Made by a program: the position numbers and the translations under genes. DNA of 64,000 bases from Salisediminibacterium beveridgei (GTDB lineage Bacteria > Bacillota > Bacilli > Bacillales > Salisediminibacteriaceae), in NCBI RefSeq assembly GCF_001721685.1, contig NZ_CP012502.1, positions 124,001-188,000 of the forward strand, written 5' to 3'. Below, in pieces: positions 1 to 64,000 of this stretch. Below the pieces are notes generated by a model. That model did not search any database. It was given only the letters and a program-made list of their open reading frames with translations, and had not been told where the DNA came from. Position 1 is the first letter of the stretch. Each line of letters begins with the position of its first letter.

Positions 1-336
1 GACTATGCGGCTGAATCCGGCATGTTCATGGCGAAATACGATGTGCTCGAACCACTGAAGAAAAAACTGCCGGAGCTCGCCGGCCGGCCTGTATATCTCA
101 CCATCGACATCGATGTCCTTGACCCCGCGCATGCACCCGGAACCGGGACGTGCGAAGCAGGGGGCATCACGAGCCGGGAACTCATCGAAGCGATCGGCGC
201 CATCAGTCAGTCCGATGCTCTCGTCGTCGGGGCAGACCTGGTGGAAGTGGCGCCTGCCTATGACCCGGCAGACATCACGGCCATCGCCGCCAGTAAAATG
301 ATCCGTGAAATGCTCCTTGGTTTTACAGGGAAATAA
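1..336 (+). CDS. speB: Agmatinase, C-terminal part (truncated by window edge)
   Basis: The frame is open from the first base, so the gene begins outside the window and only the last 111 residues are seen. The segment TIDIDVLDPAHAPGTGTCEA is the arginase/agmatinase-family signature. Its Asp residues (DID) bind the binuclear manganese centre, and the PGTGT element is typical of agmatinase. The enzyme hydrolyses agmatine to putrescine and urea in the cytoplasm and supplies polyamine synthesis. In Bacillus speB commonly sits near ywiB-argS, as here. A strong terminator follows 34 nt after the stop. Family assignment is firm. Agmatinase over another ureohydrolase is inferred from the motif and the location. 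Confidence 0.9.
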   Translation, partial: DYAAESGMFMAKYDVLEPLKKKLPELAGRPVYLTIDIDVLDPAHAPGTGTCEAGGITSRELIEAIGAISQSDALVVGADLVEVAPAYDPADITAIAASKMIREMLLGFTGK

Positions 337-370
337 CGAGAAACAAGACTGGGACAATACCCGGTACAGG

Positions 371-403
371 AAGGCCCTCACCGCAATTTGGTGAGGGCCT
401 TTT
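371..403 (+). terminator. Rho-independent terminator after speB
   Basis: Perfect 12-bp stem (371-382 with 390-401) around a 7-nt loop, followed by T residues. It ends the agmatinase transcript. The stem begins with A residues, so it may also serve the convergent peptidase gene. Confidence 0.9.
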
Positions 404-470
404 GGATCGATGGGCTGATGGTGCCACACGGCAGTCGCTTGTTTCTGCGGTGAATCATTTCAGTAACGGA

Positions 471-1622
471 TCAGCCTCGTTGAAATCCTTCTGTTCCGAT
501 TCGCTTCAAGGTCTCGGCAATCATGGCGGTCCGTTTCGGCATCTCGCCGATCACGATATGTTCATGGTTTGCATGGGCACCGTCCCCGATTCCGCCAAGT
601 CCGTCAATGGTCGGCACACCCATCCCTGACGTGAAATTCCCGTCACTGCCCCCGCCGATGTGGGCCTCATCAATTTCAAAGCCAACGGTCCAGGCGGCCT
701 CCTGCATGATCCGAAACAACGCTACGGTATCCGGGGTGCGCTCCATTGGAGGGCGGTTCAGTTCCCCGTTGATCTCCAAGGTCACCCCTTCGGTGAACGG
801 CGTCAGTCCTTCGACGGCCTTGACCATGCGCTCGGCTTCCTCAGACGTTTTCACACGAAAATCAATCGAGGCCCTGGCATAGTCCGGAACGACATTCACC
901 CGGCCACCGCCTTCCACAATACCGATGCTCACCGTTGTACCGATACTGTAATCCGTCATCCCCTCGAGGTGAAGAATCTGGTGGGCCAGCTCTTTTATGG
1001 CACTGCGCCCGGCTTGATGATGGCTTCCGGCATGACTGGAATGGCCGCGGACAATGAGCTCATAAATGCCCACACCGCTTCTCGAGGTCTTCAAGGCACC
1101 ATTGTCGTGCACAGGGCCCTCCGTGACGAGCACGAGGTCTGCATCCTTTGCGGTTTCTTTAATCAGTGCTTTGGAACTGAGGCTCCCGATTTCTTCATCC
1201 GACGTACAGAGTACATCAATCGTCAGACCATCGAAACCGCCGGTCGTCTCTTTGAGGGCCTTCATCGCCCACATCGCCTGGATGATGCCGCTCTTCATAT
1301 CAAAAGGGCCAGGGCCGTAGAGCTTACCGTCACGTTCTTCGATGGGCAGCTTGCCTTTGTCCCAGACGGTGTCAAAGTGAACGAGGAACAAGACCCGGGT
1401 CTTGCCGTCTCCGAGGGTGAATTTGAAGTGATCCCCCTGTCTTTCTTCAGGAAAGATCTCAGGCTGAACGCCAAACGCATCATAGAACATGCGCTGAATG
1501 AGCCTGCCGCAGTGATCCACCGCTTCTTTGTCCTGTGTGGGTGACTCTGCTTTGACCAGTTTCACGAGATCTTCCGTCATGTGATTCACATGTGAACTTA
1601 AGTATTTGTGTAATTCTCCCAT
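471..1622 (-). CDS. M20-family metallopeptidase (glutamate carboxypeptidase-like)
   Basis: A 383-residue cytoplasmic zinc peptidase of the M20 family. Visible metal and catalytic elements are VHFDTVWDKG (metal His, catalytic Asp), GPGPFDMKSG (bridging Asp), TSDEEIGS (catalytic Glu and metal Glu), the GGGSDGNF loop and a late GAHANHEHI (metal His). The layout resembles carboxypeptidase G2-like enzymes that remove C-terminal Glu or similar residues. The start at 1622 is chosen because GGAGG lies 6 nt upstream; an in-frame ATG 3 nt earlier is too close to it. It is divergent from an oligopeptide importer across about 300 nt, so it may process imported peptides (inference). Confidence 0.85.
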   Translation of the reverse strand: MGELHKYLSSHVNHMTEDLVKLVKAESPTQDKEAVDHCGRLIQRMFYDAFGVQPEIFPEERQGDHFKFTLGDGKTRVLFLVHFDTVWDKGKLPIEERDGKLYGPGPFDMKSGIIQAMWAMKALKETTGGFDGLTIDVLCTSDEEIGSLSSKALIKETAKDADLVLVTEGPVHDNGALKTSRSGVGIYELIVRGHSSHAGSHHQAGRSAIKELAHQILHLEGMTDYSIGTTVSIGIVEGGGRVNVVPDYARASIDFRVKTSEEAERMVKAVEGLTPFTEGVTLEINGELNRPPMERTPDTVALFRIMQEAAWTVGFEIDEAHIGGGSDGNFTSGMGVPTIDGLGGIGDGAHANHEHIVIGEMPKRTAMIAETLKRIGTEGFQRG

Positions 1623-1667
1623 CATAAACCTCCATTTCATCGAACCGAATGAATGTATACTACAATT

Positions 1668-1682
1668 ATTTTTCGGAAAATT
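1668..1682. promoter_or_regulatory. Candidate CodY box
   Basis: ATTTTTCGGAAAATT matches the CodY consensus AATTTTCWGAAAATT at 13 of 15 positions. It lies between the divergent peptidase and peptide-transporter genes. CodY represses peptide-uptake genes in B. subtilis, so the location is sensible. Binding is inferred. Confidence 0.45.
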
Positions 1683-1812
1683 CAACGTCGTCAGATTTTT
1701 TCACAAAAAAATTTTCAAAGCCGAATCGTGCAGAAATCCTGTTATGGCGGGAATCATTGGCGAAAGTTGTCGAATGAATACTTATTCATTTGTTGAACTA
1801 TTTGAAATTGTC

Positions 1813-1840
1813 TTGCAATTGCAAAAAAAGATGGTAAATT
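1813..1840 (+). promoter_or_regulatory. Likely sigma-A promoter of the peptide transporter operon
   Basis: TTGCAA (1813-1818), 16-nt spacer, TAAATT (1835-1840), about 80 nt upstream of the lipoprotein gene. An 8-bp inverted repeat AATGAATA/TATTCATT lies just upstream at 1773-1790 and could be an operator. Confidence 0.4.
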
Positions 1841-1922
1841 TGATGTATCGAAAATTTAAGTGCTGCTTCATTTATCTCGAAAGATTGAAGCAGGATGAAA
1901 ATTACAAATTGGAGGGGTCCAT

Positions 1923-3584
1923 GTGAAGAAAGCAATGAAAATGCGTGCCGCCTGGCTGTCTGTTGCAGGTTTGACACTGCTCGCTGCCTGTGGAGGCAAC
2001 GACGACAACGAGGCAAACAATGAAAACGCGGGTGCCGGGAACGATGACGACAACGCAGAAGTGAATGACAACAACGACGGCAACAATGAAGACGTCGATG
2101 AGGATCTCGCTGGAGCCAATGAAATGCTCGATGACGGGACGCTGGTGATTGCCATGGGTACGGACATGGTTTCCTGGGACGTGCACGATCACGGGAATAC
2201 GTCCACGGAAGCAGTCCACGTCAACGTATTTGACTACATGTTCAAGCGGGCTGAAGGAACGATGGACATCGAACCGCACCTGGTTGATGAGTACGAAACC
2301 ATTGAAGATGACGTGTGGGAATTCACACTTCGTGACGATGTATACTTCCACAACGGTGATCAGTTGACCGCCGAAGACGTGAAATTCACCTTTGACCGCG
2401 TACTCGGGGATGAATCCCTTTCTGAACACGCCCGTTTTACACAACTGGGTGAGATTGAAATCGTTGACGAATTTACGCTTCGATTCAACACAGATGGCCC
2501 TCAGCCAACGATCTTAAACCGCCTCGCTCAAACAGGCGCGAGCATCATTCCGAAAGATTATATTGAAGAGAATGGCATCGAAGAGTTTCTTGAGAACCCG
2601 ATCGGTTCCGGACCTTATGAATACGACGAATGGATCCGCGATGACCGCGTTGTTCTTACGAAAAATGATAACTACTTCCTCGGTGATGATTACACGGAGT
2701 GGGATGAAGTCGTGTTCCGCGCCGTACCGGAATCCTCTACACGGGTTGGTGAACTCCTGACGGGTGGCGCGCACGTTGTAACGGATGTGCCGCCGAACGA
2801 ATGGCCACGAGTGGATGACAACCCGGGTACAAGCCATGTGACGGCAGAGTCCAACCGGACGATGCTGATCATTGCCAGACAGACGGAAGGATCACCAGGC
2901 TCGGACCCGCGGGTTCTAGAAGCCATCGAATATGCGATTGACAATGAAGCCATCACCGAGCAGGTCATGAGCGGATCAGCTGTACCGACAAGGACACGGG
3001 TACTTCCGGGTAACGTCGGCGCGAACGAAGAGCTCTTTGACACGTATCTCTACGATCCGGACCGCTCCCGCGAACTGCTTGCAGAAGCCGGTTATGAGGA
3101 CGGCCTTGAACTGACACTGCAATCCCCGCAGGGACGTTACCTGATGGACTCGGACATTGCCGAAGTGATCGCCGGCATGGTCGGGGAAGTCGGCATTGAC
3201 CTGAACGTGGAATTCCTGGAGTGGAGCCAGTTCATCGAGCACTACCAGAACAACACAAACGAAGACCTGATGCTGCTCGGTCTTGCCACATCCCTTTACG
3301 ATGCTGCACAGGCGCTTGATCATTACTATTCCGATTCACCGCTCAATGAAGGCCGTATGGACTGGGTGAACGAAGAGTTTGACGAATTGTTCTTCGACGC
3401 TGAGACGAATATGGACCCTGAATCGCGTGTGGAGCAATATCACGAAGCGCAGGAGCTCGTCGCTGAAGGACGACCGCACATCTACCTGCATTCCATCAAT
3501 ATGAACTTCGGTGTGAACGACGAACTGGACTACACACCGCGTCACGATGAAATTTACTACGTCAATGAAATCCGAAGACGTTAA
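1923..3584 (+). CDS. Peptide ABC transporter, substrate-binding lipoprotein (SBP_bac_5 family)
   Basis: The extracellular binding component of an oligopeptide or dipeptide importer, 553 residues. The N-terminus is a lipoprotein signal: Lys-rich start, hydrophobic core and lipobox LAAC with the acylated Cys at residue 23. An Asp/Glu/Asn-rich linker of about 40 residues follows, as in haloalkaliphile surface proteins. The rest is a family-5 solute-binding fold, with sequences such as DVKFTFDRV and YAIDNEAI typical of DppA/AppA/OppA. The GTG start follows GGAGGGG; the ATG two bases upstream is immediately closed by TGA. First gene of the five-gene transporter operon. Ligand unknown; dipeptides, oligopeptides and nickel-type ligands are all possible. 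Confidence 0.88.
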   Translation: MKKAMKMRAAWLSVAGLTLLAACGGNDDNEANNENAGAGNDDDNAEVNDNNDGNNEDVDEDLAGANEMLDDGTLVIAMGTDMVSWDVHDHGNTSTEAVHVNVFDYMFKRAEGTMDIEPHLVDEYETIEDDVWEFTLRDDVYFHNGDQLTAEDVKFTFDRVLGDESLSEHARFTQLGEIEIVDEFTLRFNTDGPQPTILNRLAQTGASIIPKDYIEENGIEEFLENPIGSGPYEYDEWIRDDRVVLTKNDNYFLGDDYTEWDEVVFRAVPESSTRVGELLTGGAHVVTDVPPNEWPRVDDNPGTSHVTAESNRTMLIIARQTEGSPGSDPRVLEAIEYAIDNEAITEQVMSGSAVPTRTRVLPGNVGANEELFDTYLYDPDRSRELLAEAGYEDGLELTLQSPQGRYLMDSDIAEVIAGMVGEVGIDLNVEFLEWSQFIEHYQNNTNEDLMLLGLATSLYDAAQALDHYYSDSPLNEGRMDWVNEEFDELFFDAETNMDPESRVEQYHEAQELVAEGRPHIYLHSINMNFGVNDELDYTPRHDEIYYVNEIRRR

Positions 3585-3639
3585 TCATTCATCCCCCTTT
3601 GAATGAGTCGTATAGAAGAGGAATGGCTACATCAGAATT

Positions 3640-3672
3640 GGGCGGTCACTCGGGTGGCCGTCCCCTCCTCTT
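3640..3672 (+). other. Hairpin between binding-protein and permease genes
   Basis: GGGCGGTCAC (3640-3649) pairs with GTGGCCGTCCC (3654-3664) around TCGG, followed by a pyrimidine-rich tract CTCCTCTTTCTTTC. It probably acts as a partial terminator or 3'-end stabiliser, raising binding-protein mRNA over permease mRNA, as is common in ABC importer operons. The rest of the 214-nt gap shows no gene. Confidence 0.5.
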
Positions 3673-3798
3673 TCTTTCATAAGATCGGCTGCATTGTCCC
3701 TGCTCTTATGAAAAAAGAGGCTTTCTTTTGTTCAATGATTACAGTATTACTTGATTATTATGATCCTACACAAGTTGTTCTCACCTGGAGGTGAAGTT

Positions 3799-4713
3799 GT
3801 GAAGAAGTTTCTGCTTCAACGTTTGCTTCAATTGATACCGGTCCTTATCATTATGACCTTCATTGTGTTCAGTCTCGTCTACGTGGCAGGTGACCCGGTT
3901 GCGCTTATGCTCCCGGAAGAGGCGACGACAGAAGACGTTGCCCGTATGCAGGAGTCCCTGGGCTTGAATGAACCTTTTTACAAACAGTACGCCATTTTTC
4001 TCGGGAATGCCGTTCAGGGTGATTTTGGCGAAAGCTACCGCTACAATCAGGATGCGATGTCCATCGTTCTCGAGCGCTTGCCGGCAACCTTTGAGCTGGC
4101 CATTGCCTCCATGATCTTCGCAACACTCATTGCGATTCCAATGGGGATCTGGTCTGCGACACGTCGCAACACCTTCATCGATCTCTTCATTACCGGGGGA
4201 TCGGTTCTTGGAAAAGCGATGCCGAACTTCTGGCTCGGGATTATGTTCATCCTGATCCTGGCAGTGAATACGCAAATCTTTCCGGTATCCGGAAGAGGCA
4301 CTATCATGCACGTCATTTTGCCGGCCTTTACGCTCGGAACGGCAGTGGCCGCAGAGATGACGCGGCTGACCCGTTCGAACATGATCGAAATCCTTCAGCA
4401 GGATTATGTCAGGACCGCCAAAGCGAAAGGGATTGCCAACGGTTTCGTTGTGTATAAACACTCCTTTCGAAATGCGCTGATCCCGGTCATTACGATCATG
4501 GCACTTCAGACGTCCACTTTGGTGGGCGGTGCGATTGTCACCGAGCAGGTTTTTGCCTGGCCAGGCATCGGACAGCTTCTGGTGCAGGCGGTGAACGCCC
4601 GTGATATGGCCATTGTGCAGGCAGCGGTGTTTATCATTGCGCTTCTCGTCATCGGCATCAATTTGATCGCCGACATCCTGTACAGGCTGCTCGATCCCCG
4701 AATTAAGTACTAG
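3799..4713 (+). CDS. Peptide ABC transporter permease (DppB/OppB type)
   Basis: A 304-residue integral membrane protein with the classic DppB/GsiC layout: first helix at about residues 10-30 (LIPVLIIMTFIVFSLVYVAG), a periplasm-facing loop, then five helices. The EAA loop that contacts the ATPase is near residues 215-230 (YVRTAKAKGIANG). GTG at 3799 is chosen because GGAGGTG is 7-8 nt upstream; the upstream in-frame ATG codons have no ribosome binding site. Pairs with the next permease to form the channel. Family assignment is firm, substrate unknown. Confidence 0.9.
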   Translation: MKKFLLQRLLQLIPVLIIMTFIVFSLVYVAGDPVALMLPEEATTEDVARMQESLGLNEPFYKQYAIFLGNAVQGDFGESYRYNQDAMSIVLERLPATFELAIASMIFATLIAIPMGIWSATRRNTFIDLFITGGSVLGKAMPNFWLGIMFILILAVNTQIFPVSGRGTIMHVILPAFTLGTAVAAEMTRLTRSNMIEILQQDYVRTAKAKGIANGFVVYKHSFRNALIPVITIMALQTSTLVGGAIVTEQVFAWPGIGQLLVQAVNARDMAIVQAAVFIIALLVIGINLIADILYRLLDPRIKY

Positions 4714-4739
4714 CTGCGGAAAAAAAGGAGGTTATCCCT

Positions 4740-5675
4740 GTGAGTCAACCGATACAAACCGACCCGAGTCCAGACGGACCGGATCAGGCACCGGTTTCAG
4801 CAACAAGACACAAGAAAAACTCACCGTTGAAACGATGGGCTAAACTTCTGTTCCGCAGCACCACTGGAACAGTCGGGCTTTTCATTGTTTTAATCGTGAT
4901 CTTTGTCGGCGTTTTTGCCGATCAAATCGCACCGTTTGGCGTCAATGAACAGAACTATGCCAATATGCTCGCGCCCCCGTCATGGCAAGAAGGCGGTACG
5001 CCTGAACATCTTTTAGGAACAGATAATCTCGGACGCGACATCTTAAGCCGGCTCATTTATGGGACGACCGTTTCATTACTCGTCGGCGTATTTTCCGTTG
5101 TCGTCGCCGGCGCGCTCGGCATGGTTGCCGGGCTGTATGCCGGTTATTACGGCGGCTGGACCGATACCATTCTCATGCGACTCGTCGATGCCTTTCTGTC
5201 GATTCCAAACATCTTGTTTGTCCTCGTTATTCTGGCCGTCTTTAATCCGGGGATCATGACCTTGATCTTTGCGATCGGGGCGACGAACTGGGTCATTTAT
5301 GCGAGGCTGATCCGCGGGGAAGTATTATCGGTGAAGGAACGGGAGTATGTCAAGGCGGCAAAATCCATCGGGACGAAGAATTTCACGATTATGAGAAGAC
5401 ACATTTTACCGAACGTCTTCTCCACATTCATTGTCGTCTCCACATTGAGTGTTGCGACGACGATTATTCTCGAAGCATCCCTGAGCTTTCTCGGTATGGG
5501 CGTCAGCCCGCCGGATATTTCGTGGGGCTATATGCTCGCTGACGGCCGGGACTACCTGGCGACGAACTGGTGGCTCGCCACATTCCCAGGGCTTGCGATT
5601 ACCGTAACCGTTCTCGGGATCATTTTCCTCGGTGACTGGCTGAGAGATGTACTCGATCCGCGATCACAAGGATGA
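4740..5675 (+). CDS. Peptide ABC transporter permease (DppC/OppC type)
   Basis: A 311-residue membrane protein. A cytoplasmic Pro/Asp-rich N-terminus of about 40 residues precedes the first helix (GTVGLFIVLIVIFVGVFADQ, about residues 41-60). An OppC-type soluble segment containing LLGTDNLGRDILSRLIYG follows, then the BPD_transp_1 domain with EAA loop EYVKAAKSIGTKN. The GTG start has GGAGG 8 nt upstream. Forms the heterodimeric channel with the preceding permease. Confidence 0.9.
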   Translation: MSQPIQTDPSPDGPDQAPVSATRHKKNSPLKRWAKLLFRSTTGTVGLFIVLIVIFVGVFADQIAPFGVNEQNYANMLAPPSWQEGGTPEHLLGTDNLGRDILSRLIYGTTVSLLVGVFSVVVAGALGMVAGLYAGYYGGWTDTILMRLVDAFLSIPNILFVLVILAVFNPGIMTLIFAIGATNWVIYARLIRGEVLSVKEREYVKAAKSIGTKNFTIMRRHILPNVFSTFIVVSTLSVATTIILEASLSFLGMGVSPPDISWGYMLADGRDYLATNWWLATFPGLAITVTVLGIIFLGDWLRDVLDPRSQG

Positions 5676-5688
5676 TAGGAGGGATAGC

Positions 5689-6738
5689 ATGTCGGAACAG
5701 AAAAAATTACTCGAAGTCAACGATTTGAAAACCTACTTCTTCACCGAAGGCGGTACGATTCCTTCCGTTGACGGCGTCTCCTTCAGTGTCGATCGCGGTG
5801 AACTGGTGGCGATTGTCGGAGAGTCGGGTTCTGGAAAAAGTGTCACATCACTCTCGATGATGGGGCTTGTCGAGGAACCCGGGAAAATCGTGAACGGCTC
5901 GATCAATTTTGAAGGCAAGGATCTGGCGAAATACACAAACAGTCAAATGCGGAAAATCCGCGGCAACGATATTGCCATGATATTCCAGGAGCCGCTCACA
6001 TCACTGAACCCGGTGTTTACGATCGGCAATCAGCTGAAAGAAGCGATTCTCGAGCATCAGAATGTGGATAAGAAAAAGGCGAAGGAAATGAGCATCAGTA
6101 TGCTGAAGCAGGTCGGGATCCCCCGGGCTGAGCAGGTGTACCGCTCCTTCCCGCACTCCCTGAGCGGCGGCATGCGCCAGCGGGTCATGATTGCCATGGC
6201 CCTCTCGTGTAACCCGAAGCTGTTGATTGCTGATGAGCCGACGACCGCCTTGGACGTGACCATTCAGGCGCAGATCCTCGAACTGATGAAGGATCTCGTG
6301 AAGAAATTCGATACCGCGATTATCCTCATCACCCACGACCTCGGTGTGGTGGCGGAGCTGGTTGACCGGGTGATCGTAATGTACGCAGGCCAGGTAGTCG
6401 AGCAGTCGGATGTATTCTCCCTGTTCAAAAACCCGCGCCATCCGTATACGAGAGGGCTGTTGGACAGTACGCCGAAAGTACAGGACCTGGACGAGGAACT
6501 GAAATCCATTCAGGGGACCGTTCCGACGCCGTCGGAAATGCCTGCCGGCTGCCGGTTTGAACCCCGTTGCCCGTATGCGATGGACCATTGTAAAACGCAT
6601 GAACCGAAGCTTGAAGTGCTCCCTGACGGACGGGATGTGCGCTGCTGGCTCTACGATGAGGAGGTGATGAAGGATGTCGACGAACGACCAGATCTCACGG
6701 CAGGAGCAGGATTCTACAACAAAAACACCACTGCTTGA
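5689..6738 (+). CDS. Peptide ABC transporter ATP-binding protein (OppD/DppD type)
   Basis: A 349-residue cytoplasmic ATPase. It has Walker [10 protein letters not shown]-loop [11 protein letters not shown], signature LSGGMRQR, Walker [13 protein letters not shown] and switch [10 protein letters not shown]. The C-terminal oligopeptide extension carries conserved Cys residues ([16 protein letters not shown]), which hold a 4Fe-4S cluster in homologues. ATG 5689 has GGAGGG 6 nt upstream. The 3' end overlaps the next ATPase gene by 65 nt in another frame, so the two are translationally coupled. Confidence 0.92.
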
Positions 6739-7744
6739 ACTGCGGAATGTGAAAAAATACTTTGACGTCACCGAAGCCTGGTTCTCCCGGAAACGGGAAT
6801 ACCTCCGGGCCGTGGACGGTGTCAATCTGAAGGTGTATGAAGGAGAAACCCTCGGTGTGGTGGGTGAGTCCGGTTGCGGTAAGAGTACAACCGGCAACCT
6901 CATCGTCCGCCTCCTCGAACCCACAGAAGGGGAAATCCTTTTCAACGGGGAAGACCTGGCGAAAATGGGTGGCGAAGAACTCAGGCAGAAGCGCAAGGAT
7001 ATCCAGATGATCTTCCAGGATCCGTTCTCGTCTTTGAATCCCAGGATGCGCGTATTCGAACTGATTGCCGAGCCCCTTCGTACGCACAAGACCCATTCAG
7101 GGAGTGCGATAAAAGAGCGTGTGTATGAGCTGATGGATGTGGTGGGGTTGAGCCGGGAGATGGCTGAACGGTTTCCCCATGAATTCAGTGGGGGTCAAAG
7201 GCAGCGGATCGGAATTGCCCGGGCGCTTGCTTTGAACCCGAAACTGATTGTCTGTGATGAACCGGTATCGGCTCTCGATGTGTCGATTCAGTCGCAGATT
7301 CTCAACCTGCTGCAAAAACTGCAAAAGGAGTTGAATCTGACCCTGGTCTTCATCGCTCACGGCTTACCGGCTGTGAAGCACATCAGTGACCGGATTGCGG
7401 TGATGTACCTCGGGAAAGTCGTTGAACTGACGACGAGGGAGAAGCTGTTTGCCAAACCGATGCATCCGTATACCGAAGGACTCTTGTCCGCTGTGCCAAT
7501 CCCGGATCCGGAAGTTCGCCATCAGCGCGAGCGTGTCGTATTGAAAGGGGATATTCCAAGTCCCGTCAATCCGCCGTCCGGGTGCAGTTTCCATACCCGT
7601 TGTCCGTTTGCGGATGAGAAGTGTAAAACCGATGAACCGGAGTTCGAAGAAATTGAACCGGAGCACTTTGTCGCGTGTCATTACCCACTCGAGAGCGGTC
7701 AGGGGATTTTGGCCGGCAGCTCGGGTGAGAAGGGGGAGGAATGA
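6674..7744 (+). CDS. Peptide ABC transporter ATP-binding protein (OppF/DppF type)
   Basis: A 356-residue partner ATPase. Walker A is GESGCGKST, the Q-loop region reads MIFQDPFSSLNPR, signature FSGGQRQRIGIARAL, Walker B IVCDEPVSALD. A C-terminal Cys-containing oligopeptide domain (GCSFHTRCPFADEKC) is present. The switch region reads FIAHGLPAVKHIS. The usual sequence is HD followed by L, so the Asp after the switch His is replaced by Gly and the next residues also deviate. The start lies inside the preceding gene behind GAGGAGGTGATGAAGG. The altered switch may weaken hydrolysis at one site; this is inference. Confidence 0.92.
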   Translation: MSTNDQISRQEQDSTTKTPLLELRNVKKYFDVTEAWFSRKREYLRAVDGVNLKVYEGETLGVVGESGCGKSTTGNLIVRLLEPTEGEILFNGEDLAKMGGEELRQKRKDIQMIFQDPFSSLNPRMRVFELIAEPLRTHKTHSGSAIKERVYELMDVVGLSREMAERFPHEFSGGQRQRIGIARALALNPKLIVCDEPVSALDVSIQSQILNLLQKLQKELNLTLVFIAHGLPAVKHISDRIAVMYLGKVVELTTREKLFAKPMHPYTEGLLSAVPIPDPEVRHQRERVVLKGDIPSPVNPPSGCSFHTRCPFADEKCKTDEPEFEEIEPEHFVACHYPLESGQGILAGSSGEKGEE

Positions 7745-7746
7745 CG

Positions 7747-8295
7747 ATGACAGAAACCGAACTCGCGAAACAGATCCGTTCGTCAAGGAACAATGTCGGT
7801 TTGACATTGAAGGACCTCAGTGAACGAACCGGGCTGTCGGTCAGTTTCCTCTCCCAGGTCGAACGGGGGACGTCATCACCAGCGATCAGCTCACTGAAAA
7901 AGATCGCCGATGGCCTCAGTGTACCGATCACGAGCTTTTTCACACCGGAACACAATACCACTTACACAACGGTTTCCGGTGAACGGCGCTCGTTTCGCAT
8001 CGATGAGTCACCTGCAAAATATATGCGCCTGAGCGGAAATTTTTCCACCCGGACGATGGAGTCGCTGATTGTGACCCTGGACCCCGGGGCAACGGACAAA
8101 ATGTTTCAGCATATCGGGGAAGAGGTGCACTATATTCTCGAGGGCCGGGTCAGCTACATCATAGACAGCGAGTCTTATCATTTGGAGAGCGGGGATTCGA
8201 TCCATTTCCCATCGGACCGCCCTCACACGTGGCGCAACCCGAGTAAGGATGAGTGTGCAAAGATCCTCACTGTTGTGACACCGAAAATTTTTTGA
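7747..8295 (+). CDS. XRE-family transcriptional regulator with C-terminal cupin domain
   Basis: A 182-residue regulator. Residues about 5-60 form an HTH_3 domain (LKDLSERTGLSVSFLSQVER with a following SPAISSLKKIA). Residues about 105-180 form a cupin_2 barrel (GEEVHYILEGRVSYII, then GDSIHFPSDRPHTWRNP). This is the PuuR/SutR-like XRE-cupin type that senses small molecules such as amines or amino acid derivatives. ATG 7747 has GGAGG 7 nt upstream; ATG 7741 overlaps the transporter stop by four bases but sits only 1 nt from the Shine-Dalgarno. As last gene of the transporter operon it probably regulates that operon. Effector unknown. Confidence 0.88.
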   Translation: MTETELAKQIRSSRNNVGLTLKDLSERTGLSVSFLSQVERGTSSPAISSLKKIADGLSVPITSFFTPEHNTTYTTVSGERRSFRIDESPAKYMRLSGNFSTRTMESLIVTLDPGATDKMFQHIGEEVHYILEGRVSYIIDSESYHLESGDSIHFPSDRPHTWRNPSKDECAKILTVVTPKIF

Positions 8296-8311
8296 ATGGC
8301 AAAGGCTTGAG

Positions 8312-8341
8312 AAACCACCGGCACCGAGCGGTGGTTTTTTG
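8312..8341 (+). terminator. Terminator of the transporter operon
   Basis: AAACCACCG (8312-8320) pairs with CGGTGGTTT (8329-8337), followed by a T run. Confidence 0.9.
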
Positions 8342-8370
8342 TATATGATCACTTAATTCCATCCTGACTC

Positions 8371-8400
8371 TTGAATCGTGGTGCACACCTCCGCTATAAT
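8371..8400 (+). promoter_or_regulatory. Sigma-A promoter of ywiB-argS
   Basis: TTGAAT (8371-8376), 18-nt spacer, TATAAT (8395-8400). It places the transcript start near 8407, which rules out the longer upstream reading of ywiB. Confidence 0.75.
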
Positions 8401-8439
8401 GAAAAGGTTATAACGGGTTCGAAAGGTACGGTGAAAAGG

Positions 8440-8883
8440 ATGACGAAGACAGAAGAGCGAGTCGCCATCCGGATGGTGACACACATTTCCGACGGGGACC
8501 GCAGGGAAAAGCATACGATGGATGCGGTGGGACAACTCATGACCGGCTCAGGCCTGCTGGTGCTTCGATTTGAGGAACCGTCAGAAACGGATGACATACC
8601 CACTTCACAGCACATTAAGTGTACCGGTACGGAAATGACCGTCCGGCGCCATGGCCAGATCTCGATGAACCAGCGTTTCGTTGAAGGGGTGACGACCGAA
8701 GGTGTGTATCAAACGCCTGAGATCCGGATGCCGATGGAAACGACGACACGGCATCTGACCCATGAGTGGGATACCCATGAACAAAAGGGTGAAATCCAGT
8801 TAAGCTATGACCTCGTGCTTCAGGGCGAAGCAACGGGACGTTACGATATGACGATCAAGATCGAGGAGGCGACACGTTTATGA
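8440..8883 (+). CDS. ywiB: DUF1934 beta-barrel protein YwiB
   Basis: A 147-residue cytoplasmic protein matching the DUF1934/YwiB family, whose gene is the usual upstream neighbour of argS in Bacillus. It is predicted to form a calycin-like beta-barrel; biochemical function is not established. The start at 8440 (ATG, with AAAAGG just upstream) lies downstream of the promoter -10 box. A GTG 9 nt upstream preceded by GAAAGG is an alternative. Its TGA overlaps the argS ATG (ATGA), so translation is coupled. Confidence 0.8.
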
Positions 8884-10547
8884 GTCAAGTAGAACAGGTG
8901 AAAGAACAGCTCAAGACCGCGCTCGTTCAGGCAGTGGTGGAAGCAGGCCTTGCCACGGAAGAAGACGTGCCGGCAGTGGAAATTGAAACGCCGAAGGACA
9001 AATCGCACGGGGATTATGCATCAAACATTGCCATGCAACTGGCGAGGGTGGCGAAAAAAGCCCCGAAACAGATCGCCGAAGACATCGTTACGTATTTGAA
9101 CAAGGATCAGGCCGCGGTGGAGAACGTGGAAGTGGCAGGCCCCGGCTTTTTGAATTTTACGATGAAGAAAGATTTTCTGGCTGAGATTGTGAAAACGGTC
9201 CTCGACAAAGGCGGACAATACGGTGAAACCGATGTGGGGCAAGGCAAAAAAGTGCAGGTGGAGTTCGTCTCCGCCAATCCGACGGGCACACTTCATCTCG
9301 GTCACGCCCGCGGTGCGGCTGTCGGTGACGCCCTTTCCCATATCCTCACCAAAGCGGGCTTTGATGTGACGCGGGAATACTACATCAACGATGCCGGGAA
9401 CCAGATCGATAATCTGACCTTGTCTCTTGAAGCCCGGTATTTGCAGGGGCTTGGTGAAGACGTGGCGATGCCGGAAGACGGCTATCAGGGAAAAGACATC
9501 ATCGGCTTTGCCGAAGAGCTGGTGGAAACGTATGGTGATCGCTTCAAGAATGCGGACCCAGCGAGCCGCCAGTCGTTTTTCCGTGAATTCGGTCTGAAGC
9601 GGGAGCTTGACAAACTGAAGCAAGATCTTGAAGACTACCGCGTTGGTTTTGACGTGTGGTTTTCCGAAACGTCTCTGTATGAGGACGGACTGGTGGAAGC
9701 GATTCTCGGCGAGTTGAAAGAGCGGGGCAAAACGTTCGACCACGAAGGGGCCACCTGGTTTCGTTCAACAGAATTCGGGGACGATAAAGACCGTGTCCTC
9801 GTCAAGGGTGACGGCACATACACCTATCTCACGCCGGACATTGCCTACCACAACGATAAATTCAAGCGCGGCTTTGACGAAGTCATCAACATCTGGGGCG
9901 CGGATCATCACGGCTACATCCCACGGATGAAAGCGGCGGTTCAGGCTCTTGGGTACAAGGAAGAGCAGTTGAGCGTGCAGATCATTCAGATGGTGAATCT
10001 GTATGAAAACGGTGAGAAGGTCAAGATGAGTAAACGGACCGGTAAAGCCGTCACGATGCGTGACCTGATGGAAGAAGTCGGCATTGATGCCACGCGCTAT
10101 TTCTTCGCGATGCGCGCAGCGGACACCCACCTGGATTTTGACCTGGATCTGGCCAAGTCCCAGTCCAATGAAAACCCTGTGTTCTATGTGCAGTACGCCC
10201 ACGCGAGAATCTGCAGTATGATCCGTCAGGCCACAGACAAGGGATACACCGTTAATCCGGATGCGGATCTCTCCCTTTTGACGTCGGATAAAGAACATGA
10301 TCTCATGAAAAAAATGGGTGAATTTCCGGAAGTCGTAGCCGATGCCGCGACGCGAAGATTGCCGCACCGCATCACCAATTATGTGCACGAGCTCGCACAA
10401 GCGCTGCACAGCTTTTACAATGCGGAGAAAGTGCTCACAGACGATGAAGCACTGACGAAGGCCCGCCTCGCTCTTGTGGAGGCCGTTCGCATCACCCTCA
10501 GCAATGGCCTGAAGCTGGTCGGGGTCCAGGCACCGGAAAGAATGTAA
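8880..10547 (+). CDS. argS: Arginine--tRNA ligase
   Basis: A 555-residue class I aminoacyl-tRNA synthetase, the usual length for the bacterial enzyme. It attaches arginine to tRNA-Arg using ATP. The N-terminal Arg-tRNA synthetase additional domain is at about residues 1-90. The HIGH-type motif is [11 protein letters not shown] at about residues 134-144 after SANP. The KMSKS-type motif is KMSKRTG at about residue 381. The C-terminal DALR anticodon-binding domain covers about residues 430-555, ending in the typical VQAPERM. Start codon overlaps the ywiB stop. Confidence 0.98.
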
Positions 10548-10556
10548 TGGTATTTG

Positions 10557-10597
10557 AAGCACCGCGATCCTGTTCAAACGGGGTGGCGGTGCTTTTT
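10557..10597 (+). terminator. Terminator after argS
   Basis: AGCACCGC near 10558-10565 pairs with GCGGTGC (10586-10592), followed by TTTTT. Confidence 0.8.
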
Positions 10598-10698
10598 GTA
10601 TGGGCTGAAAAGGGCATTTCTGTCCCCGGTCGAAGAAAAGTAGGGCGTTATTGAGAGTGAAATCAGGGCAGTTACAAAATCGGATCAGAAAAACCATT

Positions 10699-10724
10699 CA
10701 AATCTCATACTTTTTTGCCGATAT
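10699..10724 (+). promoter_or_regulatory. Sigma-D-type promoter of the chemoreceptor gene
   Basis: CAAA (10699-10702), 14-nt spacer, then GCCGATAT (10717-10724). The second element equals the sigma-D -10 consensus; the first differs from TAAA by one base. It fits the motility regulon and the downstream chemoreceptor. Confidence 0.6.
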
Positions 10725-10795
10725 AAATTTGTAGTACAGAAATCAAATGATTGACTAACAGATGTCGATTAATCGGCAGAAGCAGGGGGTACATA

Positions 10796-12532
10796 ATGGG
10801 AATTCGTAACAAAATGATGGCGATTTCAGCGGTGCTGTTGCTGTTGCCCGGACTGATCGTCGGGGGAACGGCCTACTACACAGCAAACCAGGGCCTGAAT
10901 GAATCCGGAGAAACGACGATTGAGAACGCCGTCACGATGGCACTCATGCTCATCGATACGATGGATCAGCAGGTGGAAGCAGGGGCGATCACCTTGGAAG
11001 ATGCTCAGGAACAGGTGAAGGAGTATCTGCTTGGTGAGATGCAGGAAGACGGAACACGACCGATTACTTCAGACATTGATCTGGGTGAGTATGGGTACTT
11101 CGTCATTTATGACGAGGAAGGCAACGAAGTGGCACACCCGACCCTTGAAGGGGAAAATGTCTGGGAGGCGCAGGATGAGCAGGGCCGCTTCCTCGTACAG
11201 GATCAGATTGCCGCAGCCCAGGCGGGTGGAGGATTCACGGTGTATTCATGGGAATTCCCCGATGACCCGGACAGAACAGGTGAGAAGATCATGTATAACG
11301 AAATGGATCCAAACTGGGACTGGGTCGTTACCGCGGGATCGTATATGGTCGATTACAACGAAGCCTCAAACGCCATCCTTTGGGCGGTCGTCTGGACGCT
11401 GTCCGGGGCGCTCGTCATTGGTGGCGTGGCCATCTACTTTTTCGCGAACAGCCTGTCACGTCCGGTGAAGGACGTGCAGGATCAGCTGAAGGCGATGAGT
11501 GAGAACGATCTGGCGCAAGAAGACCTACCGGAGAACCGGAAAGACGAATTCGGGGACCTCGCCCGCAGCATGAATCTGATGAAGCACAACATGAACGGGA
11601 TGGTGGCAAAAATCATCGATTATGCCAATCAGCTCGCCTCCTCATCAGAGGAGCTCACCGCCAGTTCAGAAGAAACGACCAAAGCAACGGAGCAAGTGAC
11701 CGAATCGATTACGAACATCTCGGAGAGCTCTGCAGATCAAAGTGAAATGGCCAACGCCATGCAAGAAGATGTCATGGACGTGTCAGAAATCATTGCCCGC
11801 ATTCAAGGCAATATGAAGAAAGTCAATGCAGCGGTGGATGATACGGCCAGCCGTGTGGAAGAAGGCAAGCAGCAGGTGGACGATTCGTCTGATAAGATGG
11901 GCATGATCCGGCAGCAGACGGCCACCGCGGTCTCTTCGATCCACGAGCTGAGTCAGAAATCGCAGGAGATTGAAGGAATTCTCGGATTGATCACGGACAT
12001 TTCCGAACAGACCAACCTCCTGGCCTTGAACGCTGCGATCGAGGCGGCACGGGCAGGGGAGCACGGCAAAGGGTTTGCCGTTGTCGCGGATGAAGTCCGT
12101 AAGCTTGCCGAGGAATCGAACCGGTCTGCCGGTAAAATCAGCGGGCTGGTGGGCGAAATACAGCATGATATCGAAAAAGCGACGAACGTCATGAAAGAAA
12201 ATGAGAACCGGGTGGAAGAAGGCCGTCATTCGATCAGTCTCACGGGTGAAGCGTTCGACAAAATTGCATCGTCCAAAGACACGATCGTGACGCTGTCCGG
12301 CGAAGTCTCCAGCCATATTGAATCCGCCAATACCACAACCGGAAAAGTTGTGGAAGCGGTGATGAAGACGGTCCAAGGTGTGGAAGAAGCCACACAAGAA
12401 GTCACAAGCATTGCCTCAAGCGCCGAGGAACAGACCGCCTCCATGGAAGAAGTCGCGTCAGCCGCGGCATCCCTGTCGCAGATTGCCGACGACCTCGATG
12501 AGATTGTCTCATCCTTCCAAACTAAAAAGTGA
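10796..12532 (+). CDS. Methyl-accepting chemotaxis protein with extracellular Cache sensor
   Basis: A 578-residue membrane chemoreceptor. TM1 is at about residues 8-30 and an extracellular single-Cache-like domain spans about 31-190; it contains the typical [13 protein letters not shown] and [19 protein letters not shown] segments. TM2 is at about 192-216, HAMP at about 217-270, and the signalling coiled coil follows. The conserved hairpin tip around [20 protein letters not shown] contacts CheA and CheW. ATG 10796 follows a GGGGG tract at 8 nt. Monocistronic between terminators. Ligand unknown; sCache receptors often bind small carboxylates or amino acids. Confidence 0.92.
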
Positions 12533-12547
12533 ATTGAATCCGTAAAT

Positions 12548-12583
12548 AAGCCCTTGCCGATTTTTTGGCAAGGGCTTTGGTTT
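12548..12583 (+). terminator. Terminator after chemoreceptor gene
   Basis: AAGCCCTTGCC (12548-12558) pairs perfectly with GGCAAGGGCTT (12567-12577), followed by a T-rich tail. Confidence 0.85.
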
Positions 12584-12725
12584 ATGCTCCCCTGGAAAGT
12601 TTAAGTGATTTCCTTTATGGCAAAACACATGAACGGTCGTATGTTGAATGATTTCATACTTTTTACTCGGCTGGTAAATGTTCAAAGTTAACATAAAGAA
12701 CGATTCCTATGCCACATGTGCTCAC

Positions 12726-12739
12726 TGAAAGCGCTCTTA
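12726..12739. promoter_or_regulatory. cre-like box upstream of the threonate operon
   Basis: TGAAAGCGCTCTTA keeps the palindromic core AAGCGCT of the CcpA site TGWAARCGYTWNCW with two mismatches in the right half. It lies 31 nt upstream of the -35 box, consistent with catabolite control of a carbon-source operon. Confidence 0.4.
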
Positions 12740-12770
12740 GGCAGAATTTTTTAAATATTCATAAATAATA

Positions 12771-12799
12771 TTGACAAAAACGATCAAAAAGAACATAAT
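12771..12799 (+). promoter_or_regulatory. Sigma-A promoter of the threonate catabolic operon
   Basis: TTGACA (12771-12776), 17-nt spacer, CATAAT (12794-12799). A consensus -35 with optimal spacing, 43 nt upstream of the regulator start codon. The remainder of the AT-rich 260-nt gap holds the previous terminator and the cre-like box. Confidence 0.75.
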
Positions 12800-12842
12800 T
12801 AACACATAAGTTGATAATAAATAACAGAATGAGGTGGTGGAG

Positions 12843-13592
12843 ATGCTCCCGGTTGCAAGGAGAAGATGGTTAGAAACCAAAGTGCAAGATGAAGGACAAA
12901 TTGATATCGATGCAATATCTGAGCTGTTGAAGGTCTCACCGATGACCATCAGAAGAGATTTAAAAGAACTGGAGTCAAATAATAAAGTGATCAGGACGCA
13001 CGGAGGGGCAATTTCGCCATATTCATTGACTCAGGAAGTTCCATATTCATCGAAAGAAAATAAAAATGTTCAGTTAAAAAAAGAAATTGCGCAAAAAGCA
13101 TTATCTCTGATTCAGGAAAATTCAACGATCATTCTGGATTCAGGTACGACAACGTTTGAATTGGCCAAGTTGATCAAGAATCTGGATGCATTAACCATCA
13201 TCACGAACGACATCAAAATTGCGAATGAACTGCTTTACAGTAAACATAATGTCATTGTGATCGGGGGAGAAATGCAAAATGACATTGGTGCATTGTTCGG
13301 TTCGGCTGCAGAACAAATGCTGAATATGATCCATGCAGATTTCCTGTTTTTGGGTGCGCATGCAATCAAACTCGAAGAAGGCATTTCCGCTCCGACTTTT
13401 GGGAAATCACAAATCAAAAAATTAATGATTAATGCCGCGGCAACAACCTGGTGTCTGGCAGATCACAGCAAGTTTGATCAATATTCATTCACAAAGGTAT
13501 GTAAACTGCATGAACTGGACGGAATCATCAGTGATAATGGCATTTCAGAATCCACGCTGACCAGGTATAAGGAGTCAGTAGACATTCTATAG
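12843..13592 (+). CDS. DeoR-family transcriptional regulator
   Basis: A 249-residue repressor. The N-terminal DeoR-type winged helix covers about residues 5-58, with the family hallmark VSPMTIRRDLKEL and RTHGGA. The C-terminal DeoRC sugar-phosphate-sensing domain covers about 75-230, with ILDSGTTTFELA and TNDIKIA. The ATG at 12843 is preferred because the two upstream GTG codons lie inside the Shine-Dalgarno GAGGTGG. First gene of the operon; the kinase gene begins 12 nt after its stop. It probably represses this operon and is released by a phosphorylated intermediate such as threonate 4-phosphate (inference). Confidence 0.9.
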   Translation: MLPVARRRWLETKVQDEGQIDIDAISELLKVSPMTIRRDLKELESNNKVIRTHGGAISPYSLTQEVPYSSKENKNVQLKKEIAQKALSLIQENSTIILDSGTTTFELAKLIKNLDALTIITNDIKIANELLYSKHNVIVIGGEMQNDIGALFGSAAEQMLNMIHADFLFLGAHAIKLEEGISAPTFGKSQIKKLMINAAATTWCLADHSKFDQYSFTKVCKLHELDGIISDNGISESTLTRYKESVDIL

Positions 13593-13604
13593 GTGGTGAT
13601 CAAT

Positions 13605-14909
13605 TTGAAAGTCGGAATAATCGCCGATGATTTAACAGGGGCGAATGCCACCGGAGTAAAATTACTGGACATTGGATTCCGTGCAGTAACGTATTTGCAA
13701 GGTTCAAAGATAAATTTGAATCACAAAAAATCATCTGCTTGCGTTGTGACGGACAGTCGGTATTCCAACCCTGAAGAAGCGAAAAAAAGAGTGGATGAAG
13801 CGTATCGTTCCTTAACGACATGGGGGGCTGACGTGATTACCAAGCGGATTGACAGTACATTCCGGGGAAACATCGGGTATGAACTGGAAAGCCTCTTGAA
13901 CGCCGCCGGAGAAAATAGCTACGTAATCCTCTCGCCTTCATTTCCGGGATCAGGAAGAAGAACGGAGAACGGCGTGATGTATGTAAACGATGTCCTGTTG
14001 GAAAATACAGATGTTGCATATGATCCGATCCATCCCCTCAAAACGTCATACATTCCTGACTTACTTAAGAGTCAGACCAGTTTACCTGTGGATCTCGTAT
14101 CCATAGAGTCGGTAAAGGGAGGTTCCGATACTGTACTTCATGAACTGACAAAGAAAATCAAAGAAGGCAGCAAAATCATCATCTGTGATGGGAATCATGA
14201 TCAGGATATTGAAGTCCTTGCTGATGCGGTAAAAAGATTGGAAAACCAGCAGATAGTGATTGCCGACCCTGGACCATTAACACTGAACTATCTGCTTGCA
14301 AAGTCCGCACAGGATCAGTACGAACAACAAAAAAAATGGATCATCTCTGTTGGCAGTGTCACAACCGTTACAAAAAGTCAAATCGATTATCTGGTGCATG
14401 AGAAAAAAATCCGTATCATTCATATCAACGCAAACTGCCTGGTTGAACAAACAAAGAGGCAAGATGAAATGAATCGGACCGTTAACGCGGCCTGTGAATC
14501 CCTGGAGACTGAAAACGTCGTGATTGTATCCACGTCAAATTCCGAACTGAATTTGATCGATATCGGTAAGGCAGCGTCAGATGAAAAGGTATCCGAAGAT
14601 GTCATTGCAAAAAGACTGACGGATGGTTTAGCCGGCATTACGAACCGTATCATTGAACGGACACCGTCGGTAGCAGGCAGTTTTTTCTGTGGCGGAGATG
14701 TACTGGCGTCCTTCTGTGAAGAAACAGGTGCACAGGGAATTGAATTATTTGGCGAGGTGATGCCGTTGATAGCTCATGGGAAATTGCTGGGTGGTGAACG
14801 GAAAGGCCTCGATGTGATAACGAAAGGCGGAATGATTGGAGGCAAAAACGCAATACAGGAAAGTTTGGCGTACTTACAAAATATTTCAATGAGGAGTGGA
14901 TCTTTATGA
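13605..14909 (+). CDS. dtnK: Four-carbon acid sugar kinase (DtnK/OtnK, DUF1537 family)
   Basis: A 434-residue two-domain kinase. The N-terminal substrate domain opens with [15 protein letters not shown], the DUF1537 signature. The C-terminal nucleotide-binding domain carries the Gly-rich [12 protein letters not shown] and [14 protein letters not shown] segments. Family members phosphorylate D-threonate, L-threonate or D-erythronate at C4. The neighbouring PdxA2 and the absence of a dehydrogenase or epimerase point to D-threonate. TTG 13605 is chosen: AGGTGGTGAT lies upstream and the product then begins at the conserved KVGIIADD. The earlier GTG codons overlap that site. The 3' end overlaps pdxA2 by 4 nt (ATGA). 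Confidence 0.82.
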
Positions 14910-15916
14910 GTAATCAAATCATCGCAATCCCAATGGGAGACCCGGCAGGAATCGGACCGGAAATCACCGTAAAAGCATTGGCGATCGAAGAAATATATGA
15001 TGTTTGTTCTCCTTTGGTTGTTGGACATGCGGAGATCTTAAAAGATGCGATGGCATTTTCGAAAGTGGATTTAAAGATCAATAAAATCAATAAACCTGCT
15101 GAAGGGAAATATGAATTTGGTACCATCGATGTGATTTCATTCGATAACCTCGATTTAAACCAGCTTCAACTGGGTGTTGTTCAGGCTCAGGCGGGGCAGG
15201 CATCATTTGATTACATTGAACATGCCATTAAATTAGCAATGAATGGTGAAGTGTCTGCTTTGGCAACAACACCGGTAAACAAAGAATCCCTTCAGGCGGC
15301 TGGCGTGCCATTCATCGGTCATACAGAAATGCTCGAAAGACTGACGGAATCAAACGATCCGTTAACCATGTTTGAGGTAAGAACCATGAGGATTTTCTTC
15401 TTAACCCGGCATGTATCACTTAAGGAAGCGATCGGACAAATGACCAAAGCCCGAGTGGAAGAGTATATCGAGCGGTGTGATCATGCCTTAAGAAAATTGG
15501 GCGTTGAAGATGGAAAAAGAAGAATTGCAGTTGCGGGACTCAATCCGCATTCCGGTGAGAATGGGATGTTCGGCAGGGAAGAAGTCGACGAAATTGGGCC
15601 GGGAATCCAGGCGGCAGTGGATAAAGGATTTGATGCAGTTGGACCGGTTCCGGCAGATTCAGTCTTTCACCATGCATTAAATGGAAAATATGGAGCCGTA
15701 CTCTCCCTTTATCACGATCAGGGTCATATTGCAGCAAAAATGACTGATTTTGAACGTACGATATCCATTACGAATGGCTTGCCTTTTCTCAGGACGTCAG
15801 TGGATCACGGAACGGCTTTGGATATTGCAGGTCAGGGGATTGCAAGCAGCGTCAGCATGGAAGAATGTATTAAATTAGCTGCAAAATACAGCGAATCGTT
15901 TTATCAGATTTCATAA
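14906..15916 (+). CDS. pdxA2: PdxA2-type 4-phospho-D-threonate dehydrogenase
   Basis: A 336-residue member of the PdxA family of NAD-dependent, metal-dependent oxidative decarboxylases. Seen are the N-terminal [33 protein letters not shown], the metal-site [10 protein letters not shown] and [10 protein letters not shown]. PdxA2 proteins encoded beside DUF1537 kinases convert 4-phospho-D-threonate or erythronate to dihydroxyacetone phosphate and CO2, rather than making pyridoxal phosphate. That context decides the call. GAGGAG lies upstream of the ATG, which overlaps the kinase stop. A vitamin B6 role is possible but less likely. Confidence 0.85.
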
Positions 15917-15929
15917 TCATTGCTCTTTT

Positions 15930-15949
15930 CCCCCTGTCCAGGGGGGTTT
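15930..15949 (+). other. Intercistronic hairpin (possible attenuator)
   Basis: CCCCC (15930-15934) pairs with GGGGG (15941-15945) around TGTCCA, followed by a short TTTA. It is too weak for full termination and may tune expression between enzymes and transporter. Confidence 0.35.
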
Positions 15950-15980
15950 AGATAAAAACATTTAAGAAAAGAGGGGTAAC

Positions 15981-17084
15981 GTGAAGAAACAAATCAGCAT
16001 GATCAGCTCAGTCGTTGGTGTAAGCGCTTTACTGGTGGCTTGTGGAGATAATGAGAATAATGCAGGAAATGATCAGGAGCCAAATGACACGGGAGCGGAC
16101 AACACAGTGAACGAAGAGAACAATAACGATAATGCGAATGAGACGGCAGATGCAGATCACGAGTTTGAAGAAATGGTTCTGCAACTTGGTCACACGAGTC
16201 CAACCTCAGATGATGCTCAATATCATCAAGGTGCATTGGCATTAGCTGAATATGTGGAAGACGAAACAGATGGTGCGGTAACCATCGAAATTTTCCCGAA
16301 CAGTGAACTTGGTGGAGAGCGGGAAATGCTTGAGTCCTTGCAGTTGGGTAACCTGGATATGACATTCTTCTCATCAGGTCCATTAGGGAATTTCGCAGAC
16401 ATGGCGAACGTCTTTGACTTCCCGTTTTTATTCAGAGATGAAGACCATGCACATGCTGTACTCGATGGTGAAATCGGCGACATGGTAAATGAACAGGCTC
16501 AGGAATCAGATATTAAAATACTAGCCTGGGGTGAAAACGGCTTCCGTCACATCACCAATAGTGAACGTCCGGTTGTTACACCTGAAGATTTGGAAGGTCT
16601 GGATATCCGAACGATGGAAAATGAAATCCATCTGTCGGCATTCTCCGCGTTCGGCGCAAATCCAACGCCGATGGCATTCCCTGAGTTGTTTACAGCTCTG
16701 CAGACAGGCGTAATGGATGGCCAGGAAAATCCATTATCCGCGATTGTGCCAAACAGTTTCTATGACGTTCAAAGTCATATCACACTGTCAAACCACGTAT
16801 ACAGCCCGGCTCCGTTTATCATCAATGAGCAAATCTTTAACGGGTTTTCACCGGAATTGCAGGAAGTCATTCAGGAAGGGGCTTATCATGCACGTGATTT
16901 CAACCGGCAGTTCATTCAGGACTGGAACGAGGATTATCTGGAAACGGCCATTGAAAATGGCATGGAAGTTGTAGAGAACGATGAGTTTGATTATGATGCT
17001 TACTTCGAAGCGACACAAGAAGTATATGATGAGTATCAGGACGAATATGGTGAGCTCTTTGAACAGATTCAGGAAGTTGAATAA
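15981..17084 (+). CDS. dctP: TRAP transporter solute-binding lipoprotein (DctP family)
   Basis: A 367-residue extracellular binding protein of a TRAP transporter. The N-terminus is a lipoprotein signal with lipobox LVAC (Cys at residue 21), then an Asn/Asp/Glu-rich linker to about residue 60. The DctP fold includes LQLGHTSPTSDD, NSELGGEREMLESLQLGNLDM, and the carboxylate-binding region GENGFRHITNSERPV followed by DLEGLDIRTM. The conserved Arg of that last segment normally binds the ligand carboxylate, which suits a sugar-acid ligand. GTG start with AGAGGGG upstream. Ligand by context D-threonate or a related C4 acid. Confidence 0.88.
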   Translation: MKKQISMISSVVGVSALLVACGDNENNAGNDQEPNDTGADNTVNEENNNDNANETADADHEFEEMVLQLGHTSPTSDDAQYHQGALALAEYVEDETDGAVTIEIFPNSELGGEREMLESLQLGNLDMTFFSSGPLGNFADMANVFDFPFLFRDEDHAHAVLDGEIGDMVNEQAQESDIKILAWGENGFRHITNSERPVVTPEDLEGLDIRTMENEIHLSAFSAFGANPTPMAFPELFTALQTGVMDGQENPLSAIVPNSFYDVQSHITLSNHVYSPAPFIINEQIFNGFSPELQEVIQEGAYHARDFNRQFIQDWNEDYLETAIENGMEVVENDEFDYDAYFEATQEVYDEYQDEYGELFEQIQEVE

Positions 17085-17098
17085 GTAACGGTTTTTGC

Positions 17099-17124
17099 AA
17101 TGTGGCCGGCTTTCCGGTCACATT
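17099..17124 (+). other. Stem-loop 3' of the binding-protein gene
   Basis: AATGTGGCCGG (17099-17109) pairs with CCGGTCACATT (17114-17124) with one internal G-T pair and a CTTT loop. No T tract follows, so it is more likely an mRNA-stabilising 3' structure for dctP than a terminator. Confidence 0.55.
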
Positions 17125-17150
17125 GTCTACATAACGGAAAGGGGGAATGA

Positions 17151-17930
17151 ATGGTGGAGCAACATCAATGGATAACAGGAAGGGATGGATTGAAGATCGC
17201 TGCAGTCATTCACTTCCCTGAAGAATATGAAACAAACAAGCAGAAGACGATTATTTACGGTCACGGTTTCACGGGTAATAAAACCGGAGATAACCGGATG
17301 GGGGTCAAACTTGCCCGTTTTCTTTCCAGAGAAGGCTATGTCGTGATCCGTTTTGATTATATCGGTTCAGGAGAAAGTGAAGGAGATTTCGAGGATAAGA
17401 CAACCGTTTCCGGATGGCTGTATGATTTCAAAACGGTGATGGAGTTCACGAAAAATAAATTAAGCATCGATAATAAAAATATTTGTTTCATTGGACACAG
17501 CTTAAGTGGTGCGATTGTTACGCAAATCGCAGCTTCGTCAGAACAGGTTGGTGCCGTTTGCGTTCTGGCGCCGGTCCATGATCTTGTGAATAATATAAAG
17601 GTCGGAGTAATCGGTGAAGGCCTTTGGGAAAATGCCCTTCAGGGTGAGCGGATCCATGATTTTTTTAATAAAAAATACGCAGTGGACAGCCGGTTTGTAA
17701 AGGAGATGTACCAGTACGACATGGATGAATCGATCAAATCAGTTTCCGTACCTTTTTTCATTGTCCATGGGGAAAAAGATGAAGTCATTCCGTTTACAGA
17801 AAGTCAGAAATTCCATCAAAAGCTGACTGGGAACGTGAAACACATCGAAATAATGAAGGGTGAGGGACATCTATTCAGCGATTCGCTTTTTCCATTGGTT
17901 TCAACCTGGTTACAGGACAGCTTTAAATAG
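17151..17930 (+). CDS. Alpha/beta hydrolase (feruloyl/cinnamoyl esterase-like)
   Basis: A 259-residue cytoplasmic alpha/beta hydrolase. Nucleophile elbow is GHSLSG near residue 116, the oxyanion region is YGHGFTGNK near residue 38, the acid is in HGEKDEVIP, and the catalytic His is in GEGHLF near residue 240. The overall pattern resembles bacterial cinnamoyl/feruloyl ester hydrolases. No signal peptide. It lies between dctP and the TRAP membrane genes, an unusual place for a hydrolase, and is in step with the operon (19 nt before the next gene). It may hydrolyse an ester or lactone of the imported acid (inference). ATG preceded by AAAGGGGGAATGA. Confidence 0.82.
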   Translation: MVEQHQWITGRDGLKIAAVIHFPEEYETNKQKTIIYGHGFTGNKTGDNRMGVKLARFLSREGYVVIRFDYIGSGESEGDFEDKTTVSGWLYDFKTVMEFTKNKLSIDNKNICFIGHSLSGAIVTQIAASSEQVGAVCVLAPVHDLVNNIKVGVIGEGLWENALQGERIHDFFNKKYAVDSRFVKEMYQYDMDESIKSVSVPFFIVHGEKDEVIPFTESQKFHQKLTGNVKHIEIMKGEGHLFSDSLFPLVSTWLQDSFK

Positions 17931-17948
17931 AAACGGGGTGTAACATAA

Positions 17949-18524
17949 ATGCCGCTTAAAATCTTGAAATGGCTGGATGAATATGTTGAGGAAGTCATTT
18001 TAGTTGTGCTTTCGATGACGACTGTTGTGGCCATTGCGACACAGGTATTTATGCGTTTTGTGCTCGGGTCTTCCCTGGCATGGTCGGAAGAATTGGCACG
18101 TTATTGTTTTATCTGGCTTGTCTATATCGGTATCAGTTACGGTGTCAAAAAGCAGCGGCATATTAAAGTCGATGTGACGCTGCTTTTATTTAAAAACAAA
18201 GGAAAAATTGTTCTTCAGATGATTTCCAATATTTTGTTCTTATTATTTGCACTTGTGATTGTTTATTATGGCAACGATGTTGCACAAAGAATATTGGGAT
18301 TTGGTCAGACCTCACCGGCGCTGAAGATTCCAATGGGCTACATTTATTTTGCCACAGTTGTGGGAATGTCATTAACATCAATCCGTTTGATTCAGCAGCT
18401 GATTAAGCAATATAAAGCACTGGTTGGTAAAGAAAGTTTTGAAGTGAAAACTGAACAGCAAAAAATTCTGGAAGAAATAGAAAAAGAGCAATCCGGTTCC
18501 GATGATACAAAGGAAAGCAGGTGA
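17949..18524 (+). CDS. dctQ: TRAP transporter small permease (DctQ family)
   Basis: A 191-residue protein with four transmembrane helices (about residues 15-38, 50-70, 88-112 and 130-150). It shows the DctQ hallmark LAWSEELARYCFIWLVYIG and a charged C-terminal tail. It partners the large permease to drive sodium- or proton-coupled uptake from the binding protein. A sodium gradient would suit the inferred haloalkaline habitat. The next gene starts 6 nt downstream. Confidence 0.88.
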   Translation: MPLKILKWLDEYVEEVILVVLSMTTVVAIATQVFMRFVLGSSLAWSEELARYCFIWLVYIGISYGVKKQRHIKVDVTLLLFKNKGKIVLQMISNILFLLFALVIVYYGNDVAQRILGFGQTSPALKIPMGYIYFATVVGMSLTSIRLIQQLIKQYKALVGKESFEVKTEQQKILEEIEKEQSGSDDTKESR

Positions 18525-18530
18525 TGGAGC

Positions 18531-19805
18531 ATGACAGCTTTAGTGTTATTCGGCAGCTTTGCTGTATTACTGTTGTTGACTGTTCCTGTTGCCATATCAT
18601 TAGGAATTGCATCACTGATTACAATCATTTATACCGATGCCATCAGCATTGATTTTCTTGCGCAAGGGTTGATTACGTCCGTGGATTCTTTTCCACTCAT
18701 GGCGATCCCTTTTTTCATCCTCGCAGGAGAAATTATGGGGAAGGGCGGAATTTCTGAACGGCTTTTTAATGTAGCCAATGCTTTTGTGGGAAACAAAACA
18801 GGTGGATTTGCAATCGCTACCATTTTGACCTGTATGTTTTTTGCGGCTATCTCGGGTTCAGGTCCCGCAACGGTTGCAGCAGTTGGTGCCATAATGATTC
18901 CTTCAATGGTCAGACAGGGTTATGATATTAAATTTTCGACTGCCGTTGTAGCGGCGGCCGGTTCTCTTGGGGTCATTATTCCTCCCAGTATACCGATGGT
19001 TATTTACGGTGTGGTAGGTGGAGCCTCAGTAAGTGACATGTTTATTGGGGGTATTATTCCAGGCGTGATTGTCGGACTGGGCCTGATTATTTATGCCTAT
19101 CTGCATTCAAGAAAACAGGGCTATACAGGAACAGACGAAAAAACGTCAGCGAAGGTCATTGGGGCTGCGTTATGGGATGCCAAATGGGCCCTTTTGATTC
19201 CGGTTATCATTCTTGGCGGGATCTATGGGGGTATCTTTACACCTACAGAAGCGGCTGTTGTTGCGGTTGTATATGGCTTGTTGGCAGGACTGGTTCTGTA
19301 TCGGGAACTAAAAATCAGAAACTTGCCGAGGGTTTTTGCCGATGCAGCTTTGACGACAGCAACCATCCTGATCATTGTCGGTTCTGCAACAGCATTTGGA
19401 CGACTGTTATCGGTGGAAAGAATCCCCGGGCAAGTCGCAGAGTTTATGCTCTCCATATCAGAAAGTCCAATTGTATTGATTCTCCTGATCACATTACTGC
19501 TGTTGTTCATCGGCTGTTTTATGGATACCGTAGCAGCTATCATCATTATGACACCGATTCTGTTGCCGATAGCGACTAATCTTGGCTATGACCCGATCCA
19601 TTTTGGTATTATTATGGTTGTTAATCTGGCAATCGGATTTATCACGCCCCCATTAGGCGTCAATTTATTCGTGGCATCCGGGATATCGGGATTATCCATT
19701 GAACAGATTTCACGTGCGATCATTCCATTCTTTCTGGTTCTGGTCTTCACCTTGCTGGTCATTATCTTCATTCCACAGTTGTCTTTAATGATTATAGGTG
19801 ATTAA
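18531..19805 (+). CDS. dctM: TRAP transporter large permease (DctM family)
   Basis: A 424-residue polytopic membrane protein with about 11-13 helices. Family segments include FFILAGEIMGKGGISERL, AISGSGPATVAAVGAIMIPSM, SLGVIIPPSIPMVIYG and a late LAIGFITPPLGVNLFVASG. It is the transport channel of the DctPQM system. ATG with GCAGGTGATGGAG upstream. Last gene of the predicted threonate operon, followed by a clear terminator. Confidence 0.92.
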   Translation: MTALVLFGSFAVLLLLTVPVAISLGIASLITIIYTDAISIDFLAQGLITSVDSFPLMAIPFFILAGEIMGKGGISERLFNVANAFVGNKTGGFAIATILTCMFFAAISGSGPATVAAVGAIMIPSMVRQGYDIKFSTAVVAAAGSLGVIIPPSIPMVIYGVVGGASVSDMFIGGIIPGVIVGLGLIIYAYLHSRKQGYTGTDEKTSAKVIGAALWDAKWALLIPVIILGGIYGGIFTPTEAAVVAVVYGLLAGLVLYRELKIRNLPRVFADAALTTATILIIVGSATAFGRLLSVERIPGQVAEFMLSISESPIVLILLITLLLLFIGCFMDTVAAIIIMTPILLPIATNLGYDPIHFGIIMVVNLAIGFITPPLGVNLFVASGISGLSIEQISRAIIPFFLVLVFTLLVIIFIPQLSLMIIGD

Positions 19806-19814
19806 TAAAATCTT

Positions 19815-19846
19815 CCCTCAGCGTGCAATAGGCTGGGGGTTTTTTC
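19815..19846 (+). terminator. Terminator of the threonate/TRAP operon
   Basis: CCCTCAGC (19815-19822) pairs with GCTGGGGG (19832-19839) with one T-G pair, followed by TTTTTT. Confidence 0.85.
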
Positions 19847-19883
19847 TGTAAAAGCGCTGGACAAACCGTACTAACCGTACTAT

Positions 19884-19898
19884 ACTGTATAATACAGT
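19884..19898. promoter_or_regulatory. Palindromic operator over the -10 box of the ytrA-like operon
   Basis: ACTGTAT-A-ATACAGT is a perfect 7-bp inverted repeat that contains TATAAT (19888-19893), about 36 nt before the GntR start codon. Outer sequences ACTAAC and GTTAGT also pair around it. A site of this shape over the -10 box fits autorepression by the YtrA-type GntR protein encoded next. Confidence 0.6.
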
Positions 19899-19933
19899 TA
19901 GTGCGAGAGACAAACACTGATGGAGGTGAGGTT

Positions 19934-20320
19934 ATGCTGAATATTGATATACGAAGCCGCGTCCCGATCTATGAACAGCTGATGAATCAGCTGAAATCGA
20001 TGATCATTCATGAGGTCATTGCCGCCGATGAGCAGCTGCCGTCTGTCCGGAATCTGGCCCAGGAACTGACGATCAATCCGAATACGATACAAAAAGCCTA
20101 TCGTGAACTCGAACGGGAAGGGTACATTTATTCCATACCTGGCCGTGGACGGTTCGTGTCGCCGCAGACCCACCATCAAAATAAGGAGCGGTTGACGATG
20201 CTGACAGAAGAAATCGAGACCATGATTTCGGAATATCTTTATCTCGGAGGCACGAAAGACAACATTCTGGCGATGCTGCACACGAAGGATGAGGCAGATC
20301 AAGGAGGAGAGCAGTCATGA
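19934..20320 (+). CDS. GntR-family regulator, YtrA subfamily
   Basis: A 128-residue regulator. The winged helix (about residues 10-78) has PIYEQLMNQLKSMI, LPSVRNLAQELTINPNTIQK and LEREGYIYSIPGRGRFV. The short C-terminal part of about 50 residues has two helices used for dimerisation, which defines the YtrA type. ATG 19934 follows GGAGGTGAGGTT; the upstream in-frame start has no ribosome site. The stop overlaps the ABC ATPase start (ATGA). YtrA relatives repress adjacent ABC transporter operons and respond to cell-envelope stress in B. subtilis; the same role is likely here. Confidence 0.92.
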   Translation: MLNIDIRSRVPIYEQLMNQLKSMIIHEVIAADEQLPSVRNLAQELTINPNTIQKAYRELEREGYIYSIPGRGRFVSPQTHHQNKERLTMLTEEIETMISEYLYLGGTKDNILAMLHTKDEADQGGEQS

Positions 20321-21222
20321 TTGCAACCGAAAGTATCACCAAAACATTCGGAGACCTGAAGGCCGTCTCAGACGTCAGCCTGAATGTCAAAAAAGGCTCC
20401 ATATACGGCCTCTTAGGATCAAACGGTGCCGGGAAATCCACCTTGCTGAAAATACTTGCGGGGATCTACCGGGCGGATCATGGGGAAGCGATTGTTGACG
20501 GCAAGCCGGTTTTTGAAACACCTGAAACAAAAGGACGGACCCTGTTCATCTCGGATTATCCGTATTTTTTTAATCAGACGAGCCTTGACGATATGGCACG
20601 CTTTTACCGAGGTGTGTATCCACATTGGAATGAAAAGCGCTACACGCAGCTGAGCGCCCATTTCGAGATCGATCAATCCCAAAAACTGAACCGGTTTTCA
20701 AAAGGGATGCAGCGGCTTGCGGCGATGATCCTGACGATTTCCGCCATGCCGGATGTGCTGATCTTGGATGAGCCGTTTGACGGGCTCGATCCCGTCGTCA
20801 GACACCAGATGAAGAATATTCTTCTGCAGGAAGTGGCGGACCGTTCCCTGACGCTCATGGTGTCGTCCCACAACCTCCGGGAGATGGAGGATTTCTGTGA
20901 CTATGTGGGCGTCATGCATCAGGGGGAAATCCTGTTTGAAAAGGATCTCGACGATCTGAAGAGCGATGTGCATAAGATCCAGCTCGCCTTCAAACAAGCA
21001 CCGGGGCATGATGCGCTGACCGATCAACTGGATCTGTTGCACCACGAACAGCGCGGCAGTATGCAGATGCTCATCGTTAAAGGGAATAAAGAAGCGATCA
21101 TTGATCATATCAAGCAGTTTGATCCCGTGATCGTCGATGTGCTGCCGTTGACACTTGAAGAAGTCTTTCACTATGAAATGGGAGGTGCTGGCTATGAAAT
21201 CCGTAACCTCATTATTGAATAA
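20317..21222 (+). CDS. ABC transporter ATP-binding protein (YtrB-like)
   Basis: A 301-residue ATPase. Walker A GSNGAGKST, Q-loop region SDYPYFFNQ, atypical signature FSKGMQRLAAM, Walker B VLILDEPFDGLD, switch VSSHNLREM. A C-terminal domain of about 80 residues follows the catalytic core, as in YtrB and other exporter ATPases. Translation is coupled to the regulator by a 4-nt overlap. The final 29 nt overlap the permease start region. Confidence 0.9.
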   Translation: MIATESITKTFGDLKAVSDVSLNVKKGSIYGLLGSNGAGKSTLLKILAGIYRADHGEAIVDGKPVFETPETKGRTLFISDYPYFFNQTSLDDMARFYRGVYPHWNEKRYTQLSAHFEIDQSQKLNRFSKGMQRLAAMILTISAMPDVLILDEPFDGLDPVVRHQMKNILLQEVADRSLTLMVSSHNLREMEDFCDYVGVMHQGEILFEKDLDDLKSDVHKIQLAFKQAPGHDALTDQLDLLHHEQRGSMQMLIVKGNKEAIIDHIKQFDPVIVDVLPLTLEEVFHYEMGGAGYEIRNLIIE

Positions 21223-23173
21223 ATCCTTGTTTCGGATGCAGCTCTCCACCGTGACGTGGATTGGTTTTTTCCTCACCGTATCATTACTCGTCGTACTCCC
21301 GATCAGCATCCTGACCAGGGAGTTGAGCGCTGCAGGGAATTCATCGGGTGGTCCGGGGCTGTTTTACGGGTCGGAGCTCAATACCCTGATGGCCTTTTCC
21401 TATCCGTTTCAATTGCTGATCATGGCCACTTTCCCGGTGCTGCTTGCCGTGATCCTCATGAACTTCATGACGAAAAAACCGGCGACAGATCTGATGCACA
21501 GTCTGCCGTTTACCCGGGAAAAGATTCTCGGCCATCTGTATACCGTCGGTCTGACGGTGCTCACCGCACCGCTTGTCCTGACAGGTGCGGTTTTGATGAT
21601 CATCAACCCGATGCTCGATGAACGGTTTTACAGTATGGGTGACATCGTTGTCTGGATGCTGTTAACGCTGTTTATGATGCTCCTCATCTTCAGTCTGGCC
21701 ATGTTCACGGGCATTCTCGTCGGCAACAGCCTGCTTCATGGTGTACTGACTTATGTACTGATCTTCGTGCCCGCACTGCTGGTTATCTTAAGTATTGTCA
21801 ATCTGCAGTATTTCATCGTGGGTCTGGCGCAGACCGCCTACATTGAAGCGATTGCCTTGAACGGGATCATCTTTGCCCGCTGGATGGAGATGACCTATGA
21901 TCCCCTGGGCTGGGTGGAATTTCTCGCTCAGGGCGGGGTTGCCCTGCTCCTGATTGGTGCAAGTTTTGTACTCTATAAACGCAGGCAATCTGAAGCAACG
22001 GAAGAGACCCTCGTGTTCCGGGGCGTGCGGCACGTCTTCTTGTATGGCCTGACGTTCTTTTTCATGCTGCTTGCCGGGGTGTATTTTACAGAAGTGCTCC
22101 GTGGCGGCATGGTCTGGACGTATATCGGCTACGCCATAGGGGCCGTCATTTCATATACGTTTTTGCAAATGATCATTCAGAAGGCGCTGCGCCTGCGCTG
22201 GCCTTGGAAAGATTTTGCGGTCTTTGCCGGTGCGGTGATTCTGCTTTTGGTTCCGATTGAGATCGGTTCGTCCTACTACGAACAGCATATCCCGGCAGCA
22301 GAAGATGTCGCCTATGCGCAAATCCACACGCCGAACATGGACATGGGATTCGGCCGCATCCAGGAAGAGCGTCAGGTGACGGATGAGGCGACGATTGAGG
22401 CCATTACGGACCTTCACAGCGATCTGCTCGCTCATGCGCAGACCAATCCGGACTCCTGGCATCGGATTGAACTGACCTATCAGTTGAATAACGGCAATAC
22501 GATTCAACGGGAATATACCGTGACAGAACGGTTCCTGGAAGAGGAGACGTTGGCGTTACGGGAGATGGATGGCTTCAAGCGGACGTATGATCCGGCGTAT
22601 CTGATTGAAGATGTGGACATCACCTATGCGACGGTTCAGGGCAATCTTGGCCATAACATGGACGGGGATCGCATCGCGGATCCTGCGGATTTGAATGCTT
22701 TGATGGATGCAATGAGGCACGATGTGGAACAGCGCCCTGCGCAGGTGTTCATTTCCGAACGGGGCAGTACCATCGGTTCCATCCGGTTTGAAACAGCCGA
22801 CAATGACTCCGTTCATTTCTATCTGACAGCGCAGGATCCGGCGACCATGGCATTTCTCAATGACCAGGGCTTTTATGACGGCCTGCTGGTTCCTGAAAAT
22901 ATTGAGACAATGTACGTCATGGAGTGGCTGGGCGATCATGATTTCTATGACGTGATGAATCGTCTTGAAATGAACGAAGTAGCCCCGGAAGATTTGACCG
23001 ACAACGTGTTGATTGTGGAAGAGGATGAGGAGCAACAGGAACTTCTCGATTATGGCCATGCCTATGAGGAAATGCAGTATGTAGCGATTCTCCGGACGGA
23101 TTACGGCTATACCTTTTATGGGTTTGAATCCTACGAGGTCCCCCAATTTGTCATTGATCACTTTGAAGAATAA
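21194..23173 (+). CDS. ABC transporter permease with large C-terminal extracytoplasmic domain (YtrC/D-like)
   Basis: A 659-residue membrane protein. The N-terminal half has about 8-9 transmembrane helices (residues roughly 20 to 375), with VLLAVILMNFMTKKPATDLMHSLPFTREKILG, shown here only as a family reminder, matching ABC2-type permeases near residue 85. After the last helix (about residue 365) an acidic soluble domain of nearly 290 residues follows, ending in YGYTFYGFESYEVPQFVIDH; this resembles the DUF6449 tail of YtrC-like proteins. ATG 21194 follows GGAGGTGCTGGCT. It may sense or move a cell-wall or membrane component; substrate unknown. Confidence 0.8.
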   Translation: MKSVTSLLNKSLFRMQLSTVTWIGFFLTVSLLVVLPISILTRELSAAGNSSGGPGLFYGSELNTLMAFSYPFQLLIMATFPVLLAVILMNFMTKKPATDLMHSLPFTREKILGHLYTVGLTVLTAPLVLTGAVLMIINPMLDERFYSMGDIVVWMLLTLFMMLLIFSLAMFTGILVGNSLLHGVLTYVLIFVPALLVILSIVNLQYFIVGLAQTAYIEAIALNGIIFARWMEMTYDPLGWVEFLAQGGVALLLIGASFVLYKRRQSEATEETLVFRGVRHVFLYGLTFFFMLLAGVYFTEVLRGGMVWTYIGYAIGAVISYTFLQMIIQKALRLRWPWKDFAVFAGAVILLLVPIEIGSSYYEQHIPAAEDVAYAQIHTPNMDMGFGRIQEERQVTDEATIEAITDLHSDLLAHAQTNPDSWHRIELTYQLNNGNTIQREYTVTERFLEEETLALREMDGFKRTYDPAYLIEDVDITYATVQGNLGHNMDGDRIADPADLNALMDAMRHDVEQRPAQVFISERGSTIGSIRFETADNDSVHFYLTAQDPATMAFLNDQGFYDGLLVPENIETMYVMEWLGDHDFYDVMNRLEMNEVAPEDLTDNVLIVEEDEEQQELLDYGHAYEEMQYVAILRTDYGYTFYGFESYEVPQFVIDHFEE

Positions 23174-23200
23174 AGTAAATAGGGCAGCTGTTTAAAGCAC

Positions 23201-23240
23201 AAAAATCCGAACCTTCTGTAACAGAGGTTCGGATTTTTTT
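23201..23240. terminator. Bidirectional terminator
   Basis: AAAAATCCGAACCT (23201-23214) pairs perfectly with AGGTTCGGATTTTT (23225-23238), with A and T tails on both sides. It separates the convergent permease and ABC exporter genes. Confidence 0.93.
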
Positions 23241-23244
23241 CGGT

Positions 23245-25374
23245 TCACAGTCTCTTTTCAAGCTGTGCCCGCAGCTCCGGGGCCCGTTTTAAGAGGCTCT
23301 GGAACATTTTCCGCTGCAGGGATAAGAGTACGAGCGGCGTCGCAGCCACGATGGACGCGGTGCGTGGCACGTTTTTCAAGAGGGCGATTTCCCCGAAGAA
23401 GTCCCCGTCACTGAGGCTCGCCACGGTTTTGACTGTGCCGTCATCCATCGTTTTGACGACGTCGGCTTTCCCCCGGACGATCAGGTAAAATTTATCCCCT
23501 TCATCACCTTCTTGAATGACCTGTCCGCCTTCTTGGAAGGTCTCGGTCATAAAGAAATTCGACAGGTCATCGAGCAAGGCTTCCTCCACTTCGGCTAACA
23601 GCGGAATTGCCCGCAGGCGGTTCCCGGACACAAACGCTTCCTGGCCGTCGTCACTGAAATGAAAGCCGCTTTGCTTCGCGTAGAGTGTCTGGTAGTGCCC
23701 TTCTTTTTTCAGGAGATCCTGATGCAGCCCGGTTTCAACGATCTGTCCGCCGTCGAGGACGAAGATCCGGTCCTGATCGAGGGATGTCGTCAAGCGGTGG
23801 GTGATTGATATGACGGTCCGATCTTTCGCCAGGTGGCGGATGACCTCAAGGATTTCCTGCTCCGATGACGGATCCAGTGCGGAGGTGGCTTCATCGAGAA
23901 ATAACAGCGATGGCTGTTTCAAAATCGCCCGGGCAATGGCCACGCGCTGACGCTGGCCACCTGAGAGGTTCCCACCCCGTTCTCCGGCAGCGGTCTCATA
24001 GCCGTCCGGCAACGCTGTTATCACGTCGTGGATCCCCGCAGCTTTTGCGGCTTCTTCCACGTCTTCATCCGTCGCTTCGGGTAACCCGAGGCGGATATTA
24101 TCACGGAGCGAGCGGTTGAACAGGAAAGTCTCCTGGGAGACGATGCCGACTTCGTGTTGAAAGGCGTCATCGTCGATCGAAGGAAACGCCACATCATCCC
24201 AATAGATCGTTCCCTCTGCTGGTTCGTAGTAACGCATGAGCAGATTCATCATCGTGCTCTTCCCGGAACCGCTGGCGCCGACGAACACATTGAACCCCTT
24301 GGCGGGAATGGCCAGGTTGGCATCGCTCAAATGATTCTTCGCGCCGTCATAGCTGAAAGAGACGTGATCAAACCGGATGGCCTGACGTAAGGGGCCGATT
24401 GTCGTTGTGCCATCACTCACCGCTTCCTCCTCCTCGAGCAGTTCATCAATCCGGTCAAGGCCGGATTTGGCCTGAACGAGCTGAGGGGCGAGCCAGGTGA
24501 TGTCAGAAATGAGAAAGCTCATCGTTACCAGAATCGTGACGAAAGCGGACAGGGAACCGATCGTAATCATCTCGTAAAAGGCCAACAAAGAGCCCGCACA
24601 AATGGTGATCACGATGACGAACAGCACCCCGATTTCCGTGGTCCGGTCGAGGAGGTAGTTCAGGAAGTTCGCTTCCCTCGCAGCCGTTTGCAGCTGACGG
24701 ATTTCCTGTTTGAATCCCCGGATCATGCGCGTCTGCAGACCGAAAGCTTTGATGGTTTCCTGCCCCTGAATGTTTTCCTGGGCAGAGGCGTTCACCGCTG
24801 CCTGCAGGTTTTTGTGCGCGCGACTCGCAGTGAATGCCCGGCCGCTCAAGTAGTTGGGGAGGACAAAGCTCAAAGCGAAACCGAAGAGGGCGAGTCCGGC
24901 GAGCTGCCACTGCAAGAGGAAGAGAATGACGATGTTCACAACGAGATTCAAACTCGCCATCACCAACTGCGGAAACGGGATCAATAAGGATTCCAACGCG
25001 GACAGATCGGTATTGTACCGGGCAAGAATATCGCCGGATTTCGTCTTCTTAAAAAAATGCAGCGGCAGGCGCTGCAAGTGACTGAAGATCCGTTGATAGA
25101 AATCCGCCATCAGTCCGGCAATCAAAGTGGCGTAGGCGCGGTCCCTGAAAAGACCGAGTACCGAGGTGACGACCGTTCCCACGGTAATGAAGACAATCAA
25201 TAGAGTGAGTATCCGGAGGTCACCGGGCACGATTGCGTAGTCAATCATCAGCATCAGACTGAGGGGCAAAAAGGCCTGAAAGGCAAGTTCTGCCACAAGA
25301 ATCGCGAATATGATCAACGCCTTGCCTTTTTGTGCCTGAAAAAGCAGCAGAATCCGCTTGATCAGTTCAATCAT
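23245..25374 (-). CDS. ABC exporter (ATPase-permease fusion) with C-terminal cyclic-nucleotide-binding domain
   Basis: A 709-residue half-transporter. Six helices occupy about residues 15-310. The nucleotide-binding domain at about 335-565 has Walker A VGASGSGKST, signature LSGGQRQRVAIARA, Walker B LLFLDEATSALD and switch ITHRL. After it lies a complete cNMP-binding domain (about 585-705) with DEGDKFYLIVRGKADVV and the phosphate-binding cassette FGEIALLKNVPRTAS, whose Gly-Glu and Arg are intact. GGAGG precedes ATG 25374. It is last in a tight four-gene operon with an aminopropyltransferase-like enzyme and an acyltransferase, so it may export their product. The ligand of the regulatory domain is unknown. 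Confidence 0.9.
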   Translation of the reverse strand: MIELIKRILLLFQAQKGKALIIFAILVAELAFQAFLPLSLMLMIDYAIVPGDLRILTLLIVFITVGTVVTSVLGLFRDRAYATLIAGLMADFYQRIFSHLQRLPLHFFKKTKSGDILARYNTDLSALESLLIPFPQLVMASLNLVVNIVILFLLQWQLAGLALFGFALSFVLPNYLSGRAFTASRAHKNLQAAVNASAQENIQGQETIKAFGLQTRMIRGFKQEIRQLQTAAREANFLNYLLDRTTEIGVLFVIVITICAGSLLAFYEMITIGSLSAFVTILVTMSFLISDITWLAPQLVQAKSGLDRIDELLEEEEAVSDGTTTIGPLRQAIRFDHVSFSYDGAKNHLSDANLAIPAKGFNVFVGASGSGKSTMMNLLMRYYEPAEGTIYWDDVAFPSIDDDAFQHEVGIVSQETFLFNRSLRDNIRLGLPEATDEDVEEAAKAAGIHDVITALPDGYETAAGERGGNLSGGQRQRVAIARAILKQPSLLFLDEATSALDPSSEQEILEVIRHLAKDRTVISITHRLTTSLDQDRIFVLDGGQIVETGLHQDLLKKEGHYQTLYAKQSGFHFSDDGQEAFVSGNRLRAIPLLAEVEEALLDDLSNFFMTETFQEGGQVIQEGDEGDKFYLIVRGKADVVKTMDDGTVKTVASLSDGDFFGEIALLKNVPRTASIVAATPLVLLSLQRKMFQSLLKRAPELRAQLEKRL

Positions 25375-25379
25375 GTCAA

Positions 25380-25856
25380 TCAGCCTCCGTCTTCTATTGC
25401 GGGAACATAGATGGGTTCATCACTCAGTGAAAGCCCGGTAAACGTGGAAATGCCTGCGCGTTCCAACGCTTTTCGAAATCCGGGGTGATGGGGCAGATCT
25501 GCGATCAGCGTTTGTTTCAATGCCGTTGCCGCATCGGTGATCCAGCGCTGGGTCCACACCTCGGCGCCGAGTTCTTCATAAAGCGCCAGGCGTTCATCGT
25601 ATTTCTGTTCATTGAACCTGACGGTAAAGGGATCTTCTGCAAAGGTAAGCTGTTTTTGAACCGGTGCTACAATACTCAGCTCGGAGAACGTCCATTTTAA
25701 CTCGACCTCGAACTGTCTTGGAATCAGAAAACTGGTCCCATGGGCGATCACTTCGCCATGATGGACTTCATCGCCGGTGTTGATTTCAACCGGCCAGCGG
25801 ATGGCATGATCGTCAAAAGCGTTCACAAACAGATCATAGAGGATCAGATAGCTCAT
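25380..25856 (-). CDS. Unknown protein in the aminopropyltransferase/exporter operon
   Basis: A 158-residue protein I do not recognise. There is no signal peptide or membrane helix. The first half looks beta-rich (EVHHGEVIAHGTSFLIP, QFEVELKWTFSELSIV). The second half looks helical, with a GFRKALERAGISTFTGL segment that could be a helix-hairpin-like turn. Slightly acidic. The start has GAGGCG upstream; the gene begins 10 nt after the acyltransferase stop and ends 5 nt before the exporter start, so it is certainly part of the same transcript. It could be an accessory factor or another enzyme of the same pathway. Confidence 0.75.
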   Translation of the reverse strand: MSYLILYDLFVNAFDDHAIRWPVEINTGDEVHHGEVIAHGTSFLIPRQFEVELKWTFSELSIVAPVQKQLTFAEDPFTVRFNEQKYDERLALYEELGAEVWTQRWITDAATALKQTLIADLPHHPGFRKALERAGISTFTGLSLSDEPIYVPAIEDGG

Positions 25857-25866
25857 CTTGTTCGCC

Positions 25867-26445
25867 TCACTTTACTATGGATTTTAACCGGAGACCCCGG
25901 CGCATGGATGCATCCATGTCGGCCAGTTCGGATTCGTTTTTCGGAACGTAGCACAGGCATGGCACAAATTCATCATCATTTTCATCGCAGTAAATCGGAT
26001 CGGTCAATGCGGTGACGGGAAGTTTCATGATCCGGTTTAAGAGCCTGAAGAAGGACGGGCGGATCAAACAGAGAAACATGTGCGTTTGCAGTTCGTCCTT
26101 TCCAATCAGCATCAAATCGCGGATCAGGAGAAACAGGTGCTCGTTGCTCCGGTTTTCTTTGGCGATCGACAGTTTATCGAGTTCATAAACCGGGGCGGTC
26201 TGGCGTTTGACTTCAGATTCTTTGTAAAACGGGTAATCCCGTTCAATCAGACTCTCGCCTTCGGGTATGTAGGGAAGGAGTTCGAACGTACCGATCACTT
26301 CCCCTTCATTGTTCGAGATTAAATACTGCAGCCGTCCGCTTCGTTCGAGGTCTTCATAATACCAGTCTTTCCCTTCCCACGCACCCTTTGCAATCGCATA
26401 AAACTGTTGCTGCTCCGTTTTTGTCTGAACCACACGGTACGTCAT
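25867..26445 (-). CDS. GNAT-fold acyltransferase of autoinducer-synthase/FeeM-like type
   Basis: A 192-residue protein. The central region YELDKLSIAKENRSNE followed by HLFLLIRDLMLIGKDELQTH has the arrangement seen in LuxI- and FeeM-like N-acyltransferases: a strand with a conserved Glu, then a charged loop and a helix. The early GAWEGKDWYYEDLE and late PALTDPIYCDENDDE-like portions are unfamiliar. Members acylate amino groups using acyl carriers or CoA. ATG overlaps the stop of the upstream aminopropyltransferase-like gene (ATGA), strong evidence of joint action. Predicted substrate is an amine made by that enzyme (inference). An ordinary GNAT acetyltransferase is the alternative. Confidence 0.6.
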   Translation of the reverse strand: MTYRVVQTKTEQQQFYAIAKGAWEGKDWYYEDLERSGRLQYLISNNEGEVIGTFELLPYIPEGESLIERDYPFYKESEVKRQTAPVYELDKLSIAKENRSNEHLFLLIRDLMLIGKDELQTHMFLCLIRPSFFRLLNRIMKLPVTALTDPIYCDENDDEFVPCLCYVPKNESELADMDASMRRGLRLKSIVK

Positions 26446-27311
26446 GTCCGCTCCCTCATTTTCAGATCATTTCTGACATATTCAGGATGGACAAAGCTCG
26501 CTTCAAGAACTTCCGGGGTCACGTAGCGGTTCTCACCATGCGGTTTGATACCGGTGAGCGTTGCCGGGACTTTTTTCATGCCGATGGTAAAGGAATACAG
26601 GCCACCGTTATAGGTCGGAATCGTTGCGTGATACGTCTTTACCGCCGGGAAAAACAGATCCAGCACTTCGCGGATGTGCTGCAGGTAGAACATGTTAAAC
26701 ACCGGGGAGAGGCTCTGACAGCTCATGATCCCGTCCGGGTTCAGGCGTTTGTGGACGTTCTGATAAAATGGCTGTGAGAACAGTTCCACCGCAGGGCCCA
26801 CCGGATCGGACGAGTCGATAATGACCACATCGTATGTGCGGCTGGCGTTGGCCATATACTTGACTCCGTCCTCATAGTGGACATGAATCTTTGGATCCAG
26901 AGGGCCTTCCCCGGCCACTTCAGGCAAAAAGCGCTGTGCAGCACGAACAACGGCCTCGTCAATTTCGATCATATCCACCCGTTCGACGGAGTCGTATTTG
27001 ACGACTTCATTGGCGACACCCAGGTCACCGCCGCCGATGATCAGGACGTCTTTCGGATCCGGATGAAGAGCAAGTGGCATGTGTGCAATCATTTCATTGT
27101 AAATGAATCCGTCCATGGATGTGGTCTGCAGGATGTGATCAAGGATAAGGCAGGGCCCAAAATCATATGTATCGAGCACCATCAGATGTTGGTAGGGTGT
27201 TTGTTCTTCATGCAGGATCCGCCTGACGCGGTAGTTTAATGAAGCATTGTCGCCTTCTTCGACGAAGTACCACAGTTCGCCGTCTCGTTCCATTATGCTT
27301 TTGGGTAACAT
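26442..27311 (-). CDS. speE: Spermidine synthase-like aminopropyltransferase (divergent)
   Basis: A 289-residue cytoplasmic enzyme of the PABS family that transfers an aminopropyl group from decarboxylated S-adenosylmethionine to an amine. Seen are the N-terminal GELWYFVEEGDNASLNYRV strand region, the nucleotide loop IIGGGDLGVANEV, MIEIDEAVV, catalytic DSSDPVGPA and the late IPTYNGGLYSF. Two positions deviate from classical SpeE: GGGDGG is GGGDLG, and the QGES segment is CQSLSP. Substrate preference may therefore differ. ATG 27311 is chosen because AGGAGG is 8 nt upstream; longer upstream readings lack a site. First gene of the operon, and unlinked to speB here. Confidence 0.85.
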   Translation of the reverse strand: MLPKSIMERDGELWYFVEEGDNASLNYRVRRILHEEQTPYQHLMVLDTYDFGPCLILDHILQTTSMDGFIYNEMIAHMPLALHPDPKDVLIIGGGDLGVANEVVKYDSVERVDMIEIDEAVVRAAQRFLPEVAGEGPLDPKIHVHYEDGVKYMANASRTYDVVIIDSSDPVGPAVELFSQPFYQNVHKRLNPDGIMSCQSLSPVFNMFYLQHIREVLDLFFPAVKTYHATIPTYNGGLYSFTIGMKKVPATLTGIKPHGENRYVTPEVLEASFVHPEYVRNDLKMRERT

Positions 27312-27545
27312 GGCATTTCCTCCTAATGTTGAGAACTGTTTTACATACCTTATCATATTCATCAGATAATTACTCGAAAATACGCATAAAATCGTCAAAA
27401 AAAAAGAAAGGAATTTGGTGAAGGGGGTAGATGTCCGTACCTCTTTCTGATATACTCGTTATAGAGAGGTTAGACATCATGCCCCATATTCTGGAGGGAA
27501 CTTGTTTTGCTAATCCAAGACGCACGACACGAGAGGTGAACCACA

Positions 27546-27719
27546 ATGTTTCAGGAAGTTATTCTGGCACTGATTGCCGGAGCGATCGTTGGCTTTTTAT
27601 TTGGAGTGATTAAGTTGCCGATTCCTGCACCACCCGCCTTACCGGGCGTCATGGGAATCTTCGGCGTGTATCTTGGATTCAAACTGTTTCAGTATGTTTC
27701 GACAACCTTCTTCTCCTGA
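27546..27719 (+). CDS. XapX domain protein
   Basis: A 57-residue membrane protein read directly from the sequence. An N-terminal helix (LALIAGAIVGFLFGVI) is followed by the family hallmark LPIPAPPALPGVMGIFGVYLG and a second helix. This matches the XapX / DUF1427 family of small two-helix inner-membrane proteins. GAGGTG lies 7 nt upstream and a strong terminator follows 29 nt after the stop, so it is a single-gene unit. Function is not established for the family. Confidence 0.85.
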   Translation: MFQEVILALIAGAIVGFLFGVIKLPIPAPPALPGVMGIFGVYLGFKLFQYVSTTFFS

Positions 27720-27748
27720 CCCCGCCCCTTTGATTAGATTGATATAAA

Positions 27749-27790
27749 AAAACAGGCTGTTCCCGAATTCCCGGGGACAGCCTGTTTTGC
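27749..27790 (+). terminator. Terminator after the XapX gene
   Basis: AAAACAGGCTGTTCCC (27749-27764) pairs with GGGGACAGCCTGTTTT (27773-27788), with a single T-G pair. Confidence 0.92.
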
Positions 27791-27975
27791 GATCTATGAC
27801 TCATTTTTTTTATATAGAAGAGGGACGGAAATTTGAGGGGATCCGTCCCAGCTTCAGCAGAGTTACTGCGATTCGCCTGTCTTGTCATCGAAAGAAACAG
27901 GCTGCGTTCATTATACACGTTACGTGGATAAATACCAACAACCGTATCGAAAATGAAAAAAACAGAAAAAATTTA

Positions 27976-27993
27976 TGAATGAATAATCATTCA
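27976..27993. promoter_or_regulatory. FadR (YsiA) operator
   Basis: TGAATGAATAATCATTCA is an exact match to the Bacillus FadR consensus TGAATGAMTANTCATTCA. It overlaps the -35 region of the fadF promoter, whose -10 TATAAT is at 28008-28013. FadR represses fatty acid degradation genes and is released by long-chain acyl-CoA. The other roughly 200 nt between the upstream terminator and this site show no gene. Confidence 0.9.
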
Positions 27994-28098
27994 CTAGAAA
28001 AATGTGCTATAATTGTCGATGAACAATAACCTGAACAGACGATTTTCTGACACAAAATCCGTCTGAAAAACAATCAGAAGACGAAAGGAGTGGCTGAT

Positions 28099-30216
28099 AT
28101 GGATCCGATTCTTATTAACTGGATCATGTTTCTTCTTGTAACCGCTTACGCTGTCTATCTTTTTTCATCCCTTGTCAAGACGCGTATCGAGTACATTAAA
28201 CTGGGGCACAAGCCCGAATTTATTCTGACCGCGAAAGAACGGTGGAATGCGATTCTAACGAATGTATTTGGTCAGGAAAAACTGTTGAAAGACAAAAAGA
28301 GCGGGATCATTCACGTAATGATCTTCTATGGCTTTTTGCTTGTGCAGTTCAGTGCCATCGACGTGATTTGGAAAGGTCTCAGTCCTGGTGGGCACTTGCC
28401 GCTGGGACCGTTGTACCCGTTCTTCACCTTCTTCCAGGAAATCGTTGTGGTGATGATTCTTGTTGCCGTACTTTGGGCTTTTCACCGCCGGTACGTGGAG
28501 AAGCTTGTCCGCCTGAAGCGAAACTTCAAGGCGGGGCTTGTGCTGATTTTCATCGGCGGGCTCATGTTCTCCAAACTCTTTGCCAAAGGGTTTGAAATCG
28601 TCTGGCTTAACAAGGAACTGAGCATGTCCCAGCCGATTGCCTCGGGGATCGCGTCGATCTCAGGAGGACTCGGTGAAACAGGAGCGGCTGCCGGCTTTTT
28701 CATTATGTGGTGGCTTCACCTCATGTTCCTTCTTGTATTCCTGGTGTATATTCCGCAGTCCAAGCACGCCCACCTGATTGCAGGGCCTGCCAATGTATAC
28801 CTCGGACCAACCCATAAGCGGGGGCAGCTGGAATCCATCAATTTTGAGCATGAAGATGCCGAGAAATTCGGGAAGAATCAGATTGAAGATTTCGATCAGA
28901 AGCAGCTCCTTGATCTTTATGCCTGTGTGGAATGCGGCCGCTGTACCAATATGTGTCCGGCGTCTGGCACCGGGAAGATGCTCTCGCCGCAGGATCTGAT
29001 TATCAGGATGCGGGATCACCTGACGGAAAAAGGTGCAGCCATCACAACACGTTCCTCCTGGATGCCGGCATTCGCCTTCAGCAACACCCGCAGCAATCAG
29101 CTCGCTGCTGCAGGAGGGGATGAAGAGGCGCTTGCCCAACTGGATTTCAATCCGTATGACGTGAATCTCATCGGTGACGTTATCACTGAAGAAGAAATCT
29201 GGGCCTGTACGACGTGCCGAAACTGTGAAGATCAGTGTCCGGTCATGAATGAGCATGTGGATAAGATCATCGACTTGCGCCGTTATCTTGTGTTGACGGA
29301 AGGGAAGATGGAACCTGACGCGCAGCGCACAATCCAGAATATTGAGAAGCAAGGCAACCCGTGGGGCATAAACCGCAAAGAGCGCGAGAAATGGCGCGAT
29401 GGGCGGGATGATATTGATGCACCTACCATTAAAGAAGTGAAGAAACGTGAGGAAGAATTTGAATACCTCTTTTTCGTCGGATCCATGGGCTCCTACGATA
29501 ACAGAAGCATCAAGGTGGCCCAGTCGTTCGCCAAGATCATGAACGAAGCCGGGATCAAGTTCGCGATTCTCGGAAACAAAGAGAAAAATTCCGGTGACAC
29601 ACCGCGCCGCATCGGGAACGAATTCCTCTTCCAGGAACTCGCAGCGGATAACATTGCGGAGTTTCAGAAGAATGACGTGAAAAAGATCGTCACGATCGAC
29701 CCGCACACGTACAATTCCTTTAAGAACGAGTACCCGGAATTCGGACTCGAAGCGGAAGTGTATCACCACACGGAACTGATCCATCAGTGGATCCAGGAAG
29801 GAAAACTGAAACCGACGAAATCGGTGGACGAAACCATCGTGTACCACGATTCCTGTTACCTCGGCCGCTATAACGACAACTACGATCCACCGCGGGAAAT
29901 CCTCAAGGCGATCCCGGGCGTCAACCTCGTTGAGATGGAGCGAAACCGCGAAAACGGCATGTGCTGCGGTGCAGGCGGCGGCATGATGTGGATGGAAGAA
30001 GACACCGGTACCCGGGTGAACGTGGCCCGAACCGAACAGGCGCTGGAGACAAATGCCTCCATGATCGGCAGTGCCTGCCCGTATTGTCTGACGATGATGA
30101 GTGACGGGACGAAATCCAAGGAAGTCGATGAAGACGTGTCGACCATGGATGTGGCGGAGATTCTCGAGAGGTCTCTCGAGTTGTCAAAACCTGAACCGGA
30201 ACCTGCCGAGGTGTAA
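28099..30216 (+). CDS. fadF: Fe-S oxidoreductase FadF (electron-transfer partner of acyl-CoA dehydrogenases)
   Basis: A 705-residue membrane-bound iron-sulfur protein. Five or six N-terminal helices (about residues 5-230) resemble a heme-binding NarI-like domain. Two 4Fe-4S motifs follow: CVECGRCTNMCP near residue 276 and CTTCRNCEDQCP near residue 375. The C-terminal part has cysteine-rich (CCG-type) elements, including YHDSCYLGRYND and MCCGAGGGMMW. In B. subtilis FadF (YwjF) belongs to the FadR regulon and probably passes electrons from acyl-CoA dehydrogenase/ETF to quinone. ATG 28099 is used because AAAGGAG is 8 nt upstream; the GTG at 28090 overlaps that site. Confidence 0.9.
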   Translation: MDPILINWIMFLLVTAYAVYLFSSLVKTRIEYIKLGHKPEFILTAKERWNAILTNVFGQEKLLKDKKSGIIHVMIFYGFLLVQFSAIDVIWKGLSPGGHLPLGPLYPFFTFFQEIVVVMILVAVLWAFHRRYVEKLVRLKRNFKAGLVLIFIGGLMFSKLFAKGFEIVWLNKELSMSQPIASGIASISGGLGETGAAAGFFIMWWLHLMFLLVFLVYIPQSKHAHLIAGPANVYLGPTHKRGQLESINFEHEDAEKFGKNQIEDFDQKQLLDLYACVECGRCTNMCPASGTGKMLSPQDLIIRMRDHLTEKGAAITTRSSWMPAFAFSNTRSNQLAAAGGDEEALAQLDFNPYDVNLIGDVITEEEIWACTTCRNCEDQCPVMNEHVDKIIDLRRYLVLTEGKMEPDAQRTIQNIEKQGNPWGINRKEREKWRDGRDDIDAPTIKEVKKREEEFEYLFFVGSMGSYDNRSIKVAQSFAKIMNEAGIKFAILGNKEKNSGDTPRRIGNEFLFQELAADNIAEFQKNDVKKIVTIDPHTYNSFKNEYPEFGLEAEVYHHTELIHQWIQEGKLKPTKSVDETIVYHDSCYLGRYNDNYDPPREILKAIPGVNLVEMERNRENGMCCGAGGGMMWMEEDTGTRVNVARTEQALETNASMIGSACPYCLTMMSDGTKSKEVDEDVSTMDVAEILERSLELSKPEPEPAEV

Positions 30217-30331
30217 ACCGCCGGTGCGACAAGACGGAAACAGCGCGATGGATGCCTGTCGTTTTTCAAACAGAATGCGACAAGAACGCTGTATTGATGA
30301 AGATTCCTGTCGCAGATAGGATGAACAAGCA

Positions 30332-30365
30332 AAAGGCGGCGGCTGGAAAAACCGCCGCCTTTTTC
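30332..30365 (+). terminator. Terminator after fadF
   Basis: AAAGGCGGCGG (30332-30342) pairs with CCGCCGCCTTT (30352-30362), followed by T residues. Confidence 0.9.
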
Positions 30366-30432
30366 CATGTGAATTTCCCTTCAGAGCGAGACAATTGAAC
30401 ACAACTGTTTTACAATAGGATTAAAGGTGAAA

Positions 30433-30446
30433 TGTAAGCGCTTTAT
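30433..30446. promoter_or_regulatory. cre-like site upstream of the thiolase operon
   Basis: TGTAAGCGCTTTAT matches the CcpA site TGWAARCGYTWNCW at all but one position. It lies 126 nt before the thiolase start, consistent with glucose repression of beta-oxidation. Further downstream AGTCCATTG (30462-30470) can pair with CAATGGGACT (30481-30490), a leader hairpin without a T tract. No gene lies in this 355-nt gap. Confidence 0.6.
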
Positions 30447-30571
30447 AAATGGGGGTAATAAAGTCCATTGTTGATTGCCGCAATGGGACTCATGAGCATC
30501 TGCCGATCGTGATAAAAAAACAACACCAGACGTACCGGCACCAATAATAAAGAAATCCAGGAGGGGTTATT

Positions 30572-31753
30572 GTGACAGAAACCGTTATTGTAAGCGGGGC
30601 ACGAACACCATTTGCAAAACTCGGAGGCGCGTTATCTTCCCTGTCAGCAGCAGAATTGGGCGGCTTCGCCCTGAAAGAAACGATAAAACGCGGGGGCATC
30701 GACCCGCATCAGATTGATCATGTCCTGATGGGTTCCGTACTGCAAGGTGGGCAAGGTCAGCTTCCGTCCCGCCAGGCTCTTCACTATGCCGGCATTCCCT
30801 GGAATGCTGAAACCGAAACGATTAATAAGGTCTGTGCATCAGGGATGCGCAGTGTGACGTTGGGGGACCTGCTTGTGAAAACAGGTCAATACAGCACGAT
30901 TCTCGCCGGCGGCATGGAATCCATGAGTCAGGCACCGTATTTTATGAAAGGCGCCCGCTTTGGTTTTCGCATGGGGGATCAGGCAGTGCAGGACATGATG
31001 GTGCACGATGGACTGACATGTACCTTCACGGGCGTGCATATGGGCAACTACGGCAATCAGGTGGCTGACGAACTGTCGGTTACCCGGCAAGCCCAGGACG
31101 AATGGGCGCTCAGAAGTCATCAGCTTGCAGGCGAAGCCATGGAGAACGGCCGGTTTGCCGAAGAAATTGCCCCGGTGAGCGTTCCGCAGCGAAAAGGTGA
31201 ACCGTCGATTGTCTCTTTGGATGAAGCGCCGAGAAAAGACACCAGTCTCGATCGCCTCAAAGGCCTGAAGCCCGTTTTCGGTCGTGACGGTACAATCACT
31301 GCCGGGAACGCACCGGGGGTGAATGACGGTGCTGCGGCACTGCTTCTTATGTCGAAGGATACGGCAAAAGAGCGGGGGATGGAACCGTTGGCGACAATCA
31401 AAGGACATACGTCATTGGCAGTGGAACCTGAGAATTTCCCGAAAACGCCGGGACTCGTTATTCAAAAGCTCCTGAAAGAAACGGGGAAAGAGATCAGTGA
31501 GATCGATCTGTTTGAAATCAATGAGGCATTCGCGGCCGTGTCACTCGCCAGCAGTAAAATCGCCGGTCTCGATGATGACAAAATCAACGTCAACGGTGGA
31601 GCAGTGGCCCTTGGACACCCGATCGGTGCAAGCGGGACACGCATTATCCTCACCCTTGCCACCGAGCTGAAACGCCGGGGCGGCGGCACCGGGATCGCTG
31701 CGATTTGCAGCGGCGGCGGCCAAGGTGACGCGATCTTAATCGAAGTTGAGTAA
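30572..31753 (+). CDS. mmgA: Acetyl-CoA C-acyltransferase (thiolase)
   Basis: A 393-residue thiolase II-type enzyme that condenses or cleaves acyl-CoA. Nucleophilic Cys88 lies in [10 protein letters not shown]. His is in [15 protein letters not shown], and the second Cys in CSGGGQGDA near the end. GTG start behind GGAGGGG. First gene of a run (thiolase, hbd, two dehydrogenases, meaB, icmF) with short gaps. The thiolytic direction of beta-oxidation fits the context best, though acetoacetyl-CoA synthesis is possible. Confidence 0.93.
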
Positions 31754-31773
31754 ACCTACAGGAGGGATCACAC

Positions 31774-32631
31774 ATGTCAAAAAAAATTGAACATGTCATG
31801 GTCATCGGCGCAGGTCAAATGGGTGCAGGCATTGCCCAGGTGGCGGCGATGAACGGCTATACCGTAACGCTTCATGATACGAAAATGGAGCTGGCGGAAA
31901 AGGGCATCGCCGGCATCAAAAAACGACTGGAGCGGGATGTGGCGAAAGAGCGGCTCTCCGAATCGGACCTTGCCCGCTTTTTGCGGCTCATCCAGCCGTC
32001 GGACCAGATCGGGAATGCGGAACATGCCGATCTGATCATTGAAGCGGCAGTGGAAAATATGGCTATCAAGAAGAATATCTTTGCCCAGCTGGACAGCTTT
32101 GCACCAAAGCATGCGGTCCTCGCAACGAATACCTCATCGCTTCCGATTACGGAATTGGCCGCAGCCACAAGCCGGCCGGAAAAAGTCATCGGGATGCATT
32201 TCATGAACCCGGTTCCGGTGATGAAGCTCGTGGAAGTGATACGCGGTCTGCAAACTTCGGACGCGGCCTTTAAAGCCGTCGAGGCAGTCGCCAAAGCCAT
32301 GAAGAAAACCCCGGTCGAGGTGAATGACTTTCCAGGCTTTGTCTCCAACCGCATTCTCATGCCAATGATCAATGAAGCGATTTTCACCGTGTATGAAGGG
32401 GTCTCGACCCCGGAAGACATCGACAATGTCATGAAACTCGGCATGAACCACCCGATGGGGCCACTGACATTGGCCGATTTTATCGGACTGGATACATGCC
32501 TCTATATTATGGAAGTACTGCACGAAGGATTTGGTGACGATAAATACCGCCCTTGTCCGCTCTTGCGAAAATACGTCAACGCCGGCTGGCTTGGAAAGAA
32601 AACGGGCCGCGGCTTTTACGTCTACGACTGA
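31774..32631 (+). CDS. hbd: 3-hydroxybutyryl-CoA dehydrogenase
   Basis: A 285-residue NAD(P)-dependent dehydrogenase of the single-function Hbd/MmgB type. The Rossmann motif is [16 protein letters not shown] at about residues 9-24. Catalytic His lies in [18 protein letters not shown], and the C-terminal helical domain contains [18 protein letters not shown]. It oxidises 3-hydroxyacyl-CoA to 3-ketoacyl-CoA for the thiolase encoded 20 nt upstream. GGAGGG precedes the ATG. Confidence 0.94.
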
Positions 32632-32666
32632 CGCACCAGAGATCATCAGCAGAAAGGGTGGAGACA

Positions 32667-33809
32667 ATGGAGCTTCGCTTTTCAGAAGAACAAATCATGA
32701 TGCGCGATATGGTCCGGCAGTTTGCCAGGGAAAAAGTCGCGCCAAGTGTAGAAGACATGGAAACCAACGAAACGTTCCCCGCAGCAATCCTGAAGGAAAT
32801 GGGGGAACTCGGACTCCTCGGGATCCCGGTTGAAGAAGAATACGGCGGTGCGGGGATGGACTTCACCTCCTATATCATCGCGATACACGAAATCTCCAAG
32901 GTCAGTGCGGCCGTTGGTGTGATGCTCTCCGTACACACGTCCGTCGGCACCAATCCGATCCGGTATTTCGGGACGGATGATCAGAAGACCCGCTACCTGC
33001 CGAAGCTTGCTTCAGGGGAAGCGCTCGGGGCCTTTGCCCTCTCAGAACCAGGAGCCGGCAGTGATGCGGCAAGCCTCAGAACGACGGCGAAACGTGACGG
33101 GGATGACTACATCCTCAACGGCACGAAATCGTGGATTACGAACGGCGGGTATGCAGACACATACATCGTGTTTGCAAAGACCGATCCTGACGCCGGAAAA
33201 AAAGGCATTACCGCATTCATCGTGGAAAAAGATACCCCAGGCTTTGAGGTGCTTGCCAAAGAACGCAAGATGGGGATACTCGGCTCAAGCACGACGGGCC
33301 TCGCCTTTGAAGACTGCCGGATTCCTGTCAGCCAGCGGCTGGGTGACGAAGGTCAGGGATTTGCGATTGCGCTGTCCAACCTCGATTACGGGCGGATCGG
33401 TATCGCTGCCCAGGCCCTTGGCATTGCAGAAGCGGCACTAGAGCACGCTACCGCCTACGCCAAAGAACGAAAGCAGTTTGGCAAAGCCATCGCCCAGCAG
33501 CAGGGCATCGGTTTTAAGCTCGCTGATATGGCGACGGCCGTGGAAGCAGCGAAGCTCCTCACCTACAACGCGGCAAGCCGCAAAGACCAGGAGCTCACGA
33601 CAGGCATCGAAGCATCGATGGCGAAAATGTTCGCGTCCGACACTGCGATGAAAGTCACCACGGAAGCCATTCAGGTCTATGGCGGCTACGGCTACACGAA
33701 AGACTACCCGGTGGAACGCTTTTTCCGTGACGCCAAAGTCACACAAATTTACGAAGGCACCAACGAAATCCAGCGCATCGTCATCGCCGGAAAACTGTGT
33801 AAAGACTGA
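32667..33809 (+). CDS. Acyl-CoA dehydrogenase
   Basis: A 380-residue FAD enzyme. The family signatures are [14 protein letters not shown] (about 122-136) and WITNGGYAD, with the C-terminal [22 protein letters not shown] near 340 (shown in part: [19 protein letters not shown]). The catalytic Glu of the short/branched-chain type lies in the YEGTNEIQR segment. ATG 32667 has GGGTGGAG upstream; the longer reading into the previous gene lacks a ribosome site. Probably a short- or branched-chain dehydrogenase. It is a close paralogue of the next gene. Confidence 0.92.
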
Positions 33810-33903
33810 ACTTCATCTCGGAGAGGCGATGATCATGGACTTTACGGAGGGTTTAGAAACAAAGAAAACCATCACATTATCAGGAGCAAGGGGAGGAATC
33901 TAC

Positions 33904-35046
33904 ATGCAATTTCAACTCACAGATGAACAGGAAATGATCCGCAAAATGGTCCGCGATTTCGCCACCAACGAAGTGGCACCCACGGCAGAAGAACGCGACG
34001 AAGAAGAACGCTTTGACCGGAACATTTTCGACCAGATGGCAGCCCTCGGTCTGACGGGCATTCCCTGGCCGGAAGAATACGGCGGAATCGGTGCCGATTA
34101 CCTCAGCTACGTGATTGCCGTCGAAGAACTGTCCCGGGTTTGTGCATCGACAGGCGTGACCTTAAGTGCCCACATCTCGCTGGCCGGCTGGCCGATCTAT
34201 ACATTCGGTAACGAGGATCAAAAGCAGAAGTATCTCCGCGGCCTGTCCGAAGGGACGATGATGGGGGCATACGGACTCACCGAACCCGGTGCCGGAAGTG
34301 ATGCGGCGGGCATGAAAACGACGGCCAAGCGTGATGGGGACGACTACATCCTCGACGGCTCGAAGATCTATATCACCAACGGCGGAGAGGCGGACATCTA
34401 CGTGGTCTTTGCAGTGACGGACCCGGAGAAGAAGCATAAAGGGATGACGGCATTCATTGTCGAAAAAGAGATGGACGGTTTTACGATGGGGAAAAAAGAG
34501 CGAAAGATGGGGATCCGCTCATCCCCGACGCTCGAAATTATTTTTGACGGGGTCCGGGTCCCGAAAGAAAACCGGCTCGGGGAAGAAGGGGAAGGCTTCA
34601 AGATTGCCATGCAGACCCTTGACGGTGGCCGAAACGGCATCGCAGCTCAGGCAGTCGGGATCGCTCAAGGGGCACTCGATGAAGCCGTCGCCTACGCCAA
34701 AGAGCGAAAACAGTTCGGAAAGCCCATCGCCCAGCAGCAAGGCATCGGCTTTAAGCTGGCCGATATGGCCACGAAGGTGGAAGCATCGCGTCTTCTCACG
34801 TATCAGGCGGCGTGGCTTGAAAGTGAAGGGAAACCTTATGGCAAGGCGTCGGCCATGTCGAAGCTGTTTGCGGGCGACTCTGCCATGGAAGTCACCACGG
34901 AAGCGGTACAGGTCTTTGGCGGTTACGGCTATACGAAGGACTATCCGGTGGAGCGGTTTATGCGTGACGCGAAAATCACACAGATTTACGAGGGAACTAA
35001 TGAGATTCAGCGGCTGGTGATTTCCAAAATGCTGATGAACGAATAA
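33904..35046 (+). CDS. acdA: Acyl-CoA dehydrogenase (AcdA-like)
   Basis: A second 380-residue FAD-dependent acyl-CoA dehydrogenase with the same signatures: [42 protein letters not shown] and YEGTNEIQR containing the catalytic Glu. Its position upstream of rpoE-pyrG corresponds to B. subtilis acdA. ATG 33904 follows GGGAGGAATCTAC. About 95 nt without a gene separate it from the upstream paralogue. Electrons probably pass through ETF to FadF. Confidence 0.92.
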
Positions 35047-35074
35047 AAGAGCATAACGGATGGGAGGCGGTGAC

Positions 35075-36055
35075 GTGAAGCAGTTGAACAGCATGACGAT
35101 ACCTGAGCTGTTCGAAGCCATCCGATCCGGGCATCCGCGTGCATTGGCGAGAGCGATTTCCTTCGCGGAGGATCAATCGCTCTCTTCGCACGAGTACCGG
35201 GAACTGATGAGCCTCGTTTATCAACAGCAGGGAAACGGCAAAGTGACGGGGATTACCGGTTCGCCAGGGGCCGGGAAGAGTACATTGGTCAACCGCCTGG
35301 TGAAAGCCTGGCGAAGCGACGGGCAGCGCGTCGGGATTCTCGCCGTGGACCCGACCAGCCCTTTTTCAGGCGGAGCGCTCCTTGGTGACCGGATCCGCAT
35401 GCATGAGCACGAAGGGGACCCGGGGGTCTTTATCCGGTCCATGGGAACCCGTGGCAGTCTCGGCGGTCTGGCTGAGGCCTGTCAGGATGCAGTCCGGCTC
35501 CTTGAAGCAGCCGGATACGATCAGATTATCGTTGAGACCGTGGGCGTCGGGCAGTCCGAACTGGATATCATGAAGGTGGCGGACACCATCGCCCTTGTGC
35601 TCTATCCGTCCGGCGGGGATGTGATTCAGGCCTTTAAAGCAGGGATCATGGAAATTGCTGATCTCTTCATCATGAACAAGGCCGATCTGCCCGGGGTGGA
35701 ACAGCTGAACTATGAGCTTGATGACCTGTTGCACCTGACGAAAAAAGAAGACGACTGGCATCCGCCGATCGTAAAGACCATCGCGACGGAAAAAGTCGGG
35801 ATCGGTGAACTGGCAGAAGCAATCGAAAAGCATGGCCATTGGCTGGATGAACAAGGGGAAGGCAGCCAACGGCGGCAAACACAGCTTCAGTTCGAAGTGG
35901 AAAGACGCGTCATGACCGCACTCAGACAACGTATTCAGCCGCAGATTGAAGCGGCAGTTTCAGAAAGGGAGGCAGGCGACGATCCGTACCGCATAGCGGA
36001 GCGGATTCTCCACAGTTTCACAGGTTACGAAAAGCATTCTAGGGGGTCAAAGTAA
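35075..36055 (+). CDS. meaB: MeaB/ArgK-family G-protein chaperone of B12-dependent mutases
   Basis: A 326-residue P-loop GTPase. P-loop is GSPGAGKST near residue 58, followed by [20 protein letters not shown], switch region ETVGVGQSE and base-recognition NKAD. These proteins load and protect cobalamin in acyl-CoA mutases. GTG 35075 is selected because GGGAGG lies 7 nt upstream. The stop overlaps the icmF start by one base (TAATG), so the two are coupled. IcmF already contains its own G-domain, so a separate MeaB is notable. Confidence 0.92.
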
Positions 36056-39000
36056 TGACAATCAATCCAGCGCATCCTGTCCGGTTTGTCACGGCGTCGA
36101 GCCTGTTCGACGGACACGATGCATCCATTAATATTATGCGCCGCATGCTGCAGGCATCCGGCGCCGAAGTGATCCACCTCGGTCACAACCGCTCCGTTGC
36201 GGAAGTGGTGCAGGCCGTGATTCAGGAAGACGCCCAAGGGGTGGCGATTTCCTCGTATCAGGGTGGCCATATGGAATATTTTAAGTATCTGTATGATGAA
36301 CTGAAAGCGCGCGGTGCAGGCCACGTGCCGATTTTCGGAGGCGGAGGCGGGGTCATTATCCCGTCTGAGATGAATGAACTGCACGAATACGGCATCCATA
36401 AAATTTTCTCCCCGGATGACGGACGGCGCCAGGGGCTCCAGGGCATGATCGATGAAATGATCGAAGCCTGCGACTATGATCCGTTGAAAAAAGCCGGCCT
36501 GCCGGAATGGGCAAAGTCCACGGGGCATCAGGACACGACACTCGCGCGTTACATCACGGTCAGTGAACAGGTGGCCTTTCAGACACCGGACGTGTCAGAC
36601 GATGACCGGGCTGCCTACGAGCAAGTGGCAGAACAAGCGGACACGAAAAGCATCCCGGTTGTCGGCATCACCGGAACAGGTGGTGCGGGAAAGAGTTCCC
36701 TGACCGATGAACTGGTCAGGCGTTACCGCTACGCGTTTCCTGAGAAAACCATCGCCATCCTGTCCGTGGACCCGACGAAGAAAAAAACAGGCGGCGCCCT
36801 CCTCGGTGACCGGATCCGGATGAACGCGATTCATCATCCGAACGTCTACATGCGCTCGATGGCGACCCGGGACAGCCGCCAGGAGCTCTCCAAGGCGACG
36901 GAAAAGGCGATACCGGTTCTCAAGGCGGCGGGTTTTGATTTGATCGTGGTGGAAACGAGCGGCATCGGTCAGGGAGATGCCGCAGTGGCTGACCTGGCGG
37001 ATGTGAGCATGTATGTGATGACGAGCGAATTCGGTGCGCCGTCCCAGCTGGAAAAAATCGATATGATTGATTTTGCAGATCTGATCGCGATTAATAAATT
37101 TGACCGAAAAGGTTCAGAGGACGCCCTCCGGGACGTACGTAAACAGTTCCAACGGAGTCACGAACGGTTTCATGACGACACAAAGACCATGCCGGTGTTC
37201 GGCACGATGGCGTCCCAGTTTAACGATCCCGGGATGAACCGCTTGTTTTACGAACTGATGCAGATCGTCTCAGAACAAACGAAAGACAACGCCTGGGCAA
37301 CGGACTTCGGCAAGGACGATGCGATTCAGGCACGTAACGCGGTGATCCCGACCGAACAGGTGCAGTACCTCCGGGAAATCGCCAAGAGCCTTCGCACCTA
37401 CCATCAGCACACCGAAGAAGAGGCAAGAAAAGCGACGCGCTGGTTTCAGCTCGAAGGGACCCTCGAACTGATGCAGGAACAGGGCATGGACAGTGAACGT
37501 CACCAGCTGCTCGAGCTCAGAGATCAGCTCCTTGACAACATCGGAGAGAAAACGAAAGCGATGCTCGAGGATTTCCGGCGGAAGCAGGACGTCTACAATC
37601 AGGATGAATTCCGCTTTACTGTCCGGAATAAAGAAATCGTGACACCGTTGAAAACGAGGACATTATCCGGGCTCGATGTGGTGAAAGTTGCGCTGCCGAA
37701 ATATGAGAGCTACGGCGACCTCGTCCGCTGGATCCGAAAAGAAAATGTACCCGGGGAATTTCCATACACCGCAGGGGTCTTTCCGTTTAAGCGAAGGGGA
37801 GAAGATCCGAAGCGGCAGTTTGCAGGAGAGGGAAGTCCCGAAAGAACAAACCGGCGCTTTCACTACGTATCAAAAGACGATGAGGCCAAGCGTCTGAGCA
37901 CGGCCTTTGACTCGGTGACCCTGTACGGGGAAGACCCGGATCACCGGCCGGATATTTACGGCAAAGTCGGAGAGAGCGGGGTGAGCATCTGTACGTTGGA
38001 TGATATGAAAGAGCTGTATGCCGGCTTTGACCTGACAGCACCGACGACGTCCGTTTCGATGACCATCAACGGCCCGGCCCCGATGATTCTTGCCATGTAC
38101 TTGAACACGGCCATCGATCAGCAACTGGCCCGTTTTGAAGAGGAAGAAGGCCGTAAACCAAACGATGAGGAGTCAGCGAAGATTCGCCAGGACACGATCT
38201 CTGTCGTGCGCGGGACGGTCCAGGCCGATATCTTAAAAGAAGACCAGGGGCAGAATACGTGTATTTTCTCGACGGAATTTGCCCTTCGGATGATGGGGGA
38301 TATCCAGCAGTACTTCATCGATCAGAAGGTCCGGAACTATTATTCCGTGTCCATCAGCGGCTACCATATCGCGGAAGCCGGGGCCAATCCGATCAGTCAG
38401 CTGGCCTTCACCCTCGCCAACGGCTTCACCTATGTGGAGTACTACCTCAGCCGGGGCATGCATATCGATGATTTCGCGCCGAACCTGTCCTTTTTCTTCA
38501 GTAACGGTCTCGACCCGGAATATACCGTGATCGGCCGGGTGGCGAGACGGATCTGGGCGGTGGCGATGCAGCATAAATACGGCGCCAACGAACGTAGCCA
38601 GAAGCTGAAGTATCATATCCAGACGTCCGGACGATCGCTCCACGCGATGGAAGTGGATTTTAACGACATCCGCACGACCCTGCAGGCGCTTCTGGCCATT
38701 TACGACAACTGCAATTCCCTTCACACGAACGCCTACGACGAAGCGGTGACCACTCCGACGGAAGAAAGCGTCAGACGGGCGATGGCCATACAGATGATCA
38801 TCACCAAGGAGATGGGCCTCGCCAAAAACGAGAATCCGCAGCAAGGTTCTTTTATCGTGGAGGAATTGACGGACCTCGTGGAAGAAGCCGTTCTCCTGGA
38901 GCTTGAGCGGATCAGCGACCGCGGCGGCGTGCTCGGTGCCATGGAGACCCAGTATCAGCGGGGCAGGATCCAGGAAGAATCGATGCTGTACGAAACGAAA

Positions 39001-39312
39001 AAACACAACGGTGAACTGCCGATTATTGGTGTGAACACGTACCTGAATCCGAATCCCCCGCAGGACGAGGCCTTCAGTATGGAACTGGCCCGTTCCTCGA
39101 CGGAGGAAAAGGAGAGCCGGATTGATCAGCTGCATGCCTTTAAGGCCCGCTATGATTCGGACCGCCAGGAAGCGCTGGAGCGGTTAAAAGAGACGGCCAG
39201 AAGCGGCGGAAACATTTTTGAAGAGCTCATGGAAACGGTCCGGGTAGCAAGCCTCGGAGACATCACCACAGCGTTATACGAAGTCGGCGGGCAGTATCGC
39301 CGAAATATTTAA
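36055..39312 (+). CDS. icmF: Fused isobutyryl-CoA mutase IcmF
   Basis: A 1085-residue fusion. Residues about 8-140 form a B12-binding domain with [12 protein letters not shown], whose His coordinates cobalt, and a Gly-rich FGGGGGVI. Residues about 200-420 form a MeaB-like GTPase ([42 protein letters not shown]). Residues about 540-1085 are the substrate-binding TIM barrel of the large mutase subunit ([39 protein letters not shown]). It interconverts isobutyryl-CoA and n-butyryl-CoA and can also act on related acyl-CoAs. Coupled to meaB and the acyl-CoA dehydrogenases, it links branched-chain and straight-chain acid oxidation. Confidence 0.95.
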
Positions 39313-39347
39313 CGGATTAAGTGTGGCATCATCTGCTCAAATATGTT

Positions 39348-39353
39348 TATAAT
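39348..39353 (+). promoter_or_regulatory. Probable -10 box of the rpoE promoter
   Basis: TATAAT with weak -35 candidate TGGCAT at 39324-39329 (18-nt spacer), about 92 nt before the rpoE start. Confidence 0.45.
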
Positions 39354-39444
39354 GGAGGGTATGAAACCTATCGTAAACTGACATCCGTGACAGGCTCCGA
39401 TACAAACATGTGAGACCAAGATGATGGTGAAAGGACGTGCAATC

Positions 39445-39957
39445 ATGCATTACAAAGACATGAATAAAGATCAGATCCAGGAAGTGGCGATGGTTGAGCT
39501 TGCAGCAACGCTTCTTGAAGAAACACAACAGGCTTTTGAGTACCACGACCTGTTAAAGAAAGTCGGCGACATCAAAGGATATTCTGAGGAAGACCTGATG
39601 CAGCGGATTTCGAACCTGTACACGGACATGTCCCTCGACGGACGCTTCGTGAACCTGGGGAATGCCCGCTGGGGACTTCGTTCCTGGTACCCGTTTGATC
39701 AGACGGAAGAAGAACTGTCCGCGGAAGCCAGTAAAGAACGAAAGCGCCGTGCGAAGGAGCGTCAGGAAGAAGAGGATCTCTTCGACGACGAGGCAGAAGA
39801 TTTCGATGAATTCGAAGACCTTGAAGATGAGCTCGACGACCTGGCCAATGAAGAAGATGCTGGTGACTATGATGAGCTCGATGATACACCGGACAGCAGT
39901 TACCCGGCTGACGAACTGAATGATGAGTCGGAATTTGAGGATGAAGAAGAGAAATAA
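39445..39957 (+). CDS. rpoE: DNA-directed RNA polymerase subunit delta
   Basis: A 170-residue protein. The N-terminal HARE-HTH domain (about residues 1-90) contains KDQIQEVAMVELAATLLEE, GYSEEDLMQRISNLYTDM and NARWGLRSWYP. It is followed by a disordered, almost purely Asp/Glu tail of about 70 residues, the hallmark of Firmicute delta. Delta binds RNA polymerase, promotes recycling and lowers nonspecific nucleic acid binding. ATG 39445 follows AAAGGA at about 9 nt. The rpoE-pyrG order is conserved in Bacilli. Confidence 0.95.
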   Translation: MHYKDMNKDQIQEVAMVELAATLLEETQQAFEYHDLLKKVGDIKGYSEEDLMQRISNLYTDMSLDGRFVNLGNARWGLRSWYPFDQTEEELSAEASKERKRRAKERQEEEDLFDDEAEDFDEFEDLEDELDDLANEEDAGDYDELDDTPDSSYPADELNDESEFEDEEEK

Positions 39958-39974
39958 TCCGTCAATAAACCCTA

Positions 39975-40003
39975 TTGACTTTCATGCTCAGGCAAGCTAA
40001 AAT
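39975..40003 (+). promoter_or_regulatory. pyrG promoter with GGGC start
   Basis: TTGACT (39975-39980), 17-nt spacer, TAAAAT (39998-40003). Seven bases later the sequence reads GGGCTCC from 40011, the initially transcribed sequence required for CTP-sensitive reiterative G addition at Bacillus pyrG. Confidence 0.85.
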
Positions 40004-40048
40004 CATTTTTGGGCTCCGTAAAACCGGAGCAACAGACGACACACATCT

Positions 40049-40086
40049 GTGCCCCTCAATCACTCGATTGAAGGGGCACTTTTTTT
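40049..40086 (+). promoter_or_regulatory. pyrG leader attenuator (terminator hairpin)
   Basis: GTGCCCC (40049-40055) pairs with GGGGCAC (40073-40079), the stem extended by AATC/GATT, then TTTTTTT. When CTP is low, extra G residues added at the 5' GGGC can pair with the C-rich 5' arm and prevent termination. This is the established pyrG mechanism in Gram-positives; here it is inferred from matching architecture. Confidence 0.85.
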
Positions 40087-40123
40087 ATTCTTTCAGCCGT
40101 TAACTTTGGTACAGGATGAAAGG

Positions 40124-41900
<1,777 letters not shown>

Positions 41901-41918
41901 ACCCCGTCATTGATCGAA

Positions 41919-41955
41919 AAAACGGCCGGCGCTGGTTACAGTGCCGGCCGTTTTC
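41919..41955 (+). terminator. Terminator after pyrG
   Basis: AAAACGGCCGGC (41919-41930) pairs with GCCGGCCGTTTT (41943-41954). Confidence 0.93.
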
Positions 41956-42040
41956 TACTCTACATCTTTGTTAAAGCCTGTTGTTGCTAGTGAATGAAAT
42001 CTGCAATGAACGTTAACAGCACCTATATGGATGAAGAAAG

Positions 42041-42098
42041 TTCAAGTGCAACTAAGGCTTCTCACCAATAATATGGCGAGAAGCCAGGTTTTCTTTAT
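42041..42098 (+). repeat. 58-nt palindromic repeat, copy 2 (at ywjG stop codon)
   Basis: Copy 2, same orientation as copy 1. Left part AAGTGCAACTAAGGCTTCTC, core arm TGGCGAGAAGCC, right end GGTTTTCTTTAT. Its right end contains the stop codon of the minus-strand gene ywjG (TTA at 42095-42097), so the repeat begins exactly where that reading frame ends. Confidence 0.8.
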
Positions 42099-42625
42099 AC
42101 CTGATCTTCGAGCATCTCCAAGAGGATGAAGTAGAACGTATAGTAAAGGTGAAGGCCTGCCAGTAGATGGGGAGTCCCGATCCGCGAATCCGGTTCATCC
42201 AACGCCCCGGGTATCAGCCCTTGTGAAATCCCGTTAGTCAAAAGCACTTCCGCTGTTGATGTCCAATCCGGATCGTCATGCCCAGGCGCAACCAGTGACG
42301 TCAACCCGATCACCGTCGCTCCTTTTTCGGCCGCACTGGACACGACATTCATCGCAGAAGCACTGTTGCGCCACTCACTGCAGACGATGACGGTGTCAAG
42401 AGGCGAAACCGCCGTGGCCTCGCTCCAGCGCTTACTGTCTTTTACCCCGTCTTTCCCCGTCAAGGCCAGGGTGACGATCCCGTCCATTTCGCCTTCTCCG
42501 TACCAGTAGACGGTGCCATCGCTGACGATGCTCATCGCGATTAATCGTGCCGCATCTTCCAGACGATCTTCTTGATCGAAGAGCGAATCCGTGACACCTT
42601 GTAACTGTGTGAAAAACATTTTCAT
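42095..42625 (-). CDS. ywjG: DUF2529 protein YwjG
   Basis: A 176-residue cytoplasmic protein matching the DUF2529/YwjG family, the usual divergent neighbour of spo0F in Bacillus. It looks like a SIS-type fold: DGTVYWYGEGEMDGI, DTVIVCSEWRNSASAMNV and ATVIGLTSL suggest sugar-phosphate or phosphate binding loops. Function unknown. The start at 42625 has GGGAGG 8 nt upstream; a further upstream extension crosses spo0F and is not coding. The stop codon lies inside repeat copy 2, so the last residues may derive from the repeat insertion. Confidence 0.85.
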   Translation of the reverse strand: MKMFFTQLQGVTDSLFDQEDRLEDAARLIAMSIVSDGTVYWYGEGEMDGIVTLALTGKDGVKDSKRWSEATAVSPLDTVIVCSEWRNSASAMNVVSSAAEKGATVIGLTSLVAPGHDDPDWTSTAEVLLTNGISQGLIPGALDEPDSRIGTPHLLAGLHLYYTFYFILLEMLEDQV

Positions 42626-42721
42626 GGAAAAAGCCTCCCTTTTGAATACCTCATTTTGATTGTAATTCAATAGGCTATGGTTTACAATTGTAAAAAACAG
42701 GATTCGAAACGAGGCGACGTC

Positions 42722-43081
42722 ATGAACAAAAAAATCTTGATTGTAGACGATCAGTTTGGGATACGAGCACTGTTGAGTGAAGTCTTCCAGGATGAAGGCT
42801 TCGAGACATTCGAAGCATCCAATGGAAACGATGCGTTCAAGTTGCTGGGTACTGAAGAGCCGGATATGATTCTTTTGGATATGAAGATCCCGGGAATGGA
42901 TGGCCTGGAAATTCTCCGTAAAATCCGTGCGGATCAAAATGATGTGAATGTGATCATCATGACAGCCTACGGGGAAGTCGCTCGGATGAATGAAGCGAAA
43001 TCCCTTGGCGTACTCGCATATATAGCAAAACCTTTCGACATTGATATTGTCAGGGAAAAGGTAATCCAACTGCTGGCCTGA
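42722..43081 (+). CDS. spo0F: Sporulation phosphorelay response regulator
   Basis: A 119-residue single receiver domain, the length of B. subtilis Spo0F. Acidic pocket DD at residues 9-10, phosphoacceptor Asp53 in LLDMKIPGMDG, Thr in IIMTAYGE, Lys in IAKPFDID. Spo0F takes phosphate from sensor kinases and passes it to Spo0B. The identity is supported by VDDQFGIRALLSEVF and by its location between ywjG and fba. The residue before the conserved Gly-Ile is Phe where B. subtilis has Tyr13, a conservative change. Start ATG follows GAGGCGACGTC. Confidence 0.95.
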   Translation: MNKKILIVDDQFGIRALLSEVFQDEGFETFEASNGNDAFKLLGTEEPDMILLDMKIPGMDGLEILRKIRADQNDVNVIIMTAYGEVARMNEAKSLGVLAYIAKPFDIDIVREKVIQLLA

Positions 43082-43207
43082 CCAGTGGTTCACTAAACTG
43101 CTCAAAAGAAAGCGATTGCAGGCAGGACAAGGGATTGAGAACGATAGAGAATTGGGAAAAGTCCATGAAATTATCACAATTCCCCGTGAATTCCTGCCTC
43201 TTTATGC

Positions 43208-43213
43208 TATAAT
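43208..43213 (+). promoter_or_regulatory. -10 box of the fba promoter
   Basis: TATAAT; a weak -35 GTGAAT lies at 43186-43191 (16-nt spacer). It places the transcript start near 43220 and gives a leader of about 200 nt before fba. Confidence 0.5.
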
Positions 43214-43246
43214 AGCCTTGTTGGCTGATTTGCCAAAGCAGTGATT

Positions 43247-43360
43247 CACATCTACGTCCGATCCATACAAACGGGAGACACTTCATTTCTATGTCAGTTT
43301 TTTGTGATGCGAGTCAGTATCGTGAAGTGACGTGGCTTTAGTTTGTATGCATTCGATGTG
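43247..43360 (+). other. Structured 5' leader RNA of fba (candidate)
   Basis: Three nested stems can be read: CACATC (43247-43252) with GATGTG (43355-43360); CATACAAAC (43264-43272) with GTTTGTATG (43341-43349); and CACTTCA (43279-43285) with TGAAGTG (43323-43329), closing a 37-nt loop that contains TTTTTT. There is no T tract after the outer stem. It does not match a riboswitch I can name. It may be a cis-regulatory or stabilising leader. Confidence 0.5.
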
Positions 43361-43420
43361 GGTCGTCTGACGGAATCAAATGAGCCGAATCGTAACGAAA
43401 TCAGAAGGAGGATTTAACAC

Positions 43421-44275
43421 ATGCCTTTAGTTTCAATGACGGACATGCTGAATAAAGCATTCCAAAACCAGTACGCAGTAGGGCAGTACAACATCAATAA
43501 CCTGGAGTGGACACAAGCCATTCTTCAGGCGGCAGAAGAAGAACAGTCTCCTGTTATTCTTGGTGTGTCAGAAGGCGCAGCGAAGTATATGGGCGGATTT
43601 AATCTGATTGTCAAAATGGTTGAAGCACTGATGGAGTCACAAGGAACAACCGTTCCGGTGGCGATTCACCTTGACCACGGTCAATCCATCGAAAACTGTA
43701 AAAAAGCACTCGACGCAGGATTCACTTCGGTCATGATCGATGGCTCTCACCATCCAATCGATGAGAACATCGAAATGACAAAAGCAGTCGTTGAGTATGC
43801 TCATGCAAAAGGTGCTTCGGTTGAAGCGGAAGTCGGCACAGTCGGCGGGGAAGAAGACGGCGTCATCGGCGGCGTGAATTATGCTGATCTCGATGAGTGT
43901 GTCCGCATTACTCATGAAGCAAAAGCAGACGCCCTTGCAGCTGCCCTTGGTTCAGTACACGGACCTTATCAGGGTGAGCCGAAGCTCGGTTTTAAAGAAA
44001 TGGAAGAAATCGCAAACGCAACGAAGACACCACTGGTACTTCACGGCGGATCGGGTATCCCGACGGAATCTGTGAAGAAGGCCATCCGTTTCGGTCATGC
44101 GAAAATCAATGTAAATACCGAGTGTCAAATTGAGTGGACGAAAGCCGTCCGCGAAAAACTCGCAACTGACGACAAAGTCTATGACCCGCGTAAGGTCATC
44201 GGCCCTGGTAAAGAAGCCATCGTTCGGGTTGTTAAAGGGAAAATGCAGGAGTTCGGTTCATCTAACCGCGCTTAA
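43421..44275 (+). CDS. fba: Class II fructose-bisphosphate aldolase
   Basis: A 284-residue zinc-dependent aldolase of glycolysis and gluconeogenesis. Zinc ligands are in [10 protein letters not shown] (His), [11 protein letters not shown] (Glu) and the region HGGSGIP (His). The phosphate-binding KINVNTECQ strand is present. ATG follows AGAAGGAGG. The spo0F-fba-tal order is conserved in Bacillus. It cleaves fructose 1,6-bisphosphate to dihydroxyacetone phosphate and glyceraldehyde 3-phosphate. DHAP made by the predicted threonate route would enter here. Confidence 0.97.
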
Positions 44276-44280
44276 TACCA

Positions 44281-44336
44281 GAACGGCGGCGGAAGAAGGG
44301 GATGCAAACGTATGCCTTTATCCGCTGCCGTTTTTT
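44281..44336 (+). terminator. Terminator after fba
   Basis: AACGGCGGCGG pairs with CCGCTGCCGTT, enclosing a smaller ATGC-rich hairpin, followed by TTTTTT. The remaining bases before tal carry only its GAGGAGG site. Confidence 0.75.
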
Positions 44337-44449
44337 ATGCTTACGGAACGTTCACACCGTTCACCGGTTGACGTGGGGGCGAAACAGGTTTTCGTCATGA
44401 AAAGCCCGGCGAAAGACTACATTTTTCACTATTCGAGGAGGAATGGAAC

Positions 44450-45103
44450 ATGAAATTTTTTGTAGATACAGCGAATCTGGATGACATCAAGGAAGCCCAC
44501 GAAGTAGGGATCCTCTCCGGCGTCACGACCAATCCGTCACTCGTTGCAAAAGAAGGCGTGGACTTCCACGACCGGCTTCGTGAAATCACGGCACTTATTA
44601 CGGAAGGCTCCGTCAGTGCAGAAGTTATTGCCCTCGATGCAGAAGGCATGATTCGTGAAGGCAGGGAACTCGCAAAAATAGCACCGAATATTACCGTGAA
44701 GGTTCCAATGACATTGGAAGGTTTGAAAGCGGTTAAATCGCTCAGCGGCGATGGAATCGAAACGAATGTGACCCTGGTTTTCTCGGCGAACCAGGCACTC
44801 CTCGCAGCAAGAGCGGGTGCCACGTACGTGTCGCCGTTTCTTGGCAGGCTTGATGACATTGGTCACGATGGTCTCGACTTGATTTCAACGATAGCTGAAA
44901 TCTTTGACGTGCACATGCTCGATACTCAAATTATCGCAGCCTCCATCCGTCATCCGCAGCATGTGACGGAAGCGGCCCTTAGAGGTGCTCACATTGCCAC
45001 CGTTCCGTTTTCATTGATCGGACAACTCACGAAACACCCATTAACGGACGTGGGCATCGAGAAATTCCTTGCTGATTGGAATAAAGCCAATCAGTCGTCG
45101 TAA
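44450..45103 (+). CDS. tal: Transaldolase (TalC type)
   Basis: A 217-residue small transaldolase of the MipB/TalC family. It opens with [15 protein letters not shown] and has GVTTNPSL. The Schiff-base lysine is near residue 84 in NITVKVPMT. It transfers dihydroxyacetone units between sugar phosphates of the pentose phosphate pathway. ATG follows GAGGAGGAATGGAAC. The length and location match B. subtilis ywjH. Fructose-6-phosphate aldolase activity cannot be excluded from sequence alone. Confidence 0.94.
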
Positions 45104-45152
45104 AAAAGCAACAGAGTATCAGACATCGAAGAACAGATAGGGTGAAGAAGGT

Positions 45153-46430
45153 ATGGAAAAATTGATGATCGAAGGCGGTCACAGGCTCGAGGGAACGATT
45201 GAAATCAACGGAGCGAAGAACAGCGCGGTTGCCTTGATCCCGGCTGCGATTTTGGCAGATTCCGAAGTAACGATTGATCATCTGCCGCACATTTCCGACG
45301 TCGGCATACTGGCAGAGCTGCTTGAGGAAATTGGTGGAACCGTTAACCTCACCGAAGATACAATGACCGTGGACCCCACGGGGATGTTTGCGATGCCGCT
45401 GCCGAACGGGCGGGTAAAAAAACTGAGGGCTTCGTATTATTTCATGGGAGCCATGCTCGGTAAATTCAAAAAAGCCGTCATCGGATTGCCCGGCGGCTGC
45501 AACCTCGGTCCACGGCCCATTGATCAGCACATCAAGGGATTTGAAGCACTTGGGGCAAAGGTGACCAACGAGCAGGGGGCGATTTACCTGCAGGCTGATG
45601 AGTTGAAAGGTGCAAGCATTTACCTGGATGTCGTCAGTGTGGGAGCCACCATTAATATCATGCTGGCTGCAGCCAAAGCAACCGGCACAACGCTGATTGA
45701 AAATGCGGCAAAAGAACCGGAAATCATTGACGTGGCAACCCTTTTGACCAATATGGGTGCAAAAATAAAGGGAGCCGGAACCAATGTGATCCGCATCGAA
45801 GGCGTAGAGAGCCTGAATGGCTGTCGTCACTCCATCATCCCGGATCGTATCGAGGCCGGTTCATATATGATTATGGCAGCAGCGATGGGGAAACGTGTCA
45901 TGATAGACAACGTGATTCCACTGCACCTGGATTCCTTGATTTCAAAACTCAGGGAAATGGGTGTTAACGTGGAAACCGGAGATGACAGTGTGACAATCTC
46001 AAATGGTCACAAGTTGAAACCTGTGGATTTGAAAACACTGGTGTACCCGGGCTTTGCCACCGATCTGCAGCAGCCGTTCACCAGTTTATTAACCGAAGCA
46101 GACGGACCCAGTATCGTCACAGAAACGGTTTATGGGGCACGTTTCAAGCATGTTGATGAACTGCGGCGAATGGGCGCCGAGATCAAAGTGGAGGGGCAGT
46201 CGGCCCTGATCTCAGGGAGAATCAAGCTGAAAGGCGCGTCTGTAAAAGCAACTGATCTGCGTGCGGGGGCAGCGCTTGTGGTAGCCGGCCTCATGGCAGA
46301 AGGCGTCACGGAAATCAGCGGGGTGCAACACATCGACCGGGGGTACACATACCTTGAAGAAAAACTTCGTAAAGTAGGGGCCAATATTTGGCGTGAAGGG
46401 ACTCCGGAAGATACTGAAACCGGACAGTGA
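45153..46430 (+). CDS. murA: UDP-N-acetylglucosamine 1-carboxyvinyltransferase
   Basis: A 425-residue enzyme of the first committed step in peptidoglycan synthesis; it transfers enolpyruvate from PEP to UDP-GlcNAc. Lys22-Asn23 in [13 protein letters not shown] and the catalytic Cys116 in [11 protein letters not shown] are present. The Cys predicts fosfomycin sensitivity. Location between tal and rho corresponds to the second Bacillus paralogue (MurZ/MurAB). A weak GGGTGAAGAAGG site precedes the ATG. Confidence 0.96.
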
Positions 46431-46449
46431 CTCGCCTGATAGATGAAGC

Positions 46450-46529
46450 GGGATGATGGGTTTGATCATCCCGGACAGCATCCGAAGCGTTGCATGGATA
46501 TAGGTATTGGAGATCTGGATAAGATGCTG
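46450..46529 (+). other. Paired stem-loops downstream of murA
   Basis: GGGATGAT (46450-46457) pairs with ATCATCCC (46465-46472), and CAGCATC (46476-46482) pairs with GATGCTG (46523-46529). Neither has a T tract; they immediately precede a terminator. Confidence 0.4.
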
Positions 46530-46537
46530 CATATGGA

Positions 46538-46569
46538 GGACCTTGTCGGCGGGGGCAAGGCCATTTTTT
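46538..46569 (+). terminator. Terminator after murA
   Basis: CCTTGTC (46541-46547) pairs with GGCAAGG (46554-46560) with one T-G pair, followed by TTTTTT (46564-46569). Confidence 0.7.
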
Positions 46570-46715
46570 CAGCCACAGGCATCCCGGATCGTGAATTGTG
46601 AAATGGGGGCCAGTGAGTGACCAGCCGGATACCGGTTCGACCCAGTCGCCCGTCATGAGAGAAGAATTGATATGAACTTGAATTTTCAGGTAATCTGTGT
46701 TTCAATGAAACCATA

Positions 46716-46793
46716 CGGCAAGGCCCGCTTCGGGTTTTGCCGGGTTTTTCTTATGCTTTAAGCAGCAGCAAAGTGAGTAAGGCATAAGAAAAA
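46716..46793 (+). promoter_or_regulatory. Terminator and 12-bp inverted repeat in the rho upstream region
   Basis: CGGCAA..CCCG (46716-46727) pairs with CGGG..TTGCCG (to 46742), followed by TTTTT. That T tract is also the start of TTTTTCTTATGC (46745-46756), which pairs perfectly with GCATAAGAAAAA (46782-46793). The region lies 140-215 nt before rho and may form part of an autoregulatory leader. The rest of the 500-nt murA-rho gap shows no gene; glpX, found here in B. subtilis, is absent. Confidence 0.5.
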
Positions 46794-46930
46794 TCACCTT
46801 TACCAACGCCCCGAATCCCTCGATTCCACTGCCGTTTTCCTTATGTAACCCGTTGTAAATCCCAATTCAGAATTTCCAGTAAATCCAATGACACAAACGA
46901 ACAAATTTATCCCGAAGGTGTGATCAGTAA

Positions 46931-48223
46931 ATGGGTGTTACCTTAAAAGAAATGGAAAAGCTAACGTTGAAAGACTTGTATCAACTCGCCAAAGATAAAG
47001 GACTCTCCAGCTACAGTCAATTGTCGAAAAAGGAACTCATTTTTGCGATCATGCAAAAGCAGGCGGAAAATGAAGATCTGATGTTCATGGAAGGCGTTCT
47101 GGATATTATCCCGAACGAAGGATTCGGCTTTTTGAGGTCCAATACGTACAAGCCAAGCCCACAGGATATTTACATTTCTGCTTCCCAGATTCGCCGTTTC
47201 CGCATCCGCAATGGTGATAAAGTATCCGGCAAAGTGCGAAAACCTAAAGAAACCGAGCGTTATTACGGACTCTTGCAGGTCGCCGCGGTTAACGGAGAAG
47301 ATCCGGAACTCGCGAGCGAGCGGCCTCACTTTCCACAGCTGACGCCGCTTTATCCGGAAAAGAAACTCAACCTGGAAACGGAGACGAAAATGCTCGCAAC
47401 CCGGGTGATGGATATGGTGTCACCGGTCGGACTCGGCCAGCGTGGTTTGATTGTCGCACCACCTAAAGCAGGGAAGACGTTACTGTTAAAAGAAGTCGCA
47501 GACAGCATCGCGAAGAACCACCCGGACCTTGAACTGATGGTCCTGTTGATCGACGAACGTCCGGAGGAAGTGACGGATATGGAGCGCTCCGTCAAAGGTG
47601 AAGTAATCAGCTCCACCTTCGATGAGGTGCCTGAGAATCATATCAAAGTAGCTGAACTGGTGCTCGACCGTGCGATGCGACTCGTGGAAGCGAAAAAAGA
47701 CGTCGTGATCCTCATGGACAGCATCACCCGGCTGGCCCGCGCGTATAACCTGGTCGTGCCGCAAAGTGGGCGGACCCTCTCCGGGGGGATTGATCCAGCC
47801 AGTTTTCACCGCCCGAAACGTTTTTTCGGTGCCGCCCGGAACATTGAAGAAGGCGGGAGCCTGACGATTCTTGCCACAGCCCTTGTGGAAACCGGTTCGC
47901 GTATGGACGACGTCATTTATGAAGAGTTCAAAGGCACCGGCAACATGGAACTGCACCTCGACCGCAAGCTTGCTGAACGCAGGATCTTCCCGGCCATCGA
48001 TATTCGCCGTTCCTCCACCCGGAAGGAAGAACTGCTTCTCGACAATGAAATCATCGAAAACCTGTGGTCCATGCGCCGCACGATGAACGATCAGCCCGAA
48101 TTTCTGGAACGCTTCCTGAAAAAAGTCAGACAAACGAAGACCAACCAGGAATTCTTTGATGAGTTCGAAAAGGAAAAAGCAGGTAAAGCCCGCGCCCGTC
48201 AGACACGGAACGGGAATACCTGA
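46931..48223 (+). CDS. rho: Transcription termination factor Rho
   Basis: A 430-residue hexameric RNA helicase. The N-terminal Rho domain ([20 protein letters not shown]) is followed by a cold-shock-type RNA-binding fold with [19 protein letters not shown] (19 residues). The ATPase core has Walker A APPKAGKT near residue 176 and Walker [17 protein letters not shown]. The Q-loop/R-loop region [20 protein letters not shown] (20 residues) is present. Only a weak AAGGTG ribosome site about 10 nt upstream precedes the ATG. Confidence 0.97.
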
Positions 48224-48231
48224 AATAAGGG

Positions 48232-48260
48232 TTGCAATCAGCCGGCACAGTTGTTATAAT
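48232..48260 (+). promoter_or_regulatory. Sigma-A promoter of rpmE
   Basis: TTGCAA (48232-48237), 17-nt spacer, TATAAT (48255-48260). The 75-nt leader has two small hairpins: ACGGG/CCCGT near 48279-48294 and ACAGA/TCTGT directly after. They might be an L31 autoregulatory leader (unverified). Confidence 0.8.
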
Positions 48261-48341
48261 TTCGAAGTATGTGAGTGACGGGATCGTGCCCGTACAGATA
48301 ACTCTGTTTCGAGAGATTCAGGGCAAAAGGAGATGAAAGAC

Positions 48342-48584
48342 ATGAAAGAAGCTATTCACCCAAAATATCACCAAGTGGTATTCAAGGATGTAAGTTCCGG
48401 TTTCATGTTCTTGACAGGCTCTACACGTTCATCAAGCGAAACGATTGAATGGGAAGACGGAAACACGTATCCACTGCTTACAGTGGAAGTAAGTTCCGAC
48501 TCTCATCCATTCTACACAGGCAAGCAAAAATTTGCCGACGCTGGTGGCCGAGTGGACCGTTTCAAGAAAAAATACGGAATGTAA
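48342..48584 (+). CDS. rpmE2: 50S ribosomal protein L31, zinc-independent type B
   Basis: An 80-residue L31. The sequence [20 protein letters not shown] (20 residues) continues without any cysteine, and the segment [20 protein letters not shown] (20 residues) with [10 protein letters not shown] is the hallmark of type B (RpmE2/YtiA). B. subtilis has the zinc-binding four-Cys-type RpmE at this locus and the type B gene elsewhere under Zur. ATG 48342 is chosen because AAAGGAG is 9 nt upstream; the ATG at 48333 abuts that site. Own promoter and terminator. Confidence 0.95.
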
Positions 48585-48603
48585 TCACCAGCCAAGATCA
48601 AAC

Positions 48604-48650
48604 AAAGCAGGCGGACGCAGCGACAATGCTGCCCGGCCTGCTTTTTTTGT
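48604..48650 (+). terminator. Terminator after rpmE
   Basis: AAAGCAGGC pairs with GCCTGCTTT, with an inner GCAGC/GCTGC stem, followed by TTTTTTT. Confidence 0.9.
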
Positions 48651-49190
48651 GGTTTGCAGAGGACCGGAAGTGAATGTACGTCAAGAATCCACCAGGCCGA
48701 GGAAATCCTGTCGCAGCTGTTGAGATAAGCGATAAGAATTCCCCCCGGTCCATCAATTCTTGTCGTCAGGTTCTGTTTCTCCTGACCGCATGTGTCGTTC
48801 GATCGTTCTGCGATGCAGCGCCCCCCTGTCCAGGCATGGACTCGGGTTGGGGTGAGCTTTCGGGAGCTGTTTGGCAAAGACAATTCATCCCGAGCCTGAT
48901 CAGCAGCCTGCCAGTCGTCCACACGCCTTTCACCCAAATAACCATGCCACAAAACATTGCAATCTCATTCGTCATCGTCTGTTAATGCACTGCGCTGTTT
49001 CAGAATCCGTAAACGCAGGTAAGCTTCAGGTAAACGTCTGCAATAGATAAAGCCCATAACCATCTCACCTTTCACAAGGAAAATAGGTTCCCATCCATCA
49101 GCTCCCTAGCCGCCATGTCAGGTCTCTGTCCAAAATGTGAACAAATATTCCCTGAGACCATCGACCTGTGTATAAAAAGTTTCCTGTGTT
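48651..49190. other. Gene-poor stretch between rpmE and tdk
   Basis: About 540 nt without a convincing gene. Reading frames here have odd composition (many Cys, Arg and Trp) and no good start sites, except the 32-codon frame listed separately. The minus strand looks like eroded coding sequence. No terminator for a minus-strand transcript was found. Confidence 0.5.
48965..49063 (-). CDS. Small hypothetical ORF (possible gene remnant)
   Basis: A 32-residue frame opening MVMGFIYCRRLPEAYLRLRI and ending SALTDDDE. GAAAGGTGAG directly precedes the ATG and composition looks protein-like, unlike its surroundings. I do not recognise it. It could be a real small protein with a basic amphipathic helix, or the start of a decayed gene whose remainder fills 48650-48960 on the same strand. 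Confidence 0.3.
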   Translation of the reverse strand: MVMGFIYCRRLPEAYLRLRILKQRSALTDDDE

Positions 49191-49193
49191 CGG

Positions 49194-49222
49194 TAGAAAG
49201 TTCGCCGTAATCACTCTATAAT
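49194..49222 (+). promoter_or_regulatory. Sigma-A promoter of tdk
   Basis: TAGAAA (49194-49199), 17-nt spacer, TATAAT (49217-49222). Confidence 0.6.
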
Positions 49223-49290
49223 GAAACATGGAGAAGGCACATGAACAATCGTGCCCGATGTCGAATTTATTGATACAGGAGACTGGTCTT

Positions 49291-49920
49291 ATGTATTTAA
49301 CGAGCAAAGAAGGCTGGCTGGAAGTCATCTGCGGCAGTATGTTTTCGGGGAAATCCGAGGAACTGATCCGCAGAGTGCGCCGGGCAAGCTATGGCAGACA
49401 AAAAGTACAGGTATTCAAGCCGATTATTGATAACCGCTATTCGAATGAAGAAGTGGTCTCCCACAACGGGAACAAAGTGGTGGCTGTGCCTGTTGACTGT
49501 ACGGATGACGTCATCGAAAAGATTGCAAGTAACACCCAGGTGGTGGCGTTCGATGAGGTTCAGTTTTTTGATGAGCACATTGTTGCATTGGCTGAGAAAC
49601 TTGCAGACGACGGGATGCGGGTCATCGTCGCAGGTCTCGATCAGGATTTCCGGGGAGAACCCTTTGGTGTCGTGCCGACATTAATGGCCATGGCAGAGTC
49701 AGTCACAAAACTTCAGGCGATTTGTTTAACCTGCGGATCTCCGGCGAGCCGGACTCAGCGCCTGATTGACGGGCGTCCGGCTTCCTTCGATGACCCGATC
49801 ATTCTTGTCGGTGCATCCGAATCCTACGAACCGCGTTGCCGCCACTGCCACGAAGTACCTAATAAACCGAGAAATAACCGCTTTGAGAACGTTGGATATG
49901 CCTCGAAACCGTTATTATGA
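49291..49920 (+). CDS. tdk: Thymidine kinase
   Basis: A 209-residue type II thymidine kinase of the salvage pathway. P-loop [10 protein letters not shown] is at about residues 13-22, FDEVQFFD is the Walker B-like motif near residue 88, and [10 protein letters not shown] is the lasso region. Two Cys pairs bind structural zinc: CLTC near residue 148 and CRHC near 186. ATG 49291 has AGGAGA 8 nt upstream; the longer upstream reading is rejected. The rho-rpmE-tdk-prfA order is conserved, but here prfA is displaced by two genes. Confidence 0.96.
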
Positions 49921-49927
49921 ACGTGAT

Positions 49928-49961
49928 TTCCCTGTGATGTGTTAACATCATAGGGATTTTT
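49928..49961 (+). terminator. Terminator after tdk
   Basis: TCCCTGTGATGT pairs with ACATCATAGGGA around GTTA, followed by TTTTT. Confidence 0.85.
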
Positions 49962-50106
49962 CAGTAGTTTTTCATATAGACACCATATAATAACTCTGAT
50001 ACGATACGTAAAAAGGCGCACGAAACGTTTTCGTACAATACATAAATAAAGCGCTTACGAAAAAGTCCTGCACCTGAGATCTCAGACAGAAAGTGGTGGA
50101 ACATGC

Positions 50107-52323
50107 ATGAAGAATCCGTTCAGGAAAAAGAAGCAGCGCCCGTCAGCGGCAATACACGAATCCACACCAAAGCAACCATCGAAACAACCGAAAGCCAGGG
50201 TATCAAAAATGTCACTGAAGCAGAAATTATTGATCTGGTTCACCTTGCTCGGGGTCATCCCGGCAGTGACCATTGCATCGATCATTTATATCACATCGGA
50301 AAATGCACTTGAAGAAAAAGTGCAGGACTTGTCTGAAGAGATTTCCGGGCAAGTGGGGGAGAATCTGGATCAGCGATTGGATCAGGTCTATGACTTGTCC
50401 ATGCGTCCCTTTACAGACGGTGAAGTCTATGAGCAGATGGTAGCCAATTATGACAGAATGGAACAGATCGATGTATTCACAGCCCGTCGGGAAGTGACGG
50501 ATTACTTCAATTCCATTCGAAACAGCACGGACTACCTTGATGAGATGTTCTTTTACCGTCAAATGGACGGGGAAGTCATCGGTCGTGTCCGCGGTCAGGA
50601 TATGACTGAGAATCCTTTCCCGGAAGGGGTTGAAGAGGCGCTGGAGGACAGCACTTTTCACTGGCACTCGGATTTTGATGAAGACGGCAGTTTGCAAGTT
50701 GTTCTGTACCGTTCCGTCAACCAGGGGATTCTAGGTCTCGAACTGTCACCGGCCATGTTCGATAATGTACTGGGCAGAGAGCGAAATCCAGCGGAAGAAG
50801 AGTTGGAACGGACATTGTTCATTGCTAATAATGATGGGACGATCATTCGCAGTAATGATCACGCTATCGAGCAGACCATGGGCGAGGAAGCGGTCCAAGA
50901 AGACGTCATCATGTCCACCATCGAACTTGAGAATGAGTGGCATGCTGTCGTGTCCACGCCGCGCTCGGTCGTCATGGCAGAAATGAATACAATCATGTAT
51001 TTTGTGATCGGTCTTGTCGCAGCGTTTATCATCGCTGCAGTGATCGTGGCTTTCTTTGTCACGAACTCTGTTACCCGGCCGATCTACCGCATGATCGGGT
51101 TGATGAAGCAGGCGGAAGAGGGTGATCTGACCGTCCGAACCCGTGAAACAGGGAAGAATGAACTCGGTCAGCTCGGGTCCAGTTTCAACCACATGCTTGA
51201 CAATGTGTCGCTGATTATTTCCGAAAATAAATCCATGTCCAAAATCGCCCGGGAAAACACCGAGCAGATGAAACGGATATCGGATCAGTCCTCGCATACC
51301 GCCGAGCAAATCGCTTCTTCGATTCAGGAAGTGGCAAATGGAGCGATGGAACAGGTGAATTACGCGGAACATACCGGTCGCGAGATGGATGAACTGTCCA
51401 AGGAAATGAAGCGGATGGAAGAAATGGTCAGCCGCGTGAGTGAGGTTGCGAACCACACGAAGGAATCGAGTGCGACTTCCCTTGGTCATATGAATGAGCT
51501 GACGGCGAAAAACGAAGATGTCGGTCAGAACATCGCTCAGATCAAGAGTACCATCGAACAGCTGAGTGCCGACGTGGAAGGGATCCGCGGCGTTGTGAGT
51601 ATCATTGACGGAATCAGCGATCAGACGAATCTGCTCGCTTTGAATGCCTCGATTGAAGCAGCCCGGGCAGGCGAAGCTGGAAAAGGTTTTGCTGTTGTGG
51701 CGGATGAAGTGCGAAAACTCGCGGAACAGTCCAAACAGTCGACGGATCAGATTGATAAGATCGTACACACCATTCTCGGGCAGACAAAAGAGTCCGTTAC
51801 CCTGGTGACGGAATCCGTGAAACGTTTTGACGAACAGACGACTGCTGTGGAAGAGACGAAGTCCTCATTTGATGACATCATCGCGGATACGGAAGACACC
51901 TTTACAGCTGTCGCCAGCATTGAAAGCTCGATCAGCAATATGAACAGCATGAAAGAGAAAGTGGAAAAAGCCATCAACGATATGGCGGAAATTACGGAAA
52001 CCACATCCGCTTCCACAGAGGAAGTCAGCGCGACCACAGAAGAACAGTTCGCAGCTGCAGAAGAGCTCGGGAAACTGTCCGATGATCTTGAAGAAACGAT
52101 GCTCGATCTCGAATCCGTTATCAACCGGTTCAAGGTTGAAGAATCAGAAGCAACAGCGCCTGAAGCCATCGACGAAGATGAGGCATCCGGTGACGACTTC
52201 ACCGGTTCAAGTGAACAGACAAAGGAAGATGCGGATGAAGTGGAGCCATCCGATCAGGACACGGACGAGGACGCAGAAGCGTATATTGAACCAACAGGCA
52301 CCGAAGGCGGAACCAGCAGATAA
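50107..52323 (+). CDS. Methyl-accepting chemotaxis protein, with dCache-like sensor and acidic tail
   Basis: A 738-residue chemoreceptor. A basic cytoplasmic N-terminus of about 38 residues precedes TM1 (about 41-62). The extracellular sensor spans about 63-296, TM2 about 297-320, and HAMP about 321-375. The signalling domain has tip [20 protein letters not shown] near residue 505-525. Unlike the other two receptors here, a very acidic tail of about 65 residues follows the last methylation helix. GTGGTGG lies upstream of the ATG. The stop codon TAA coincides with the left end of repeat copy 3. Ligand unknown. Confidence 0.92.
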
Positions 52324-52379
52324 AGAAAACCAGGCTTCTCGCCAAGCTTAAATGGCGAAAGCCTTGGTTGCGCTTATGC
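52320..52379 (-). repeat. 58-nt palindromic repeat, copy 3 (at chemoreceptor stop codon)
   Basis: Copy 3, inverted relative to copies 1 and 2. It reads ATAAAGAAAACC on the plus strand, then core arms AGGCTTCTCGCCA and TGGCGAAAGCCT, and ends GGTTGCGCTTATGC. Its first TAA is the chemoreceptor stop codon. Confidence 0.8.
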
Positions 52380-52421
52380 TTCAATCCTTTAGCGGACGTG
52401 AACATTCCTATGGAGTATAAA

Positions 52422-52463
52422 AAAACGAACCGGCCCCCCTGGAGATGGGGGCCGGTTCGTTTT
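52422..52463. terminator. Bidirectional terminator
   Basis: A perfect 17-bp stem, AAAACGAACCGGCCCCC (52422-52438) with its complement (52447-52463), flanked by A and T tracts. Separates convergent genes. Confidence 0.95.
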
Positions 52464-52491
52464 CGTTAAACTGCACAGGCAGATGGTTGCT

Positions 52492-53823
52492 TTATAGCCG
52501 TCTCGCGCCTTGCTGGACAGGGTCCCAAGCGGTGTTGAACGGTGGTGCATAACTGATATCGAGGTTTTCCATTTCTTCGGTGGTCATGCCGTGATAGATG
52601 GCGGTTGCCGCTACATCAATCCGCTTGTCCACGCCGCGTTTACCAATCGCTTGCATCCCGATGAGCTTGTCTGTTTTGTTATCCTTCATCATCCGGATGA
52701 AAAGGGGGGCGTTCTCCGGCATATAGTGCGCAATCGCCGCCGAGTCATACCCGATCACACTGTAATCGATCCCTTCGTCTTTCGCTTCCTGCTCACTGAG
52801 ACCGGTTTTTCCGATTGCAAGGTCAAAGAACTGCATCACCGATGAGCCGACGATGCCTTGGAAAGCCTTCGTTTCCCCGGCCATATTAATGCCGGCGATC
52901 CGCCCCTGTTTATTCGCATGGGTACCAAGTGGCACGAAGTCGTCTTTTTGCTTGACGCGGTGAAATTGCGTGGCGCAGTCCCCGGCGGCGTAGATACCCG
53001 CGATGTTCGTTTCCATATACGGGTTCACGAGTACCGCACCGGATGGGTGCAGGTGGACACCGGTCCCATCGAGGAAGCCGGTATTCGGCTTTACGCCGAT
53101 GGCGACGATCACCATGTCCGATGGGTAAGATCCCTGATCGGTGACAACGCCGTCAACCCGGCCGTTTTCTCCGGTGAACGATTGGACCTTCTCCTTCAGG
53201 ACGAGTTCAATGTTGTGACGTTCTGCTTCTTCCTGAATTTTTTCACTGATTTCTGCATCATAGACGTTTCCGACGCGCTCCATCAGATCGATGATCCGCA
53301 CCTTCCGGCCATCTTTCGCCAGGTTTTCGGCAACCTCGAGGCCAATGTATCCCCCGCCGATGACGGTCACATTCAGGACATCTTCTTTCATATCCTCCAC
53401 AATTTTTTCTGCGTCGGGAATGGTTTTCAACAGATGGATTCCTTCGAGATCCTTCCCTTCAAACGGTGGAAAAATCGATCCTGCCCCGCTTGCAACGAGA
53501 AGCATATCATAGTCAACGGTGAAGGCCTCACCGTTTTCAAGGTTCGTGCCGTGAACTTGTTGTCCTGAGGCATCCACAGACGTTACTTCATGGTAAATCC
53601 GCGCATCAATCCCTGCCTTCTCCCGGAAAAAAGAGACGGGTCTCGCGATCAGTTCATCACTCTTTGCGACTTCCCCTCCGATAAAATACGGCAAACCGCA
53701 CTGGGCATAGGAATACACTGCCCCTTTTTCGAGTACGGTAATCGAAGCATCTTTACGTTTTCGCGACAGCTGCATGGCTGCGCTCATCCCTGCGGCATCG
53801 CCGCCGATAATCACCACGTTCAT
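52492..53823 (-). CDS. cdr: CoA-disulfide reductase-like FAD/NAD(P) oxidoreductase
   Basis: A 443-residue flavoprotein. N-terminal FAD motif is VVIIGGDAAGMSAAMQLSR. The single redox Cys42 lies in SYAQCGLPYF, the signature of CoA-disulfide reductase and NADH oxidase relatives. NAD(P) motif is VTVIGGGYIGLEVAENLA near residue 155, and the second FAD motif is IYAAGDCATQ. The C-terminal dimerisation domain ends with YAPPFNTAWDPV. It probably reduces CoA disulfide or other low-molecular-weight disulfides or polysulfides. Start follows AAGGAGGAG. No rhodanese domain is fused. Confidence 0.88.
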   Translation of the reverse strand: MNVVIIGGDAAGMSAAMQLSRKRKDASITVLEKGAVYSYAQCGLPYFIGGEVAKSDELIARPVSFFREKAGIDARIYHEVTSVDASGQQVHGTNLENGEAFTVDYDMLLVASGAGSIFPPFEGKDLEGIHLLKTIPDAEKIVEDMKEDVLNVTVIGGGYIGLEVAENLAKDGRKVRIIDLMERVGNVYDAEISEKIQEEAERHNIELVLKEKVQSFTGENGRVDGVVTDQGSYPSDMVIVAIGVKPNTGFLDGTGVHLHPSGAVLVNPYMETNIAGIYAAGDCATQFHRVKQKDDFVPLGTHANKQGRIAGINMAGETKAFQGIVGSSVMQFFDLAIGKTGLSEQEAKDEGIDYSVIGYDSAAIAHYMPENAPLFIRMMKDNKTDKLIGMQAIGKRGVDKRIDVAATAIYHGMTTEEMENLDISYAPPFNTAWDPVQQGARRL

Positions 53824-53936
53824 CCGTTCATCTCCTCCTTGATTTAAAACGATTTATGAGCTTGTGTGCCATCATCCAATTTCCCTCCGGACAAAGAAAA
53901 TAAACGTATACTTACAGGGGTATGTAGAATCAGGAA

Positions 53937-53965
53937 TTGATTTTACCGCAAAGAGAACCTATACT
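53937..53965 (+). promoter_or_regulatory. Sigma-A promoter of the prfA operon
   Basis: TTGATT (53937-53942), 17-nt spacer, TATACT (53960-53965), about 60 nt before prfA. Confidence 0.75.
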
Positions 53966-54023
53966 ATAGAAGAATCAGGTTTCAAAATCAGATGAATTTG
54001 TCTAATAAAAGAGGGTGGCGCAA

Positions 54024-55094
54024 GTGTTTGACCGACTTGAATCTGTAGAAGATCGTTATGAGCAGCTAAATGAGCTTTTGATGGATCCTGCAATCATGAA
54101 TGATACGAATAAGCTTCGCGACTATTCGAAGGAACAGTCCGATTTGCAGAAGACCGTGGAGACTTTCAGACAATACAAAGATATCAAGCAGCAGATTGAT
54201 GACACGAAAGAGATGCTCAGAGGGAATCTTGATGACGACATGCAAGAGATGGCAAAAATGGAACTCGATGAACTCGAAGATGAGCTGAAAACCTTGGAAG
54301 ACAAGTTATGGGTGCTGTTGATCCCGAAAGATCCGAATGACGACAAGAACGTCATCGTGGAAGTCCGCGGTGCGGCAGGCGGGGACGAGGCAGCGCTGTT
54401 TGCCGGCGACCTGTTCCGGATGTACTACCGCTACGCGGAAAATCAGGGCTGGAAGACCGAAGTGATTGACGCCAATGAAACCGGCATCGGTGGGTACAAG
54501 GAGATCGTCTTCAGCATTAACGGCAAAGGGGCCTACTCCCATATGAAATTTGAAAACGGGGCGCACCGGGTGCAGCGGGTACCGTCCACCGAGTCAGGTG
54601 GCCGGATCCATACGTCCACTGCAACCGTAGCGGTTCTGCCGGAAGCGGAAGGTGTGGAAGTGGACATCAACGAAAAGGACATCCGCGTGGACCGGTTTGC
54701 CTCGAGCGGACCCGGTGGGCAGAGCGTTAACACCACGATGTCGGCCGTCCGTCTGACCCACGAACCAACAGGGGTCGTCGTATCCTGTCAGGACGAAAAG
54801 TCCCAGATTAAAAATAAGGAAAAAGCGATGAAAGTGCTCCGGGCAAGGATCTATGATATTTATCAGCGCGAGGCGCAGGCGGAGATTGACGAAAACCGGA
54901 AATCCGCTGTCGGTACCGGAGACCGTTCCGAGCGGATCCGGACGTACAATTTCCCGCAAAGCCGGGTCACCGATCACCGCATCGGTCTGACGATCCAGAA
55001 ACTCGATCAGATTCTTGAAGGGAAACTCGATGAGATCATCGAAGCCCTGATTGTGGAAGAGCAGTCGAAGATGATGGAAAATGCGGAGTCCTGA
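54024..55094 (+). CDS. prfA: Peptide chain release factor 1
   Basis: A 356-residue class I release factor recognising UAA and UAG. It begins [18 protein letters not shown]. The PST (PxT-type) codon-recognition motif is in [11 protein letters not shown] and the catalytic GGQ is near residue 231 in [12 protein letters not shown]. The GTG at 54024 is chosen over the GTG at 54015, because the latter overlaps the GAGGGTGG ribosome site and adds three residues not usual in the family. The stop lies 1 nt before the prmC ATG. Confidence 0.96.
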
Positions 55095-55095
55095 T

Positions 55096-56013
55096 ATGAC
55101 AAAGCGCTCCGTATCCGAAGCCCTCTTTTGGGCTTCTTCTTATTTAAAAACACATGAGCAGGAAGCAGAAATCGCGCGGATCCTGATGTGTCATCACACC
55201 GGCTGGAGCCGGGCAAAATTATACAGTGAAAGTCGGGCGCATCTCGCCGCGGATGTGGACGAAGCTTTTTCAAGGGACGTGTTGCGCGCTTCGACCGGCG
55301 TTCCGGTGCAGCACATCACGTGCCGGGAGATGTTCGCTGGACGGCATTATCAGGTAAACCGTTCTGTCTTGATTCCACGCCCGGAAACGGAAGAGCTCGT
55401 CGAGGCCATTTTTACGGCCTTATCCACAGAGCAGTCAACAATGTTATCCACAATTGGGGATAACGGCTTTCCGGTGGCCGATATCGGTACCGGGTCAGGC
55501 ATTCTTGCCATTACCCTCGCACTGGATTTACCAGAGCGCTTCAAAACCTGGACCGGTAAAGATGTTTCTGTTTGCGTGACGGCTACGGACATCAGCGAAG
55601 AAGCCCTTTTCGTGGCAAAACAGAATGCGCACACCCATCAGGCAGCGGTAACCTTCCTCGCGGGGAGTTTTTTGACCCCGTTGAAAGAATCAGGGATCCG
55701 GCCGAGACTGCTCGTATCGAATCCGCCTTACATCCCGGATCAGGACAAAGCGGTGATGAAGGAAAACGTCACCGGACACGAACCGCATCTGGCGCTCTTT
55801 GCCGGTGAGGACGGACTGGAAGCCTATCGGCAGATCATCCGGGAACTGCCGGACGTGCTTCATCCGAAGGGAACGCTTCTGGCCCTCGAAATCGGATACA
55901 ACCAAGGGGATGCGGTCAGTGATCTTTTGAAAGAAACCTTGATAAACAGCTCGCCTGAGGTCATCAGCGACATCAATGGCAATGAACGGATTGTCATCGC
56001 ATGGTTGCGCTGA
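55096..56013 (+). CDS. prmC: Peptide chain release factor N5-glutamine methyltransferase
   Basis: A 305-residue SAM-dependent enzyme that methylates the GGQ glutamine of release factors. The N-terminal helical domain is followed by LIPRPETEELVE, the SAM loop VADIGTGSGILAITLAL (about residue 137) and the catalytic NPPY in LLVSNPPYIP near residue 208. ATG 55096 sits behind GGAG within the prfA end. An in-frame ATG inside prfA is less likely. The segment at about residues 110-125 is encoded by two DnaA boxes and is an Ser/Thr-rich insertion-like stretch (TEQSTMLSTIGDNG). Confidence 0.93.
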   Translation: MTKRSVSEALFWASSYLKTHEQEAEIARILMCHHTGWSRAKLYSESRAHLAADVDEAFSRDVLRASTGVPVQHITCREMFAGRHYQVNRSVLIPRPETEELVEAIFTALSTEQSTMLSTIGDNGFPVADIGTGSGILAITLALDLPERFKTWTGKDVSVCVTATDISEEALFVAKQNAHTHQAAVTFLAGSFLTPLKESGIRPRLLVSNPPYIPDQDKAVMKENVTGHEPHLALFAGEDGLEAYRQIIRELPDVLHPKGTLLALEIGYNQGDAVSDLLKETLINSSPEVISDINGNERIVIAWLR

Positions 56014-56231
56014 AGAAGCCGCGGGCATTCACAGGTTTCACACAGGGTTATGCACAGTCATCTGTGGATAACTTTTGTGGAGAACATACTTTCTGACAAG
56101 AGAAATGCACGGAAACCGGCGCTGCACAATGGATAAAATGCTTCTGTGACAAGGTTTGGAGGGGAAAAAGACATGGTTTTGAAAACGACTGTACGTTCTG
56201 TGGGTAAAGTTGTGGATAACGCTGTGAATAA
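55420..56231. promoter_or_regulatory. DnaA-box cluster across prmC and the start of ywlC
   Basis: Exact matches to TTATNCACA or its complement lie at 55420-55428, 55444-55452, 56048-56056, 56063-56071, 56211-56219 and 56223-56231. One-mismatch boxes are at 55456-55464 and 56200-56208. About two exact matches would be expected by chance in the whole 64-kb window on both strands. Such clusters outside the origin bind DnaA and dampen initiation in B. subtilis. Confidence 0.7.
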
Positions 56232-57231
56232 ATCGATTGATCCGGCGATTGAACAGGCTGCGGCACTGATTCGTGGCGGAGAAGTGGTCGCATTCCCTAC
56301 AGAAACCGTCTACGGGCTCGGCGGTGACGCGACCAATGATGCGGCGATCAAACGGATCTTCGCCGCGAAAGGCCGGCCGGCGGATAACCCGTTGATCGTG
56401 CACGTAGCCTCGGTGGAAGAAGCGGCGGACTATACCCGCGACATCCCTTTGTTGGCCCGTGAATTAATGGATGCTTTCTGGCCGGGGCCGCTGACGATCA
56501 TCCTGCCCCACAACGGGACACTCTCGCCCTTAGTGACTGCCGGTCTTGATACGGTTGGCCTGCGTATGCCGGCGCACCCGGTTGCCAGACAGCTGATTGC
56601 AGCGACGGGCCGGCCGCTGGCCGCACCGAGCAGTAACCGTTCGGGCCGGCCGAGTCCAACGGAGGCGGCACATGTGTTAGACGACTTGAATGGGCGGATC
56701 CCGATGATTCTTGACGGTGGCTCTGCAGGGGTCGGACTGGAATCGACGGTTGTGGAAGTGATCGGTCAAACGGTTATGGTCCTGCGTCCTGGCGGGGTCA
56801 CACTCGAGGAACTGCGGCAGGTGAGCAGTGATGTAGTCGTTGACCCCGCACTTTCCATTGCAAAAGAGGCGCCGCGATCGCCCGGGATGAAATATACCCA
56901 TTACGCACCGGAAGTCCCCTTATTCCTCGTGGAAGGGGAACTCGATGCCCTCAAACAGGCAATCGAAGAAGCGAAACTCGATGGTGCGAGAACCGGCGCA
57001 CTCGTTGTCGATGAATGGCTCGGACTCTCCGGTGCCGACCAGGAAGTCACACTCGGAAAACGGGTGGATCTCCATGCGATCGGACGGGAGTTGTACCGCG
57101 CACTTCGCGAGTTCAAAGCGCGCGATGTGGATATTCTCTTCACTTGCACCTTCCCGGATGATCACCTCGGCGGGGCGATCATGAACCGGTTGACGAAAGC
57201 CAGTGAGGGCATACAAAAGTCAGATGCGTAA
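56173..57231 (+). CDS. ywlC: L-threonylcarbamoyladenylate synthase (Sua5/YwlC)
   Basis: A 352-residue two-domain enzyme that makes threonylcarbamoyl-AMP for the t6A37 tRNA modification. The YrdC domain (about 25-210) has GGEVVAFPTETVYGLGGDA, FAAKGRPADNPLIVHV and PSSNRSGRPSPT. The Sua5 domain follows the linker SPGMKYTHYAP and extends to the C-terminus. ATG 56173 follows GGAGGGG at 8 nt. The first 20 residues, VRSVGKVVDNAVNKSIDPA, are encoded by a string of DnaA boxes. Confidence 0.95.
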   Translation: MVLKTTVRSVGKVVDNAVNKSIDPAIEQAAALIRGGEVVAFPTETVYGLGGDATNDAAIKRIFAAKGRPADNPLIVHVASVEEAADYTRDIPLLARELMDAFWPGPLTIILPHNGTLSPLVTAGLDTVGLRMPAHPVARQLIAATGRPLAAPSSNRSGRPSPTEAAHVLDDLNGRIPMILDGGSAGVGLESTVVEVIGQTVMVLRPGGVTLEELRQVSSDVVVDPALSIAKEAPRSPGMKYTHYAPEVPLFLVEGELDALKQAIEEAKLDGARTGALVVDEWLGLSGADQEVTLGKRVDLHAIGRELYRALREFKARDVDILFTCTFPDDHLGGAIMNRLTKASEGIQKSDA

Positions 57232-57334
57232 AACGTCTGAATTTTACGTGTGAAATGTTTGAACGATTTTGAATCAAGGAATGTGAATTGTGAAAGATAT
57301 GATAGAATAGAAGATGAAAATGGAGGTCATGTCA

Positions 57335-57985
57335 ATGACAAGAGTGCTGTTTGTCTGCACGGGTAATACGTGCAGAAGTCCGATGGCGGAGGCTCTGCTC
57401 GAGCATCGGAATAAAACTGATCACGTGGAAGCGGATTCTGCTGCCTTGCACGGGCTGGAAGGTGTACCCATGTCCGAAGGCACCAGACGCGTCCTGCAGA
57501 CCCGGGGAATCATGGAGAGTCATCAGTCTAAAATCCTCGATGAATTCCGGCTTCGAAGCGCGGACATTGTCCTGGCCATGACAGAGAGTCATAAACAAAG
57601 CCTGATCGATCAGTTCCCGGAAGCTGTGGAGAAAGTGTTTACGCTGAAAGAGTACACGGCGGATGATCCGGAGCTTTTGGACAAAATGGAACAGTTGAAG
57701 GCTCAGTATGCTGAAATGGAACTCGAGCGCGCGAAAATTCTCGCAGAGCATCAGGGGGAAGTGGAGACGTATAACGAAGAAGGCACGCTCTCCAATCAGA
57801 GTAAGATCGAAGAAAAACTCCTCAATGCCTTGCTGCCGTATCAGTCAGCGATCGATAAGCTTCAGTGGGACATGCCGTCACTGGATATTCCCGACCCGTT
57901 TGGTGGCGAAGAAGAAGAGTACGAAGCCGTTTATGAAGAAATCAACCAGGCCATTACGCGACTTCTGGAAAAAATTGAAAACTGA
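57335..57985 (+). CDS. ywlE: Protein arginine phosphatase YwlE (low-molecular-weight PTP fold), with insertion
   Basis: A 216-residue LMW-PTP-fold phosphatase. Active-site loop [10 protein letters not shown] has Cys8 and Arg14. Thr12 equals the Thr that gives B. subtilis YwlE its phosphoarginine specificity. The general acid is Asp187 in DIPDPFGG. B. subtilis YwlE has about 150 residues; here about 70 extra charged helical residues (about 112-183) are inserted just before the general-acid loop. ATG 57335 has GGAGG 8 nt upstream. It would reverse McsB phosphorylation of proteins; partner specificity may be altered. Confidence 0.9.
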
Positions 57986-58071
57986 TCATCTTTTCACCAG
58001 GGAGCAAAGCCTCCCTGTTACATAGAAAACAACATGCATCTCAATTGGGGAGAAACAGGGGGACACTACAG

Positions 58072-59394
58072 ATGGATACGACGGCTTACCGCTTCAGCAT
58101 TACCAAAAAGATGGTGCTCGGCATCAGCTTAGTTGCAATCATTACATACACGGCAAGCGCTTTTTTTATTTTTTATTTATACGATATCATCGGTGACCAA
58201 CTCGGGTTAAATGAGAACACCTTCATGGCCCTGACGCTCGTATTGGGCGTGGCCTGGACAGCGGTGCTCGGGTATCTCGGGTCACTGGTTATCGTCAAAC
58301 CGCTCAGAAAAATAGAGGCCGCAGCCCGGCAAGTGGCACAGGGCGATATACGTGAGAAAGTGGACGTGCCGAAATCCGATGATGAACTTCGCGGCCTCGC
58401 CATTGCATACAATGACATGATTGACAGCCTCTCGGAGATGATCCACGACGTGAACGACACTTTTCAATTGACGAATCAACGGGTATTGGATATAAAAGAA
58501 GCATCAAGCGAAGCGGCGAATCAGGCAGAGACGATCAGCCAGACGGTCGACGACATCTCCAACGGCGCTCAGGAATCGTCGTCCTCCATTCAGGCCACCG
58601 CAGAAGCGATGGAAGACGTCCGGGGGACCGCAGAAAGCGTACAGAGCCACGCGGAAAAATCCGGGGAACTGTCCCGGGGAATGGTGGCAAGTTTGAACGA
58701 ATCACAAGCCGTCATTGCATCTCTCGTCACCGGCATTCAGCAGTTGGCGGAGAAAAATGAAACGTCCCTCACAGCCGTTCAGCGCCTTGACGACAATGCC
58801 CGAAAAGTCGGGGAGATCATTTCTCTCGTCGGTGACATTGCTGAACAGACCAATCTTCTCGCGTTGAATGCTTCCATTGAAGCAGCCCGCGCCGGGGAAC
58901 ACGGCAAAGGATTTGCCGTTGTGGCAGACGAAGTCCGAAAACTTGCGGACCAGTCGGGGAACGCCGTTCAGGGCATCACAGATCTGATTCAGACCATCCA
59001 GTCCGACGTGACCAATGTCGTTGCCCAGATCACCGAACAGGTGAAATCCGCCAATCACGAAGCGGAGAAAGGGACGAAGACGAATGAAGCCATCGTCACG
59101 ATGGGCGAAAGTGTGACCGAAGTGGCCGAGGCCGTCCAGGAAATTCTGCAGCTCGTTGAAAGCCAGGTAAGTACCATTGAGCGCACCGCGACCGAGGCAC
59201 AGACCGTTGCAGGCATTGCCGAACAAACTGCTGCCGGCACCGCAGACGTGACCGCAAGTACGGAAGAACAGACGGCTGTCATGCAGGAAGTGGCCTCCTC
59301 GGCGGAAATGCTCCTCGAGCAGGCAAAATCCCTGAAGGCCAGCATCGAAAAATTCAGTATTAACGAAGCGGCAACCGCTTCGAAAGGAGAATAA
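58072..59394 (+). CDS. Methyl-accepting chemotaxis protein without an extracellular sensor domain
   Basis: A 440-residue chemoreceptor. Two helices at about residues 14-37 and 51-75 are separated by only a short loop, so there is no external ligand domain. HAMP (about 76-130) and the signalling coiled coil follow, with tip [20 protein letters not shown]. Such receptors may sense membrane state, internal signals or partner proteins. ATG 58072 has GGGGG 9 nt upstream; the TTG at 58045 is less likely. The next gene, rpiB, starts 3 nt after its stop, which suggests co-transcription with a housekeeping gene. Confidence 0.9.
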
Positions 59395-59397
59395 CGT

Positions 59398-59850
59398 ATG
59401 AAAATTGTGATCGGTTCAGACCATGCAGGATTTAATTTAAAAAGCGATATCATCAAAGTCGTCGAAGAATTGGGGCACGACGTAACCGACGTCGGCTGCG
59501 ACAGCGCAGAATCTGTGGACTACGCCGACTTTGGCATCAAAGCCTCGGAAATGGTGGCGAATGGTGAAATGGACCGCGGGATCGTCATCTGCGGCACCGG
59601 CATCGGCATGTCGATGTCAGCCAACAAAGTGAAAGGCATCCGCTGCGCCCTGGTACACGACCTCTTCACCGCCAAAGCGACCCGGGAACACAACGACTCC
59701 AACGTCCTCGCCATGGGCGAACGCATCATCGGACCGGGCCTCGCCCAGGAAATTGCCCGCACCTGGCTGACCACCGACTTTGAAGGCGGACGCCACGAAC
59801 GCCGCATCATGAAAGTCATGAACTACGAAAACGGCCAGCCAATCGACTGA
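59398..59850 (+). CDS. rpiB: Ribose-5-phosphate isomerase B
   Basis: A 150-residue RpiB/LacAB-fold isomerase interconverting ribose 5-phosphate and ribulose 5-phosphate. It starts KIVIGSDHAGFNLKSDII and has the catalytic Cys in ICGTGIGMSMSANK near residue 66, followed by GIRCALVHD and NDSNVLAMGERIIG. GAAAGGAG precedes the ATG. The ywlE-rpiB-ywlG order is that of Bacillus ywlE-ywlF-ywlG with a chemoreceptor inserted. Confidence 0.96.
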   Translation: MKIVIGSDHAGFNLKSDIIKVVEELGHDVTDVGCDSAESVDYADFGIKASEMVANGEMDRGIVICGTGIGMSMSANKVKGIRCALVHDLFTAKATREHNDSNVLAMGERIIGPGLAQEIARTWLTTDFEGGRHERRIMKVMNYENGQPID

Positions 59851-59877
59851 GACCGATCATACAAGGAGGGATCTCAC

Positions 59878-60429
59878 ATGTCAGCACATGAATGGACAAC
59901 CACCCTCACCACAGCACTCGATGAACTCCAGGAACAAGCGAACCTGAAACCAGGCCAACTCCTCGTCGCAGGCGTCAGTACCAGTGAAGTCCGCGGTGCC
60001 AAAATCGGCAGCAACAGCGCCGACGAAGTGGCATCAGCCCTTTTTGAAGCCTTCGCCGCATTCGCGGAAAAAACCGGCGCAGTGCTCGCTTTTCAGGGCT
60101 GCGAACACATTAATCGGGCGGTTACGGTACCGAGGAGCTATGCCGAAAAACACGGCCTTGAACCCGTCACGGTGGTTCCCGTGAAAAAAGCCGGCGGATC
60201 GATGGCAGCCCATGCCTACCGGCACCTTGAGGACCCTGTTGTCGTTGAAGGCGTGAAAGCAGACGCCGGAATCGACATCGGTGATACGCTGATTGGCATG
60301 CAGTTAAAAGCTGTCGCCGTTCCCGTCAGGACGAGCATCACAGACATTGGCGAAGCCCATGTCACCTTTGCCCGCACCCGACCGAAACTCATCGGCGGCG
60401 CGCGTGCTGCTTATGCGTTAGATGCGTAA
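59878..60429 (+). CDS. ywlG: TIGR01440/DUF436 family protein YwlG
   Basis: A 183-residue protein of the YwlG family, conserved upstream of glyA in Bacillus. Seen are QLLVAGVSTSEVRGAKIGSN, FQGCEHINRAVTVPR and GGSMAAHAY. The fold is predicted alpha/beta; no activity is established. AAGGAGGG precedes the ATG, 27 nt after the rpiB stop, so it is probably co-transcribed. A strong terminator follows, separating it from glyA, which differs from the B. subtilis arrangement because a GGDEF-EAL gene lies between. Confidence 0.92.
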   Translation: MSAHEWTTTLTTALDELQEQANLKPGQLLVAGVSTSEVRGAKIGSNSADEVASALFEAFAAFAEKTGAVLAFQGCEHINRAVTVPRSYAEKHGLEPVTVVPVKKAGGSMAAHAYRHLEDPVVVEGVKADAGIDIGDTLIGMQLKAVAVPVRTSITDIGEAHVTFARTRPKLIGGARAAYALDA

Positions 60430-60431
60430 AC

Positions 60432-60479
60432 AAAACACCCGGTAATGCAGGAAAAGCTGCAGCTGCCGGGTGTTTTTTT
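60432..60479 (+). terminator. Terminator after ywlG
   Basis: ACACCCGG pairs with CCGGGTGT, enclosing TGCAG/CTGCA, followed by TTTTTTT. Confidence 0.92.
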
Positions 60480-60582
60480 CGATACCGGTACCTTTCTTCG
60501 GTCTGCTGGTTCACGCCGGACAGAGGTGTATCATCGACGCTGAACTTTCACAATTCACATGTCGAATCATGACAGAACCTGT

Positions 60583-60588
60583 TATAAT
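60583..60588 (+). promoter_or_regulatory. -10 box of the GGDEF-EAL gene
   Basis: TATAAT 40 nt before the start codon; the -35 region is poor. It shows that the longer in-frame reading beginning at 60559 is not the real start. Confidence 0.5.
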
Positions 60589-60627
60589 TGGACTATTCTA
60601 AAAGCATTGAAAGCAGGGGGCAACAGC

Positions 60628-62727
60628 ATGAATGAGTACGGCAAAGGAGAGAATCTGATCTACACGGACCTTTTACACTGGGTAAAACGGCCAGGGATGG
60701 CGCACTTTAATGCGCTCTTTAAAGGCAGTGCACATGCGGTTTTAGTTCTCGACGCCAGGCAGCATGTCGTGTACTGCAATCCGCAGTTCACCAGTTTATT
60801 CGGTCATCAGCGGGAGGATATTGTCGAAAAACCGGTATTGGGGCTGTTTCAAGATAGCGGAGGGGCATTGAGTCCGCCGAACACACTCGATCGTGTGTTT
60901 AAAGGTGAAATGGTGATTGCTGAAACGGAACGGCAGGACATCGAAAAGAAACGGGTTCCGGTCCACTTGTTCGCCTACCCGCTGATCGATGACGATCAGG
61001 TCACCGGGGCAGTGGTGACGTATATTGACCGCACCGTGGCAGAGGGAAACCGTGAAATGGCGCTGCTGTTTGAGCGCTCCTTGAAAAATATTAATGACGG
61101 TGTGATGATTACCGATCAGAGCGGGACGATCATCTGGGTCAATCAGGCATTTGAGCGGATTACAGGCTACAGTGAAGAAGAAGCAAAGGGACAGAACCCG
61201 AGGATTCTGAACGCAGGCGTCCATACGAAGGCGTATTTCAATGCCATGTGGCAGTCACTCGAGAACCGGGGTTTTTGGCGCGGGGAAATTTGGAACAGGC
61301 GTAAGGACCAGTCCGTCTACCGCCAGCGGCTGTCGACTTCTCGTATGCAGAGCCCTGACGGGGAAACGTACTACATTGCAGTCATTCATGAGTTGTCCGA
61401 CCCGGATGATATCCAGGAACGACTGGCCACTCTGGAGACAACTGACCCTGTGACGGGGCTGTCAAACCGGGGGACGATGAAGTCGTTTATCCGGCGGAAA
61501 CTCAACCGGTCCGATTACAATCAGGACCGGTTTGCAGTCTTGACGATCGAAATCACCAATTTTCACGAGATTAACGATACGATCGGGCACAGCTTCGGAG
61601 ACAAGCTTTTGAAAGCGATTGCAGATCGCCTCTTGACCCTTGTACCGGATCCCGATTGCCTTGGCAGAATCGGAGGCGATGATTTCCTCGTGGTTCTTGA
61701 CGGGGAAGGGGATGAACTGGACGCGCCGATTAATGGACTGGTCGAACAGCTCGAGCAGGCATTTGCCATTGAAGACACGATGATTTACATTCAGCCGTCC
61801 GTCGGTGTGAGCCGGTTTCCGGTCGACTGTGATGACACAGATGATCTGATGCAGACGGCAACACTGGCTGTAGGCTATGCCCGGGAATCGGTCGTTGATC
61901 ATGTCAGCTATTTTTCGAAGACAAAAGCGGATGAGATCCGCAGACGGTTTTTGATTGCGAACCAGTTGAAAGGTGCCGCAAAACGTCAGGAATGGGAGCT
62001 GGTGTACCAGCCGATCGTGGATGTTCTTACTGGCAATCTGGTCAAAGTGGAAGCGCTCCTCAGATGGCAGAGTCATGAACTCGGCCGCGTTTCACCGGGG
62101 GAGTTCATCCCCATCGCCGAAAAAACAGGACAGATCATTGACATCGGGAAGTGGGTGCTTGAGGATGTCTGCAGTCAGTTGGCTTATTGGAGAAAAACAG
62201 GACGCAATGCCGTCCCGGTATCGGTGAACCTCTCCGTCCGTCAGCTTGAACAAGAGTCTTTTTCCACAGGGTTCAAAGGTATCCTGAAGCATTGGCGTAT
62301 CCCTTCAGAATGGATCCAGGTGGAAATCACTGAAACCCTGTCAAAAGGCAATCTTCCCCGTATACTCGTTAACCTGAACGCACTGAGCCGAATGGGCATC
62401 CGGATTGCCATCGACGATTTCGGTACCGGCTATTCCTCTTTTTCATATCTGACAGAGCTTGGGTTAAATGATATGAAAGTGGATCAGTCGTTCATTCGGG
62501 CCACTGCACAGGAAGCGGATACGGAGAAACTGGTCCGGGCCATGCTGCAAATCGCGGAAGGGCTTGGTCTTCAAACCGTGGCAGAGGGCGTGGAGACCGA
62601 ATGTCATCATGAGAAAATTAAAGCACTCGGTTTCACCTATGGTCAGGGCTACTACTACGCTCGGCCGCAACGAGCTGAAGTCTTCGAACGGGAGTGGCTT
62701 ACGACGAAGCAAAACAAGTCCATCTGA
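60628..62727 (+). CDS. PAS-PAS-GGDEF-EAL cyclic-di-GMP signalling protein
   Basis: A 699-residue cytoplasmic protein without membrane helices. PAS 1 covers about 25-130 and PAS 2 about 150-265 (GVMITDQSGTIIWVNQAFER, GFWRGEIWNRRKD). The GGDEF domain (about 275-430) has active-site sequence GGDDF near residue 350 instead of GGDEF or GGEEF. The EAL domain (about 440-690) has VEALLRW, IDDFGTGYSS, KVDQSFI and AEGVET, the residues expected of an active phosphodiesterase. Net activity is probably c-di-GMP hydrolysis, with the GGDDF domain perhaps regulatory. ATG 60628 follows GCAGGGGGC. Sits between ywlG and glyA. Confidence 0.93.
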   Translation: MNEYGKGENLIYTDLLHWVKRPGMAHFNALFKGSAHAVLVLDARQHVVYCNPQFTSLFGHQREDIVEKPVLGLFQDSGGALSPPNTLDRVFKGEMVIAETERQDIEKKRVPVHLFAYPLIDDDQVTGAVVTYIDRTVAEGNREMALLFERSLKNINDGVMITDQSGTIIWVNQAFERITGYSEEEAKGQNPRILNAGVHTKAYFNAMWQSLENRGFWRGEIWNRRKDQSVYRQRLSTSRMQSPDGETYYIAVIHELSDPDDIQERLATLETTDPVTGLSNRGTMKSFIRRKLNRSDYNQDRFAVLTIEITNFHEINDTIGHSFGDKLLKAIADRLLTLVPDPDCLGRIGGDDFLVVLDGEGDELDAPINGLVEQLEQAFAIEDTMIYIQPSVGVSRFPVDCDDTDDLMQTATLAVGYARESVVDHVSYFSKTKADEIRRRFLIANQLKGAAKRQEWELVYQPIVDVLTGNLVKVEALLRWQSHELGRVSPGEFIPIAEKTGQIIDIGKWVLEDVCSQLAYWRKTGRNAVPVSVNLSVRQLEQESFSTGFKGILKHWRIPSEWIQVEITETLSKGNLPRILVNLNALSRMGIRIAIDDFGTGYSSFSYLTELGLNDMKVDQSFIRATAQEADTEKLVRAMLQIAEGLGLQTVAEGVETECHHEKIKALGFTYGQGYYYARPQRAEVFEREWLTTKQNKSI

Positions 62728-62947
62728 TGGGGATTGTCATAAGCTTCATTGATAAATTCAGGGAATATTGTGACTTTTTCATTTTGTATACGCATACATC
62801 GGTCTGACTTGTGAAAAACTGTTTTACAAGTGCGCTTCTCCGTTGTAGAATAAGCGTTAATGAATGTTCGATTATGTGACCGTCGTGTTTAGGAACAGAC
62901 AAGTTTTCAGCGCGCAGATGCGTGACGATCAGGGAGGTTTTTTAGGA
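62728..62947 (+). other. Intergenic region upstream of glyA
   Basis: 220 nt without a gene. It contains the glyA ribosome site GGGAGG and one PurR-box-like half site, AATGTTCGATTA at 62863-62874. No clear terminator for the upstream gene is visible. Confidence 0.4.
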
Positions 62948-64000
62948 ATGAGAACATTGGAACGTCGAGATCTCGTTGAGTTAAAAGCACAGGATGCTGA
63001 AGTGTTCGCTGCCATCGAAGCGGAGCGAAAGCGCCAGCAGGACAACATCGAACTGATTGCCTCGGAAAACTTCGTGTCCGAAGCAGTCATGGAAACCCAG
63101 GGCTCCGTTCTGACCAACAAATACGCCGAAGGCTATCCGGAGAAGCGCTATTACGGAGGCTGTGAACACGTGGATGTCGCTGAAAATCTCGCCCGCGACC
63201 GGGCCAAGCAGATTTTCGGCGCGGAGCACGCGAACGTGCAGCCACACTCGGGCGCACAGGCAAACATGGCGGTGTACTATGCGTTGCTCGAGCATGGGGA
63301 CACGGTTCTCGGCATGAACCTCTCGCATGGAGGACACCTGACGCACGGAAGTCCGGTGAACTTCAGCGGCAAGCAGTTCAATTTCGTCGACTACGGCGTG
63401 GACAAAGACACCGGACTGCTTGAATATGAAGACGTTTTGGCGAAAGCTCGTGAGCATCAGCCGAAGATGATCGTTGCAGGCGCAAGTGCCTATCCGCGTG
63501 AAATTGATTTCGCCCGTTTCCGCGAAATCGCCGACGAAGTCGGTGCGTACCTGATGGTCGACATGGCCCATATTGCAGGACTTGTTGCGACAGGAGAACA
63601 TCAGAGTCCTGTGCCGTATGCCGATGTGGTAACCACCACGACCCACAAGACCCTTCGCGGCCCACGCGGTGGGATGATCCTCTGTAAAGAGGAGTATGCC
63701 AAGAAAGTGGACAAGTCCATTTTCCCAGGTGTTCAGGGTGGTCCATTGATGCACGTTATTGCAGCGAAGGCTGTGTCGTTCGGTGAAGTGTTGACCGATG
63801 ACTTCAAGGCATACACGAAGCAGATTAAACTCAATGCAAGAGCGCTTGCTGAGTCATTGATAGCGGAAGGTGTGAACCTCGTGTCATCCGGCACAGACAA
63901 TCACCTCGTGCTGCTCGATCTCAGAGGGCTGGAGCTGACCGGTAAAGTGGCCGAAGCTGCGCTTGATTCGGTGGGAATCACGACGAATAAAAATACGATC
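62948..64000 (+). CDS. glyA: Serine hydroxymethyltransferase, N-terminal part (truncated by window edge)
   Basis: 351 codons are open to the end of the window; the full enzyme is usually about 412 residues. It interconverts serine and glycine with tetrahydrofolate, using PLP. Seen are [19 protein letters not shown], the substrate region [28 protein letters not shown], and the PLP lysine in [20 protein letters not shown] precedes the ATG by about 10 nt. The ywlG-glyA neighbourhood is typical of Bacillus. Confidence 0.97.

Follow-up and report, generated by a model that had tools for sequence, protein, structure and literature searches.

A four-gene operon with a divergent aminopropyltransferase, a FeeM/LuxI-like acyltransferase fold, and a cNMP-domain ABC exporter in Salisediminibacterium beveridgei

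Organization and conservation of the operon

The window analyzed here, a 64,000-nucleotide stretch of the Salisediminibacterium beveridgei genome, carries an operon of four minus-strand open reading frames, all of which were confirmed (Table 1). They encode a divergent polyamine aminopropyltransferase (PABS), a GNAT-like acyltransferase, a 158-residue protein, and an ABC exporter with a cNMP-binding domain. A preliminary description of this DNA had reported a tight block with one 4-nt overlap and gaps of 10 and 5 nt; these spacings proved exact. For the PABS gene, the mechanical list of reading frames runs to a TTG at 27398, and we took the ATG with an AGGAGG instead. The hairpin that follows the last stop codon is unusually stable (−20.2 kcal/mol; z −5.53; equalled by none of 200 shuffles) and was not among the matches of a simple pattern-based terminator scan. 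A promoter scan was uninformative (six found versus a mean of 4.3 in shuffles).

Table 1. Features of the operon, with positions in the window
Feature	Position	Strand	Details
PABS/SpeE-like divergent polyamine aminopropyltransferase	26442..27311	-	289 aa, first gene, ATG start
AGGAGG ribosome-binding site of PABS gene	27319..27324	-	
FeeM/LuxI-like GNAT acyltransferase	25867..26445	-	192 aa, 4-nt overlap with PABS gene
158-aa protein, no assigned fold or function	25380..25856	-	Lowest identity of the four in the two-operon comparison
ABC exporter half-transporter, fused ATPase and C-terminal cNMP-binding domain	23245..25374	-	709 aa
ABC transmembrane domain (PF00664)	24517..25314	-	Exporter residues 21-286
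ABC ATPase domain (PF00005)	23881..24330	-	Exporter residues 349-498
cNMP-binding domain (PF00027)	23284..23544	-	Exporter residues 611-697, with FGEIALLKNVPRTA
Terminator-like hairpin 3' of last gene	23201..23238	-	Folding versus shuffles

A second species of the genus carries all four genes in this order, free of internal stops and with spacings of −11, +10, and +5 nt. Amino acid identity between the two operons is 0.78 for PABS, 0.66 for the GNAT, 0.46 for the 158-residue protein, and 0.72 for the exporter. Most base changes in the PABS, GNAT, and exporter genes fall at third codon positions; in the 158-residue gene, the share of these positions is just under half (0.34, 0.37, 0.62). Close matches to the GNAT and the 158-residue protein were found in 2 of 397 genomes of the order. 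The operon is missing from the corresponding region of genomes G032 and G003. Metagenome contigs of equal length indirectly tie a GNAT to a PABS (P0007 and P0015; 20,269) and a GNAT to a 158-residue protein (P0002 and P0010; 17,218). The protein searches that gave the GNAT and 158-residue relatives require shared 5-residue words, and the one for the 158-residue protein missed the 46%-identical protein of the second species, so their counts are lower bounds. Conservation of the block beyond this genome, on which the preliminary description had staked its reading, is borne out, though the block is rare.

A viral contig scan and two genome-contig scans, from which near-host records were perhaps left out, returned no relatives; the pattern used for one of the genome-contig scans was verified to match the window itself. 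Plasmid searches yielded one distant GNAT and no relative of the 158-residue protein. Our literature searches found no description of such a four-gene set, and nothing on this organism.

Pocket substitutions in the aminopropyltransferase

The window PABS passes the spermidine synthase cut-offs of TIGR00417 (270.0 versus 249.55 bits) and NF002010 (294.5 versus 260 bits). The host's canonical spermidine synthase gene, speE, is a separate gene ~27 kb away, so a second PABS is unnecessary for spermidine. The host also carries speD, and the donor, decarboxylated AdoMet, is thus available.

We find that the window PABS and six relatives (n = 7) form a clade with a support of 1.0; support for the sister grouping is only 0.549. 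The midpoint-rooted tree comprised these seven, 40 of 102 C-type rows, and all 30 G-type rows, with 62 C-type and 9 L-type rows omitted. Relatives P0013–P0017 were chosen by identity (57 to 63%) from the best 120 of 1391 matching proteins, and their monophyly was found afterwards. Gene context is known for two of the seven clade members and inferred for one (P0015).

All seven clade members retain the catalytic and dcAdoMet-site residues D96, E116, D166, D169, Y71, Y234, and Q199. They depart, however, from the family-conserved residues of the putrescine pocket. Every clade sequence has V or C at position 17, N or A at position 235, and Y at position 239, where all 141 other PABS, which come from listed relatives and family genomes and are thus not a random sample, have E or D, P, and W, respectively. 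Position 201 is L in all seven; the residue table covers only rows of the C and G types, and in these 132 it is Q, E, H, or D. In the window enzyme, the altered residues are V17, L201, N235, and Y239. The comparison set consists of the other 113 listed relatives (P0018–P0130) and 28 PABS of family genomes; two of the 30 family PABS loci (L031 and L042) yielded no open reading frame under the rule used. We take position 17 to correspond to Plasmodium Glu46, judging from spacing and from the human sequence. By our own mapping of positions onto published structures, the residues equivalent to those changed belong to the site that binds putrescine (PMC5532286, PMC4342090, PMC12812037).

Acyltransferase fold, exporter domains, and a co-occurring cyclase

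The 192-residue protein, modeled at a pLDDT of 83.9, appears to adopt a GNAT fold of the FeeM type. It had initially been read as LuxI/FeeM-like, and the structural part of that reading finds some support: the top Foldseek match is FeeM (PDB 2g0b; E 3.9e-6), followed by AHL synthases. SpeG structures appear from rank 8, and the FeeM and AHL synthase E-values are just ~threefold better. In a second structural comparison, the highest Z, 16.2 over 138 residues, goes to 5jph, an ordinary acetyltransferase; FeeM, LasI, RpaI, and BjaI align over 164 to 172 residues, and many SpeG structures are also listed. The model is not clearly that of a plain acetyltransferase; the preliminary description had named a plain acetyltransferase, together with a PABS that makes only spermidine, as counting against its reading. 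The lead of FeeM and the AHL synthases over SpeG is small, however, and the highest Z belongs to an acetyltransferase.

The sequence part of the reading fared worse. The protein scores 12.6 bits against a gathering score of 27 for the FeeM Pfam family (PF21926), which weakly matches six of nine close GNAT members (E up to 1). Within a wider GNAT set of 31, FeeM matches 11 (best E 1.7e-5), Acetyltransf_1 matches 10 (best E 2.4e-7), and TIGR03694, the PEP-CTERM/exosortase acyltransferase family, matches 6 when E up to 0.1 is allowed (best 3.7e-4); TIGR03694 gave no NCBIfam match to the window protein. A single-sequence search against solved structures returned nothing useful. The wider profile (A7) best matched the histone acetyltransferase GCN5 (E 0.038), and its matches did not include FeeM or AHL synthases. 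The arginines listed for LuxI include R70 and R104 (PMC5539150); a by-eye motif alignment places E55 and K91 at these positions, and we therefore reject LuxI membership.

The 158-residue protein has no match in Pfam or NCBIfam, and a search of PDB sequences gave nothing below E 0.36. Its AF2 model, built from two sequences (pLDDT 63.8), has a best Foldseek E of 0.22.

All three exporter domains (ABC_membrane, ABC_tran, and cNMP_binding) score above their Pfam cut-offs. We also show that a class III cyclase (CHASE2) is encoded in 2 of 35 genomes of the family sample, and that these are just the two with the operon, an observation that goes beyond the preliminary description. In both genomes, the cyclase lies within ~3 kb of a paralogous cNMP-exporter. 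This cyclase is a plausible partner of the exporter's cNMP domain. The co-occurrence may, however, represent a single event in two species of the same genus; order-wide, the cyclase is found in 34 of 397 genomes and the operon genes in just two.

Proposed function and relation to known systems

The operon probably makes and secretes some fatty amine. Concerning its chemistry, ligand, and role, we infer, as a tentative proposal, that the four proteins produce an N-acylated aminopropyl-amine whose export a cyclic nucleotide controls. The preliminary interpretation is thereby supported in part. Host SpeD would provide decarboxylated AdoMet, from which the divergent PABS would place an aminopropyl group on an acceptor amine that is not free putrescine and that may be uncharged or acylated at its far end. 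The FeeM/LuxI-like GNAT would use acyl-ACP or acyl-CoA to acylate an amine on the substrate or product, before or after the aminopropyl transfer. The 158-residue protein might help as a carrier, adaptor, or third enzyme. A homodimer of the half-transporter would then carry the product, a putative lipopolyamine-like small molecule, across the membrane; the host CHASE2 class III cyclase would make the cyclic nucleotide that gates this transporter through its C-terminal cNMP domain. Several points count against this proposal: the PABS still scores above the spermidine synthase cut-offs; gene context is known for few of its clade; the GNAT falls short of the FeeM Pfam cut-off, while Acetyltransf_1 has the better best E in the wider set, 5jph the highest Z, and the profile search lists GCN5 but not FeeM; the operon has no ACP gene; the cyclase co-occurrence may be a single event, and cyclases are far commoner in the order than the operon genes; and the cNMP-type domain of the exporter HetC binds ppGpp (PMC10986499). 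A stronger version, in which a PABS turned to acylated or far-end-uncharged amines acts with the FeeM-like GNAT to yield a new class of lipopolyamines, released by an exporter that cAMP or cGMP from the cyclase opens, is rather doubtful.

The operon could instead serve polyamine homeostasis or detoxification, with the PABS making spermidine or a homologue, the GNAT acetylating it like SpeG, and the transporter exporting it on a cyclic-nucleotide signal. The spermidine synthase scores, the SpeG structures in both comparisons, and the Acetyltransf_1 matches are consistent with this. We nevertheless consider it unlikely, given the canonical speE elsewhere, the changes at pocket positions that vary little or not at all among the other 141 PABS, and the narrow precedence of FeeM and AHL synthases over SpeG, with ~20 more residues aligned. 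A pocket that has lost acidic or polar residues is also compatible with acceptors of other kinds. PABS and GNAT might thus modify an unrelated amine, be it an amino acid, an amino sugar, or the precursor of an osmolyte, and so form a metallophore or a cell-envelope component that the exporter delivers. Distant GNAT relatives adjoin Wzz-like genes at 3 of 24 loci examined, about half of the loci found. This too seems improbable: none of the four proteins has a metal-uptake, glycosyltransferase, or ligase domain, and the retained D169 corresponds to a residue that, in enzymes of known structure, holds the far amine of putrescine in place. A true quorum-sensing autoinducer, its external level set by the exporter, would suit the AHL synthase-like fold but is very unlikely in this Gram-positive host, given E55 and K91 and an operon in which none of the four genes encodes a receptor or regulator. 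That the genes are chance or decaying neighbors without a joint pathway, as their presence in just two of 397 genomes might suggest, is scarcely credible, since order, spacing, and open frames are intact though identity is down to 46 to 78%, and equal-length metagenome contigs pair the same genes.

If the proposed acylated aminopropyl-amine pathway is correct, the acceptors of the PABS superfamily would come to include one that is acylated or not putrescine, a Bacillaceae operon equipped with its own exporter would be a setting for FeeM/LuxI-like chemistry, and there would be an example of small-molecule export governed by a nucleotide second messenger. Were the product a lipopolyamine, a Gram-positive bacterium would be secreting a fatty polyamine under cyclic-nucleotide gating. 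With four genes, the operon is small enough for testing in a laboratory strain.

Palmitoylputrescine and N-acyl amino acids have reportedly been obtained from environmental DNA, a precedent for a bacterial fatty amine; no aminopropyltransferase or cNMP-exporter is known to be part of that system. FeeM is the best Foldseek match of the 192-residue model and weakly matches six of nine close members by Pfam, but the window protein falls below the Pfam cut-off, and its operon has a PABS enzyme as partner and no ACP gene. The LuxI-type AHL synthases (TofI, LasI, and BjaI) share its fold and length, and its GT.ELLPY...ELDK is reminiscent of their G..RLLPT...E..R; they differ at the two substituted arginines, and the operon has no LuxR-type gene. 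HetC likewise combines an ABC exporter with a cNMP-type domain, which is needed for function and binds ppGpp, with no significant protection by cAMP (PMC10986499). In that account, the HetC domain is N-terminal and accompanied by a C39 peptidase, whereas the window exporter carries its domain C-terminally and has no C39 peptidase among its Pfam matches. Finally, the window PABS shares with SpeE (PF01564/TIGR00417) both Pfam domains and the dcAdoMet-site and catalytic residues, and differs in the alteration of its whole seven-sequence clade at positions 17, 201, 235, and 239, in its separation from the host speE, and in its operon setting.

Layout and conservation of a rare operon

The operon is real, rare, and co-conserved. 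It comprises four genes for an aminopropyltransferase (PABS, 289 aa), a GNAT-like protein (192 aa), a 158-aa protein, and an ABC exporter with a cyclic nucleotide–binding (cNMP) domain (709 aa), and the 4-nt overlap and the 10- and 5-nt gaps of the preliminary description are present exactly. An AGGAGG site precedes the ATG of the first gene (PABS), and the block ends in a hairpin and a T-run, a hairpin absent from the list produced by a simple terminator scan.

The block is co-conserved in a second genome of the genus, G033 (3,592,487 bp; the host genome is a single contig of 3,582,268 bp), which holds all four genes in identical order with spacings of −11, +10, and +5 nt. Amino acid identities between window and G033 are 78% (PABS), 66% (GNAT), 46% (158-aa protein, the least conserved), and 72% (ABC exporter). 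Every reading frame is open, and the third codon position is the most changed in each gene, a trend weakest in the 158-aa gene. In G033, too, the operon is accompanied by GntR-like regulator, ABC ATPase, and permease-like genes (named by eye), none of which lies in the corresponding region of G032, a third genome of the genus, or of the sampled genome G003.

No GNAT, 158-aa gene, second PABS, or strong cNMP-exporter tail was found in G032, and the region from the iron-sulfur gene to speE in G032 and G003 contained no block gene, the sole match being canonical speE. Among 397 genomes of the order, the 158-aa profile matched two and the GNAT profile 41 (two close matches above 360 bits, the next at 73); in the phylum sample, the GNAT profile matched 2 of 398 genomes (E ≤ 1e-5), one of them the host. 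Word-based searches of 5.8 billion clustered proteins returned at least eight GNAT relatives and at least two 158-aa relatives (itself included), counts that are lower bounds because the 158-aa search missed the G033 homolog. Contigs of equal size suggest linkage of GNAT P0007 with PABS P0015 (20,269) and of GNAT P0002 with 158-aa protein P0010 (17,218). The close GNAT relative P0008 is labeled as coming from a Pseudomonadota MAG, which may reflect transfer or misbinning.

Coordinates of the operon and of other features discussed
Feature	Location	Content
Operon	window 23245-27311, minus strand	PABS, GNAT, 158-aa protein, ABC-cNMP exporter
Adjacent genes	window 19901-23173	GntR-like regulator, ABC ATPase, permease-like genes
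Canonical speE	C1 (host contig):122785-123321	
speD	C1:1787728	
Paralogous exporter locus	L126:993-10439 (G000, host:C1 ~2837.0-2846.4 kb)	C-terminal-cNMP ABC exporter, then CHASE2 class III cyclase, 1684-aa FecR/fibronectin-repeat protein
C39-peptidase exporter	L128:7370-10456 (G157, sampled genome)	1028 aa; two cNMP-domain stretches, best one before peptidase
GNAT–GGDEF-EAL neighbor loci	L015, L016, L084, L085, L086, L087, L089, L090, L092, L098	

Changed pocket residues in the aminopropyltransferase

The window PABS passes spermidine synthase models; the host also carries speD and a canonical speE, which adjoins a speB-looking ORF (named by eye). We aligned 148 sequences: the seven of the operon-type clade (window, G033, and P0013 to P0017) and 141 others. 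Gene context is known for two of the seven (window and G033) and deduced for P0015, while P0013, P0014, P0016, and P0017 are placed by sequence alone. The enzyme had been described as divergent, and it is: D96, Y71, D166, D169, Q199, and Y234 are retained, and positions 17, 201, 235, and 239 (numbering of the window PABS) are altered in the clade. In all 141 other sequences, position 17 is E or D (V or C in the clade), position 235 is P (N or A), and position 239 is W (Y). At position 201 the clade has L, where the 102 enzymes of the C type (GGGDCG motif) have Q, E, or H and the 30 of the G type have D or Q.

The Bacillus enzyme has a glutamate at the place of position 17, which presumably corresponds to Plasmodium Glu46; in the Kluyveromyces enzyme, the residue aligned with position 201 is likewise a glutamate. 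Published structures place equivalent residues in or at the putrescine site in the Trypanosoma (Tyr237, Pro238, Ile242; PMC5532286) and Plasmodium enzymes (Glu46, Tyr102, Asp199; PMC4342090, PMC4356361), as well as in the human enzyme, whose Glu208 swings toward the pocket on ligand binding (PMC12812037).

In the PABS tree, the clade has a support of 1.0 and a long stem, and sits among the C-type enzymes, apart from the host's own speE (nearest grouping, support 0.549). Judging from these residues, clade enzymes would use a changed acceptor amine. A large group of relatives, P0018 to P0130, carries the GGGDCG motif and, for the most part, YNEM (102 of the 141 compared), and so differs from the GGGDGG type of the host's canonical speE.

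The 192-aa acyltransferase

The operon joins this PABS, with its changed conserved pocket residues, to a FeeM-like acyltransferase. Its model, built from nine close sequences (mean pLDDT 83.9), found FeeM first in Foldseek (E = 3.9e-6), then TofI and BjaI; SpeG forms, with E-values starting at 1.3e-5, come next along with other acetyltransferases. In a second structure comparison, the acetyltransferase 5jph had the highest Z (16.2 over 138 residues) and FeeM the second (15.1 over 164 residues); AHL synthases reached 13.1 to 14.6 over 160 to 172 residues, with other acetyltransferases interspersed. The 158-aa protein gave no family match and no reliable fold in family searches, a structure model, and structure searches.

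The window GNAT scores under the Pfam FeeM cut-off; FeeM matched six of the nine close members at E ≤ 1 and 11 of a wider set of 31 at E ≤ 0.01, and the general family Acetyltransf_1 matched 10 of the 31, its best E-value better than FeeM's. The modeled fold resembles that of FeeM/LuxI-type acyltransferases, of which the protein is a candidate member. Among 24 loci examined for distant FeeM-like GNATs of other Bacillales, a GGDEF-EAL protein lies directly beside the GNAT in 10 and a Wzz-like gene in three (neighbor domains checked on one protein). This family is possibly linked to c-di-GMP and polysaccharide.

Exporter, product, and known systems

The assignment as a cNMP-type ABC exporter stands, its transmembrane, ATPase, and cNMP domains each scoring above cut-off. 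Its stretch FGEIALLKNVPRTA resembles the phosphate-binding cassette of cyclic-nucleotide receptors. In the host, the paralogous exporter adjoins a protein with CHASE2 and class III cyclase domains and a FecR/fn3 protein; in G033, likewise, ~3 kb separates a cyclase from a second cNMP-exporter tail. Among 35 family genomes, the cyclase family and strong cNMP-exporter tails (E ≤ 1e-15) each occur in two, the host and G033, a co-occurrence that may be one event because these are two species of the same genus. The cyclase is present in 34 of 397 order genomes and is therefore no predictor of the operon. In two other sampled genomes (G183 and G083), it lies within ~2 kb of a cNMP-domain match.

From the observed genes and their family assignments, we infer that the operon plausibly makes and exports an acylated aminopropyl-amine under cyclic-nucleotide control. 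As first proposed, no described pathway has this gene set among the matches listed, largely non-subscription literature, for FeeM, acylated polyamines, spermidine synthase in biosynthetic clusters, and aminopropyltransferase paralogs. Nor did any paper contain all five of the terms aminopropyltransferase, acyltransferase, operon, ABC transporter, and cyclic nucleotide–binding, in a search largely outside subscription journals.

In comparison with LuxI, two arginines of the list in PMC5539150 are replaced in the window GNAT. The cNMP-type domain of HetC binds ppGpp (PMC10986499), which counts against a cyclic nucleotide as the exporter's ligand. The C39-peptidase cNMP exporter of G157 resembles HetC.
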